The notes under the pieces are model-generated. The model was not told the origin of the DNA, did not search any database, and worked only from the letters and a program-made list of their open reading frames with translations. From Desulfobacterales bacterium (GTDB lineage: Bacteria; Desulfobacterota; Desulfobacteria; Desulfobacterales; SpSt-501): 41,402 nt of DNA. This document shows, piece after piece, positions 1 to 41,402 of the stretch. Each line of letters begins with the position of its first letter. Position 1 is the stretch's first letter. A program made the translations under genes and the position numbers. Location: contig JALOOU010000053.1 of the NCBI GenBank assembly GCA_025454255.1, positions 1 through 41,402 on the forward strand, read 5' to 3'.

Positions 1-219
1 CATCGTGACGGCGATGATGATGAAAATGACGATCCCGGCGATGCCCATGCTCTTGCCCTGCCGGTTCAGGTAGGCGATGGCGCCTTCCTTGATGGCGCCC
101 GAGATCTGCTGCATGCGCTCATTTCCCGCGGGGGCGCTTTTGACCATCCCGGCGACGACGATCGCATAGAGCACGCCGACCACCCCAATCAGTGTACACA
201 CCAACGGTAGATAATTCAT
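1..219 (-). CDS. hppA: Membrane-bound proton/sodium-pumping pyrophosphatase, N-terminal 73 residues (partial)
   Basis: The gene runs off the left edge, so only the first 73 codons are seen. The family (H+/Na+-PPase) hydrolyses pyrophosphate in the cytoplasmic membrane and pumps ions out. The visible part starts MNYLPLVCTLIGVVGVLYAI, a first transmembrane helix. It is followed by a conserved-looking loop (NERMQQISGAIKEGAIAYLN, then RQGKS) and the start of a second helix (GIAGIVIFIIIAVTM). The ERM...I..AI.EGA.AYL.RQ pattern is characteristic of this family. The ATG at 219 is preceded by GGGAGGA, a good ribosome-binding site. The catalytic loops lie outside the window, so Na+ versus H+ and K+ dependence cannot be judged. 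Confidence 0.88.
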   Translation of the reverse strand, partial: MNYLPLVCTLIGVVGVLYAIVVAGMVKSAPAGNERMQQISGAIKEGAIAYLNRQGKSMGIAGIVIFIIIAVTM

Positions 220-235
220 CCTCTCCTCCCTGCAG

Positions 236-859
236 TCATGAATGTGACGCGTTAAGGGTGGCTGGATTGACGTTGAACTGATTCATTCCCGCCTTCGCCC
301 CCTGAACGAGAATGGTGACGACGGCGTCCCGGGCCCGCTGGATGAGCTGGGGCAGCATGGCGGCTTCATCCCGTCCAAACCGATCCAGCACGTAGCCTGC
401 CGCATCCTGTCCGGTTCCCGAACGCCCGATGCCCAGCCGCAGGCGCGTGAAGGCCCCGCCGCCGAAGGCATCGATCACCGACCGTAAGCCGTTGTGTCCG
501 CCGTGCCCTCCTTTCTCCTTGATTTTAATGCGACCGAAAGTTAGATCGATGTCATCGTGCACGACCAGGATGTCCTGGCTGGAGATCTTGAAAAAGTCGG
601 CCAGCTGGCGCACCGGCGGCCCGCTGCGGTTCATGAAGGCCAGCGGCTTTGCCAGGACCGCCTCGACCGGCCCGATGCGCCCGCGCCCGAACACGGCGTC
701 GAATTTCTGCCGGCCGATGTCGACGGCGAACTCCTCCGCCAGCCGTTCGACCACCCGGAAGCCGATGTTGTGGCGCGTGGCGCTGTAGTGCGGGCCCGGA
801 TTGCCCAAACCGACCACCAGCCGCAGCCGCCCGCCCGGACCGTTCTGATGTGCATCCAT
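236..859 (-). CDS. pth: Peptidyl-tRNA hydrolase
   Basis: Cytosolic esterase that recycles peptidyl-tRNAs dropped from ribosomes. It is 207 residues from the ATG at 859, slightly longer than the usual ~190 because of a short N-terminal extension. Family residues are all visible: N20 and H30 (GLGNPG, RHNIGF), N77 (FMNRSG), D102 (HDDIDL) and N123 (GHNGLRS), matching the E. coli set N10/H20/N68/D93/N114. An in-frame GTG at 871 is possible, but its GAGG sits too close to act as a ribosome-binding site. Neighbours rplY and prs in the same direction form the common bacterial prs-rplY-pth order, which supports the assignment. Confidence 0.95.
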   Translation of the reverse strand: MDAHQNGPGGRLRLVVGLGNPGPHYSATRHNIGFRVVERLAEEFAVDIGRQKFDAVFGRGRIGPVEAVLAKPLAFMNRSGPPVRQLADFFKISSQDILVVHDDIDLTFGRIKIKEKGGHGGHNGLRSVIDAFGGGAFTRLRLGIGRSGTGQDAAGYVLDRFGRDEAAMLPQLIQRARDAVVTILVQGAKAGMNQFNVNPATLNASHS

Positions 860-912
860 ACCGGTGTCCACGCCTCACGGCCGGGATGCCCCGGGCCGGT
901 CCGGCCGGCCCA

Positions 913-1563
913 TCAGTCGGCGGCCTTATCGGCCTCCGCCGCCGGCTCGGCCGCCTCGCCCGCAGCCGCCTCAGCCGCCGCTTCGGCCGGAAGCGCCTCC
1001 GCTTTCTGGCTGACGACGGTGAACACGGTGTAGTTGTTCCCCGGCGGCAGCTCGACCCCGGCCGGAAGCGCGATGTCGTTCACGTGCAGGGTGCCGCCCA
1101 CCCCCAGCTCGGTCACATCGACCTCCAGGGCGTCGGGGATCTCGCGCGGCAGGCAGAGCACCTCGATCTCGCGCTCGATGATCTGCAGCATTCCGCCGAA
1201 CTCCTCCCCCTTGGCCTTGCCCTTCGGCACCACGGGAATCATGACCCGCAGCTTGCGGTCCATGGCGATCTCGTAGAAATCGACGTGGAGGAACTGCCCG
1301 TTCACCGGGTGCTGCTGAAGCTCCTTGATGATGGCGCTCTTGGCGCCGCTGCCGCCCCCCTGCAGGTTGAGGGCGAATATCGTCCGCCGGACGTTGCCCC
1401 GCTTGACGGCATTTTCGAAATCTCTGCCGTCGACGGCCAGCATGACCGGTTCCGTGGCGGGTCCGTAAAGCACGGCGGGGATCAACCCCTGTTGACGCAG
1501 GCGGCGCGCAGGGCCGTTGCCCACCGCAGTTCGAATGGTCGTGTTCAGTTCGAGCTGTTTCAA
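913..1563 (-). CDS. rplY: Large ribosomal subunit protein bL25, long (CTC) form
   Basis: 5S-rRNA-binding ribosomal protein, 216 residues. The length is that of the two-domain CTC form (L25 domain plus C-terminal beta domain), not the ~95-residue E. coli form. The N-terminal part has the family pattern GPARRLRQQGLIPAVLYG (about residues 17-34) and FLHVDFYEI near residue 80. The last ~30 residues are an Ala/Glu-rich acidic tail, common in this form. The start codon is TTG (1561-1563): an AAGGAGG lies 8 bases upstream and no nearby ATG fits. It lies 50 bases downstream of prs and 53 bases before pth, so it is probably co-transcribed with both. Confidence 0.95.
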   Translation of the reverse strand: MKQLELNTTIRTAVGNGPARRLRQQGLIPAVLYGPATEPVMLAVDGRDFENAVKRGNVRRTIFALNLQGGGSGAKSAIIKELQQHPVNGQFLHVDFYEIAMDRKLRVMIPVVPKGKAKGEEFGGMLQIIEREIEVLCLPREIPDALEVDVTELGVGGTLHVNDIALPAGVELPPGNNYTVFTVVSQKAEALPAEAAAEAAAGEAAEPAAEADKAAD

Positions 1564-1613
1564 AAGAAAACCCTCCTTGAAGGAAAATATCCCATCAGCG
1601 CCGGGGCGCCCCC

Positions 1614-2558
1614 CTATACGAACAACGAGGTGACCGAGTCCCCGTGGTAGCTGCGGATGATCGCCTCGCCCACCAGCTCGGCGATCGACAACACCTGGAT
1701 CTTATTGCACGATTCGGCGTGCGATTTCAAGGGGATGGTGTCGGTGACCACCACGCTTTTGAGGGCCGATCCCTGAATGCGGTCCACTGCCGGCCCGGAG
1801 AGCACCGGGTGGGCGCAGCACGCGTGGATTTCCCGCGCCCCCTCGCGCGCGAGCGCCTCGGCCGCCTCCACGAGCGTTCCGGCGGTGTCCACCATGTCGT
1901 CCAGGATCACCGCCACCTTCCCGCTCACGTTGCCGATGACCGCCATGGCCTTGGCCTGGTTGGGAGCGGAGCGGCGTTTGTCGATGATCGCCAAATCCGC
2001 ATCCAGACGTTTGGCGAAGGCCCGGGCGCGCTCCACGCCGCCCGCATCCGGGGAGACGATGGCCAGATTGTGGTCGAAGTGGCTGCGAATGTACTTGATC
2101 AGCACCGGGGCGCTGAAGAGGTTGTCGACCGGAATGTTGAAAAAACCCTGGATCTGGCCGGCATGCAGGTCCATGGTGATGACCCGGTTGGCGCCCGCCA
2201 CCGTGAGCATGTCCGCGACCAGCTTGGCGCTGATCGGCACGCGCGGGGCGACTTTCTTATCCTGGCGGGAGTAGCCGTAATAGGGGATCACGGCCGTGAT
2301 CCGCCGCGCCGAAGAACGCTTGAATGCGTCGATCATCAGCAGCAGCTCCACCAGGGTGTCGTTGACCGGAGCGCAGGTGGATTGAACGACGAAAATGTCC
2401 TTGGAACGGACGTTCTCGTGGATCTCGATCTGGGTTTCACCGTCGCTGAACCGGGTCACCTTGGCGCCGCCCAGGCTCAGGTTGAGGTATTCGCAGATCT
2501 TTTTGGCCAACGCCGGGTTCGAGTTCCCCGTAAACACGAAAATGCCGTTGTCGTCCAT
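1614..2558 (-). CDS. prs: Ribose-phosphate pyrophosphokinase (PRPP synthetase)
   Basis: Makes 5-phosphoribosyl 1-pyrophosphate from ribose 5-phosphate and ATP, for nucleotide, histidine, tryptophan and NAD synthesis; cytosolic. It is 314 residues, the standard class I length. Visible family features are GNSNPALA at the N-terminus, [10 protein letters not shown], the flexible-loop region [10 protein letters not shown], the metal-binding [12 protein letters not shown], and the PRPP loop [15 protein letters not shown]. The ATG at 2558 has only a weak GGTGG ribosome-binding site. The gene follows tRNA-Gln and ispE on the same strand, a frequent arrangement in this bacterial group. Confidence 0.96.
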
Positions 2559-2670
2559 GCCGCCACCACCATCGTTCTGAAGATGTGCTTTCAGCCGCCG
2601 TCTCCCCGCCGGCAGCCCCCCTCGTCAGCGGAAGACGACGCCGCCCCATGGCCGGGAAGCCCTCTCTGAA

Positions 2671-2745
2671 TGGCTGGGGCGGGAGGATTCGAACCTCCGA
2701 GTGCAGGAACCAAAGTCCTGTGTCTTACCACTTGACGACGCCCCA
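2671..2745 (-). tRNA. tRNA-Gln (anticodon TTG)
   Basis: A complete cloverleaf reads on the minus strand. The acceptor stem is TGGGGCG paired with CGCCCCA, followed by discriminator G and an encoded CCA (2671-2673). The T arm contains the invariant GGTTCGAATCC. The anticodon loop CTTTGGT gives anticodon TTG, decoding CAA/CAG. Its length is 75 bases including CCA. It sits between ispE and prs, probably in one transcript with them. Confidence 0.97.
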
Positions 2746-2834
2746 AAAAAAAAGCGCTCGCGGCACCCGGTCCCGCCGGACGAAACCCGCGCGGCAGTGC
2801 GGAGCGTACGGCGCCCCCGATGGGCGGATCGCAT

Positions 2835-3707
2835 TCACCCCCGCCGGATCAGCGCGGCGGGGCCGCTCAGCGGCTCCACCGCAAAGAGACGCCACCCCGC
2901 TGCCACCGCAAGCGCGCCCGCCGCCTGGCGCGCATCGCGCGCACGGCGGAACAGGCCGAAAACAGCGCCACCGCTTCCGGTCATGAGCGCCCCCAGCGCC
3001 CCGCGGTCGAGCAGTTGGCGTTTCACGGAGAGGATCTCCGGATGCAGCGCCTGCGTCACCGTCTCCAGGTCGTTGCACAGATGCCGCCGGGGATCGAAAC
3101 CCTCCGTTTTGAAACGAGCTTTTGTAATTTGTTTTGGGCAATTTGTCAATCTCAAATTCAGTCTGCCGTAGACCTCCGCGGTGGAGACGGCAAAGGGCGG
3201 GCAAACTAAAATAATGTGAAACATCGGCAGGTTCGGGCAGGGTTCGAGAACATCCCCGATCCCGGAGGCCAACGCCGGGGACTCGCCGATGAAAAAGGGC
3301 ACGTCGGCCCCGAGGCGGCGCGCCATCCTCTTCAGCCGGCGGGGGGAGAAGGGGGCGCCGTGCGCGTGGTTGAGCCCCATCAGGACGCTGGCCGCATTGC
3401 TGCTGCCCCCTCCCAGGCCGGCGGAGACGGGGATGCGCTTTTCGAGGCTGATCTCGACCCCCGCAGGGCGGCCCAAGGCCTCGAAGAAGATCAGCGCCGC
3501 GCGCACCGCAAGGTTGGCCTCGCCGCGCGGCAGGCCGGGGTCCGAACACTCCAGGCGGACGGGGGCCGAAGCAAGGCGCAGGCGGATCTCGTCGAACAGG
3601 CCGACCCGACACATGAGCGAGAGCAGGTTGTGGTAGCCGTCGGCGCGCCGGCCGGTGATGCGCAAAAAAAGGTTGATCTTGGCGGGGGATAAGATCCGTA
3701 CCATCAT
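2835..3707 (-). CDS. ispE: 4-diphosphocytidyl-2-C-methyl-D-erythritol kinase
   Basis: GHMP-family kinase of the MEP isoprenoid pathway; it phosphorylates CDP-methylerythritol with ATP. It is 290 residues, the usual length. Visible features are SPAKINLFLRITGRRADGYH at the N-terminus (substrate-binding K-N and GYH), the ATP-binding glycine/serine loop PVSAGLGGGSSNAAS (about residue 93 onward), and the C-terminal GALMTGSGGAVFGLF loop. Two consecutive ATGs (MMVRIL) make the start uncertain by one codon. A base-composition dip toward A+T occurs around 3110-3180, inside the gene. It is followed by tRNA-Gln and prs. Confidence 0.95.
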   Translation of the reverse strand: MMVRILSPAKINLFLRITGRRADGYHNLLSLMCRVGLFDEIRLRLASAPVRLECSDPGLPRGEANLAVRAALIFFEALGRPAGVEISLEKRIPVSAGLGGGSSNAASVLMGLNHAHGAPFSPRRLKRMARRLGADVPFFIGESPALASGIGDVLEPCPNLPMFHIILVCPPFAVSTAEVYGRLNLRLTNCPKQITKARFKTEGFDPRRHLCNDLETVTQALHPEILSVKRQLLDRGALGALMTGSGGAVFGLFRRARDARQAAGALAVAAGWRLFAVEPLSGPAALIRRG

Positions 3708-3735
3708 CGCCGGTGCCGCGAGGCGGCTTCGATCC

Positions 3736-4131
3736 TCACCCTCTTTCCTTCACGTAAAGGATCCGCAAGTCGTAGAGGATGCTCTTGAGCATCGCCTCCT
3801 CGTCCGCGGTCAGGTTCCCGGCGGTCTTCTCCTGCAGCATGCTCAGCAAGTCGATGGTCTGTTTGGCCATGGGAAGGTTTTTCTCCGCCTTGCCGGAGAC
3901 CGGGTCCTCGATCACGCCCAGGTGGACCAGGGCCGAGGCGTTCAGCGAGGCCACGAAGGTGGGAAAATTGATCTGGGGCAGCGGCGGCTCATCCCGCCGG
4001 GGTTGGGGTTCGGCGTCTGGCGCGGCATCCTTTGCCGCCGGCTCGACGCGGTCGGCCTCATCCGGCTTGCCTTCGGGGGCGAAGCTGCGGCGATCCTTGA
4101 CCACGAATCCTTTTTCTTTCTCTTCGGACAT
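3736..4131 (-). CDS. DUF1844 domain protein
   Basis: A 131-residue soluble protein of unknown function. The first ~55 residues are charged and Pro/Ala-rich, so probably disordered. The C-terminal ~75 residues (from LPQINFPTFVASLNASALVH, through a helical segment NLPMAKQTIDLLSMLQEKT, to LYDLRILYVKERG) match the DUF1844 pattern common beside ispE in Desulfobacterota. The start at 4131 is chosen because GGAGG lies 6 bases upstream; an open frame extends 16 codons further without a good site. It lies 28 bases upstream of ispE and is likely in the same transcript. Confidence 0.8.
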   Translation of the reverse strand: MSEEKEKGFVVKDRRSFAPEGKPDEADRVEPAAKDAAPDAEPQPRRDEPPLPQINFPTFVASLNASALVHLGVIEDPVSGKAEKNLPMAKQTIDLLSMLQEKTAGNLTADEEAMLKSILYDLRILYVKERG

Positions 4132-4209
4132 GTCGCCTCCTGCGCAGGGGTGATGTTCCAATACGACGGCTGCGCGCAACCGGTCGTGCGAAACCGGCGC
4201 GAAACAGCT

Positions 4210-4659
4210 TTAATCGACCTTGCCGAACGCGTATTTGCTGATCAGGGCCTCGATGTCGAGCGCAGGTTCGGTCTCCACGATCAGGTCGCCGGGCTTCAGG
4301 AGAATGTCCGACCCCCCGGGGGAGAGCTGGATGAACTTATCCCCCAGCAGCCCGGCCGTCTTGACCGAAGCGATGGAGTCGTCCTGCAGCTGGATCCCCT
4401 CCCGGATCTTGAGGCGCACTATCGCCACCAGGTCCTTCGGATCCAGGGTGATGGCATCGACCTGGCCCACCTGGACGCCTGCGATCTCGACCTGGGCGCC
4501 GGGCCTGAGCCCGGTGACCGCCTTGAAGCGCGCGTGGAGAACATAGTGCTTGTCGCCCAGCACCTGCACCTCGCCCAGCCGCAGCGTGAGATAACCGATG
4601 CACAACACCCCGAGCAAGACGAAAATGCCGACCCCCAACTCGACGGACGACTGTTTCAT
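4210..4659 (-). CDS. mlaD: MlaD-like MCE-domain lipid-transport protein
   Basis: Periplasmic substrate-binding subunit of a phospholipid-transport ABC system, anchored by one N-terminal helix. It is 149 residues. The N-terminus MKQSSVELGVGIFVLLGVLC is the anchor. The MCE core follows at about residues 40-115, with GLRPGAQVEIAGVQVGQVDA and SVKTAGLLGDKFIQLSPGG, both typical of MlaD. Its ATG overlaps the stop of the ATPase gene in an ATGA (4656-4659), so translation is coupled, and GGGAGG precedes the start. No MlaC or MlaB gene follows. Confidence 0.93.
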   Translation of the reverse strand: MKQSSVELGVGIFVLLGVLCIGYLTLRLGEVQVLGDKHYVLHARFKAVTGLRPGAQVEIAGVQVGQVDAITLDPKDLVAIVRLKIREGIQLQDDSIASVKTAGLLGDKFIQLSPGGSDILLKPGDLIVETEPALDIEALISKYAFGKVD

Positions 4660-5876
4660 GAATCCTCCCGACTGATAAATAGCACCGTTTTGCTCTGATC
4701 CGCCTCGGAGATCAGCTCCGGCAAGCTGCTGTCGATTTTCGCCTGGGCGACCCCGGCGTTCACAGTGAAGCCGAACCCTTTGAACGTATCGCCGGTGGTC
4801 TGCGCGATGTGGCTGCGCAGGGTCCGCGCGAGCTTGCCGCAGAAATGCCGGGCCTGCGCCTCGCCGGTGTCCGGCAGCACCACTATGATCTTGTTGATGG
4901 CGTGGCGGAAGCAGGTGTCGGTGATGTAGGTGTTGTGGGTCACATGGCCGGCAAACGCCTTGAAAAGCGCCTGCCCGGCCATGTGGCCCACAATCCGGTC
5001 CGCGCCGTCCAGCGCCTCGACGGCCAACAGCACGATCGAAAAGGGGATGCGAAAGCGCTGCAATCGGCCCATCTCCTGCAGCAGCCGTGTCTGCCCGATG
5101 GCCGCAGAGTCGATCCCGGTCAGCTCGTCGCGCGGCGTCTCGAGCCCCTCGATGAAGTTGCGGACCTCCCGGCTGGAGGAGGACTGAACCTCGTCGGGGG
5201 TGCCTTCGATGAGGATGCGCCCCTCGTCGATCATGGCCACGCGCTGGGCGACGAAGAAGATCTCGGGGATCTCGTGGCTTACCACCACTCCGGTGAAGCC
5301 GAACCGCCGCTGGTAGTCGAGAATCATGCTGTGAACGGCGTTTTTGCGGATCGGGTCCAGCCCCGTGGTCGGCTCATCGAAGAGCACGATCTCCGGTTCG
5401 GTGACCAGGGCCCGGGCGAGCGCCACCCGCTTTTTCATGCCGCCTGACAACTGCGAGGGGTACTTGGTCTCCACATCGTGCAGGTCGAGCTGGGAGAGCT
5501 TGGCGCGCACCCGCTCGGCCACCTCCGCTTTCGACAGGACGTGCCGCTCGGTCAGCGGCAGGGCGATGTTTTCGAACACGTTCAGAAAATCGAACAGCGC
5601 GGTGTCCTGAAACACATAGGAGAACTTGCGCTTCACCGCACTGCGCTCGGCGGCGTCCATGGAAGAGCGCGGCTTGCCGTCGAAGAGGATCTCCCCGCCG
5701 TCGGGCTCGATCAGGCCGATGATGTGCTTGAGCAGCACGCTCTTGCCCGAGCCGCTCTTGCCGATGATGGCGGTGATCTGCCCCCGGTAGAGGCTCAGGG
5801 AGACCCCGTCGAGCACCCGCTGGACCCCCAGCGATTTCACGACATCTTGCAATTGGATCAAAGGTAGATCGGCCAT
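4656..5876 (-). CDS. mlaF: MlaF-type ABC ATPase fused to a degenerate GGDEF-like domain
   Basis: The N-terminal ~245 residues are the cytoplasmic ATPase of an MCE/Mla lipid transporter: Walker A GKSGSGKS (39-46), Q-loop FQ near 89-90, signature LSGGM (143-147), Walker B IVLFDEP (163-169) and switch His at 201. MlaF is normally ~260-270 residues; this one is 406. Residues about 265-402 show the layout of a diguanylate-cyclase fold: RFRIPFSIVLLAVEALDG, VGHMAGQALFKAF, then IIVVLPDTGEAQARHF, FTVNAGVAQ, and a final EADQSKTVLFISR where GGDEF proteins have AD..LY.AK. The GGDEF motif itself is replaced by about HAINK (325-329), so cyclase activity is unlikely. It overlaps mlaD by 4 bases. No clear ribosome-binding site precedes the ATG at 5876. 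Confidence 0.9.
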   Translation of the reverse strand: MADLPLIQLQDVVKSLGVQRVLDGVSLSLYRGQITAIIGKSGSGKSVLLKHIIGLIEPDGGEILFDGKPRSSMDAAERSAVKRKFSYVFQDTALFDFLNVFENIALPLTERHVLSKAEVAERVRAKLSQLDLHDVETKYPSQLSGGMKKRVALARALVTEPEIVLFDEPTTGLDPIRKNAVHSMILDYQRRFGFTGVVVSHEIPEIFFVAQRVAMIDEGRILIEGTPDEVQSSSSREVRNFIEGLETPRDELTGIDSAAIGQTRLLQEMGRLQRFRIPFSIVLLAVEALDGADRIVGHMAGQALFKAFAGHVTHNTYITDTCFRHAINKIIVVLPDTGEAQARHFCGKLARTLRSHIAQTTGDTFKGFGFTVNAGVAQAKIDSSLPELISEADQSKTVLFISREDS

Positions 5877-5890
5877 GGCCCGAATATTTC

Positions 5891-6027
5891 GTGAAAATTT
5901 TTCAGCATCAGACAGTGATTTTCTAAAAACAGCGATTGCGTATCCAACCAGAATAGGTCTGTCCCCGCAAGAGCGGACTCTCGGCGTTTTTCCGCTTCGT
6001 CTACAACCGGACGCTGAAAAATTTCAC
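5891..6027. repeat. Inverted-repeat pair in the mlaE-mlaF gap
   Basis: The 229-base gap between mlaE and mlaF holds GTGAAAATTTTTCAG at 5891-5905 and CTGAAAAATTTCAC at 6014-6027. These are near-perfect inverted copies differing by one base in the length of a T/A run. The segment is noticeably more A+T-rich than its surroundings. It may be a remnant insertion or fold a long hairpin in the mla transcript. No coding frame is supported here. Confidence 0.45.
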
Positions 6028-6105
6028 CCCTCGGGCGAGCCGATCCGGCCGCATCCGCTGTGTTGCCGCCTCGACTCGCGCATCGTTCGGGGTCGCCCGG
6101 ACGTT

Positions 6106-6906
6106 TCAGAGCAGAAAGGTGGTCAGCACGTAGTCGGTGACCAGGACCAGGACGCACGAGATGACGACCGCGCGCGTCGTGGACATGCTGACACCCTTGG
6201 CGCCGTACTCCGCGCGCGTGTGCGTGTAGTAGCCTTGAAAACAGCACACGGTGAGCACCACCATGGCAAAGACCAGGGACTTCGCGAACCCGCCCAGGAT
6301 GTCGCTCATCTCGACGCTCGATTGCGCGCGCGCGAAGTAAAACGTCGGGTTGAGGCCGAGCAGGACCGATCCCGACAGGTACCCGCCGTAGAGTCCGACG
6401 ACATCGAAGAGCGCCGTGAGCAGCGGAAAGCAGATGAGCGCCGCGGCGATGCGGGGGCTGATCAGAAACCGCATGGGGTTGATGTCCATGGTCTCCAGGG
6501 CGTCGATCTGCTCGGAAACCCGCATGATGCCGATCTCCGCCGCCATCGAGGAGCCCGCCCGGGCGATCACCATGATGGCGGTGAGCACCGGGCCCATCTC
6601 ACGCACCAGGGAGAGCGCCACGGCGGAGCCGAGCGCGGCGGTGGAACCGTACTTCACCAGCGCGTAATATCCCTGCAGGCCGAGCACCAGGCCGGTGAAG
6701 GCGGCGGTGAGGCAGATGACGAAGACGGACTTCATGCCGATGAAGTAGATCTGCTGCCGGATCTTATCGAACTGGAACGGCGGCTGGAAGATCAGCGCGA
6801 ACCCCTGCAGGAAGAACAGGAACATTCGGCCCAGCAGCCGGACAAAGTCCAGCACCTCCCGCCCCACGGCGGCGATCGGCGATCTCAGGGTGACAAGCGC
6901 GGCCAT
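6106..6906 (-). CDS. mlaE: MlaE-type permease of a lipid-transport ABC system
   Basis: Inner-membrane permease of the Mla/MCE phospholipid transporter, 266 residues. It starts with an amphipathic segment and has five to six hydrophobic helices. The family-defining stretch REMGPVLTAIMVIARAGSSM, continuing AAEIGIMRVSEQIDALETM, is intact. DPLxxL-type terminal elements are replaced by GLNPTFYFAR in the long loop. It is the first gene of an mlaE-mlaF-mlaD run on the minus strand, but is separated from mlaF by 229 bases, which is unusual for this normally tight operon. No strong ribosome-binding site precedes the ATG at 6906. It is divergent from the ABC-F gene, with ~200 bases between them. Confidence 0.94.
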   Translation of the reverse strand: MAALVTLRSPIAAVGREVLDFVRLLGRMFLFFLQGFALIFQPPFQFDKIRQQIYFIGMKSVFVICLTAAFTGLVLGLQGYYALVKYGSTAALGSAVALSLVREMGPVLTAIMVIARAGSSMAAEIGIMRVSEQIDALETMDINPMRFLISPRIAAALICFPLLTALFDVVGLYGGYLSGSVLLGLNPTFYFARAQSSVEMSDILGGFAKSLVFAMVVLTVCCFQGYYTHTRAEYGAKGVSMSTTRAVVISCVLVLVTDYVLTTFLL

Positions 6907-7102
6907 ACGTGATAGAGGGGTCGCGACCCGGGCAACGGGGTGCGCCGCATCGCGCCCGGAAAGGGGTTGGCATAAGAAGGCTCTACCGTTTCGGGCTGCA
7001 TTAAATCATATCCTATAGATTGATAACCATGGCAAAGTCAAGACGCGAAAACCGCCGCCCGCTGACGCCGGGTGCGGTATCAACGCCGCAGGGGCCCTTG
7101 CG

Positions 7103-8995
7103 ATGATTCGCGCGGAAAACGTGAGCAAGAGCTTCGGCGGCCGCACCCTTTTCGACCAGATGAGCTTCAGCCTCAACTCGCGCGAGCGGCTGGGCCTTGT
7201 CGGCCGTAACGGCCACGGCAAGACCACGTTGCTCCGCCTGATCACCGGTGAGGAGCAGCCGGATTCGGGCGCGATCGTCATCCCCAAGGGCTACCGCATC
7301 GGTCATGTGCGCCAAGCGATCGAATTCACATGCGATTCGATAGTGGAGGAGGCCGTCTCCGCGCTCCCGCCCCACGCCCGCGACCAGGTGTGGAAGGCCG
7401 AAAAAATCCTGGCCGGCCTGGGCTTTTCCAAAGCGGACATGGGGCGGCCGCCGGCCGAGTTCTCGGGAGGCTACCAGGTGCGCCTCAACCTCGCCAAGGC
7501 GCTCGTGGCCGAGCCCGACCTGCTGCTGCTCGACGAGCCCACCAATTTCCTGGACATCACCTCCATCCGCTGGGTCGAGCGCTTCCTGGTCGCCTGGCCG
7601 CGGGAGCTGATGGTCATCACCCACGACCGCAGCTTCATGGACCGGGTGGTCACCCACGTGATGGGCATCCACCGCCGGAAGGCGCGCAAGATCGCCGGCA
7701 CCACCGACGCCTACTACGGCCAGATCGCCCTGGACGAGGAGGTCTACGAGAAGACCCGCTTGAACGACGAGCGCCGCCGCAAGGAGGTCGAGCTCTTCAT
7801 CACCCGCTTCCGCGCCAAGGCGCGCCTGGCCGGACTGGTCCAGTCCCGCGTCAAGACGCTCCAGAAAATGGAGAAGCGCAACAAGCTCGAGCAGCTCAAA
7901 GAGCTCGAATTCTCCTTCCGCGAAAAGCCGCTGCCCGGCAAGTCCGCCCTGCAGGCCAAGCACATCGGGTTCGCCTACGGCTCCGACCCGCCGCTGTTCG
8001 CGGACCTGTCGCTGACCATCCTGGCCGGGGAGCGCATCGGCATCGTGGGGCCCAACGGCAAGGGCAAGACCACGCTGCTCAAAATCCTGGCCGGCGCGCT
8101 CGCGCCGCAAACCGGGGAAGTGCTCTACCACCCGGCCGTCGAAAAGGGCTTTTTCGAACAGACCAACGTCAGCCATCTCGTGCCCAACCGCACCGTCGAG
8201 GAGGAGATCCTCTATTCCGACGCCGGCGTGGACCGCCAGCAGGCCCGCGACATCTGCGGGGCCATGCTCTTTTCGGGCGACGAGGCCTTGAAAAAGATCG
8301 CCGTGCTCTCCGGGGGGGAGAAGAGCCGCGTCCTCTTGGGAAAAATCATCGCCACCCCCGTGAACCTGCTGCTCTTGGACGAGCCCACCAACCACCTCGA
8401 CATGGAATCCTGCGACGCCCTGCTCTCGGCCCTCGACGCCTTCGCGGGCACCCTCGTGCTGGTCACCCACAACGAGATGTTCCTGCATGCGCTGGCCGAG
8501 CGGCTGATCGTCTTCCGGGAAACCGGTGTGGCGCTTTTCGACGGCAGCTACCAGGACTTTCTCGACAAGGGCGGCTGGCAGGACGAAAAACCGGTATCGG
8601 CGGAGGAGGCGGAGGCCGCCGGCGCACCGGCCGAGAACCTGAAGGCCGCGCGCAAGGAGCTGCGCCGGCGGCGCTCGGAGATCGGCGCTCGGCGCACACG
8701 GGCGCTCCGGCCGCTGGAGGAGGAGATGAAGCGCCTGGAGCGGGAGATCGAACGCCGGGATGCCGAAACCACCGCGCTCGCCCAGGCCATGCAGGCCGCC
8801 TCCGCCAACCGCAACGGAGCCGAGATCGCCGCGATCGCCCAGCGCCTGCACGCCGGCCAGAAGGAGGTCGACCGGCTCTTCGACGCGCTCGACCGCGCCA
8901 CGCGGGAGCACGAGCGCATCGCGGCCGGCTTCGATCGGGAGCTGGCCGAACTGGAGACGGAGGCGAACGGCATCGACGGCAAGGGTGCCGAATGA
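7103..8995 (+). CDS. ABC-F family ATPase with C-terminal coiled coil
   Basis: Soluble twin ABC ATPase of the ABC-F class (Uup/EttA/YheS type). These act on the ribosome or in translation rather than in transport. It is 630 residues. Domain 1 has GRNGHGKT, FSGGYQVRLNLAKAL and LLLLDEPTNFLD. The linker between domains is long, charged and helical (KTRLNDERRRKEVELFITRF and on to about residue 275). Domain 2 has GPNGKGKT, LSGGEKSRVLLGK and LLLLDEPTNHLD. The last ~100 residues (from about 525) are a charged heptad-like coiled coil, as in Uup/YheS. No membrane segment is present. AGGGG lies ~8 bases before the ATG. The exact subfamily cannot be fixed by eye. Confidence 0.93.
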   Translation: MIRAENVSKSFGGRTLFDQMSFSLNSRERLGLVGRNGHGKTTLLRLITGEEQPDSGAIVIPKGYRIGHVRQAIEFTCDSIVEEAVSALPPHARDQVWKAEKILAGLGFSKADMGRPPAEFSGGYQVRLNLAKALVAEPDLLLLDEPTNFLDITSIRWVERFLVAWPRELMVITHDRSFMDRVVTHVMGIHRRKARKIAGTTDAYYGQIALDEEVYEKTRLNDERRRKEVELFITRFRAKARLAGLVQSRVKTLQKMEKRNKLEQLKELEFSFREKPLPGKSALQAKHIGFAYGSDPPLFADLSLTILAGERIGIVGPNGKGKTTLLKILAGALAPQTGEVLYHPAVEKGFFEQTNVSHLVPNRTVEEEILYSDAGVDRQQARDICGAMLFSGDEALKKIAVLSGGEKSRVLLGKIIATPVNLLLLDEPTNHLDMESCDALLSALDAFAGTLVLVTHNEMFLHALAERLIVFRETGVALFDGSYQDFLDKGGWQDEKPVSAEEAEAAGAPAENLKAARKELRRRRSEIGARRTRALRPLEEEMKRLEREIERRDAETTALAQAMQAASANRNGAEIAAIAQRLHAGQKEVDRLFDALDRATREHERIAAGFDRELAELETEANGIDGKGAE

Positions 8996-9200
8996 TGCCG
9001 CCGGCGGACGATCCGGCGGTGCGCGGGGCCCTCGCCGTGGGCATCGGTGGAGGTTGCGCGCACGCGAGAGACCCCTATGAGCCGCCGCAGCATCCTCGCG
9101 AGGCATGCAGCCGCCGGCAGCGGAGCGAAAAGAGTGGTTGCGCGGCCGGCCGGGTCGCTTCCGACGGCGCGGCCAACGACCTCAGCGCGAGCGTTCCACC

Positions 9201-9722
9201 ATGGACGGGTTGACGCTCTTCGGCATCTCCAGCACCGCGCTGGGGGTGGCGCGCGCGACGCCGCAGCTCGTCCGCCTGCTGCGCTCGCGGCACGCCCGCG
9301 GCGTTTCCGTCGACAGCGCCGCCACCAGCATGATCGTCAGCTGCGGCTGGACGGCCTACGGCCTCTTGACCCACCAGCCCGTCATCAGCTTCGCCTCCGG
9401 CGCCGCGGGCATCATCTTTGCCGTGATCACCCTTTCCGCCCTGCCCGTCAGCGTGCTGGCAGCGAACCTGCCTCAAGTGTGGGTCGCCTATCGGGAGAAG
9501 AACCTGACCGATGTGTCCTTGGGCACATGGCTGCTCGCGATGAGCGAGGGGCTGTTGTGGGGCGGCTACGGCCTTGTCCGGCAGGATATCGCCGTGCTGG
9601 TCAACAACATCTTTCAGCTGACCACCAGCGCAATGATAGCGGCCCTCAAACCGGCGCACATGGCCCGGCACGCAACGAAGCACAGGGCCGTGCTTCAGGT
9701 TGCCGGCGACAAACACAGATAG
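9201..9722 (+). CDS. PQ-loop (SemiSWEET-like) membrane protein
   Basis: A 173-residue hydrophobic protein with two PQ motifs. The first is ARATPQLVRLLRSRHARGVS near the N-terminus; the second is LAANLPQVWVAYREKNLTDV near the middle, each followed by helices. This is the pattern of MtN3/PQ-loop repeat proteins, whose characterised members move sugars or amino acids or are of unknown role. About six helices are expected, i.e. two three-helix repeats in one chain rather than the single repeat of SemiSWEET. The start at the ATG at 9201 is chosen because the preceding 32 in-frame codons are Arg-rich and unlike a leader. The ribosome-binding site is poor. The substrate is unknown. Confidence 0.75.
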   Translation: MDGLTLFGISSTALGVARATPQLVRLLRSRHARGVSVDSAATSMIVSCGWTAYGLLTHQPVISFASGAAGIIFAVITLSALPVSVLAANLPQVWVAYREKNLTDVSLGTWLLAMSEGLLWGGYGLVRQDIAVLVNNIFQLTTSAMIAALKPAHMARHATKHRAVLQVAGDKHR

Positions 9723-9746
9723 ACCAAATTTTCAGGAGAAAACCTC

Positions 9747-10520
9747 ATGGGCGAGGCGACCCCATCGATCCACGAATTCGACTTCGAACTAATCTGCGAC
9801 TATTTCGCAAACATGGAACGGCAGGGGCCGGGCAGTCCTGAGGCAACGATCAAGGCCCTGAGCTTCGTCGACCATCTGACGAGCGCCTCCCGGATCGCCG
9901 ATGTCGGCTGCGGAACCGGCGGCCAGACAATGGTAATGGCGCAGCAGACTCCCGGGCAGGTGGTGGGCGTCGATCTGTTTCCGAGGTTTATCGAACGGTT
10001 CAACGTCAATGCCCGCCAATTGAACCTTCAGGATAGAGTGACAGGCATAGTGGGGTCGATGGAGAGGCTTCCGTTTGAAGAGGAAGGGCTGGACCTGATC
10101 TGGTCGGAAGGCGCCATCTACAACATCGGGTTCGAACGCGGGTTGAACGAATGGCGCACCTTTTTGAAATCCGGCGGCTACATCGCCGTTTCCGAGGCGA
10201 CGTGGTTCACCGCGGAGCGACCCGAGGAGATCGACCGGTTCTGGAGGGAGGCCTACGCGGAGATCGACACGATCCCGAACAAGGTCGAGCGGCTTCAAAA
10301 AGCAGGCTATATTCCGATCGCCGCTTTTGTCCTGCCTGAGAGCTGCTGGACTGAACACTTTTACGTTCCCCAGGTCTCCGCCGAGAAGCGATTCTTGGAA
10401 AAACATGCCGGCCAGCAGGCGGCCGAAGCGCTCGTAGCCAACCAAAGACATGAAGCGCAGCTATACCATCGGTACAAGCAGTTTTACGGCTATGCCTTCT
10501 ATATCGGGAAGAAAATTTAG
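9747..10520 (+). CDS. Class I SAM-dependent methyltransferase
   Basis: A 257-residue soluble protein. It contains the SAM-binding glycine loop [17 protein letters not shown] (about residues 49-65), the acidic residue ending strand 2 ([10 protein letters not shown]), and the post-II/III segment [20 protein letters not shown]. Its substrate is not evident; the family includes small-molecule and metalloid-tolerance enzymes. AGGAG lies about 9 bases before the ATG. It follows the PQ-loop gene by 24 bases and may share its transcript. Its stop overlaps the end of the convergent cytX by 4 bases. Codon use is slightly more A+T-rich than neighbouring genes, a weak hint of later acquisition. Confidence 0.85.
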
Positions 10521-11686
10521 ATGCCCGGCGGGCCCGCCTTGCGGGAGAGGACCCGGTAGAGCAGGCCGGCCGCCAGCATCGCAGGGATGGAGCCGCCGAC
10601 CGGCAGCTTCAGCAGAGCGATCGCCTGATAAACGGCAAACCCCGCGGCCCAGGCCGCGAGCGCTGCGGGGTTGACCCCGCGGCGGTACCAGTAGGCCCCG
10701 CCTTCACGATAGAGCTCGCCCGCGTCCAGCCTCCGGCCTCGCAGCACGAAATAATCGGTCAGCACCACCCCGAAGAGCGGGATGAACATCGCCCCGATGA
10801 AGAAGAGGAAGTTCTCGTACTGCTCCATCGGGAAGACCAGCGCCACCAGGATCGCGAGAGCCCCGGCCGCCACCATGACGGTGCGAGCGCTCAGCCGGCG
10901 GGAGATGTTGAGCATCGAGCAGGTGGCCGAGTAGACGTCGGGAAAATCCGAGGTGATGGTGGAGAGCACCACCATGGCAAGGGCCGGAATCGCCCAGCCG
11001 ACCCGCCCCATAATCTCCAGGACCGCCTGGCCCGGGTCCGAGGCGCCGGTCAGCAGCGCCACCTGCAGGCCCAGGAGGTACATCCAGGAGGAGACGATGA
11101 AATAGCCCCACCAGGTGTTCCAGAAGGCGGCGCGGGTGCTGCGGGCGGAGCGGGCGTAGTCCGCCACCAGCGGCATCCAGGAGATCGGCATGGCGATCAC
11201 CAGGTCCAGGCCCGTCATGAAAGCCAGCGGTGCGGCGGCCGGCGCGGCGGGAGTGGGCTCAAGGCCGGTGAAGGCAACCCAGGTCATCATGGCGATGACG
11301 GCGAAGAGGGCCAGCACCGAGACCGTCTGCAACAACTTCCAGACGGCCCTGCCGGTCAACAGGGCCCAAAGCAGCGTCAGGAGGCCGATCGCCACCACCC
11401 AGAAGCCGTCCGTCGCCAGGATGCCGCCCGCGCCTTTTCCCAGCATGGCCCCGGCGCGGCCGCCGATGATGAGCATGATGGCGGCCCAGCCGATGAGCTG
11501 CACGATGTTGAGCACCGCGGCGAGGTTCGACCCGCGGATCCCGAAGGCGCCGGCCCAGAACCCCAGCGGCGCCAGAAACCCGCCAGCCCAGATCTCGGCC
11601 AGCGAGATGGCCACCCCGGCCCACAGCCAGAAGAAATCCCGGCCGTCCAGATTGCGCTCGGCTGCCGCGACGGGCCGTATATCCAT
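10517..11686 (-). CDS. cytX: Putative hydroxymethylpyrimidine transporter CytX (NCS1 family)
   Basis: Integral membrane permease of the cytosine/purine/thiamine-precursor family, 389 residues with about 12 hydrophobic segments. The N-terminus [19 protein letters not shown], followed by [10 protein letters not shown], matches the CytX subgroup proposed to import the thiamine pyrimidine HMP. The TPP riboswitch immediately upstream supports this strongly. The ATG at 11686 is preceded by GGGGGG at 5 bases; an in-frame GTG six bases earlier lies too close to that site. The gene is downstream of gdhA on the same strand and converges with the methyltransferase gene. Confidence 0.88.
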
Positions 11687-11698
11687 CTGCACCCCCCT

Positions 11699-11740
11699 CT
11701 AACAGAAATCGTTTCCCTCACGGGAAACGATTTCTGTTAG
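11699..11740 (-). promoter_or_regulatory. Perfect 19-bp hairpin between TPP riboswitch and cytX ribosome-binding site
   Basis: Bases 11699-11717 and 11722-11740 are exact inverted copies (19 bp) around a 4-base loop, GTGA on the transcribed strand, which is a GNRA tetraloop. It ends directly at the AGGGGGG ribosome-binding site of cytX. No U-run follows, so it is not a standard intrinsic terminator. It may be part of the riboswitch expression platform, an RNA-processing or stabilising stem, or an inserted palindrome. Confidence 0.7.
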
Positions 11741-11761
11741 CCTGCCGGCGCCGCAGGCCGT

Positions 11762-11847
11762 ATCGCTTCCCTACGCTGGCATTACCCAGATCAGGTTCAA
11801 CGGGTGTGATCTCAGGCCTTTCTCAAGGCCACCCCGTGTAAGGCGAT
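11762..11847 (-). promoter_or_regulatory. TPP (thiamine pyrophosphate) riboswitch
   Basis: Read on the minus strand, the segment contains the THI-element landmarks in order: ACACGGGGTGGC, CTGAGA, ACCCGTTGAACCTGATC, TGGGTAATGCCAGC and GTAGGGA. ATCGC at the 5' side and GCGAT at the 3' side close stem P1. It lies upstream of cytX and would shut it down when thiamine pyrophosphate is plentiful. It begins five bases after the gdhA stop, so the cytX transcript must come either from read-through of gdhA or from a promoter inside the end of gdhA. Confidence 0.95.
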
Positions 11848-11852
11848 TTTTG

Positions 11853-13202
11853 TTACACCACCCCCTGGTCCATCATGGCGTCGACCACCTTGAGGAAGCC
11901 GGCGATGTTGGCGCCGACCACGTAGTTGCCCGGCTGTCCGTAGGCCGCCGCGGCTTCCAGAGCGGAGGTGTGGATGCTCTTCATGATCATCTTGAGCCGC
12001 TGATCCACCTCCTCGCGCGTCCACGACAGCCGCATGCTGTTCTGAGTCATCTCCAGCCCGGAGACCGACACACCGCCGGCGTTGGCCGCCTTGCCCGGCC
12101 CGTAAAGCAGCTTGTGCTCAAGAAAAATGTGCACCCCGTCGGGGTCGGTAGGCATGTTGGCGCCCTCGCAGACCAGCTTCACGCCGTTTTTGACGAGGTT
12201 CGCCGCGTCCTTGCCGTTGATCTCGTTTTGGGTGGCGCTCGGGAACGCGCAGTCGGCCTTGTGGTCCCAGAGCGGGTTGTGGTCGGCCGTCGGGTCGGCG
12301 TCCTGGTAGGCGGCCGTCTTGTATTTTTCCGCATACTCCTTGATCCGGCCGCGGCGCACGTTTTTCAGCTGCATCACGAAATCCAGTTTCTCGCGCGTGA
12401 TGCCCGCTTCATCGTAAATATAGCCGGAGGAGTCGGAGAGGGTCACGGGCGTTGCGCCCATCTGAAGCAGTTTTTCGACGGTGTACTGGGCGACGTTGCC
12501 CGAGCCCGACACCAGGCACACCTTGCCCTCGAGGCTCTGGCTGCGGGTGGCCAGCATCTCGGCCGCAAAATAGACCGCCCCGTACCCGGTGGCCTCGGGC
12601 CGGATGAGGCTGCCACCCCAGTTCAGCCCCTTGCCGGTGAACACCCCTGAGAACTCGTTGCGCAGCTTCTTGTACATGCCGAAAAGAAACCCGATCTCGC
12701 GCGCACCGACCCCGATGTCGCCGGCGGGCACGTCCGTGTCGGCGCCGATGTGGCGGAAGAGCTCGCACATGAAGTTGTGGCAGAAGTGCATGACCTCGTT
12801 GTCGGACTTGCCCTTGGGGTTGAAATCCGACCCGCCCTTGCCGCCGCCCATGGGAAGGGTGGTCAGGGCGTTTTTGAAAACCTGTTCGAATGCCAGGAAC
12901 TTCAGGATGCCCAGATTCACCGAGGGGTGAAAGCGCAGCCCGCCTTTGTAGGGCCCGATGGCGCCGTTCATCTGGATGCGAAACCCCCGATTGACCTGGA
13001 TGTTGCCCTGGTCGTCCACCCAGGGCACCCGGAACATGACCACCCGCTCGGGCTCCACCAGCCGCTCGGGGATCTTGGCCTTGCGGTAGATCGGGTTGCG
13101 GTCGAGCACCGGCTTGACCGACTCCATCACCTCACTGACTGCCTGATGAAACTCCCGCTCCTGCGGGTCGCGGTTTTTAACATGTTCCAGGATCTCGGAC
13201 AT
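11853..13202 (-). CDS. gdhA: NADP-type glutamate dehydrogenase
   Basis: Cytosolic enzyme interconverting 2-oxoglutarate plus ammonium and glutamate. It is 449 residues, the length of the hexameric GdhA family. Catalytic and substrate motifs are present: GPYKGGLRFHPSVNLGILKF, PMGGGKGGSDFNPKGKSD with the active-site lysine, PAGDIGVGAREIGFLFG, and the nucleotide-binding VSGSGNVAQYTVEKL. The ATG at 13202 is chosen over an upstream in-frame start because AGGAG sits 7 bases before it and MSEILEHVKNRDPQEREF resembles the family N-terminus. NADP preference is inferred from overall resemblance to E. coli-type GdhA. It is followed directly by the cytX riboswitch. Confidence 0.95.
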   Translation of the reverse strand: MSEILEHVKNRDPQEREFHQAVSEVMESVKPVLDRNPIYRKAKIPERLVEPERVVMFRVPWVDDQGNIQVNRGFRIQMNGAIGPYKGGLRFHPSVNLGILKFLAFEQVFKNALTTLPMGGGKGGSDFNPKGKSDNEVMHFCHNFMCELFRHIGADTDVPAGDIGVGAREIGFLFGMYKKLRNEFSGVFTGKGLNWGGSLIRPEATGYGAVYFAAEMLATRSQSLEGKVCLVSGSGNVAQYTVEKLLQMGATPVTLSDSSGYIYDEAGITREKLDFVMQLKNVRRGRIKEYAEKYKTAAYQDADPTADHNPLWDHKADCAFPSATQNEINGKDAANLVKNGVKLVCEGANMPTDPDGVHIFLEHKLLYGPGKAANAGGVSVSGLEMTQNSMRLSWTREEVDQRLKMIMKSIHTSALEAAAAYGQPGNYVVGANIAGFLKVVDAMMDQGVV

Positions 13203-13392
13203 GAGCGTTCTCCTTTCCCCCCAGTTGAGTGTTGGCGTGAACTGCATCGGCCGCCGCAAGTCTCAACAAAGCTCCCGGTGGCTCCGATGGCTGCCGATGC
13301 GGCAGAACCGGCCAAGAAGCAGGTTCACTTGGCGCACCTGCGCCCCGGCTGCGTTCGGAGCCGCCGGGGTGAAAACCGCAGGCCGACGGGCC

Positions 13393-13413
13393 GAGGCGGC
13401 GGGCCGCCGCCTC
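13393..13413 (-). terminator. GC-rich hairpin at the end of the aminotransferase gene
   Basis: GAGGCGGCG (13393-13401) and CGCCGCCTC (13405-13413) form a perfect 9-bp stem with a 3-base loop, overlapping the stop codon of the aminotransferase gene. There is no U-run, so termination would be weak or factor-assisted. The rest of the ~210-base gap to gdhA shows no gene. Confidence 0.3.
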
Positions 13414-14605
13414 AGCCTTCGATGAATGCCTTGAAGCGGCCTAGCCCCTCCCGGATCTCGGCCGCGTTGATTCCGGAGTAGGCCAGCCGGATGTAGCACT
13501 GGTGTTCGCCGGGCAGCGGCCGGCCGAAATGAAGACGCGAGCAGACCGACACGCCGGTTTCCCGCAGCAGGCTGCGGCGAAAGGACTCGACATCGCTGAA
13601 TCCCCTGGTCTGCATGGCCTGCGTGACATTCGGAAAGAGGTAGAAGGTCGCGTTCGGCCGCAGGCAATGCACCCCCTTGACGCCGTTCAGCAGTTCGACG
13701 GCCAGATCGCGCCGCTCTTTGAGAATGCGCAGGATCTGCCTCGGCCCGCTGGGGTCGCCGGTCAGCCCCTCGATCGCGCCGAATTGGACGAAGTGGTTCG
13801 AACAGGACTCGTCGTTGACGTTGAGCTTGGCGATCACATCGATGATGGGCCTGGGCCCGATGGAGGCCCCGAGCCGCCAGCCGGTCATCGCGAATTTCTT
13901 GGAAAAGGTGTAGAGGATGATGCACCGTTCGGCCATGCCCGGCAACGACACGAAGGAGGTGCTGCGTCCGTCGTAGCGGATGTCGAAGTAGGCCTCATCG
14001 CAGAGCACATAGAGATCGTTTGCCAGCACCAGCTCGGCCAGGGCCTCCCGCTCGGCGGCCGAGCATTCGGCGCCGGTGGGGTTCTGCAGATCGTTTAGCA
14101 CCAGCAGCCGGGTCCGCGGCGTGATCTGGCGCCGCATCTCCTCGATGTCGATCGTGAACGTGCGCTCCCCCTCCCGGTAGCGGTAGGGCTTCGCGACCCC
14201 TCCCAGAAACTCGATTTGCGACTCGTAGATCGGATATCCGGGGCTGGGATAGAGCACCTCGTCGCCGGGGTTGAGCAACGCGAGGAAGAACTTGCCGATG
14301 GTGGGTTTGCCCCCGGGCTGGATGGCCACGTTCTCCAGCGAATAGCGCACGCCGTGCGATGCGCTGACATCGGCCGCCAAGAGCTCTCGCAGCCGGGGGA
14401 TTCCGGCGTTCGGGCAGTAGCCCGTCTTTCCGTCCCGCATGGCCTTTACGGCGGCCTCCGTCACGTTCGCCGGCGTGGCGAGGTTCATGTCGCCCAAGTG
14501 AAACGGGTAGACCGAGTTGCCTTGGGCGGCATGGGCCGCCGCCTCGGCCGAGACCGCAAAGGCCGTTTCAGTTCCCAAGCGCTGGATGCGATCGGCGAGT
14601 TTCAC
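13412..14605 (-). CDS. Class I/II pyridoxal-phosphate aminotransferase
   Basis: A 398-residue cytosolic fold-type I aminotransferase. Visible motifs are YPFHLGDMNLATP near the N-terminus, PGGKPTIGKFFLALLNPGDE (cofactor phosphate side), YPSPGYPIYESQ, LNDLQNPTG (cofactor Asn/Pro), VLCDEAYFDI (Asp/Tyr), and FSKKFAMTGWRLG with the cofactor lysine. CYIRLAYSG holds the carboxylate-binding Arg. It starts at GTG (14605), with GAGG 5-6 bases upstream; the longer frame upstream is low-quality Arg/Ser-rich sequence. It lies 82 bases downstream of the hydroxypyruvate reductase gene, suggesting a serine/hydroxypyruvate or glyoxylate-linked substrate. The specificity is not readable from sequence. Confidence 0.88.
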   Translation of the reverse strand: MKLADRIQRLGTETAFAVSAEAAAHAAQGNSVYPFHLGDMNLATPANVTEAAVKAMRDGKTGYCPNAGIPRLRELLAADVSASHGVRYSLENVAIQPGGKPTIGKFFLALLNPGDEVLYPSPGYPIYESQIEFLGGVAKPYRYREGERTFTIDIEEMRRQITPRTRLLVLNDLQNPTGAECSAAEREALAELVLANDLYVLCDEAYFDIRYDGRSTSFVSLPGMAERCIILYTFSKKFAMTGWRLGASIGPRPIIDVIAKLNVNDESCSNHFVQFGAIEGLTGDPSGPRQILRILKERRDLAVELLNGVKGVHCLRPNATFYLFPNVTQAMQTRGFSDVESFRRSLLRETGVSVCSRLHFGRPLPGEHQCYIRLAYSGINAAEIREGLGRFKAFIEG

Positions 14606-14687
14606 GGAGCCCTCTTTGCATGCGATACATTGGTTCCCCCGCGCCCTTGCTAAGCCTCCGCTGCCCGCGGAGGGGTGCGCGCTGCCG

Positions 14688-15830
14688 CTACCCGTAGAGC
14701 GGCATCCCCAGCTCCTTGGCATTGAGGACGCTCGGTGCCGCCGGCGGCGGGGCGGCCCCCAAGAACGGCATGACATCCGTGCGGTTCCACGCGGGGGCGC
14801 CCGTCAGGAGCCCGGCCACGTTGGCCGCCGCCAGGATGGCCATCCCCTCCCGGGTCCAGCGGGTGGCGGAGGCGATGTGGGGCACGATGACGACGTTGTC
14901 CAGCTCCGCCAGGCCGGGGGCCAGCCGGGGCTCGTTCTCGAACACATCCAGCCCGGCGCGGAACTCCGGGTGGGCGCGGCAGTGGGCCACCAGGGCCGCC
15001 TCGTCGATCACCGGACCCCGGCTGGTGTTCACGATCACGGCATTGGGCTTCATCCGGGCCAGCCGTTCGGCGTTGATCAGGTGGCGGGTGGAGACGTCCA
15101 GCACCGTGTGGATGCTGACCACGTCGGCTGCCCGCAGCAGATCGTCGACCTGCGGCGCCCGCCGGCAGGTCACCGGCCGTTGGCCGTGGGCCTGCAGGAA
15201 GCGGCCGTAGTCCGCCGCGTAGCGCTCCAAGGCATCGTTGGCCCGCAGGTCGTAGTAGACGAGGTCCATCTTGTGGCCCTCCATCATCATCCGGGCATAG
15301 GCCTCGCCGATGCGGCCGGCGCCGATGATACCGACGGTCTTACCCCGCAGCAGTTCGCCCAGAAACAGGGTGGGCAGCCAAGAGGTGTAGCGCCCGGCGC
15401 GCAGAAACCGCTCGGACTCGCCCACGCGCCGCGCGGCGGCGAAGGTCAGGGCAACGGCCATCTCCGCGGTGGTTTCGGTGAGCACGCCTGGGGTGTTGCC
15501 CACCGGAATCCCATGGCGGGTGGCGGCGGCCAGATCGACGTTGTTGAAGCCCACGGCGTAGTTGCTGTAGGCCCGCCCGCCCGCCGCCTTGAAGGCCGAG
15601 AACAGCTCTTCGCCCCACTCTTCGGTCAGCTGCCCGATGGCCCCGTCGCAGCGGCCGCCGAAGGCGGCCCGGATCTCGGCCCGGCTCAGCACGGCCGCGG
15701 AGGTGCAGACCTCCACGCGGCAGCCGGCGGCGGCCAGGATCTCCACCCAGCGCGCCCCCGGGAGATCCTTGGTGACGATCACCCGCAGCGCCCCGTCGGG
15801 GCGATGGATTTTCCAGCCGGGTTGCACCAT
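14688..15830 (-). CDS. Hydroxypyruvate/glyoxylate reductase, plant HPR1-like
   Basis: NAD(P)-dependent D-2-hydroxyacid dehydrogenase of 380 residues. The Rossmann loop is GKTVGIIGAGRIGEAYARMM. The catalytic triad is visible: Arg in NTSRGPVIDEAA, Glu in GLDVFENEP, His in PHIASATRWTREGM. Stretches such as CDGAIGQLTEEWGEELFSA, VGFNNVD, GVLTETTAE and the C-terminal LNAKELGMPLYG closely resemble the plant peroxisomal hydroxypyruvate reductase (from memory, not searched). The likely reaction is hydroxypyruvate to D-glycerate and/or glyoxylate to glycolate. It is transcribed after the GTPase gene (39-base gap) and before the aminotransferase gene; together these suggest serine or C2/C3 oxo-acid metabolism. 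Confidence 0.9.
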   Translation of the reverse strand: MVQPGWKIHRPDGALRVIVTKDLPGARWVEILAAAGCRVEVCTSAAVLSRAEIRAAFGGRCDGAIGQLTEEWGEELFSAFKAAGGRAYSNYAVGFNNVDLAAATRHGIPVGNTPGVLTETTAEMAVALTFAAARRVGESERFLRAGRYTSWLPTLFLGELLRGKTVGIIGAGRIGEAYARMMMEGHKMDLVYYDLRANDALERYAADYGRFLQAHGQRPVTCRRAPQVDDLLRAADVVSIHTVLDVSTRHLINAERLARMKPNAVIVNTSRGPVIDEAALVAHCRAHPEFRAGLDVFENEPRLAPGLAELDNVVIVPHIASATRWTREGMAILAAANVAGLLTGAPAWNRTDVMPFLGAAPPPAAPSVLNAKELGMPLYG

Positions 15831-15869
15831 GCCGCCTCGTCCTTTCGCGCTTTTTCCAACGCACCGCCT

Positions 15870-17342
15870 TCAGGGCGGGGGGGCCGTGCGCACCGGCGCA
15901 GCGGCCGCCTCGCCGGAGGGGTTGGTGTACATGTCGTTTAGCTTCTGCACATAGGCCTGGGAGTCCTCGAACACCTTCGCGAGGCTGCGGGCGGTGCGGC
16001 GGCCCCAGCCGGCCGGTTGGCGCCGGAACAGGGTCCGGAACCAGCGGCTGTTCTTGCGGAAGGCCTGCAGCATGCCGGCCTGCGCCTCGCTGCCGGCCTC
16101 AGCGGGTGCCAGCCGCTGCGCGATCCGTCCGGCCGCCCAGCGGCGGATCACAAAGTGGGCATAGAGGGCCGCGGCGGCCAGCATGGCCACCAGGGCGGTT
16201 CGAACCGCCGGGTAGGGCGCAAGGAACTCCCACGGCGGCAGGTGCAGCCGCAGCCCCTGCCAATAGCCCCCGTAAAGGGTCGCTGCGAAAAAAAGGATCA
16301 GCAGGGCACCCAGCAAAAGGCCGTCCGCCCAGAGCGTCAACCGCCGCCAGTCCGACAAAAAGCGCTGCAGCCGCGGCACGGCCTCCTGCTCCAGCATGCG
16401 GGCCGTCTGCTCCAGCATGCCCACGATGCGGTAGGCCCGCTCCACGCCTACCTGCTCGATGCGCTGATAGATGGCGTTGAGGTGGGCATCGCGCTTGCTT
16501 TCCATGCGCGCCCGGACGGTGGCATCGGCGATGGGCAGGGCCTGCTCCGGGATGTAGACCGCATAGCAGCGCCCGGCCGTGAGCCCGGACTGGGCGAGCG
16601 CCCGCTGCCAGGAGGCGAACACCTCCTCGGCGTTGTCGTCCTGGGCCGTGGCGTCGATCTGGTTTAAGATGTAGAGAAACTTGCTCGAGTCCCGGCGGCC
16701 GACGGAGCGCCGCACCAGGTGCTCCAGCGTGTCCTGCATGGAGCCCGACTCCGGATGGCGGGCGTCGAAGAAGACCAGCACCAGGTCGGACAGGTCGATG
16801 ATGTGGTCGGTGATCCGCAGCGTGGCGGTGCGCTGCGCATCGGCGTCGAACCCCGGGGAGTCGATCAGGATTTTGCCGCGTACGTTTTCGCTGGGGCAGG
16901 TTTTGAGCTGAAGGTAGGCATCGATCCGCCGCCCCTCCCCTTGGGAAACCTCCTCGATCGCCCGGCTCATGCGGTAGAAGGGAAAGCGCGGGTCGGCGTC
17001 GAGCGCGAGGCCCGGCAGCACGCGCACCGCTGTTTCGTCGGTGAAGCAGACGACCGTGAACTTGTCGTCCACGGCCTGGTTGCCCACGGCCTGCAGCCGG
17101 TAGCCGAGATAGTGGTTGATGAAGCTGGATTTGCCCGAGGAGTAGACGCCCAGCACCGAGATCAGCGGCCACCAGGAGGTGCAGTCGGCGTGGGATTCGT
17201 TTCGCCCCAGCAGCCCGAGGCGGCGGCTGATGCGGTCCAGTTCGCGGAAGCTGTCGACCACATGTTCGAGGACCGGGTTCTCCTGCTTGAGACGTCGCTT
17301 CAAATCGCGCAGTTTCTTGCCGACCTGGGATTCCGGTACCAT
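15870..17342 (-). CDS. Dynamin-like large GTPase with membrane segments
   Basis: A 490-residue protein with a G domain and a membrane-anchored helical part. P-loop GVYSSGKSS is at 65-73, G3 DSPGFD at 161-166 and G4 NQID at 227-230. These spacings and the helical lead-in (residues 1-50) are those of bacterial dynamin-like or YjdA-type proteins. Two hydrophobic helices follow at roughly 335-360 (LLLGALLILFFAATLYGGYW) and 375-400. A soluble tail ends in Ala/Pro. The family remodels or protects membranes; the role here is unknown. The ATG at 17342 is chosen because the longer frame has low-complexity Arg/Pro sequence; AAGGAAG lies ~13 bases upstream, a long spacing. It is the first gene before hydroxypyruvate reductase. 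Confidence 0.8.
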   Translation of the reverse strand: MVPESQVGKKLRDLKRRLKQENPVLEHVVDSFRELDRISRRLGLLGRNESHADCTSWWPLISVLGVYSSGKSSFINHYLGYRLQAVGNQAVDDKFTVVCFTDETAVRVLPGLALDADPRFPFYRMSRAIEEVSQGEGRRIDAYLQLKTCPSENVRGKILIDSPGFDADAQRTATLRITDHIIDLSDLVLVFFDARHPESGSMQDTLEHLVRRSVGRRDSSKFLYILNQIDATAQDDNAEEVFASWQRALAQSGLTAGRCYAVYIPEQALPIADATVRARMESKRDAHLNAIYQRIEQVGVERAYRIVGMLEQTARMLEQEAVPRLQRFLSDWRRLTLWADGLLLGALLILFFAATLYGGYWQGLRLHLPPWEFLAPYPAVRTALVAMLAAAALYAHFVIRRWAAGRIAQRLAPAEAGSEAQAGMLQAFRKNSRWFRTLFRRQPAGWGRRTARSLAKVFEDSQAYVQKLNDMYTNPSGEAAAAPVRTAPPP

Positions 17343-17555
17343 GGGATCGCCCCGCTTCCTTCCGTGCGCAGCCGGCAGGCAACTGGCGGCGAGCCACCGC
17401 CGTCGCCGAAGCCTGCCGCAAGGGATGGTAGTACACATAATCGCCGCCGGGAGCAACTGCTTTTTCGGTGAGTGCGGGGCGGCGTTCAAAGGGCCATCGC
17501 CCCTGATTCCCGCGGCGTACCGGCGGGCGGGCCGTCCACCGCAAGTCACCGGCGA

Positions 17556-19478
17556 TCATGGGCCTGCGGGCGGTGCGATCGGAAAGCTGAAATGGAATGC
17601 GGCCCAGGCGCCCGGCTCGCACTCGGCCCAGACCCGGCCGCCGTGAAGCTCGGCGATGTGCTTCACCGTGAAGAGGCCGATGCCGCTGCCGCGCTTGCTG
17701 TGGGTGTGGGCGTCCCGCACGCGGTAGAATTTCTCGAACAGCCGCTCGGCCTCCGCGGGCGGGAAGCCCGCGCCGTCGTTTCTGACGCTGAGCGTGACGA
17801 TGCCGCTCTCCACCGTTACCGCCAGACTCGCCTGGCCGTTCTCGCGCCCGTACTTGGCGGCATTGGTGAGAAAGTTGTTGAGGGCGATGCGCAGCAGCCC
17901 CGGGTCGGCCAGCACCGTCAGGCCGGCCGGGCAGGTCACGCTGAGGGCGATGTTGCGGGAGCGGAAGAACACGGCGGCCTGGTCCACGGCCATTTCGACC
18001 ACGCTCTGGTGCAGGTCGATGCGGGATTTGACCGCGGCAAGCTCCCCGCGCTCCAGGCGCGAGAGGTCCAGGTAGTCCCGCACCATGTCCTGGAGCTCTT
18101 CGCAGTTGCGCTGGATGCGGGTGAAAAAATCGGCGACCTGGGGCGAAACCTGGCCGAGATAGCCGTCCAGCATGGTTGCGATCAGCATCTGGATCGCAGC
18201 GAGCGGGGCCTTCAGCTCGTGGGTCACAAAGCCCAGGGTCTGCATGTAGTTCTTGTTGGACTGCTCCAGCTTGGTGTTGGCGAGGCTCAACTCCTCGTTG
18301 CGGGTCCGCAGCTCCTGGTCCCGTTTGCGGATGGCGGCGCGCATCTCCGCAAAGGCGCCCGACAGGCGTTTCAATTCGCGGTAGCTGTGCGGGATGGGCG
18401 CCGCGTCCTCCAGGTCCCCGGTGGCAAGCCGCGATGCGGACTGGCTCAGGGCCAGCACGGGGCGGGTGATGCGGTTGACGATCCAGAGGGCGGCGCAGAT
18501 AGCGATCAGCCCGACGGCGGCCACGGGGAGGAGAAAGCGCGCGATGAGGCGGTCCTGGATCTCGTCGTAGGGATCGCGCAGAAGCCCGACGTAGATCATG
18601 CCGATCGTTTTGCCGGAGGGGTCCCGCAGGGGGGTGTAGGCGCTGAGATACCAGGCATCCACCACCAGGGCCTCGCCGCTGTAGTTCATGCCTTTTTCGA
18701 GGACGGTCTCCCGGACGGTTTCCGAAACGCGGGTGCCGATCGCCCGGGTGTTGTGCTGGGTGAGCACATTGGTGGCAGCGCGCACATCGCCCATAAAAAT
18801 GGTCACGGTGCCACGCGGCTTGCCCTTGTGATCCTTTTCACTGAAAACCGTGTCGCGCAGGTTGTCGACCAGCCCGTAATTGAAATTCAGCAGCCGGCCG
18901 CCGTAGATCAGCGCCGTGACCAGCCCGTTTTCGTCGGTGACCGGGCGGGCGATCCACCACATCAGGGCCGAGCGGTCGACCGGATCCCCGCCCTCTTCCT
19001 TTTCTAAAATCACGGCCGCATTCTGGAGCGCCGCCCCCCCTTCGAGCTTCAGGCGCTCCGGTTCGAGCAGCACGGTGCCCCAGGCCGTTTTGCCTTCAAG
19101 GGCCTTGCGCAGCACGGGGTCGCGCTCGAGCGGGACCCGCCGGCCGGGGTCGGGATGGGTGCCGGCGATCGGCCGCCCGTCGCTGTCGCAGAGGTTGAGA
19201 ACGGTGAGGTCGAGTTCGCGTTTGACGGCGGCAAGCGTTTCGGAGAGCCCGCCGGGGGCGAAGGAGACACGGCCGGCGGAGCTCTCCAGGGCGTAGGCCA
19301 GGCGCGCCAGCTGGTCGCGGTAGCCCGCCGCCACGATCTCGAGATGCTGGTTGACCCGGGACTGCGCCTCGCCGCGCACGCTCGTGTTGATGCTGACGAC
19401 CCCGATGGCGCCGATCAGGGCGGCCGGAACAAGGGCCACCGCCAGCATGCAGGCCACCAGCACGGTTCGTATCGACAT
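17556..19478 (-). CDS. Membrane sensor histidine kinase (Cache-HAMP-HisKA-HATPase)
   Basis: A 640-residue two-component sensor. TM1 spans residues 8-30. The extracellular region at about 31-310 has Cache-type features (VLNLCDSDGRPIAGTHPDPG; AYTPLRDPSGKTIGMIYVGL). TM2 lies at about 314-334 and HAMP at 335-390, then a coiled helix to ~412. The H-box FVTHELKAPLAAI puts the phospho-His at 420; the N-box is NNFLTNAAKY at 534-543, the G1 box NDGAGFP and the G2 box GSGIGL. No response-regulator gene is adjacent, so the partner is elsewhere. The ATG at 19478 has no good ribosome-binding site, so the start is uncertain; an upstream in-frame extension of 61 codons looks non-coding. The ligand is unknown. 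Confidence 0.88.
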   Translation of the reverse strand: MSIRTVLVACMLAVALVPAALIGAIGVVSINTSVRGEAQSRVNQHLEIVAAGYRDQLARLAYALESSAGRVSFAPGGLSETLAAVKRELDLTVLNLCDSDGRPIAGTHPDPGRRVPLERDPVLRKALEGKTAWGTVLLEPERLKLEGGAALQNAAVILEKEEGGDPVDRSALMWWIARPVTDENGLVTALIYGGRLLNFNYGLVDNLRDTVFSEKDHKGKPRGTVTIFMGDVRAATNVLTQHNTRAIGTRVSETVRETVLEKGMNYSGEALVVDAWYLSAYTPLRDPSGKTIGMIYVGLLRDPYDEIQDRLIARFLLPVAAVGLIAICAALWIVNRITRPVLALSQSASRLATGDLEDAAPIPHSYRELKRLSGAFAEMRAAIRKRDQELRTRNEELSLANTKLEQSNKNYMQTLGFVTHELKAPLAAIQMLIATMLDGYLGQVSPQVADFFTRIQRNCEELQDMVRDYLDLSRLERGELAAVKSRIDLHQSVVEMAVDQAAVFFRSRNIALSVTCPAGLTVLADPGLLRIALNNFLTNAAKYGRENGQASLAVTVESGIVTLSVRNDGAGFPPAEAERLFEKFYRVRDAHTHSKRGSGIGLFTVKHIAELHGGRVWAECEPGAWAAFHFSFPIAPPAGP

Positions 19479-19603
19479 GGGAATCGGCCCGATTATCGAT
19501 CGGTCATCGTCGGAATGCGAGCGTGGGTCCAGGTCCTCCGCCTTCGTCGCGCCCGGCCCCCGCCGCTTTGACAACTTTTGAAAGCACGTTGGACTCTCTC
19601 CGG

Positions 19604-19660
19604 TGGCAGTCCCGCCGGGGCGGGTCCGCGAACGGATCGCGGCTGGAAGCCGCTCCCCCA
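19604..19660. repeat. REP-like dispersed palindromic repeat, copy A
   Basis: This segment contains AGTCCCGC, then GGATCGCGGCTGGAAGCCGC followed by TCCC. The GCGGCT/AGCCGC arms form a short stem around GGA. A second copy with the same order of blocks lies at 26091-26144. Size and structure resemble bacterial REP elements. It lies in the non-coding stretch upstream of the histidine kinase gene. Confidence 0.6.
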
Positions 19661-19772
19661 CAAAACCTGGACTTTCTCAGCTGACGAAGCGCTGCCGCAG
19701 GCGGCGTGCAACGCCTAACGTGGGGCGCAGAGGCCAATATGAGGAATCTTCCCGCGATTGGCGGAAAAATGC

Positions 19773-20103
19773 AACGCCGAAATCGGGCCTCCCGGCCTCA
19801 CGGCGCCACCTCAGCCGCGCCGCCCCAGCGGCGATGGCGAAGCCCGAGTTCAAGGCGCTCGAATCCCGCAGCGCGAGGCGTACCCCCCGTACGCCGCAGC
19901 CGATTGCGGGATGAAGGGCAACGCCGAAATCGGGCCTCCCGGCCTCACGGCGCCACCTCAGCCGCGCCGCCCCAGCGGCGATGGCGAAGCCCGAAGCCCG
20001 AGTTCAAGGCGCTCGAATCCCGCAGCGCGAGGCGTACCCCCCGTACGCCGCAGCCGATTGCGGGATGAAGGGCAACGCCGAAATCGGGCTTCCGGCTTCG
20101 CCA
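19773..20103. repeat. Tandem array: two full units of 147 and 154 bp plus a 30-bp partial
   Basis: Unit 1 (19773-19919) and unit 2 (19920-20073) are near-identical; unit 2 has a 7-base duplication (GAAGCCC repeated). A third copy starts at 20074 but diverges after AACGCCGAAATCGGGC, reaching the stop of the FadR-type gene. Each unit contains a hairpin (19865-19910; 20019-20064): outer arms CCCGCA/TGCGGG, inner arms GGCGTAC/GTACGCC around CCCCC. With copy A of the REP-like repeat, the array fills most of the 625-base gap 19479-20103. The rest shows no gene. Confidence 0.9.
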
Positions 20104-20805
20104 TCACAGGATGGTTTTCAGCTCCCGGCGGATGCCGCCCAAATGATCCCGCATCCACTCCGCCGCGCCGCGGCCGTCCTCGCGTTCGATGCAGGCAGCG
20201 ACCTGTTTCAGGGTGCGGATGGCGTGGCTGCGGTAGTCGGCCGAGATCAGGGTGGTCCGGAAGGTCTCGTGGTGGCCGACCACCTTTTCGAGCAGAAACC
20301 GCAGCATCTCGCTGAAAATCGGGTTGAGGGTGGCCTCCGCGAGCGCGGTGTGGAATTCGACGTCGGCGTTGAGAAACCGGCGGTAGTCCTCGCGACTCTC
20401 CTCCATCTCCCGCAGGGCGAGCTTCAGCCGGCGGCGGTGAGCGCTCTCGGCCCTCTCCGCGGCCAGCTCGCCCGCGCGGCACTCGAGGGCCTCGCGCAGC
20501 TCCAGAACATCCAGGAGGCTCCCGGCCCGCATGGCGGCCTGCAGCGTTGAGGCGGAGAGTTCTTGCGCTGGCGGCTGGCCGGCGACGAAGGTGCCGCGAC
20601 CCTGCTGAACGTCGAGGTAGCCCATCACCGCCAGGGCATTCAAGGCTTCCCGCAGAGAGGAGCGGCCCACCCCGAAGCGTTTGGCGAGCTCGCGTTGGGA
20701 AGGCAGCCGGGAGCCGGTCGTGATTTCGCCGCTCTTCAGTTTTTTAAGGATCTGCTCGACCACGATTTCAGGGGCAGAATTTTTGCGGATCGTTTCGAAA
20801 ACCAT
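20104..20805 (-). CDS. FadR-subfamily GntR transcriptional regulator
   Basis: A 233-residue DNA-binding regulator. The N-terminal winged helix (about residues 10-75) has GSRLPSQRELAKRFGVGRSS followed by LREALNALAVMGYL, a clear GntR recognition helix. The C-terminal all-helical FCD domain (about 85-225) has LELREALECRAGELAAERA and the metal/ligand positions D..FH..L (NADVEFHTALAEA) and H (VVGHHETFR). It is divergently placed from the glycyl-radical operon with a 178-base spacer, so it is the probable local regulator, with the enzyme substrate or a product as effector. The ATG at 20805 has AAGG 8 bases upstream. Confidence 0.9.
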   Translation of the reverse strand: MVFETIRKNSAPEIVVEQILKKLKSGEITTGSRLPSQRELAKRFGVGRSSLREALNALAVMGYLDVQQGRGTFVAGQPPAQELSASTLQAAMRAGSLLDVLELREALECRAGELAAERAESAHRRRLKLALREMEESREDYRRFLNADVEFHTALAEATLNPIFSEMLRFLLEKVVGHHETFRTTLISADYRSHAIRTLKQVAACIEREDGRGAAEWMRDHLGGIRRELKTIL

Positions 20806-20899
20806 TGGGTTCGCCTTTCTCGGATCTTGGTCGAGAAAAAATCGGTGACCGCCTTGCCGATGCCATGGCTCGATTTTCCGAATCGCACCGAAGATCGAC

Positions 20900-20928
20900 T
20901 TGACAGCGGCAAACATCCCTTATAGTAT
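20900..20928 (+). promoter_or_regulatory. Sigma-70-type promoter of the hypD operon
   Basis: TTGACA at 20900-20905 is followed, after 17 bases, by TAGTAT at 20923-20928. The -35 is a perfect consensus and the -10 matches 4 of 6. Transcription would start near 20935, about 50 bases before the activase ATG. The region is A+T-rich relative to the rest of the window. Confidence 0.6.
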
Positions 20929-20938
20929 CAACTCATCA

Positions 20939-20950
20939 GGTCTTCAGACC
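20939..20950. promoter_or_regulatory. Candidate FadR-type operator
   Basis: GGTCTTCAGACC is a 5+2+5 palindrome with the GGT...ACC ends seen in FadR-subfamily operators, though with wider spacing than the PdhR type. It lies just downstream of the predicted transcription start, a repression position. A second inverted repeat, TTGATataaaaATCAA, lies at 20966-20981. Assignment to the divergent regulator is inferred from position. Confidence 0.5.
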
Positions 20951-20983
20951 ATTCCATATAACGATTTGATATAAAAATCAATT

Positions 20984-21952
20984 ATGAATAATCCAGTTTG
21001 TTCTCCTGCTTTGGTCGGCCGCTTAGTTGGCTCCGCGGCAACGGTTCAGACGCGCGGCCGAATTTTCAATGTCATGCGCTTTTCCACCCACGACGGCCCC
21101 GGGATCCGTACCACCGTCTTTTTCAAAGGCTGTCCGCTGCGGTGCTGGTGGTGCCACAACCCGGAAAACTGGAACGACGTGCCCAGCGAGGTTTACCTGC
21201 CTGCCCGCTGCATCGGCTGCGGGGCCTGCATCGAAGGCTGCCCCGCAGGGGCCTTGTCGCGCACCCCGCAGGGAATTGCGGCCGACCCGAAACGCTGCCG
21301 GCACTGCGGCCGTTGCGTCGAGATCTGCCCCTCCGAGGCCCGCGAGCGCACGGCGCGCGAAGCCGGCGTGGCCGAACTGGTGCAGGCCGTCGAGAGGGAC
21401 GCCCCGTTCTACGAGCAGTCCGGCGGCGGGGTCACCTTTTCGGGCGGGGAGCCCCTGTGCCAGCCCGGCTTCCTGCTGGCCATGCTCGACGCCTGCGGCC
21501 GGTCGGGGATCCACCGCGCGGTCGACACCAGCGGCTATGCCGAAAAAACGCTGCTGCTCGAAGTCGCGCGGCAAACCGATCTTTTTCTTTTCGATCTGAA
21601 AGCGCTGGACCCGATCCGACACCTGGAGCAGACGGGGGTCGACAACCGCGGCATCCTTTCCAACCTGGAGTCTCTCTCGGATTCCGGGGCCGAAATCACC
21701 GTGCGCATCCCCCTCGTTCCAGGGCTGAACGACGACGACGCGAGCGTCGATTGCATCGGGGCCTACATCGCGGGGCTGCCCCGCAGGCACCCGGTGGACC
21801 TGCTGCCCTTTCACCGCGCGGCCAAGGGCAAATACCAGAAACTCGGTTTAGGTTACCGCGGAGAGACGACCGCTCCGCCGGAGCCGGCGCGCATTGCCGA
21901 AATCGTTGCGCGCCTCTCGGGCTGCGGCCTGACGGTAAACGTGGGGGGATGA
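20984..21952 (+). CDS. Glycyl-radical enzyme activase (radical SAM), HypD partner
   Basis: Installs the glycyl radical on the downstream enzyme using S-adenosylmethionine and a 4Fe-4S cluster. It is 322 residues. The radical-SAM motif is KGCPLRCWWCHNPE (CxxxCxxC). It is followed by two ferredoxin-like clusters, CIGCGACIEGCP and CRHCGRCVEICP, the insert typical of activases of dehydratase-type glycyl-radical enzymes. VTFSGGEPLCQ, the DTSGY segment and DLKALDPIRH are also present. The ATG at 20984 lacks a ribosome-binding site, and family members usually have fewer residues before IFNVMRFSTHDGPG; a later start is possible. The gene ends 4 bases before the enzyme gene. Confidence 0.93.
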   Translation: MNNPVCSPALVGRLVGSAATVQTRGRIFNVMRFSTHDGPGIRTTVFFKGCPLRCWWCHNPENWNDVPSEVYLPARCIGCGACIEGCPAGALSRTPQGIAADPKRCRHCGRCVEICPSEARERTAREAGVAELVQAVERDAPFYEQSGGGVTFSGGEPLCQPGFLLAMLDACGRSGIHRAVDTSGYAEKTLLLEVARQTDLFLFDLKALDPIRHLEQTGVDNRGILSNLESLSDSGAEITVRIPLVPGLNDDDASVDCIGAYIAGLPRRHPVDLLPFHRAAKGKYQKLGLGYRGETTAPPEPARIAEIVARLSGCGLTVNVGG

Positions 21953-21956
21953 CGCC

Positions 21957-24317
21957 ATGAACGCAAGGATCGAACGGCTCCGCCAAGAGAGCCTGAACGC
22001 CCACCCATCCGTCTCCATCGAAAGGGCCCTCCTGGTCACCGCCTTCTATAAGGAGGAGGCCGGCAAGCACTCCACGCCCGTGATGCGGGCCCTGAATTTC
22101 AAGAATCTCTGCGAAAAGAAGACGATCTACATCGGCGAGCTGGAGCTGATCGTCGGCGAACGCGGGCCCCGCCCCAAGGCCGTGCCCACCTTTCCGGAGC
22201 TGACCTGCCACAGCGCCGCGGACCTGAGGATTTTGGACTCGCGGCCCATGACGAGCTACCGCATCCCGGCGGAGGAGATCCGAACCTACGAGCGGGAGGT
22301 CATCCCCTACTGGCAGGGCCGCAGCATGCGCGAGCGGATCTTCGCCCGGATCCCCGCGCAGTGGAAACGGGCCTACGAGGCCGGGCTTTTCACCGAGTTC
22401 ATGGAACAGCGCGCACCGGGGCACACGGCCTTGGACGGAGCGATCTACGCCAAGGGCATGCTCGATTTCAAGGAGGAGATCGCCGCCAGCCTCTCCGGCC
22501 TCGATTTCCTGGGAGACCCGGAGGCCACCGCCAAAGCCGAGCAGCTGAGGGCGATGGAGATCGCCTGCGACGCCGCCATCCTTTTTGCAGAGCGGCATGC
22601 AACCCTGGCCGAGTCCATGGCGGCCGCCGAGTCCGACGACCGCCGCCGGGCGGAGCTCGCCCGCATCGCCGCGGTCTGCCGCCGGGTGCCCGCGCATGCG
22701 CCGCGCGATCTGTGGGAAGCTCTGCAGATGTATTGGTTTGTACATTTGGGTACAATAACCGAGTTGAACGGCTGGGATGCCATGACCCCCGGACACCTCG
22801 ACCAGCACCTGCAGCCCTTCTACGCGCAGGACCTCCAGAACGGCACCCTCACACGCGCGCAGGCCAAGGAGCTCATCGCCTGCTTCTGGATCAAGGTCAA
22901 CAACCACCCGGCACCGCCCAAGGTCGGGGTAACGGCCAAGGAGAGCGGCACCTACAACGACTTCACCAACATCAATTTAGGCGGCTTGACGCGCGAGGGC
23001 GCCAGCGCCGTGAGCGAGATGAGCAGCCTCATTCTGGAGGTGGCCGATGAGCTTGCCCTGCTCCAGCCCCAGGCCAGCGTGCACATCAGCGCCAACACCC
23101 CGGAGCTCTTCCTCCGGCAGGCCTGCCGCGTGATCCGCAAAGGGCGCGGCTACCCTTCCGTTTTCAACGCGGACGCCGCCGTGCAGGAGATGCTGCGCGT
23201 GGGCAAGCGCATCGAGGACGCGCGCGAGGGCGGCTGCAGCGGCTGCGTCGAGACCGGGGCTTTCGGCAAGGAGGCCTATGTCCTGACGGGCTACCTCAAC
23301 GTGCCCAAGCTGCTGGAGCTGGCCCTGAACAACGGCGTCGACCCCCTGACCGGCGTCCAGGTCGGGCCGCCGACCGGGGCGGTTGCCACGTTCGCTTGCT
23401 TCGAGCAGGTCTATGCGGCCTTCGAAAAGCAGCTCGCTTGGGTCGTGGATCTAAAGGTCAAGGCGAACAACTTCATCGAGCGCATGTTCGCCGACCACTC
23501 GCCGGCGCCCTTTCTCTCCGTCGTCATCCAGGACTGCATCGCCAAGGGGCGGGACTATTATGCCGGCGGGCCGCGCTACAACACGACCTACATCCAGTGC
23601 TGCGGCATCGGCACGGTCACCGACAGCCTCTCCGCCATCGAGACCCACGTGTTCACGGAAAAGACGGTCGGACTGCCGGAGCTGGTCCAGGCCCTTGCCG
23701 GCAACTTCCAGGGCGCGGAGGCGCTGCGGCACAGGCTCAGGAACAAGACCCCCTTCTTCGGCAACGACGACCCGCGCGCCGATACCATCATGCAGCGCGT
23801 CTACCACTCCCTGTTCAGCGCCATCGACGGCCGGCCGAACACCAAGGCCGGGGCATATCATTTGAACATGCTCTCGACCACCTGCCATGTCTACTTCGGC
23901 AAGATGCTGGGCGCCACCCCCGACGGCCGCCTCGCCGGCACCCCTGAATCCGACGGCACCTCCCCCTCCCACGGCGCGGACCGCTGCGGGCCGACGGCGG
24001 TGATCCACTCCCTGTCCAAGATGGACCAGGTCAAATCCGGCGGAACACTGCTCAACATGCGTTTTCTGCCCAGCGCCTTGGCCGCGGAGAGCGATCTGGA
24101 AAAACTGGCCCAGCTGATCCGGACCTACTTCCGGATGGGCGGCCACCACATCCAGTTCAACGTGGTGGACACCGCCACCCTGCGCCGCGCCCAGGCCGAC
24201 CCCGACGGCTACCGCGACCTGCTCGTGCGCGTGGCCGGCTACAGCGACTACTTCGTGGACCTGGACCGCCACCACCAGGAGGAGATCATCAACCGCACGG
24301 CGCATTCGGGTGAGTGA
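21957..24317 (+). CDS. hypD: trans-4-hydroxy-L-proline dehydratase (glycyl radical enzyme)
   Basis: A 786-residue glycyl-radical enzyme. The thiyl cysteine and base are in GCSGCVETGAFGKEAY (C430, E432). The radical glycine is G761 in RVAGYSDYF. HypD residues recalled from the characterised Clostridioides enzyme (F152, H160, D278, D339, C434, E436, G765) appear here as F148, H156, D274, D335, C430, E432 and G761, a constant offset of four. Sequence around them (FTEFMEQRAPGHT, ELNGWDAMTPGHLDQHL, YNDFTNINLGG) also agrees. The reaction would be hydroxyproline to pyrroline-5-carboxylate and water. No proC is nearby. GGGGG lies ~9 bases before the ATG. Choline, glycerol or isethionate lyase functions are less likely. 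Confidence 0.9.
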   Translation: MNARIERLRQESLNAHPSVSIERALLVTAFYKEEAGKHSTPVMRALNFKNLCEKKTIYIGELELIVGERGPRPKAVPTFPELTCHSAADLRILDSRPMTSYRIPAEEIRTYEREVIPYWQGRSMRERIFARIPAQWKRAYEAGLFTEFMEQRAPGHTALDGAIYAKGMLDFKEEIAASLSGLDFLGDPEATAKAEQLRAMEIACDAAILFAERHATLAESMAAAESDDRRRAELARIAAVCRRVPAHAPRDLWEALQMYWFVHLGTITELNGWDAMTPGHLDQHLQPFYAQDLQNGTLTRAQAKELIACFWIKVNNHPAPPKVGVTAKESGTYNDFTNINLGGLTREGASAVSEMSSLILEVADELALLQPQASVHISANTPELFLRQACRVIRKGRGYPSVFNADAAVQEMLRVGKRIEDAREGGCSGCVETGAFGKEAYVLTGYLNVPKLLELALNNGVDPLTGVQVGPPTGAVATFACFEQVYAAFEKQLAWVVDLKVKANNFIERMFADHSPAPFLSVVIQDCIAKGRDYYAGGPRYNTTYIQCCGIGTVTDSLSAIETHVFTEKTVGLPELVQALAGNFQGAEALRHRLRNKTPFFGNDDPRADTIMQRVYHSLFSAIDGRPNTKAGAYHLNMLSTTCHVYFGKMLGATPDGRLAGTPESDGTSPSHGADRCGPTAVIHSLSKMDQVKSGGTLLNMRFLPSALAAESDLEKLAQLIRTYFRMGGHHIQFNVVDTATLRRAQADPDGYRDLLVRVAGYSDYFVDLDRHHQEEIINRTAHSGE

Positions 24318-24432
24318 GGGATCGTCCCTCGTTGACAAAGAGGGGCCAGGGGAGATTCTGGGAACGATGTCAATTCAATTTCGAGACGATTGATAGACGG
24401 GGAACTTTGACGCGGAACCGGTTTTTCGGCTT

Positions 24433-24454
24433 TGTTGTAGCCATTGCTACAACA
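24433..24454. promoter_or_regulatory. 22-bp palindrome upstream of the serine dehydratase gene
   Basis: TGTTGTAGC and GCTACAACA form perfect 9-bp arms around CATT. It lies 31 bases before the ATG of the serine dehydratase gene, within the 168-base gap after hypD. The form fits an operator for a dimeric regulator; a short RNA hairpin is the alternative. No U-run follows. Confidence 0.5.
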
Positions 24455-24485
24455 CTAGCGGCACATTGAAGATCAAGATACAACC

Positions 24486-26054
24486 ATGGCCTCCGGCTTC
24501 CCCAGCATCTTCAACGACGTGATCGGCCCGGTGATGCGGGGGCCGTCGAGTTCGCACTGCGCGGCCGCCTTGCGCATCGGCCGCCTGGCCCGCGACCTGA
24601 TGGGCGGCCGCATCGCCCGGGTTTTGATGGAATTCGACGCCAAGGGCTCCCTGGCCTTCACCCACGCCAGCCAGGGTTCCGACATGGGGTTTTTCGGGGG
24701 CCTCATGGGCTGGGATGCCCAGGACGAACGCCTGCTCGATTCGGCCGCCGCCGCCCGGGCCGCGGGGATCGAAGCGGAAACCCGGATCGCCGACTTCGGC
24801 GACCCCCACCCCAACACCTACCGTCTGACCCTGAGCAACCCCGCCGAGAAGCACACGCTGGTCGCGCTCTCCACCGGCGGGGGCATGGTCGAGGTCGTCG
24901 CCGTCGACCAGGTGCCGCTCTCGGTCAAAGGCGACTACTTCGAGACCCTGGTCGCGACGGCCCCGCGGGCCGACGACATCGGCGACCCGCCGCAGGCGAA
25001 GATCGAAGAGATCAGCGTGCACCGCGGGCCGGAATTTGACCTGGTCCAGATTCAAAGCCGGGCGCCCCTGCCCGACTCCGTGTTGGCCGGCCTGGCGGCC
25101 CGGCCGGGGGTCCGCTGGGTCAAGGTCCTGGCGCCGGTCCTGCCGATCCTCTCCCGCCGGCAGCCGACCGTGCCGTTCATCACCTGCGCCGAGATGCTCG
25201 CCTACCGGCCGCAGGAGGGTCTCGACCTCGGCCGGCTGGCCCTGCGCTACGAGAGCGCCCGGGGCGGCATCCCCGAGGAGGAGGTGTTCCGGCGCATGGG
25301 CGGGATCGTGCGCACCCTGCAGGCCTCCGTCGCCGCGGGCCTCGCGGGCACCGCCTTTGAAGACCGCATTCTCGGGTTCCAGTCCGGCGGCTATCTGGCC
25401 GCCAAGCGCTCGGGCCGGCTGCTGGACGCCGGCCTGCTGGACGCCGTGATCGCCTGCGTGAGCTCCCTCATGGAGGTCAAGAGCGCCATGGGGGTCATCG
25501 TGGCCGCGCCGACGGCCGGCGCCTGCGGCGCGCTGCCGGGGGCCGTGATCGGGGCCGCAGGCGCTCTGCAGCTGGACGAGGACGAGATGACCCGGGCCCT
25601 GCTGGCGGCCGGCATGATCGGCGTCTTCATCTGCGCCCGCTCCACCTTCGCCGCCGAGGTCTGCGGGTGCATGGCCGAGTGCGGGTCCGCCGCGGGCATG
25701 GCCGCCGCCGCCCTGGCCACCCTGGCCGGCGCAAGCGCCCGGCAGGCCGTCGATGCGGCGTCGATGGCGCTCCAGAACACCATGGGCCTGGTCTGCGACC
25801 CGGTGGCCGGCCGCGTGGAGGTGCCCTGCCTCGGCAAGAACGTGCTGGCCGCGGCGAACGCGCTGGCCTGCGCCAACATGGCGCTCGCCGGGTTCGACGC
25901 CGTCATCCCCCTGGACGAGGTGATCGCCGCCATGGACCGCACCGGCAGGAGCCTGCCCATGGAGCTGCGCTGCACGGGCCTGGGGGGGCTTTCGCTCACC
26001 CCGGCCGCGAAGCGGATCGAAGCGAAACTGGCGCGCCCGGATTCCGGAGCCTGA
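24486..26054 (+). CDS. sdaA: L-serine dehydratase, iron-sulfur, single-chain
   Basis: Converts L-serine to pyruvate and ammonium with an oxygen-sensitive 4Fe-4S cluster; cytosolic. It is 522 residues. The N-terminal beta domain starts FNDVIGPVMRGPSSSHCAAA (family GPSSSHT). An ACT-like middle region follows at about residues 145-225. The C-terminal alpha domain (from ~245) carries the cluster cysteines, in APTAGACGALPG, EVCGCMAECGSAAG and DPVAGRVEVPCLGKN. The fused order beta-alpha matches single-chain SdaA. The ribosome-binding site is weak. It lies downstream of hypD with its own palindrome, so it may be separately regulated. The Cys in SSSHC, where Thr is usual, is a small oddity. Confidence 0.92.
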   Translation: MASGFPSIFNDVIGPVMRGPSSSHCAAALRIGRLARDLMGGRIARVLMEFDAKGSLAFTHASQGSDMGFFGGLMGWDAQDERLLDSAAAARAAGIEAETRIADFGDPHPNTYRLTLSNPAEKHTLVALSTGGGMVEVVAVDQVPLSVKGDYFETLVATAPRADDIGDPPQAKIEEISVHRGPEFDLVQIQSRAPLPDSVLAGLAARPGVRWVKVLAPVLPILSRRQPTVPFITCAEMLAYRPQEGLDLGRLALRYESARGGIPEEEVFRRMGGIVRTLQASVAAGLAGTAFEDRILGFQSGGYLAAKRSGRLLDAGLLDAVIACVSSLMEVKSAMGVIVAAPTAGACGALPGAVIGAAGALQLDEDEMTRALLAAGMIGVFICARSTFAAEVCGCMAECGSAAGMAAAALATLAGASARQAVDAASMALQNTMGLVCDPVAGRVEVPCLGKNVLAAANALACANMALAGFDAVIPLDEVIAAMDRTGRSLPMELRCTGLGGLSLTPAAKRIEAKLARPDSGA

Positions 26055-26090
26055 GACGGAGGCACGAGCCGGAAGTCACCTGTTTTCCGT

Positions 26091-26144
26091 TGGAGTCCCG
26101 CTGCGCGGGGTCTTTGCCCGATCGCGGCCGGAAGCCGCTCCCAC
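26091..26144. repeat. REP-like dispersed palindromic repeat, copy B
   Basis: The same block order as at 19604-19660: AGTCCCGC, a GC-rich spacer, then ATCGCGGCCGGAAGCCGC and TCCC. It lies between the serine dehydratase and molybdoenzyme genes. The second palindromic arm differs by one base from copy A (GGCC for GGCT). Confidence 0.6.
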
Positions 26145-26168
26145 GATGACAGCGTGAAAGGGTCGCTC

Positions 26169-27212
26169 ATGCAAAAACCGATGCGCGTCATGACCGAAAG
26201 GCCGCTCAACGCCGAGACCCCGGCCGAGCACCTCACCTCCTGGATCACGCCCAACTCGGTCTTCTTCGACCGCAACCAGGGCGCCATCCCGCCGCGGCGA
26301 ATCCCCCTCACGCGCTGGCGGCTGGCGGTGGAGGGGGCGGTCCGCGAGCCCCTGTCGCTTGGCTTCGATGCCGTCCGGCGCCTGCCCAAGGCCAGCGCGG
26401 CCGACACGCTGGAGTGCTCCGGCAACGGGCGCGCGCTTCTCGCCGAGAAGGCCGCGGGCAACCCCTGGACCATCGGCGGGGTGGGCAACGCCGTCTGGGG
26501 CGGGGTCTGGCTGCGGGAGATCTTGAACATGGCCGGCCTCGCGCCGGAGGCCCGGCACGTGGCCTTCGAGGGGTTCGATGCGCCCTTGGGATCCGCCGGC
26601 GTCACGTTCGTGCGCAGCATCCCGATCGAGAAGGCGCTCGCCGCCACCCTGCTCGCCTACGAAATGAACGGCGAAGCGCTGCCGCTCAAGCACGGCTACC
26701 CGCTGCGGGCGCTCGCCCTGGGCTGGACCGGCGCCAACTGCGTCAAGTGGCTCAAGCGCATCGTCGTGCTGGACCGGCCCTTTGAGGGCTTCTTCATGGA
26801 CAAGGTCTACCGCGTCTTCCAAAGAGGGCAGGATTCCACGGCGGGAGCGGTCGTCACGGGCCTCAAACTCAAGTCCATCATCACCCAGCCGCGGCCCGGC
26901 GAGCGCCTGCCCGCCGGCCGCATCGCCGTGCTGGGCGCCGCCTACGGCGGCGAGTCCGATGTCGACCGGGTGGACGTCTCGCTGAACGCAGGCGCCAGCT
27001 GGGAGCCGGCCGAATTCATCGGCCCGCACGAGCCCTTTGCCTGGCGGCAGTGGCAGTTTCTCTGGACGGCGCGGGAGCCGGGAAGATACACCCTGATGGC
27101 CCGCGCTGCGGACCCGGAAGGCCGCTTGCAGCCGCTGCGCTCCGAATGGAATGTGTTGGGCTACGGCAGCAACGGCGTGCAGGAGCACGCCGTCGCCGTC
27201 GTAATCGTCTGA
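26169..27212 (+). CDS. Sulfite-oxidase-fold molybdopterin oxidoreductase
   Basis: A 347-residue protein with the two domains of the sulfite oxidase family. The molybdopterin domain (about 1-215) has the molybdenum-ligand cysteine C83 in TLECSGNGRAL and the cofactor-binding HGYPLRALALGWTGANCVKW. The C-terminal dimerisation domain (about 230-345) has YGGESDVDRVDVSLN. There is no Tat signal, heme-binding domain or membrane helix, so it appears cytosolic and its electron acceptor is unknown. The ATG at 26169 has AAAGGG 6 bases upstream; an in-frame GTG 15 bases earlier is less likely. Sulfite is only a possible substrate; many relatives act on other compounds. Confidence 0.87.
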   Translation: MQKPMRVMTERPLNAETPAEHLTSWITPNSVFFDRNQGAIPPRRIPLTRWRLAVEGAVREPLSLGFDAVRRLPKASAADTLECSGNGRALLAEKAAGNPWTIGGVGNAVWGGVWLREILNMAGLAPEARHVAFEGFDAPLGSAGVTFVRSIPIEKALAATLLAYEMNGEALPLKHGYPLRALALGWTGANCVKWLKRIVVLDRPFEGFFMDKVYRVFQRGQDSTAGAVVTGLKLKSIITQPRPGERLPAGRIAVLGAAYGGESDVDRVDVSLNAGASWEPAEFIGPHEPFAWRQWQFLWTAREPGRYTLMARAADPEGRLQPLRSEWNVLGYGSNGVQEHAVAVVIV

Positions 27213-27218
27213 CAGGGG

Positions 27219-27300
27219 GAAAGCGGGCGTGCCGGGATGGACTTCCACGATCCCGCGGCATGTGTCCCGCGCCGGGTTCATGAACCCCGATTCCGCTTTC
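27219..27300. terminator. Nested inverted repeats between convergent genes
   Basis: GAAAGCGG (27219-27226) and CCGCTTTC (27293-27300) are inverted copies flanking the convergent gap. Inside lies GGGTTCATGAACCC (27274-27287), a perfect 14-base palindrome. They could act as a bidirectional transcription barrier, but no U-run is present. Confidence 0.35.
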
Positions 27301-28471
27301 AGCAGGCCTCTTCATATATCAACCGCACATCGTCCCCGCAAAGGTCCCGGGGGTTGGGAACGAACAGCCGCGCCTGTTTCATGGCCCCCTGCACCAGCTT
27401 CGGCAGATCTGTCCGCGGAATGCCGTAATCGCTCATCCGGAACGAGACGCCGATCGCTTGCAACAGCTCCTTGACCGCCTCGACGCACTGGCCGGCCGCA
27501 GCCAGCGGCGAACGCCCCGCCACGTCTCGGCCCATCAATGCCGCCATCCGTCCGTATTTGGAGGCGGCGCCGGCCAGGTTGTAGCGCATGACATGCGGCA
27601 GCATCAAGGCGTTGGTGCGGCCGTGGGTCATGTGGTACTCGGTGCCGAGCGGATAGGCCAGAGCGTGCACGGCCCCCAGGCCGCCGCTGCCGAAAGCCAA
27701 CCCCGCCAGGGTGGCGGCCGCCGACAGATGGTAGCGGGCCTCGATATTCGAGGATTTGGCGCAGGCCGCCGGCAGCCAACGGGCGATCCGTTCGATGGCC
27801 CGCTCCGCATGCAGGTCGGAGAACACGGTGGCGTTCATGGACACGTAGGTCTCCGCAGCGTGCACGAAGGCGTCCATCCCGGTGTCTGCGGTGACGTGAG
27901 GGGGCATGCCCACGGTGAGCAGCGGGTCGATGATGGCCGTGTCCGCAACGGCAAACCGGCTGAAGACAACGCTCTTGAGGTTCTCGCGCTCATCGGTCAC
28001 GACCAGCACCCGGGTCACCTCGCTGCCCGTTCCCGCCGTGGTCGGCATCAAAACCAGGGGGGCGCCCCGCCGGGGCACCCGATCCAGCCCGGTGTAGTCC
28101 AGGATTCCCCCGGGATTGCCCGCCAGGATGGAGATGCCCTTGGCGGCATCCAGCGAACTGCCTCCTCCCACCCCCACCACCAGCCGACAGCCCTCGGCGC
28201 GATAAAACTCCGCCCCCCGGTCGATCACCTCCGAGGGCGGCTCCGGCTGCACCCCGTCGTACAGGGCATAGGGGATGCCGTCGGACCTCAGCGCGGTTTC
28301 GATCGGCGCAAGCACCTGGGCCTTGACGATGCCGGGATCGGTAACGATCAGGATTTTGCCGCCGCCGAGCTGGCGGATCTCCTCCGCGACCGACCCGGCG
28401 GTGTTGAGCCCAAAGACGATCTTGCAGGGAGAATAAAACACATCGGGCTGGATCGGTTCGATTTTGATCAT
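27299..28471 (-). CDS. Iron-containing alcohol dehydrogenase
   Basis: A 390-residue group III NAD(P)-dependent alcohol dehydrogenase. Nucleotide binding is at GVGGGSSLDAAKG (about 96-108) and PTTAGTGSE. Metal ligands are an Asp and a His in DTGMDAFVHAAE, a His in GAVHALAYPLG and a His in EYHMTHGRTN. These distinguish it from zinc ADHs. The substrate (short alcohol/aldehyde or hydroxy acid) cannot be told from the sequence. The ATG at 28471 has AAGGGG ~8 bases upstream. It lies 28 bases downstream of the Nudix gene in the same direction. Confidence 0.93.
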   Translation of the reverse strand: MIKIEPIQPDVFYSPCKIVFGLNTAGSVAEEIRQLGGGKILIVTDPGIVKAQVLAPIETALRSDGIPYALYDGVQPEPPSEVIDRGAEFYRAEGCRLVVGVGGGSSLDAAKGISILAGNPGGILDYTGLDRVPRRGAPLVLMPTTAGTGSEVTRVLVVTDERENLKSVVFSRFAVADTAIIDPLLTVGMPPHVTADTGMDAFVHAAETYVSMNATVFSDLHAERAIERIARWLPAACAKSSNIEARYHLSAAATLAGLAFGSGGLGAVHALAYPLGTEYHMTHGRTNALMLPHVMRYNLAGAASKYGRMAALMGRDVAGRSPLAAAGQCVEAVKELLQAIGVSFRMSDYGIPRTDLPKLVQGAMKQARLFVPNPRDLCGDDVRLIYEEAC

Positions 28472-28499
28472 GGTCTTCCCCTTCGCCTGTTGGAATCGT

Positions 28500-29432
28500 T
28501 TAGTATGGGCGCTGTGTTTTCGATCTCAACGCGATCGGCCGCCAACTTCCGGAGCCGTCGTTCCACACGCGCGAAAAGGGCTCACCCGCCTGCAGCACCC
28601 GGGGCTCGGCAGCGCCGAAGCCGATCACGGACGCCTCCAGCCCGTAGTGCGGGTCCCAGGGCATGAGGATGAGGGCGTGGGGGGATTCCGGAATCGGGAC
28701 CAGCCGGGGCAGAACGCCTGGACTCCAGGTTCGGGTAGCCGCGGCGGCCTGCAGCGATGAGACGGTGGCATGCTGCGCCAGCTCCTGCAGGGTCGCGAGC
28801 CCCGGCGGGGTGAGGGGCACGACGCCGGTCAGATTCGCCGCGAGCGCCTCCATCGGGGTCAGCCAGACCCCCTCCGTGGTTTCACGCATGTCCGGCCGGC
28901 AGCACTGGCCGGGCGGCAGGGCGGCGATGAAAAAGCGCGTGTCGAAGCGCCGCGGCATGGCCAGCGGCGTGACCCAGCGCTCCCAGCGCCAAAGCGCGGA
29001 GAGGCTCAGCACCCAGCCGCCTGATTCCACCAGCCGCCTGAACCAGCCGCGCCCGGCGCCGTGGGCGGCGCGGAAGGCGCAGGCGGCCGGGTAGCCCTCG
29101 GCGCCCGCCGCCCGGCGCAGAGCCAGCAGCGCCTGCGACTCCTCGAAGGCTTCGCGCACGGCCGCCACCGCATAGGGCAGAACCGCGAAGCCGCCCGCAT
29201 CCCCCAGGCGGCGGTCGATGGCCGCGGCCGCCAGGTCCACCCGCCCCCCCCAGAAAGCGGCATCCTCGTCGCCCGCATCGACCAGCCCCCCCGGAAAGAC
29301 GAAGGTGCCGGGCATGAAGCCGCTCGTGCGGCTGCGGCGCAGCAGGTAGACCTGGAGCCGGCCGGCGGCCTCCCGCACCAGGATCAGGGTCGCGGCCGGC
29401 GCCGGTAGGCCTGCTTCGGCGGTCATCCCCAT
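28500..29432 (-). CDS. Nudix hydrolase, NUDT19-like
   Basis: A 310-residue Nudix protein. The N-terminal fold reads ATLILVREAAGRLQVYLLRR and the Nudix box is split: FVFPGGLVDAGD, then, after ~35 inserted residues, AAVREAFEESQALLAL. A long insert before REAFEE is characteristic of the NUDT19/acyl-CoA diphosphatase type, so a CoA ester is a plausible substrate. The region around 155-310 is specific to this subgroup. It is the second gene of a short minus-strand run, starting 5 bases after the ABM-fold gene ends. GAGGCGG precedes the ATG. Confidence 0.82.
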   Translation of the reverse strand: MGMTAEAGLPAPAATLILVREAAGRLQVYLLRRSRTSGFMPGTFVFPGGLVDAGDEDAAFWGGRVDLAAAAIDRRLGDAGGFAVLPYAVAAVREAFEESQALLALRRAAGAEGYPAACAFRAAHGAGRGWFRRLVESGGWVLSLSALWRWERWVTPLAMPRRFDTRFFIAALPPGQCCRPDMRETTEGVWLTPMEALAANLTGVVPLTPPGLATLQELAQHATVSSLQAAAATRTWSPGVLPRLVPIPESPHALILMPWDPHYGLEASVIGFGAAEPRVLQAGEPFSRVWNDGSGSWRPIALRSKTQRPY

Positions 29433-29437
29433 CCGCC

Positions 29438-29746
29438 TCAGGCCGGGGCCAGCACGTGGATCCCGACGTTCTTCACCAGCCCCTTCACCTTCTCGCGGTA
29501 GCTCAGCATGTGCGGCGCCTTCAGGTGGGCGTGAAGGTCCTCCAGGCTCTCCCAGGCCTCGATGATCGTGACCGTGTCGGCCCGCGGGGCGGCCTGGACC
29601 GCTATTCCGGATTCGACGTCCACGGCCGGCGTGTAGCCGCGGCAGCCCTGCTCGGCCAGGACCCGGGGAACGTTCTCCTTGAGAATGCCCAAGAACTTCT
29701 GCCGGCCGCCCTCTTTCAGCTTGATGGTGGCGATGACGTGGATCAT
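29438..29746 (-). CDS. ABM-fold (antibiotic biosynthesis monooxygenase-like) protein
   Basis: A 102-residue single-domain protein of the dimeric alpha/beta-barrel type: MIHVIATIKLKEGGRQKF, RGYTPAVDVESG, TVTIIEAWESLEDLHAHLKA and PHMLSYREKV follow the ABM pattern. Members include quinol monooxygenases and proteins of unknown role; the residues that decide between these are not diagnostic here. The ATG at 29746 is preceded by AAGGAGG at a good distance; the open frame continues upstream but looks non-coding. It is divergent from the TauE/SafE gene. Confidence 0.8.
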   Translation of the reverse strand: MIHVIATIKLKEGGRQKFLGILKENVPRVLAEQGCRGYTPAVDVESGIAVQAAPRADTVTIIEAWESLEDLHAHLKAPHMLSYREKVKGLVKNVGIHVLAPA

Positions 29747-29998
29747 GGGGCCCCTCCTTCGATTGATTCGGATCAGACTATACGGCCTGCTCGCCCAGGT
29801 CAATGGCCGCAGCAGGGCGGACGCCCGAGGGTGCGTGCCGAGCCGCGGGCGCATCTCCGGCGGGAAGGGGCGTTATCCATTGACATTCCTAACTGCCGGC
29901 ATTATTACAGCCTACTACATTTGGTTATGACTTGTTCACTATATCGCGGCGCCTTCGACTTCCGTTCGATAGGCTAATTCAGCAGGCAGGAGGGAACA

Positions 29999-31264
29999 AT
30001 GGGTTCAAACTATCCGCAGAAAAGAGTCTTAATTGCATTCTGGGTTGTGCTGACCGCAATGGCCGTTGCAGCCGCCTCCGGCGCCTGGGCCCAGACCCCG
30101 GCACCGGCCACGGAGCAGCCGGCCGCCGCTGCGCCCGCCCCGGCGGCCGCCAAACCGGCCGAGGCCAAACCCAAGCTGGTCGGCGACTCCCTGGGGCTTC
30201 CGTCCAGACTGGGCCAGGAGATCGCCAAGGCGCCCGAGGGCAAGGGCCGCGGGCAGATCGACCCTAAGGCGCCGCGCGGCGTCTTCGGCATTCCGGGCGC
30301 GCCCCAGCCGAGCTCGATTCTCATCTTTCTGTGGGCCACATGGGTGGGCTGGGTCTTTTCGACGGTGGGCGCCTTCGGCGGCATCATGGCCGGCGTCGGC
30401 CACATGACGGTATACGGCCTGGGCGACTACGTCCGAACCTTCCGGGAGACCGCCCCCGGTCTCAACAAGACACTGACCGACAGCATCCGGACCTCCAACC
30501 AGTTCCTGGTGGGGCTCTCCTCCATCGTCAGCGTGTTCAACTATCTCAAGTCCCGCCGCATGTCCTGGCCGCTCGGGCTCGCCTTGGGCGCAGGCTCGAT
30601 CGTCGGTGCGTTCACCGCGGCGGAGTTGACCGGCGGCAAGGTCAGCTTCAGCCAGTACCAGGGTTGGTTCGGCGTGTTCGTGCTGGTCGTGGGCTTCGTG
30701 CTGATCTACGAGCTCACCCCCAAGGGCCAGGCCGGCAAGAAAGCTGCCAAGGCCGCAGCCCAGGCGTTCGAGAAGACCGTCAAGGAAAAGGCGGACATCG
30801 CATCGGCCGGCGTGAAGATCAACTCCTTCGGGGCCACCAAGGCCTCCATGACCTTCTTCGGCACCGAGTTCACCTTCAACCCCATCGCCGCCTTCTTCGG
30901 CGGCGTGGTCATCGCCGCGATCTCGGCCTTCATCGGCGTGGGCGGGGGATTCCTGTACGTGCCCTATCTGACCAGCGTCGTCGGCCTGCCCATGTTCGTC
31001 GTGGCCGGCACCTCCGCCCTGGCCGTTTTGATCAGCATGATCACAAGCATCGGGACCTACATCACCCGGGCCGGCGCCGGCATGGACTGGATGCTGGTGG
31101 GCATTCAGCTAATCGGGGTCTTCATCGGCTCGATGATCGGACCACGGACCGCCAAGTACATCCCGGAGAAGTGGCTCAAGGTACTGTTCATCGTTCTGGC
31201 CTTGTATGTCGGCATTGGCTACTTCAGCCGGGGCTTCTTCGGCAGGGCCTGGGTGCCGCTGTGA
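29999..31264 (+). CDS. TauE/SafE-family sulfite/sulfonate permease
   Basis: A 421-residue integral membrane protein. An N-terminal helix or signal (residues 9-31) is followed by an Ala/Pro-rich extracytoplasmic stretch to ~60, which is unusual for the family. The first TauE half begins with ATWVGWVFSTVGAFGGIMAG (about 113-132). The second half has AAISAFIGVGGGFLYVPYLT and FVVAGTSALAVLISMITSIG. These are the two repeats of the TauE/SafE fold, whose members export sulfite, sulfoacetate or related anions. GGAGGG precedes the ATG. It stands alone in its transcript, divergent from the ABM gene. Substrate not determined. Confidence 0.88.
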   Translation: MGSNYPQKRVLIAFWVVLTAMAVAAASGAWAQTPAPATEQPAAAAPAPAAAKPAEAKPKLVGDSLGLPSRLGQEIAKAPEGKGRGQIDPKAPRGVFGIPGAPQPSSILIFLWATWVGWVFSTVGAFGGIMAGVGHMTVYGLGDYVRTFRETAPGLNKTLTDSIRTSNQFLVGLSSIVSVFNYLKSRRMSWPLGLALGAGSIVGAFTAAELTGGKVSFSQYQGWFGVFVLVVGFVLIYELTPKGQAGKKAAKAAAQAFEKTVKEKADIASAGVKINSFGATKASMTFFGTEFTFNPIAAFFGGVVIAAISAFIGVGGGFLYVPYLTSVVGLPMFVVAGTSALAVLISMITSIGTYITRAGAGMDWMLVGIQLIGVFIGSMIGPRTAKYIPEKWLKVLFIVLALYVGIGYFSRGFFGRAWVPL

Positions 31265-31289
31265 TCTGAACGCACGATACGGGAATCGA

Positions 31290-31321
31290 GACGCCCGAGC
31301 GCCTTCAGGGGCTCGGGCGTC
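31290..31321 (+). terminator. Hairpin downstream of the TauE/SafE gene
   Basis: GACGCCCGAGC and GCTCGGGCGTC are exact 11-bp arms around a 10-base loop, 25 bases after the stop. There is no U-run, so intrinsic termination is uncertain, but the position fits a transcript-end structure. Confidence 0.5.
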
Positions 31322-31366
31322 GTGCTGTCGGCTCGCGGTGCCCGTTTCGGCGTCAGGCTGAAACCC

Positions 31367-31915
31367 ATGTGGTATTATTGCGACCCCTATCTCCTGGCCC
31401 TCTACCGGTTGACGGGCGTCGAGATCTTCGACGGGCTCATCGGCACCCTCCTTGTGGCGCTCATCGCGGCCGTCGTCGGGGAGTTCACCATCTCCGTCGT
31501 TTTTCGCATCAACCGCCGGCATCTCGACCGGTTGAACGACGATCTCAAGAAATACAGCGAGCTGTCGCAGGAGGCCGCGCGCCGGGGGGACCCGGTCAGC
31601 TACAAGGCCTTGAACAAGCAGGCCAACGATGCCTACGGCCAGGTCTTCTTCAACAAGTTCGGGCTCTCCGCCGCCGCGCTCTGGCCGGTCTTCTTCGCGC
31701 TGGACTGGATGCAGCGGCACTTTTCGGAAAACGGGGTCGCCGTGCCCCTTTTCCCGGAGGGCGCCAACTACGTCGCGGTCTTTCTGGTTTGCTACATCCT
31801 GGCTCGGATCGTCTTCGGCCGGCTCAAACCGCACCTGCCCTACTTCAAGCAGCAGCACGCCATGCTGATGTCCTACGGCAAAAGAGAGCGGGCCGCCGAA
31901 GAACCACCCCCGTGA
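31367..31915 (+). CDS. Small membrane protein, possibly DUF106/EMC3-like
   Basis: A 182-residue protein of unknown function. A hydrophobic segment (about 20-45) is followed by a charged helical stretch (RINRRHLDRLNDDLKKYSEL, then SQEAARRGDPVSYKALNKQAND). Two more hydrophobic segments follow at about 100-118 and 135-155, then a basic tail. Helix, cytoplasmic coiled pair, then two helices is the layout of the DUF106/EMC3/TMCO1 group of Oxa1-superfamily insertases; this is a resemblance of layout, not a firm match. The ATG at 31367 is chosen because the 15 preceding in-frame codons are Arg/Gly-rich. It lies 118 bases before the dedA start. Confidence 0.6.
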   Translation: MWYYCDPYLLALYRLTGVEIFDGLIGTLLVALIAAVVGEFTISVVFRINRRHLDRLNDDLKKYSELSQEAARRGDPVSYKALNKQANDAYGQVFFNKFGLSAAALWPVFFALDWMQRHFSENGVAVPLFPEGANYVAVFLVCYILARIVFGRLKPHLPYFKQQHAMLMSYGKRERAAEEPPP

Positions 31916-32033
31916 TCGGCTTCCGCCCGAGCCTCGAATGTGCTATAGTGGTGCATTGACAAGGATCTTGGCGCAGCTCTTCTCCGAAGACCGGGCACCT
32001 CGCCCGCCCAGCGCCCACAGAAGAGAGGTTCCA

Positions 32034-32708
32034 TTGGAAGCAGTCACCTTCATGATCGACTTCATTCTGCACATCGACCGGCATCTGCAGGTGCTCTGCG
32101 CCAGCTACGGCCTGTGGGTCTACGCCATCTTGTTCCTCATCGTCTTCTGCGAGACCGGCCTGGTCGTGACCCCGTTCCTGCCGGGCGACTCGCTGCTCTT
32201 TGCCGTGGGGTCGATGACCGCCATCGGCGCCCTCGACCTGACCTGGGTGATCCTGATCCTGATCGCCGCGGCCATCATCGGCGACTCCGTGAACTACACC
32301 ATCGGCAACCGCTTGGGACCGAAGGTCTTCCACCAGGACCACGGGCGCCTGCTCAACAAGGAGTACCTGCTCCGGACCCATGCGTTCTATGAAAAACACG
32401 GCGGCAAGACCATCGTCATCGCCCGCTTCCTGCCCATCATCCGCACCTTCGCGCCGTTTGTGGCCGGAATCGGCAGCATGGCCTACCCCCGCTTTCTCTT
32501 CTTCAACGTCTCCGGCGCCGTCCTGTGGGTACTGATCTTCGTCCTGGCCGGCTTCTGGTTCGGCAACATCCCCGCGATCCAAAACAACTTCAGCCTGGTC
32601 ATCCTGGCACTGGTGCTGATTCCGGGGATCCCGGCCACGGTGGAGTTCATCCGCATGCAGCTCGCCGGCCGCAAAGCCAAAAGGGCCGTAACGGCCACCC
32701 AGGCATAG
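32034..32708 (+). CDS. dedA: DedA-family membrane protein
   Basis: A 224-residue inner-membrane protein of the DedA/VTT family, involved in membrane lipid (undecaprenyl/phospholipid) handling and proton-motive-force homeostasis. Visible features are FCETGLVVTPFLPGDSLLFA, GDSVNYTIGNRLG, and the family signature FYEKHGGKTIVIARFLPIIR followed by TFAPFVAGIG. The TTG at 32034 is chosen as start. AGAGAGG lies about 4 bases upstream, and the resulting N-terminus, (M)EAVTFMIDFILHIDRHL, aligns without gap to the start of E. coli DedA as remembered. The next ATG (32052) would cut six residues. Confidence 0.93.
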   Translation: MEAVTFMIDFILHIDRHLQVLCASYGLWVYAILFLIVFCETGLVVTPFLPGDSLLFAVGSMTAIGALDLTWVILILIAAAIIGDSVNYTIGNRLGPKVFHQDHGRLLNKEYLLRTHAFYEKHGGKTIVIARFLPIIRTFAPFVAGIGSMAYPRFLFFNVSGAVLWVLIFVLAGFWFGNIPAIQNNFSLVILALVLIPGIPATVEFIRMQLAGRKAKRAVTATQA

Positions 32709-32822
32709 ATTCCACGATTGGGATTTTCGACAGCAACGGGGTGAAGCGCTGCGCCGTCCCGGCGGGGCGCTGCAGGCGCGCGGAACCGTTGTAGAAAAGA
32801 TTCGACGTTCTGCGGAGGTGGA

Positions 32823-33638
32823 TCAGGCCGACCCGCAGACGAACCAGTCGATCAGGCGGCGGGCGATGCTGATAGGCGGGGGGATCTGCGGCAGGGCATC
32901 GGCCGCAAACCACCCGGCATCGGCGATCTCCTTCGAATCGACCCGGATCTCCCCTTCGGCGTAGTCGGCGGTGAAGGCGACCATGAGCGAGTCCGGAAAC
33001 GGCCAGGGCTGGCTGCCGAAATAGCGGATATGCTCCACGCGGATCCCCACCTCCTCGAGCACCTCCCGCCGCACGCTCTCCTCCAGGCTCTCCCCCGGCT
33101 CGACGAAGCCGGCCAGCACGCTGTAGAACGCGGCCGGAAAGCGCGCCGCGTGGGCCAGCAGCAGCCTCTTTTCGCGCACCACGGCGACGATCACGGCCGG
33201 AGAGACCCGCGGGTGGTTGATCAGGCCGCAGCCCGGGCAGACCTTCGCCCGCTCTTCCGGGTGGTCCGCGGTGGGCGCTCCGCAGGCGCCGCAGAAGCGA
33301 TGATTGCAATGCCAGTGCACCAGCTGGCCGGCCCGGCCCGCCGCCCACACGAGCTCCTCCGCGATCAACCCGAAGAGGCCCCGCAGCCCCCTCCAGGCAA
33401 AGCCCGCAGGCTCCGGCGGCTCCGGCGGCAGGCAGACGGCGCAGCAGGGGCGCCCGTCCCACTGCCCGAAATAATGCACCCAGGCAGCCGGCAGTCCGAG
33501 CGCATGGAGATCGGCCAGCGCCGGGATGGCGAGTCTGCCATCCTGCTCTTTCACCAGCATCTTGCCGGCATGGAAGCCGAAACAGAGCGCATCGGGCGCT
33601 GCGGCGGCCGGCGCGCGGAAGCCCGGAACGAATCGCAT
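32823..33638 (-). CDS. nudC: NADH pyrophosphatase / NAD-cap hydrolase NudC
   Basis: A 271-residue Nudix hydrolase that cleaves NAD(H) and removes NAD caps from RNA. The zinc ribbon is at FCGACGAP...VCPGCG (about 118-145), followed by NHPRVSPAVIV and the canonical Nudix box GFVEPGESLEESVRREVLEE. SQPWPFPDSLMVAF is the NudC-specific SQPWPFPxS motif. The ATG at 33638 has GAGAGG 5 bases upstream; an ATG at 33653 overlaps the stop of the upstream gene as ATGA and could be used by coupled translation. It is co-transcribed with the DadA-like gene. Confidence 0.95.
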   Translation of the reverse strand: MRFVPGFRAPAAAAPDALCFGFHAGKMLVKEQDGRLAIPALADLHALGLPAAWVHYFGQWDGRPCCAVCLPPEPPEPAGFAWRGLRGLFGLIAEELVWAAGRAGQLVHWHCNHRFCGACGAPTADHPEERAKVCPGCGLINHPRVSPAVIVAVVREKRLLLAHAARFPAAFYSVLAGFVEPGESLEESVRREVLEEVGIRVEHIRYFGSQPWPFPDSLMVAFTADYAEGEIRVDSKEIADAGWFAADALPQIPPPISIARRLIDWFVCGSA

Positions 33639-33649
33639 GGGAGCCTCTC

Positions 33650-34909
33650 TCATTGGAAGCGGTGCAGACCGAAGGGGGACGGGTCGATGTGCGGCGGCTC
33701 GCCGCAGATCAGCTCGGCCACCAGCTTGCCCGTGGCCGGTGCGCAGGTCACCCCCAGCATGCCGTGCCCGGTCGCCAGCATGAGGTTGGCGACCCCGGGT
33801 GCCCGCCCGATCACGGGCAGGTCGTCGTAGGTCATCGGCCGCAGCCCGGCCCACTCCTCGACGACCGGTCGGCCCAGGGGCTCCTCCAGATACTCCGCCG
33901 CCGCGGATTTCAGCGCATCCAGCCGGCGGCGGTTCAGGTGGATCCCGAAACCCGAGAACTCCATGGTTCCCCCCAGGCGGTAGCCGCTCTTCCAGGGGGT
34001 GGCGACCACGCGCCGTTCATGAAGATAACAGGGGATCTCGGGGCATCGGGCCGGACGGCCCATCGTGATGCTGTATCCTTTGCCCGGCTGGACCGGAAGC
34101 TTCAGCCCGAGTGGCGCGAGAAGCCCGGCCGCCCAGGCCCCGGCCGCTATGACGACGTCCCGCGCCCGGATCTCCCCGGTCGGTGCAATAACGGCATCGA
34201 TGCGGCCGCCGGCCGTGCGGAACCCCTTTACCGCGCAATTCTCCGTGAACAGGACCCCGTTCCGGGACAGACGCCCCCTCCAGCTGTGCAGCAAGGCATC
34301 GGGCCGCAGATGGGCGTCGGTCCGGTGGTGCCAGGCCCCGTAGAGATCCGGGCGCAGGGCCGGCTCGGTGGAGCGCAGAGCGCTTCCGACCAGCGGCTCG
34401 GCCGCCAGGCCGTAAGGCTCCAGCAAGCGGTTGGCCGCTGTATATCCGTCGAACTCCTCTTCCGAGCGGTAGACCAGCAAGACCCCGCGCCGCTCGTAGT
34501 CCGCCGCGACGGCTCCCTCCGAGAAGAGCTCATCGAAAAGCCGCTCGGAGCTCGAAAGGATGCTCTCCCGCGCCCGCATGGCGGCCGGGAGCCGATCGGG
34601 GCGGCAGGCGGCCGCGAACTTGACCAGCCAGGCGATCAGGCCGAGGTCCAGCCGCGGCTTGATGAAGAGCGGAGATGTGCCGCGGAGCATGCCCAGGATC
34701 TCCTTGCGGACGGCACCGGGGGTGCACAAGGGCACGAGATCGCTCGTGAAGAGGAGCCCGCAATTTCCGTGAGAGGCCCCCGCGCCGACCGCCTCCCGTT
34801 CGATCACCCGCACCCGGCGGCCGGACTCGGCCAGGTAATGCGCGCAGGCCAGCCCGATCACCCCTGCGCCGATCACCACTACATCGTCCATCGCTGAACC
34901 GCTCTGCAT
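33650..34909 (-). CDS. FAD-dependent D-amino-acid dehydrogenase-like protein (DadA family)
   Basis: A 419-residue flavoprotein of the DAO/DadA fold. The FAD-binding Rossmann start is VVVIGAGVIGLACAHYLAES with the acidic residue in RVIEREAVGAGASHGNCG. The C-terminal FAD contact is EWAGLRPMTYDDLPVIG, and LMLATGHGMLGVT is the family signature. Members oxidise D-amino acids, D-hydroxyproline or sarcosine-like amines with transfer to quinones; substrate is not readable. Given HypD in the window, a D-hydroxyproline or D-proline link is possible but unproven. GGGGGA precedes the ATG at 34909. It overlaps or abuts nudC. Confidence 0.83.
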   Translation of the reverse strand: MQSGSAMDDVVVIGAGVIGLACAHYLAESGRRVRVIEREAVGAGASHGNCGLLFTSDLVPLCTPGAVRKEILGMLRGTSPLFIKPRLDLGLIAWLVKFAAACRPDRLPAAMRARESILSSSERLFDELFSEGAVAADYERRGVLLVYRSEEEFDGYTAANRLLEPYGLAAEPLVGSALRSTEPALRPDLYGAWHHRTDAHLRPDALLHSWRGRLSRNGVLFTENCAVKGFRTAGGRIDAVIAPTGEIRARDVVIAAGAWAAGLLAPLGLKLPVQPGKGYSITMGRPARCPEIPCYLHERRVVATPWKSGYRLGGTMEFSGFGIHLNRRRLDALKSAAAEYLEEPLGRPVVEEWAGLRPMTYDDLPVIGRAPGVANLMLATGHGMLGVTCAPATGKLVAELICGEPPHIDPSPFGLHRFQ

Positions 34910-34939
34910 GAATCCCCCATCCGAGGCGTTCGGACCACT

Positions 34940-35180
34940 GCACCCGCTGATGTAGACCCCCGCTTATATATACCCAAACGGGGGGCAAGAGAATAGTGAC
35001 GAGTAACGAGTAACGAGTGAAAAAATGAAGTCGGAGTCGGATTAGAAAAAGTCACAGTGAATGGACTATGTCTTTTACTCTGACTCAGACTCGGTACTCT
35101 GACTCTGAACTTAAAATCAGTCGGGGTCGGTATCGGTATCGATTCGTTTTGACCCGACCACACACCAAACACCAAAAAAG
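34940..35180. repeat. Low-GC intergenic tract with short degenerate direct repeats
   Basis: This part of the 611-base gap is markedly poorer in G+C than the window. It contains three copies of CGAGTAA/CGAGTGA-type heptamers (about 34999-35019), AGTCGGAGTCGG, then ACTCTGACTCAGACTC and ACTCTGACTCTGA, and GGTCGGTATCGGTATCG. AGTCGGAGTCGGA and TGACTCAGACT-type tracts are roughly complementary, so the RNA could fold back. No coding frame is supported. CCCCCG...CGGGGG lies at its left end. Confidence 0.55.
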
Positions 35181-35189
35181 AAAGTGCCC

Positions 35190-35411
35190 TGATGCATGGG
35201 ATGGCACCAAGTGGCGGGCAGGGTGTTTTCCCGCAGGCGGGCTGGGAAGAGGAAGCACAGACTCCCGCCGGGGCCCTTCCGAGGGGATGCGGCCGAAGCC
35301 TCTCTCCTCACCCCGTCCACCGGGCATCCCCTCGGACGGGTCCCGCTGCCACCCACCGGTTCCAGCATGCCTGCGGGGAAATACCCTGCCCGCCGCGCTA
35401 TGCACGCATCA
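35190..35411. repeat. 222-bp fold-back (MITE-like) element
   Basis: The outer arms 35190-35245 and 35362-35411 are imperfect inverted copies, sharing TGATGC, GGCGGGCAGGGT, CCCGCAGGC and GCTGG. Inner arms contain CCGAGGGGATGC (35279-35290) and its exact inverse GCATCCCCTCGG (35324-35335), with GGGCCC/GGGACCC-type flanks. The whole can fold into one long hairpin. There is no coding frame. This is the structure of a small non-autonomous mobile or dispersed palindromic element. Clear target-site duplications were not found. Confidence 0.7.
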
Positions 35412-35520
35412 CTTTTTCAAAACCCAGGGCAATGGAATTTGACAGCCAATCGGCTTTTTGCCATAGGATGCCTTCGCACAGCGTGGAGTGAAACACGGAT
35501 ATTGCCGGGAGGAGACGCAG

Positions 35521-36064
35521 ATGATCCTGCCTTTCGGGGAGAAACAGCCTCGGATCGGGAAGAATGTATTCATCGCCCCCACCGCCGTCGTCCGTCATCG
35601 GCGACGTCGAGCTTCAGGACGGCGCCAGCGTCTGGTACGGAGCGGTCCTGCGGGGCGACATGGAACCCATCCGGATCGGGCGCGACACCAACATCCAGGA
35701 CAACTGCACCGTGCACACCGAAGTGGGCTGCCCTGCCCGCGTCGGCGACGGGGTGACGATCGGCCACCACGCGGTCATCCACGGCTGCGTGGTCGAGGAC
35801 GACTGCCTCATCTCGATCGGCGCGGCCCTGCTGAACGGCGCCGTCATCCGCCGCGGCTCCGTGGTGGCCGCCGGCGCGGTGGTCAGAGAGGGCCAGGAGG
35901 TCGGCCCCGGGCTGCTGGTCGCCGGGATTCCGGCCGCGGCCAAGCGCCCCCTGACCGCCGCGGATCAGGAGCTCGTTCGGGCGGCCGCCCGAATCTACTG
36001 CGACCTGGCTGCGCGGCACATTGAGGCGACCGGCCGCCGGCCGGCGCAGGACGCCGCCCCATGA
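35521..36064 (+). pseudogene. Gamma-class carbonic anhydrase-like gene with a single frameshift
   Basis: The ATG at 35521 (GGAGGAG about 7 bases upstream) begins MILPFGEKQPRIGKNVFIAP then TAVV, the typical N-terminus. After 35592 the frame is lost. One base further (from 35594) the protein continues as VIGDVELQDGASVWYGAVLR and runs to 36064. The likely zinc-ligand histidines remain: VHTE, then GHHAVIHGC. Joined, the product would be ~180 residues, the family size. The surrounding GTCGTCCGTCATC suggests a 1- or 4-base insertion. Either a real disrupted gene or a sequence error is possible; a short product could start at an ATG at 35564. The stop overlaps the next gene's start (ATGATG). Confidence 0.82.
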
Positions 36065-36624
36065 TGGACACCGCAACGCTTTTGACCGGCCTGTGGATCT
36101 TCGCCGCCCGGATCTGCGATGTGGCGCTCGGCACGGTGCGCACCATCGTCACCGTCCAGGGACGCAGCGTGATCGCCTTTTTCCTGGCGATCATCGAGAT
36201 CCTGATATGGATCAGCGTGATCAGCACCGTGGTGAAGATGGTCGGGGACCGCCCGGCCCTGGCGATCTTTTATGCATTGGGCTTCGCCACCGGCAACACG
36301 GTGGGGATCGCCGTCGAGCGGCGCATCGCGCTGGGGTTCATGATCCTGCGCGTGATCACGCGCACGGCCGGCAAGCCCATGGCCCAGCGCCTGCGCGGCA
36401 TGGGCCAGGCCGTCACCCTTTTCCGGGGAGAGGGCATGCGCGGGCCGGTGGATGAGCTCTATATCGCCTGCCGGCGCCGGGACGTGAAAAAAATCCTCGC
36501 GGTCGTCACCGCGGAGGACCCCCAGGCGTTCTACATCACGGAGATGGCGCGGGACGTGCGCAAGGCCATCCGACCGCAGGCGGTGGAGTTCACCGGTTGG
36601 CGTTCGGTGTTCAAGCGCAAATGA
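36061..36624 (+). CDS. UPF0316/DUF2179-type membrane protein
   Basis: A 187-residue protein. Three hydrophobic segments lie at about residues 7-28, 38-60 and 68-90, with the family-like stretch DVALGTVRTIVTVQGRS and ALGFATGNTVGIAVERRIA. The C-terminal soluble domain (about 110-180) includes GQAVTLFRGEGMRGPVDELY and YITEMARDVRKA, resembling the DUF2179 ligand-binding fold. Function is unknown. Its start overlaps the end of the carbonic anhydrase reading frame, so it is likely translationally coupled with that gene; two ATGs in tandem leave one codon of uncertainty. Confidence 0.83.
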   Translation: MMDTATLLTGLWIFAARICDVALGTVRTIVTVQGRSVIAFFLAIIEILIWISVISTVVKMVGDRPALAIFYALGFATGNTVGIAVERRIALGFMILRVITRTAGKPMAQRLRGMGQAVTLFRGEGMRGPVDELYIACRRRDVKKILAVVTAEDPQAFYITEMARDVRKAIRPQAVEFTGWRSVFKRK

Positions 36625-36675
36625 ACCCCCTTCCGGCCCGGTGCGCCGAAGCCTGCATGCGGACGGGACCCTTCG

Positions 36676-38238
36676 TCAGGAGGAGCGCGGGAGGTTCGCC
36701 CGCATCGAGGCGGTCAGCTTCTGTTTCATCTGCCACATCTTCTCGCTGAGCGATACGTGGTAGATGTGGGGGTTCATCAGCCGCTTGACGCCCGGGTCGA
36801 GCCGATCCAAATCCGCCCGGCGCACCGCGCGAATAGCCTCAATCGGCGGAAAGGCGTACACCGGCCGCCCCTGATCGACAACGGTCCCCAGCAGCGGCTC
36901 GGCCTCAACGATGTCCGCCTTGCGCAGCGTGCGCTGCAGCCGCGCCTCGGTCATGTGGCGCAGCACGATCTCGGGCATGTCGGCCGGCGACTCCTCCTTG
37001 GCGGTCAGCAGGTCCGCCGTGGCCTTGCCGCGGCGATCGTAGAGCCGGTAAACGCGTTTGTCCCCGGGGTTGGGGATCTTGGCGGGAGAGTCCGAGAGCT
37101 TCATCGCCGGGACCCAGCGCCCGTCCCGCCGCAGCGCCACCAGCTTGTAGACTCCGTTCAGGGACGGGGCGCCGGCCGATGTCACCAGCCGCGTCCCCAC
37201 CCCGTAGGCCAGCCGGCCGATGATGCGCTCGGCCTCCATGCCGTTGCGGGCCGCCTCCTGCCCGATCTGGGTCAGGATCTGCCAGATGCTGAGCTCGTCG
37301 AGCTCGTTGGAGAGCACGATCGTCGCCTCCGGGAACCCGGCGGCATCCAGCAGCCGCGCGGCCTCGATGGCCAGGTGGGCGAGGTCGCCCGAGTCGAGCC
37401 GGATCCCCACCGGCACGTGGCCCTTGCGCCGCAGCTCCTCGAAGACCCGGATGGCGTTGGGGATGCCGCTGCCCAACGTGTCGATCGTATCCACCAGCAG
37501 CACGCAGTCATCCGGATAGGTCTCGGCGAAGGCCCGGAACGCATCCAGCTCGGTCAACCCCATCGCCAGGAAGGCCTGCACCATGCTGTGGGCGTGGGTG
37601 CCCTTGGGCGGAAACCCGAGCGCGTGCGAAATGCCCACGTTGGAGCTGAAGTGCGCCCCCCCGATCAGGGCGGCACGGGTGGCCGCATTGACGCCCGTGC
37701 CGTGCCCGCGGCGCGCGCCGAATTCGATGATGAGCTGGCCGCGGCAGCTTTCGTGGATGCGCGCGGCTTTGGTGGCGATCAACGTCTGGGTGTTGAGGTG
37801 GTTCAGCAGCGAGGTCTCCAGGATCTGGGCGATGGCCAGCGGCCCCGTGACCACCGCCAGCGGCACGTTGGGGTGCACCACCCGCCCCTCGGGGACGGCC
37901 CGCATGGTCAGGGCGTCGAAATGCCCGTTGCGCTCCAGCCACGCCAGAAAATCGGCGCTGAACAGGGGCTGCCCGCCCCGGCCGGTTTGGCCGCGCAGAC
38001 ACTCGATCTCCTCCCGGCGAAACCGGGCGGAGCGCATCCAATCGGCCAGCCACTCCAAGCCGGCATTGATGCAGTAGCCCGCCTTGTGGCCGCCGTAGTC
38101 CGGGTAGTCCCGGAAAAAGTAGTCGAACTGGGCGGGCTTTTCGTGCAGGCCCATGCGAAAATACATCTGGGCCATGGTGAACTGATACTCGTCGGTGAAC
38201 AGAATTCCTTCGGTCAACTGTCGCTGATCGCTCTTCAT
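36676..38238 (-). CDS. pncB: Nicotinate phosphoribosyltransferase
   Basis: Salvages nicotinate to nicotinate mononucleotide with PRPP and ATP, for NAD synthesis. It is 520 residues, in the range of the longer bacterial form. Conserved segments are [15 protein letters not shown], the FDYFFR region, [19 protein letters not shown] followed by [11 protein letters not shown], the loop [11 protein letters not shown] with the phosphorylated His region, [19 protein letters not shown], and [13 protein letters not shown]. There is no recognisable ribosome-binding site before the ATG at 38238. It is convergent with the UPF0316 gene and 73 bases downstream of mlaA's start direction on the same strand. 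Confidence 0.94.
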
Positions 38239-38311
38239 GGGGGAGTTCTAACCGACCGCGCAGGGAAATTCAACCGCACGGATGCCGCAAACCGGAAGTG
38301 AAGCGGGCGGT

Positions 38312-39070
38312 CTACTCGCCGATCAGTTTTTGCCGGTTTTGGATGAAGCCGTTGCGGATCGCGACGTACGGGTCCAGGGAGGCCCTTTTGATCGCCTCGT
38401 AGTCCCCGATCCGGAAGGTGGTGTCGTTGACGGCCTCGCCGCCGCGCAGAATCAGGGACTGTGCGAGGCTGGTGTACCAGAAGAGGGGATCCAAGAGGCG
38501 GTCGGGCAGCTTCCCCAAGGCGTCGCGGACCGTGGATGGGCCGAAGAAGGGCAGCGTCAGGAAAGCGCTGTCTTCCCAGCCCCACACGGCAAACGTCTGT
38601 CCCATGTCCTCGGGGCTGGCGTTGAGGCCGGGATAGGCGGCGGCCACATCGGCCATCCCCAGAAACCCCACGGTCGTGTTCAGGAAGAATGCGGCGAATT
38701 CGTTTCCGCCCTTTTCCCATTGGCCCTGGAGCAGGCAGTTCACGAAGCGCACCGGGAAGCGGATGTTGTTCAGCGCGTTACGGAATATCGTGCGGAACTC
38801 CCAGGGCACGACGGTCTTGACGCCCTTGGCGGCGGGCTCAAGCACGTAGAGCAGCAGAAAATCGTTGATGACGAACATGTCGCGGTTGAACGTCTCCAGC
38901 GGGTCCCTCACCGTCGCGCCGCGGCGGGAGTCGTCGTCCTCGTCGTCATCTTCGATCGCGGCGGCGGCGCCGGCCGCAGACGGCTCCGCGGAGAAGGCCG
39001 GCGGGACCGCCACAGGGCACACCCAGACGGCGATCAGCAAGATCACCGCCAGCGGAAGTCGACCATGCAT
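38312..39070 (-). CDS. mlaA: MlaA/VacJ-family outer-membrane lipid-asymmetry protein
   Basis: A 252-residue exported protein. The signal sequence MHGRLPLAVILLIAVWVCPV runs to about AFSA; there is no canonical lipobox, so it looks like a signal-peptidase I substrate rather than a lipoprotein as in E. coli. An acidic linker (EDDDEDDDS) follows. The MlaA core starts DPLETFNRDMFVINDFLLLY and includes NNIRFPVRFVNCLLQGQW, AFFLNTTVGFLGMADVA and LPFFGPSTVRDALG. MlaA removes phospholipid from the outer leaflet; the other Mla genes lie at 4210-6906. The ATG at 39070 has AAAGGGG ~10 bases upstream; the longer frame would run into the repeat element. Confidence 0.92.
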   Translation of the reverse strand: MHGRLPLAVILLIAVWVCPVAVPPAFSAEPSAAGAAAAIEDDDEDDDSRRGATVRDPLETFNRDMFVINDFLLLYVLEPAAKGVKTVVPWEFRTIFRNALNNIRFPVRFVNCLLQGQWEKGGNEFAAFFLNTTVGFLGMADVAAAYPGLNASPEDMGQTFAVWGWEDSAFLTLPFFGPSTVRDALGKLPDRLLDPLFWYTSLAQSLILRGGEAVNDTTFRIGDYEAIKRASLDPYVAIRNGFIQNRQKLIGE

Positions 39071-39100
39071 GAATCCGTTTCCCCTTTCGATTTCGTGTTG

Positions 39101-39240
39101 GTGCCCATCCCGAAATGGTGGACTTCGGTTCAGGCCAAGGCCGCAGCGATTTCGCAACCGCAGGCGTAGTCGGCCTACGCCGAGGATTGCGAAGCGAAAA
39201 CGCCGGCCTGGGCCGAAAGACGCCGTTTATGGATGGGCAC
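39101..39240. repeat. 140-bp fold-back repeat element
   Basis: GTGCCCATCC (39101-39110) and GGATGGGCAC (39231-39240) are exact inverted ends. Imperfect arms continue inward (TTCGG..CAGGCC versus GGCCTG..CCGAA). The core hairpin has TTCGCAA/TTGCGAA outer arms (39151-39157, 39187-39193) and GGCGTAG/CTACGCC inner arms around TCGGC. The left end of the element lies 30 bases from the mlaA ATG and the right end abuts the stop of the neighbouring gene. The core resembles that in the tandem array at 19865-20064. Confidence 0.8.
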
Positions 39241-39827
39241 TATTTGGTTTTTTCGATGCGGATGGCCAGGGCCTCGGTCATCCGCAGGATGACATCCTCG
39301 CCCTTGCGAATCTCGCCGAGCTTTTTAAAACTGCGGTCCACCGCGACGGTCTTGCGGGCTCCACTGCGCTCGCGGATCGCCAGGGCGTGGGCCTTGAGAT
39401 CGACCGCCTCGACCACGGCCGCCATCTGAACCGTTTCGGCCAGCAGGATCGCGGGCTTTGCGCCCTTGGGCGCCACCGAGACCAAACGGGCCTCGGCGGC
39501 ATTCGGGGGCTGATCGGACCTGCGCACTGAAACGGCGATGGACTCGATTAGATCCACCCGAACCCGGTCGCCCCGTTTGATATTTTGGAGATTTTTGATC
39601 GACGCGTCCGCCTTGAGGCTGAACGATCTGCCCTGCGAGCCCTTCAGCTTCAAGAGGCGTTTGGCGGGATCGATCGCTTCCACGACGGCGCGCACCTCCA
39701 GCACATCGGTCACGACGACCCCCGGCTTGCCCGCATATTTGTCAACGGCCGGGGGCGGTCCGCCGGCTGTCGCCGAACCGGCCCCGATGCAGAGAAGAAT
39801 CGCCATGGTTCGCAGGAGGAGATGCAT
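39240..39827 (-). CDS. Exported protein with two tandem similar domains, function unknown
   Basis: A 195-residue protein not recognised. The N-terminus MHLLLRTMAILLCIGAGSATA is a signal peptide with a likely cleavage after SATA. Two similar ~60-residue beta-rich halves follow: VLEVRAVVEAIDPAKRLLKL to RGDRVRVDLIESIAVSVR, and TVQMAAVVEAVDLKAHALAI to KGEDVILRMTEALAIRI. Both have the pattern xVVEAxDxxxxxLxx and end (G)D/EDV...xEALA..I. This suggests an internal duplication of a small beta-barrel domain. The ATG at 39827 has AAGG 6 bases upstream. Its stop abuts the fold-back element, and it is divergent from the trp operon. Confidence 0.8.
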   Translation of the reverse strand: MHLLLRTMAILLCIGAGSATAGGPPPAVDKYAGKPGVVVTDVLEVRAVVEAIDPAKRLLKLKGSQGRSFSLKADASIKNLQNIKRGDRVRVDLIESIAVSVRRSDQPPNAAEARLVSVAPKGAKPAILLAETVQMAAVVEAVDLKAHALAIRERSGARKTVAVDRSFKKLGEIRKGEDVILRMTEALAIRIEKTK

Positions 39828-39963
39828 GAGCGCCTTTGAAAACCGTGTTGCCTTAGCATGCGTGTCTGGATATAACCCTAATAGTCTACAGAATTCAGTG
39901 GGAAAAGGCCAGCAACTTTTTCCCCGCCAAACAGAACAAGCGCAAAGGGGCCGCAAAAAAAGC

Positions 39964-39991
39964 TTGACAGCCCATGGAAATACGGTATGGT
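39964..39991 (+). promoter_or_regulatory. Sigma-70-type promoter of the trp operon
   Basis: TTGACA at 39964-39969 is followed by a 16-base spacer and TATGGT at 39986-39991 (4 of 6 to consensus). Transcription would start near 39998, shortly before the leader peptide. It lies in the divergent gap 39828-40015, in an A-rich stretch. Confidence 0.6.
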
Positions 39992-40015
39992 GCAGGCGCA
40001 GAAAGGGTCGTTGCC

Positions 40016-40093
40016 GTGAAGCTTACCCCGTCCCAGATGAAACGCGAACCGATGTCCGGACAGTGGTGCTGGCAGGTCACTCCCGCGGAGTAG
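40016..40093 (+). CDS. trpL: trp leader peptide (contains Trp-Cys-Trp)
   Basis: A 25-codon open frame starting GTG at 40016 with AAAGGG 8 bases upstream (or ATG at 40037) and ending TAG at 40091. The product reads MKLTPSQMKREPMSGQWCWQ then VTPAE. The two Trp codons, at 40064-40066 and 40070-40072, are the sensing positions of a ribosome-mediated attenuator. It is placed before two hairpins and trpE. Confidence 0.85.
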   Translation: MKLTPSQMKREPMSGQWCWQVTPAE

Positions 40094-40126
40094 CCTGCAC
40101 GATCGGCGTTTGACACAAAACCAAAA

Positions 40127-40163
40127 GGATCGTGGGCCGCTCCAGAGGCCCACGGTCCTTTTT
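40127..40163 (+). terminator. trp attenuator (intrinsic terminator)
   Basis: GGATCGTGGGCC (40127-40138) pairs with GGCCCACGGTCC (40147-40158), a 12-bp stem with one G-U pair, followed by TTTTT. A competing antiterminator is visible: CACGATC (40098-40104) is an exact complement of GATCGTG (40128-40134). GTGCTGGCAGG over the Trp codons can in turn pair with CCTGCAC (40094-40100). This is the full 1:2 / 2:3 / 3:4 arrangement of Trp attenuation. Confidence 0.9.
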
Positions 40164-40174
40164 CAGTTGCGACG

Positions 40175-40213
40175 AAAGGCTGCGGGTCGAAAAACCCGCA
40201 GCCTTTGCTTTTT
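40175..40213 (+). terminator. Second intrinsic-terminator hairpin upstream of trpE
   Basis: AAAGGCTGCGGGT (40175-40187) and ACCCGCAGCCTTT (40194-40206) form a perfect 13-bp stem around CGAAAA, followed by GC and TTTTT. It lies 52 bases before trpE and just after the attenuator. With U-run and strong stem it is a bona fide terminator shape, so trpE needs read-through of two terminators or control at this one as well. Confidence 0.85.
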
Positions 40214-40265
40214 CGATGGGATCCCCGCGGCGGGCCCTGCCGCCGCCGAACCACAAGGAGGGTGC

Positions 40266-41402
<1,137 letters not shown>

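Follow-up and report, generated by a model that had tools for sequence, protein, structure and literature searches.

The window, by which we mean the whole stretch of 41,402 nucleotides analysed here (contig JALOOU010000053.1 of the Desulfobacterales bacterium assembly GCA_025454255.1), carries, on its minus strand, a short run of genes, mlaE-mlaF-mlaD, for a pump that moves lipids between inner and outer membrane. The genes and the parts of the encoded ATPase are as follows:

6106..6906, minus strand: mlaE permease, first gene of the run (PF02405, 2e-77)
4656..5876, minus strand: mlaF-GGDEF, 406 aa, middle gene of the mlaE-mlaF-mlaD run
5142..5876, minus strand: ABC ATPase domain, residues 1-245 (Pfam ABC_tran at residues 22-171, 1.5e-37)
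4695..5132, minus strand: degenerate GGDEF domain, residues 249-394 (Pfam match)
4917..4928, minus strand: YITD, residues 317-320, at the place of the RxxD of the c-di-GMP inhibitory site
4887..4901, minus strand: AINKI, residues 326-330, aligned in place of GG(D/E)EF
4210..4659, minus strand: mlaD, short, 149 aa (PF02470, 1.5e-21; TIGR04430 above cut-off)
3736..4179, minus strand: DUF1844 gene after mlaD (PF08899, 1.7e-31)
38312..39157, minus strand: mlaA lipoprotein gene, elsewhere in the window (PF04333, 3.7e-59)

A first-pass annotation, made from the letters alone, had read the open reading frame at 4656-5876 as an MlaF-type ATPase about 140 residues longer than MlaF. Both points held: the frame was found there on the minus strand, and its product exceeds the 269-residue E. 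coli MlaF chain (6xbd_I) by 137 residues. Both mlaE and mlaD adjoin the gene, and the ATG of mlaD overlaps the mlaF stop (ATGA). Walker A, the LSGGM signature, Walker B and H201 are invariant columns in an alignment of 78 rows. The signature is of the Mla type (S144, G145, G146 and M147, invariant in the same 78 rows), and PMC7367683 describes its Met as conserved in Mla/TGD systems. In the full-length AlphaFold2 model (78 rows; pLDDT 88.7, pTM 0.84) the ATPase part has E. coli MlaF as its best structural match, at 39% identity. The best-scoring NCBIfam model was NF008809, with 194.6 bits against an equivalog cut-off of 441. Judged from its sequence, the ATPase is MlaF-like and lies outside the NF008809 equivalog. 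The protein shares with E. coli MlaF (PDB 6xbd, 6xgy) the ABC domain, the LSGGM signature and the mlaE and mlaD partners. The difference lies at the C-terminus, where E. coli MlaF ends, as described in PMC7367683, in an extension of about 25 residues that winds around the partner subunit and contacts MlaB, whereas the window MlaF carries a GGDEF-fold domain of about 160 residues and has no adjacent mlaB.

The annotation had suggested that this tail follows a diguanylate-cyclase fold and had proposed a profile search and a fold search as checks; both returned GGDEF. Residues 249-394 of the window protein matched Pfam GGDEF (PF00990) with 41.4 bits, above the gathering cut-off of 23.8 (E 1.6e-10). 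The tail alone matched PF00990 at E 3e-11 and NCBIfam TIGR00254 with 38.4 bits (cut-off 37.4). All 77 tails scanned, i.e. the window tail and 76 of 80 named relatives (L074, L076, L106 and L138 excluded), matched PF00990 at E<=0.01, the best at 7.6e-22. Searched against the PDB, the tail profile retrieved 48 distinct sequences at E<=0.001, most of them named diguanylate cyclases, GGDEF proteins or response regulators, with a diguanylate cyclase (3ign) as the best match (2.2e-21). A template-free AlphaFold2 model of the tail, built on an input alignment of the window tail and 76 relatives only, showed the helix and strand order of a GGDEF domain (pLDDT 88.3, pTM 0.86) rather than an unrelated fold. 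Moreover, the best 50 of the 92 Foldseek matches of this model in the PDB (E<=0.001) were GGDEF-domain proteins, with a best E of 2.2e-10 and TMq values of 0.66-0.78 among the matches listed. In fold and sequence profile, the tail thus resembles the GGDEF domains of canonical diguanylate cyclases (3ign, PleD, WspR, SiaD).

MlaF-GGDEF is a family that extends beyond the window gene. Each of the seven genomes of the window's genus (7/7) has two or three such genes. Within the order, matches at E<=1e-50 came from 103 of 146 genomes; in at least 63 of the 146, a match extended past query residue 350, a lower bound because 12 candidates per genome were scored. A pattern scan of 84,980 named species genomes returned 407 related stretches, of which the best 80 were kept. 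These best 80 of 407 are titled Desulfobacterales, Desulfobacteraceae, Desulfatibacillaceae, Syntrophobacterales, Desulfobacterota, Deltaproteobacteria or a like genus, and include one Olavius-associated delta symbiont and the cultured Desulfatibacillum alkenivorans DSM 16219. The tail is present in 80/80. The samples overlap, in that 25 of the 33 main-clade loci from the other sample represent a gene already counted among the named loci. In a phylum sample of 395 genomes, a full-span tail occurred in 19, eight inside the order and 11 outside it, and eight of these 11 belong to family f146. Full-span tails were counted at >=91 bits with a start at model position 1-2 and an end at >=159, because the tail profile also matches ordinary GGDEF proteins (up to 104 bits). 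In the titles and abstract openings of the open-licence literature, no description of an MlaF-GGDEF fusion was found.

The genes mlaE, mlaF-GGDEF and mlaD stand in this order in 69 of the 80 named loci. Among the other 11, the ATPase lies away from mlaE in six (L079, L080, L081, L084, L091, L094), three end at contig ends (L090, L106, L138) and two show no mlaD (L076, L123). In many named loci mlaD is followed by mlaC, and in L066-L075 by DUF1844; in the window and these close kin, the DUF1844 gene stands where many other operons have mlaC. Outside the order, the layout is mlaE-mlaF-mlaD-mlaC in 10 of the 11 cases; the eleventh, L164, has a separated layout and lies on the same contig as L091. 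The window's genome encodes a second mlaE-mlaF(GGDEF)-mlaD-mlaC operon on another contig (C158). On C72 it has a further, third MCE system, in which STAS is fused to MlaE and the ATPase is cut at its C-terminus by the contig end. The STAS_2-like domain at the MlaE N-terminus of this third system (L222:641-1819) scored 24.4 bits, below the cut-off of 29.2. Chance or a mis-read frame was rejected as the source of the tail, because ATPase and tail share a single frame in 80/80 kept named loci, two of which (L106 and L138) end at contig ends, and because the tail is under purifying selection.

Residue-level comparison was based on 120 aligned tail rows. Removal of two rows cut by contig ends and of 14 near-identical rows (>98% identical, among the first 104 main-clade rows) left 104 distinct tails: 88 of the main clade, eight second copies and eight of family f146. 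We take the metal-ligand and guanine-contact roles of the aligned residues to be those of PleD-type cyclases. In contrast to canonical diguanylate cyclases, all 104 tails have lost GG(D/E)EF as well as the first Asp that binds metal and the Asp that contacts guanine, and these zero counts were the same before and after removal of near-identical rows. The guanine-contacting position, the role of which is described in PMC6456294, is Gln in 93 of the 104 (78/88 main clade, 7/8 second copies, 8/8 f146). An acidic residue (Asp or Glu) survives at the third motif position in 18/88 main-clade and 3/8 f146 tails, and Glu stands at the fourth in 8/8 second copies and 5/8 f146 tails. Typical forms are GLNKI or GMNKI in the main clade, TINEF in the second copies and, for example, GPEEI or GSGEI in f146; the three groups appear to represent different routes of decay from one motif. 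The annotation had placed roughly HAINK at the site of GGDEF. The replacement was borne out, while the exact residues shifted by one, as it is AINKI that aligns.

Sequence profile, predicted fold and residue-level loss therefore agree with the suggestion, already made at first pass, that an Mla ATPase has been fused to an inactive cyclase fold. The prospect that the tail retains nucleotide cyclase activity through an atypical active site is negligible: activity is reported for some cyclases in which a single motif residue differs (AGDEF, SGDEF; PMC3974145), and the base-contacting position, Gln in most tails, sets purine specificity in Hypr cyclases according to PMC6456294, but both acidic metal ligands occur together in 0/104 distinct tails, and AINKI of the window protein differs from GGDEF at all five positions. 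By these residues, the tail would fail as a diguanylate cyclase; it appears dead as a cyclase and retained for something else. Since the catalytic residues are lost, the domain probably steers the lipid pump instead of synthesising a signal molecule.

In the main clade, the ex-catalytic hairpin has been rebuilt as G-[LM]-[ND]-K-[IL]. When the 169 tail columns were ranked by entropy in 70 main-clade tails (<80% identity), D320, C322 and R324 came 3rd, 5th and 8th, and N328 and K329 at the replaced motif positions came 24th and 28th. Tail dN/dS (Nei-Gojobori) was 0.04-0.46 in all 11 close pairs (maximum 0.456), which points to purifying selection on the tail. It exceeded the dN/dS of the ATPase domain in nine of the 11 pairs, in one of them barely. 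The excess was greatest in the window's own lineage, with 0.38 and 0.46 versus about 0.2 for the ATPase; the window and its nearest relative differed with a dN/dS of 0.38 in the tail and 0.20 in the ATPase domain. Recent decay of the tail was rejected, because no tail retains the GGDEF motif and the replacement motif is conserved.

Could the tail be a passive remnant, i.e. a fused domain kept for stability or folding, with no regulatory role and repeatedly lost? In a tail tree, 42 tails stood apart from the 10 reference GGDEFs with a support of 100/99; only these 10 references were used, nine of them from the window's genome, and L009 among them has no intact motif. This grouping favours a single fusion, although shared decay could help to produce it. 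On the best ATPase-domain tree of 94 rows, tail presence changes 10 times, of which well-supported branches force four. The tree was obtained by a quick method and is unrooted, and comprises 54 tailed rows (L047 and L168 being one gene) and 40 tail-less rows. One genus contains three tail-less members (L171-L173) and one tailed member (L206). Tail-less sister operons of the order keep mlaE-mlaF-mlaD and mostly mlaC as well. A tblastn search of 40 loci found no tail remnants after short mlaF genes, its only matches being the tailed L206 and one weak match (L180, 0.009). Our reading, on an unrooted ATPase tree, is one old gain followed by repeated loss. As the tail is absent from many sister MlaFs in like operons, it is not essential to the transporter type. 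The changes of tail presence, and the genus with both forms, speak for a passive remnant, but the purifying selection in 11/11 pairs, the conservation of a new motif where the active site used to be and the long retention after one apparent origin argue against it and make it very unlikely. In several tail-less mlaF matches (in G119, G051, G052, G126 and others), one or two in-frame stops were read through.

A second explanation concerns MlaB. E. coli MlaF requires MlaB to stay on MlaE, and its extension of about 25 residues docks on the MlaFB interface of the partner (PMC7367683). The annotation had seen no mlaB here and had proposed that the tail takes its place, naming an mlaB gene in the same genome, with a product interacting with this ATPase, as evidence to the contrary. 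Indeed, the window contig (C25) gave no STAS, STAS_2 or MlaB-model match; the 10 STAS, eight STAS_2 and four MlaB-model matches of the genome all lie on other contigs. The genome showed no bona fide mlaB, since the best MlaB-model score was 25.1 bits against a cut-off of 90, and has stand-alone STAS genes elsewhere. With the STAS profile, none of the tailed loci (80 named, 13 others) showed a STAS gene next to the operon on the same strand. A STAS frame lay nearby on the opposite strand in two of the 80 (L081, L094), a weak match at L115 (E 0.03) falls inside the MlaF frame itself, and the 13 further tailed loci gave no STAS match at all. This profile is of moderate sensitivity, as the STAS-MlaE fusions L207 (1.6e-5) and L167 (0.0022) matched weakly, and the C72 fusion was part of its training set.

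As a substitute for MlaB, the tail would keep MlaF stably bound to MlaE and make a STAS subunit dispensable. This would fit the missing STAS neighbours, the start of the tail at about the start of the MlaB-contacting extension of E. coli MlaF (Asp245; PMC7367683) and the short ATPases of the two readable STAS-MlaE fusion systems (L167, L207). However, the same profile found no STAS gene in 25 tail-less loci of the order either (24 of the sister clade and L191); hence tail and STAS are not simple alternatives, and the proposed replacement is unsupported as stated. A strict swap is unsupported on the same grounds. Furthermore, the tail has a GGDEF fold by profile and model and not a STAS fold, and a stand-alone STAS gene elsewhere in the genome could act in trans. 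MlaB is described as sparsely distributed outside Proteobacteria, and Veillonella as having mlaEFD only, with a phenotype in mla mutants (PMC10665443). We regard the substitution as quite unlikely.

A third explanation is that the tail is a c-di-GMP receptor, in which binding at the inhibitory site, as in PelD, links two tails and switches Mla transport with the c-di-GMP level. RxxD occurs at the exact inhibitory-site place in 51 of the 88 distinct main-clade tails (59 of 104 rows before removal of near-identical ones), and 43 of these 51 carry a basic residue (Lys in 33, Arg in 10) where the second inhibitory-site Arg would lie. In the cultured Desulfatibacillum alkenivorans (L114) the RxxD is RPND. 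The window's genome has 11 GGDEF matches, eight with an intact RxGG(D/E)EF, and thus encodes cyclases; the degenerate GGDEF domain of PelD binds c-di-GMP via RxxD and a second Arg, as described in PMC7112168. Against this stand the absence of RxxD from the 16 other tails (0/8 second copies, 0/8 f146), the position of the inhibitory-site Arg column at just 61st of 169 in conservation, and the small share of RxxD tails (10/51) with Arg rather than Lys at the second place. Moreover, the window protein has YITD, with Tyr for Arg, and Lys348. Because of this YITD and of the RxxD in part of the family, c-di-GMP binding appears a fair guess for that part and a poor one for the window protein. As an account of the tail it is unlikely.

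We favour the reading that the tail is a captured, catalysis-stripped GGDEF domain that now serves as a C-terminal regulatory and dimerising domain of an Mla transporter, with a probability of about 0.6. It builds on the domain architecture, the homology, the predicted fold, the loss of catalytic and guanine-binding residues, the purifying selection and the fixed place between mlaE and mlaD. In an ancestor of these Desulfobacterota, mlaF would have captured a GGDEF domain, from which catalysis was then stripped. Each of the two MlaF subunits would carry one tail at the place of the E. coli C-terminal extension, and the two tails may meet under the nucleotide-binding domains, by analogy with the C-terminal domains of MetN and ModC. 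Their contact could stabilise the MlaF dimer and make its closure easier or harder. The rate of lipid transport would then be set by a ligand or a protein partner that binds to the rebuilt hairpin (D-x-C-x-R-x-G-x-[ND]-K) or to the domain interface. The full-length model is a monomer, and pairing of the tails in the complex lies outside what it shows. Against a regulatory role speak the sister MlaFs that do without the tail in otherwise like operons and the higher dN/dS of the tail than of the ATPase in 9/11 pairs.

Several known systems resemble this arrangement in part. The ammonium transporter chain of 8qj3 and 8qpf likewise includes a GGDEF-like stretch (profile match to chain residues 467-600, E 5e-14), but it is not an ABC ATPase, and its GGDEF domain is presumably an active cyclase. 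In MetN and ModC the ATPase likewise ends in a folded domain, which can gate association of the nucleotide-binding domains, and C-terminal domains of ABC ATPases are thought to regulate this association (PMC7367683); those of MetN and ModC, however, are ferredoxin-like or TOBE domains and not GGDEF. A MetN-like domain arrangement was rejected as a claim, as alignments to the full model (about 360 columns, rmsd 8-12) were too poor. PelD is similar in placing a dead GGDEF domain on an envelope machine, and part of the MlaF-GGDEF family has kept its RxxD. In contrast to the window tail, which has no RxxD Arg, PelD combines GAF with GGDEF and serves a polysaccharide machine (PMC7112168).

A bolder version of the regulatory reading places outer-membrane lipid transport in Desulfobacterota under direct control by a nucleotide second messenger: a cyclase domain was fused, synthesis was lost and a built-in sensor remained. 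This sensor might bind c-di-GMP in the RxxD members, and another nucleotide or a partner in members such as the window protein, with Gln for the guanine Asp and an x-x-N-K-I loop for the catalytic hairpin. We consider this version tentative and rather unlikely. According to PMC7367683, how Mla transport is switched on and off is still to be settled, and what MlaB does is poorly defined. The large family of natural MlaF proteins whose ATPase bears a signalling-derived domain can be compared directly with tail-less sisters in the same order. If a nucleotide does act through the tail, one protein chain would couple lipid traffic to second-messenger signalling.

Other signalling and lipid-transport genes were seen near MlaF-GGDEF or elsewhere in the genome. 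In the six named loci with MlaF-GGDEF away from mlaE, the next gene encodes an RsbW/SpoIIAB-like kinase (L079:4677-5087, L080:4935-5384, L084:4661-5068, L094:4677-5087, L081:2012-2434 and L091:4663-5085). Pfam HATPase_c_2 was matched in 4/4 of those tested, and all six were recognised by a profile of those four. Together with the STAS neighbours, these kinases hint at partner switching and STAS phosphorylation near MlaF-GGDEF. At L084:3-3423, the orphan MlaF-GGDEF gene is directly preceded by two genes that look PqiA-like and by those for an MCE protein, which has three MlaD-type stretches, and an ABC_trans_aux lipoprotein. Contig C68 of the window's genome (G000; L216:421-7501, L223) carries a response regulator (by look), HD_5 (HD-GYP-like)+DUF3313, STAS and hydrolase-like genes, followed in the same cluster by MlaA, PqiA, a second PqiA-like gene and an MCE gene (PqiB-like, by look). 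Hence, this contig has a STAS gene and a possible c-di-GMP phosphodiesterase beside lipid-transport genes.
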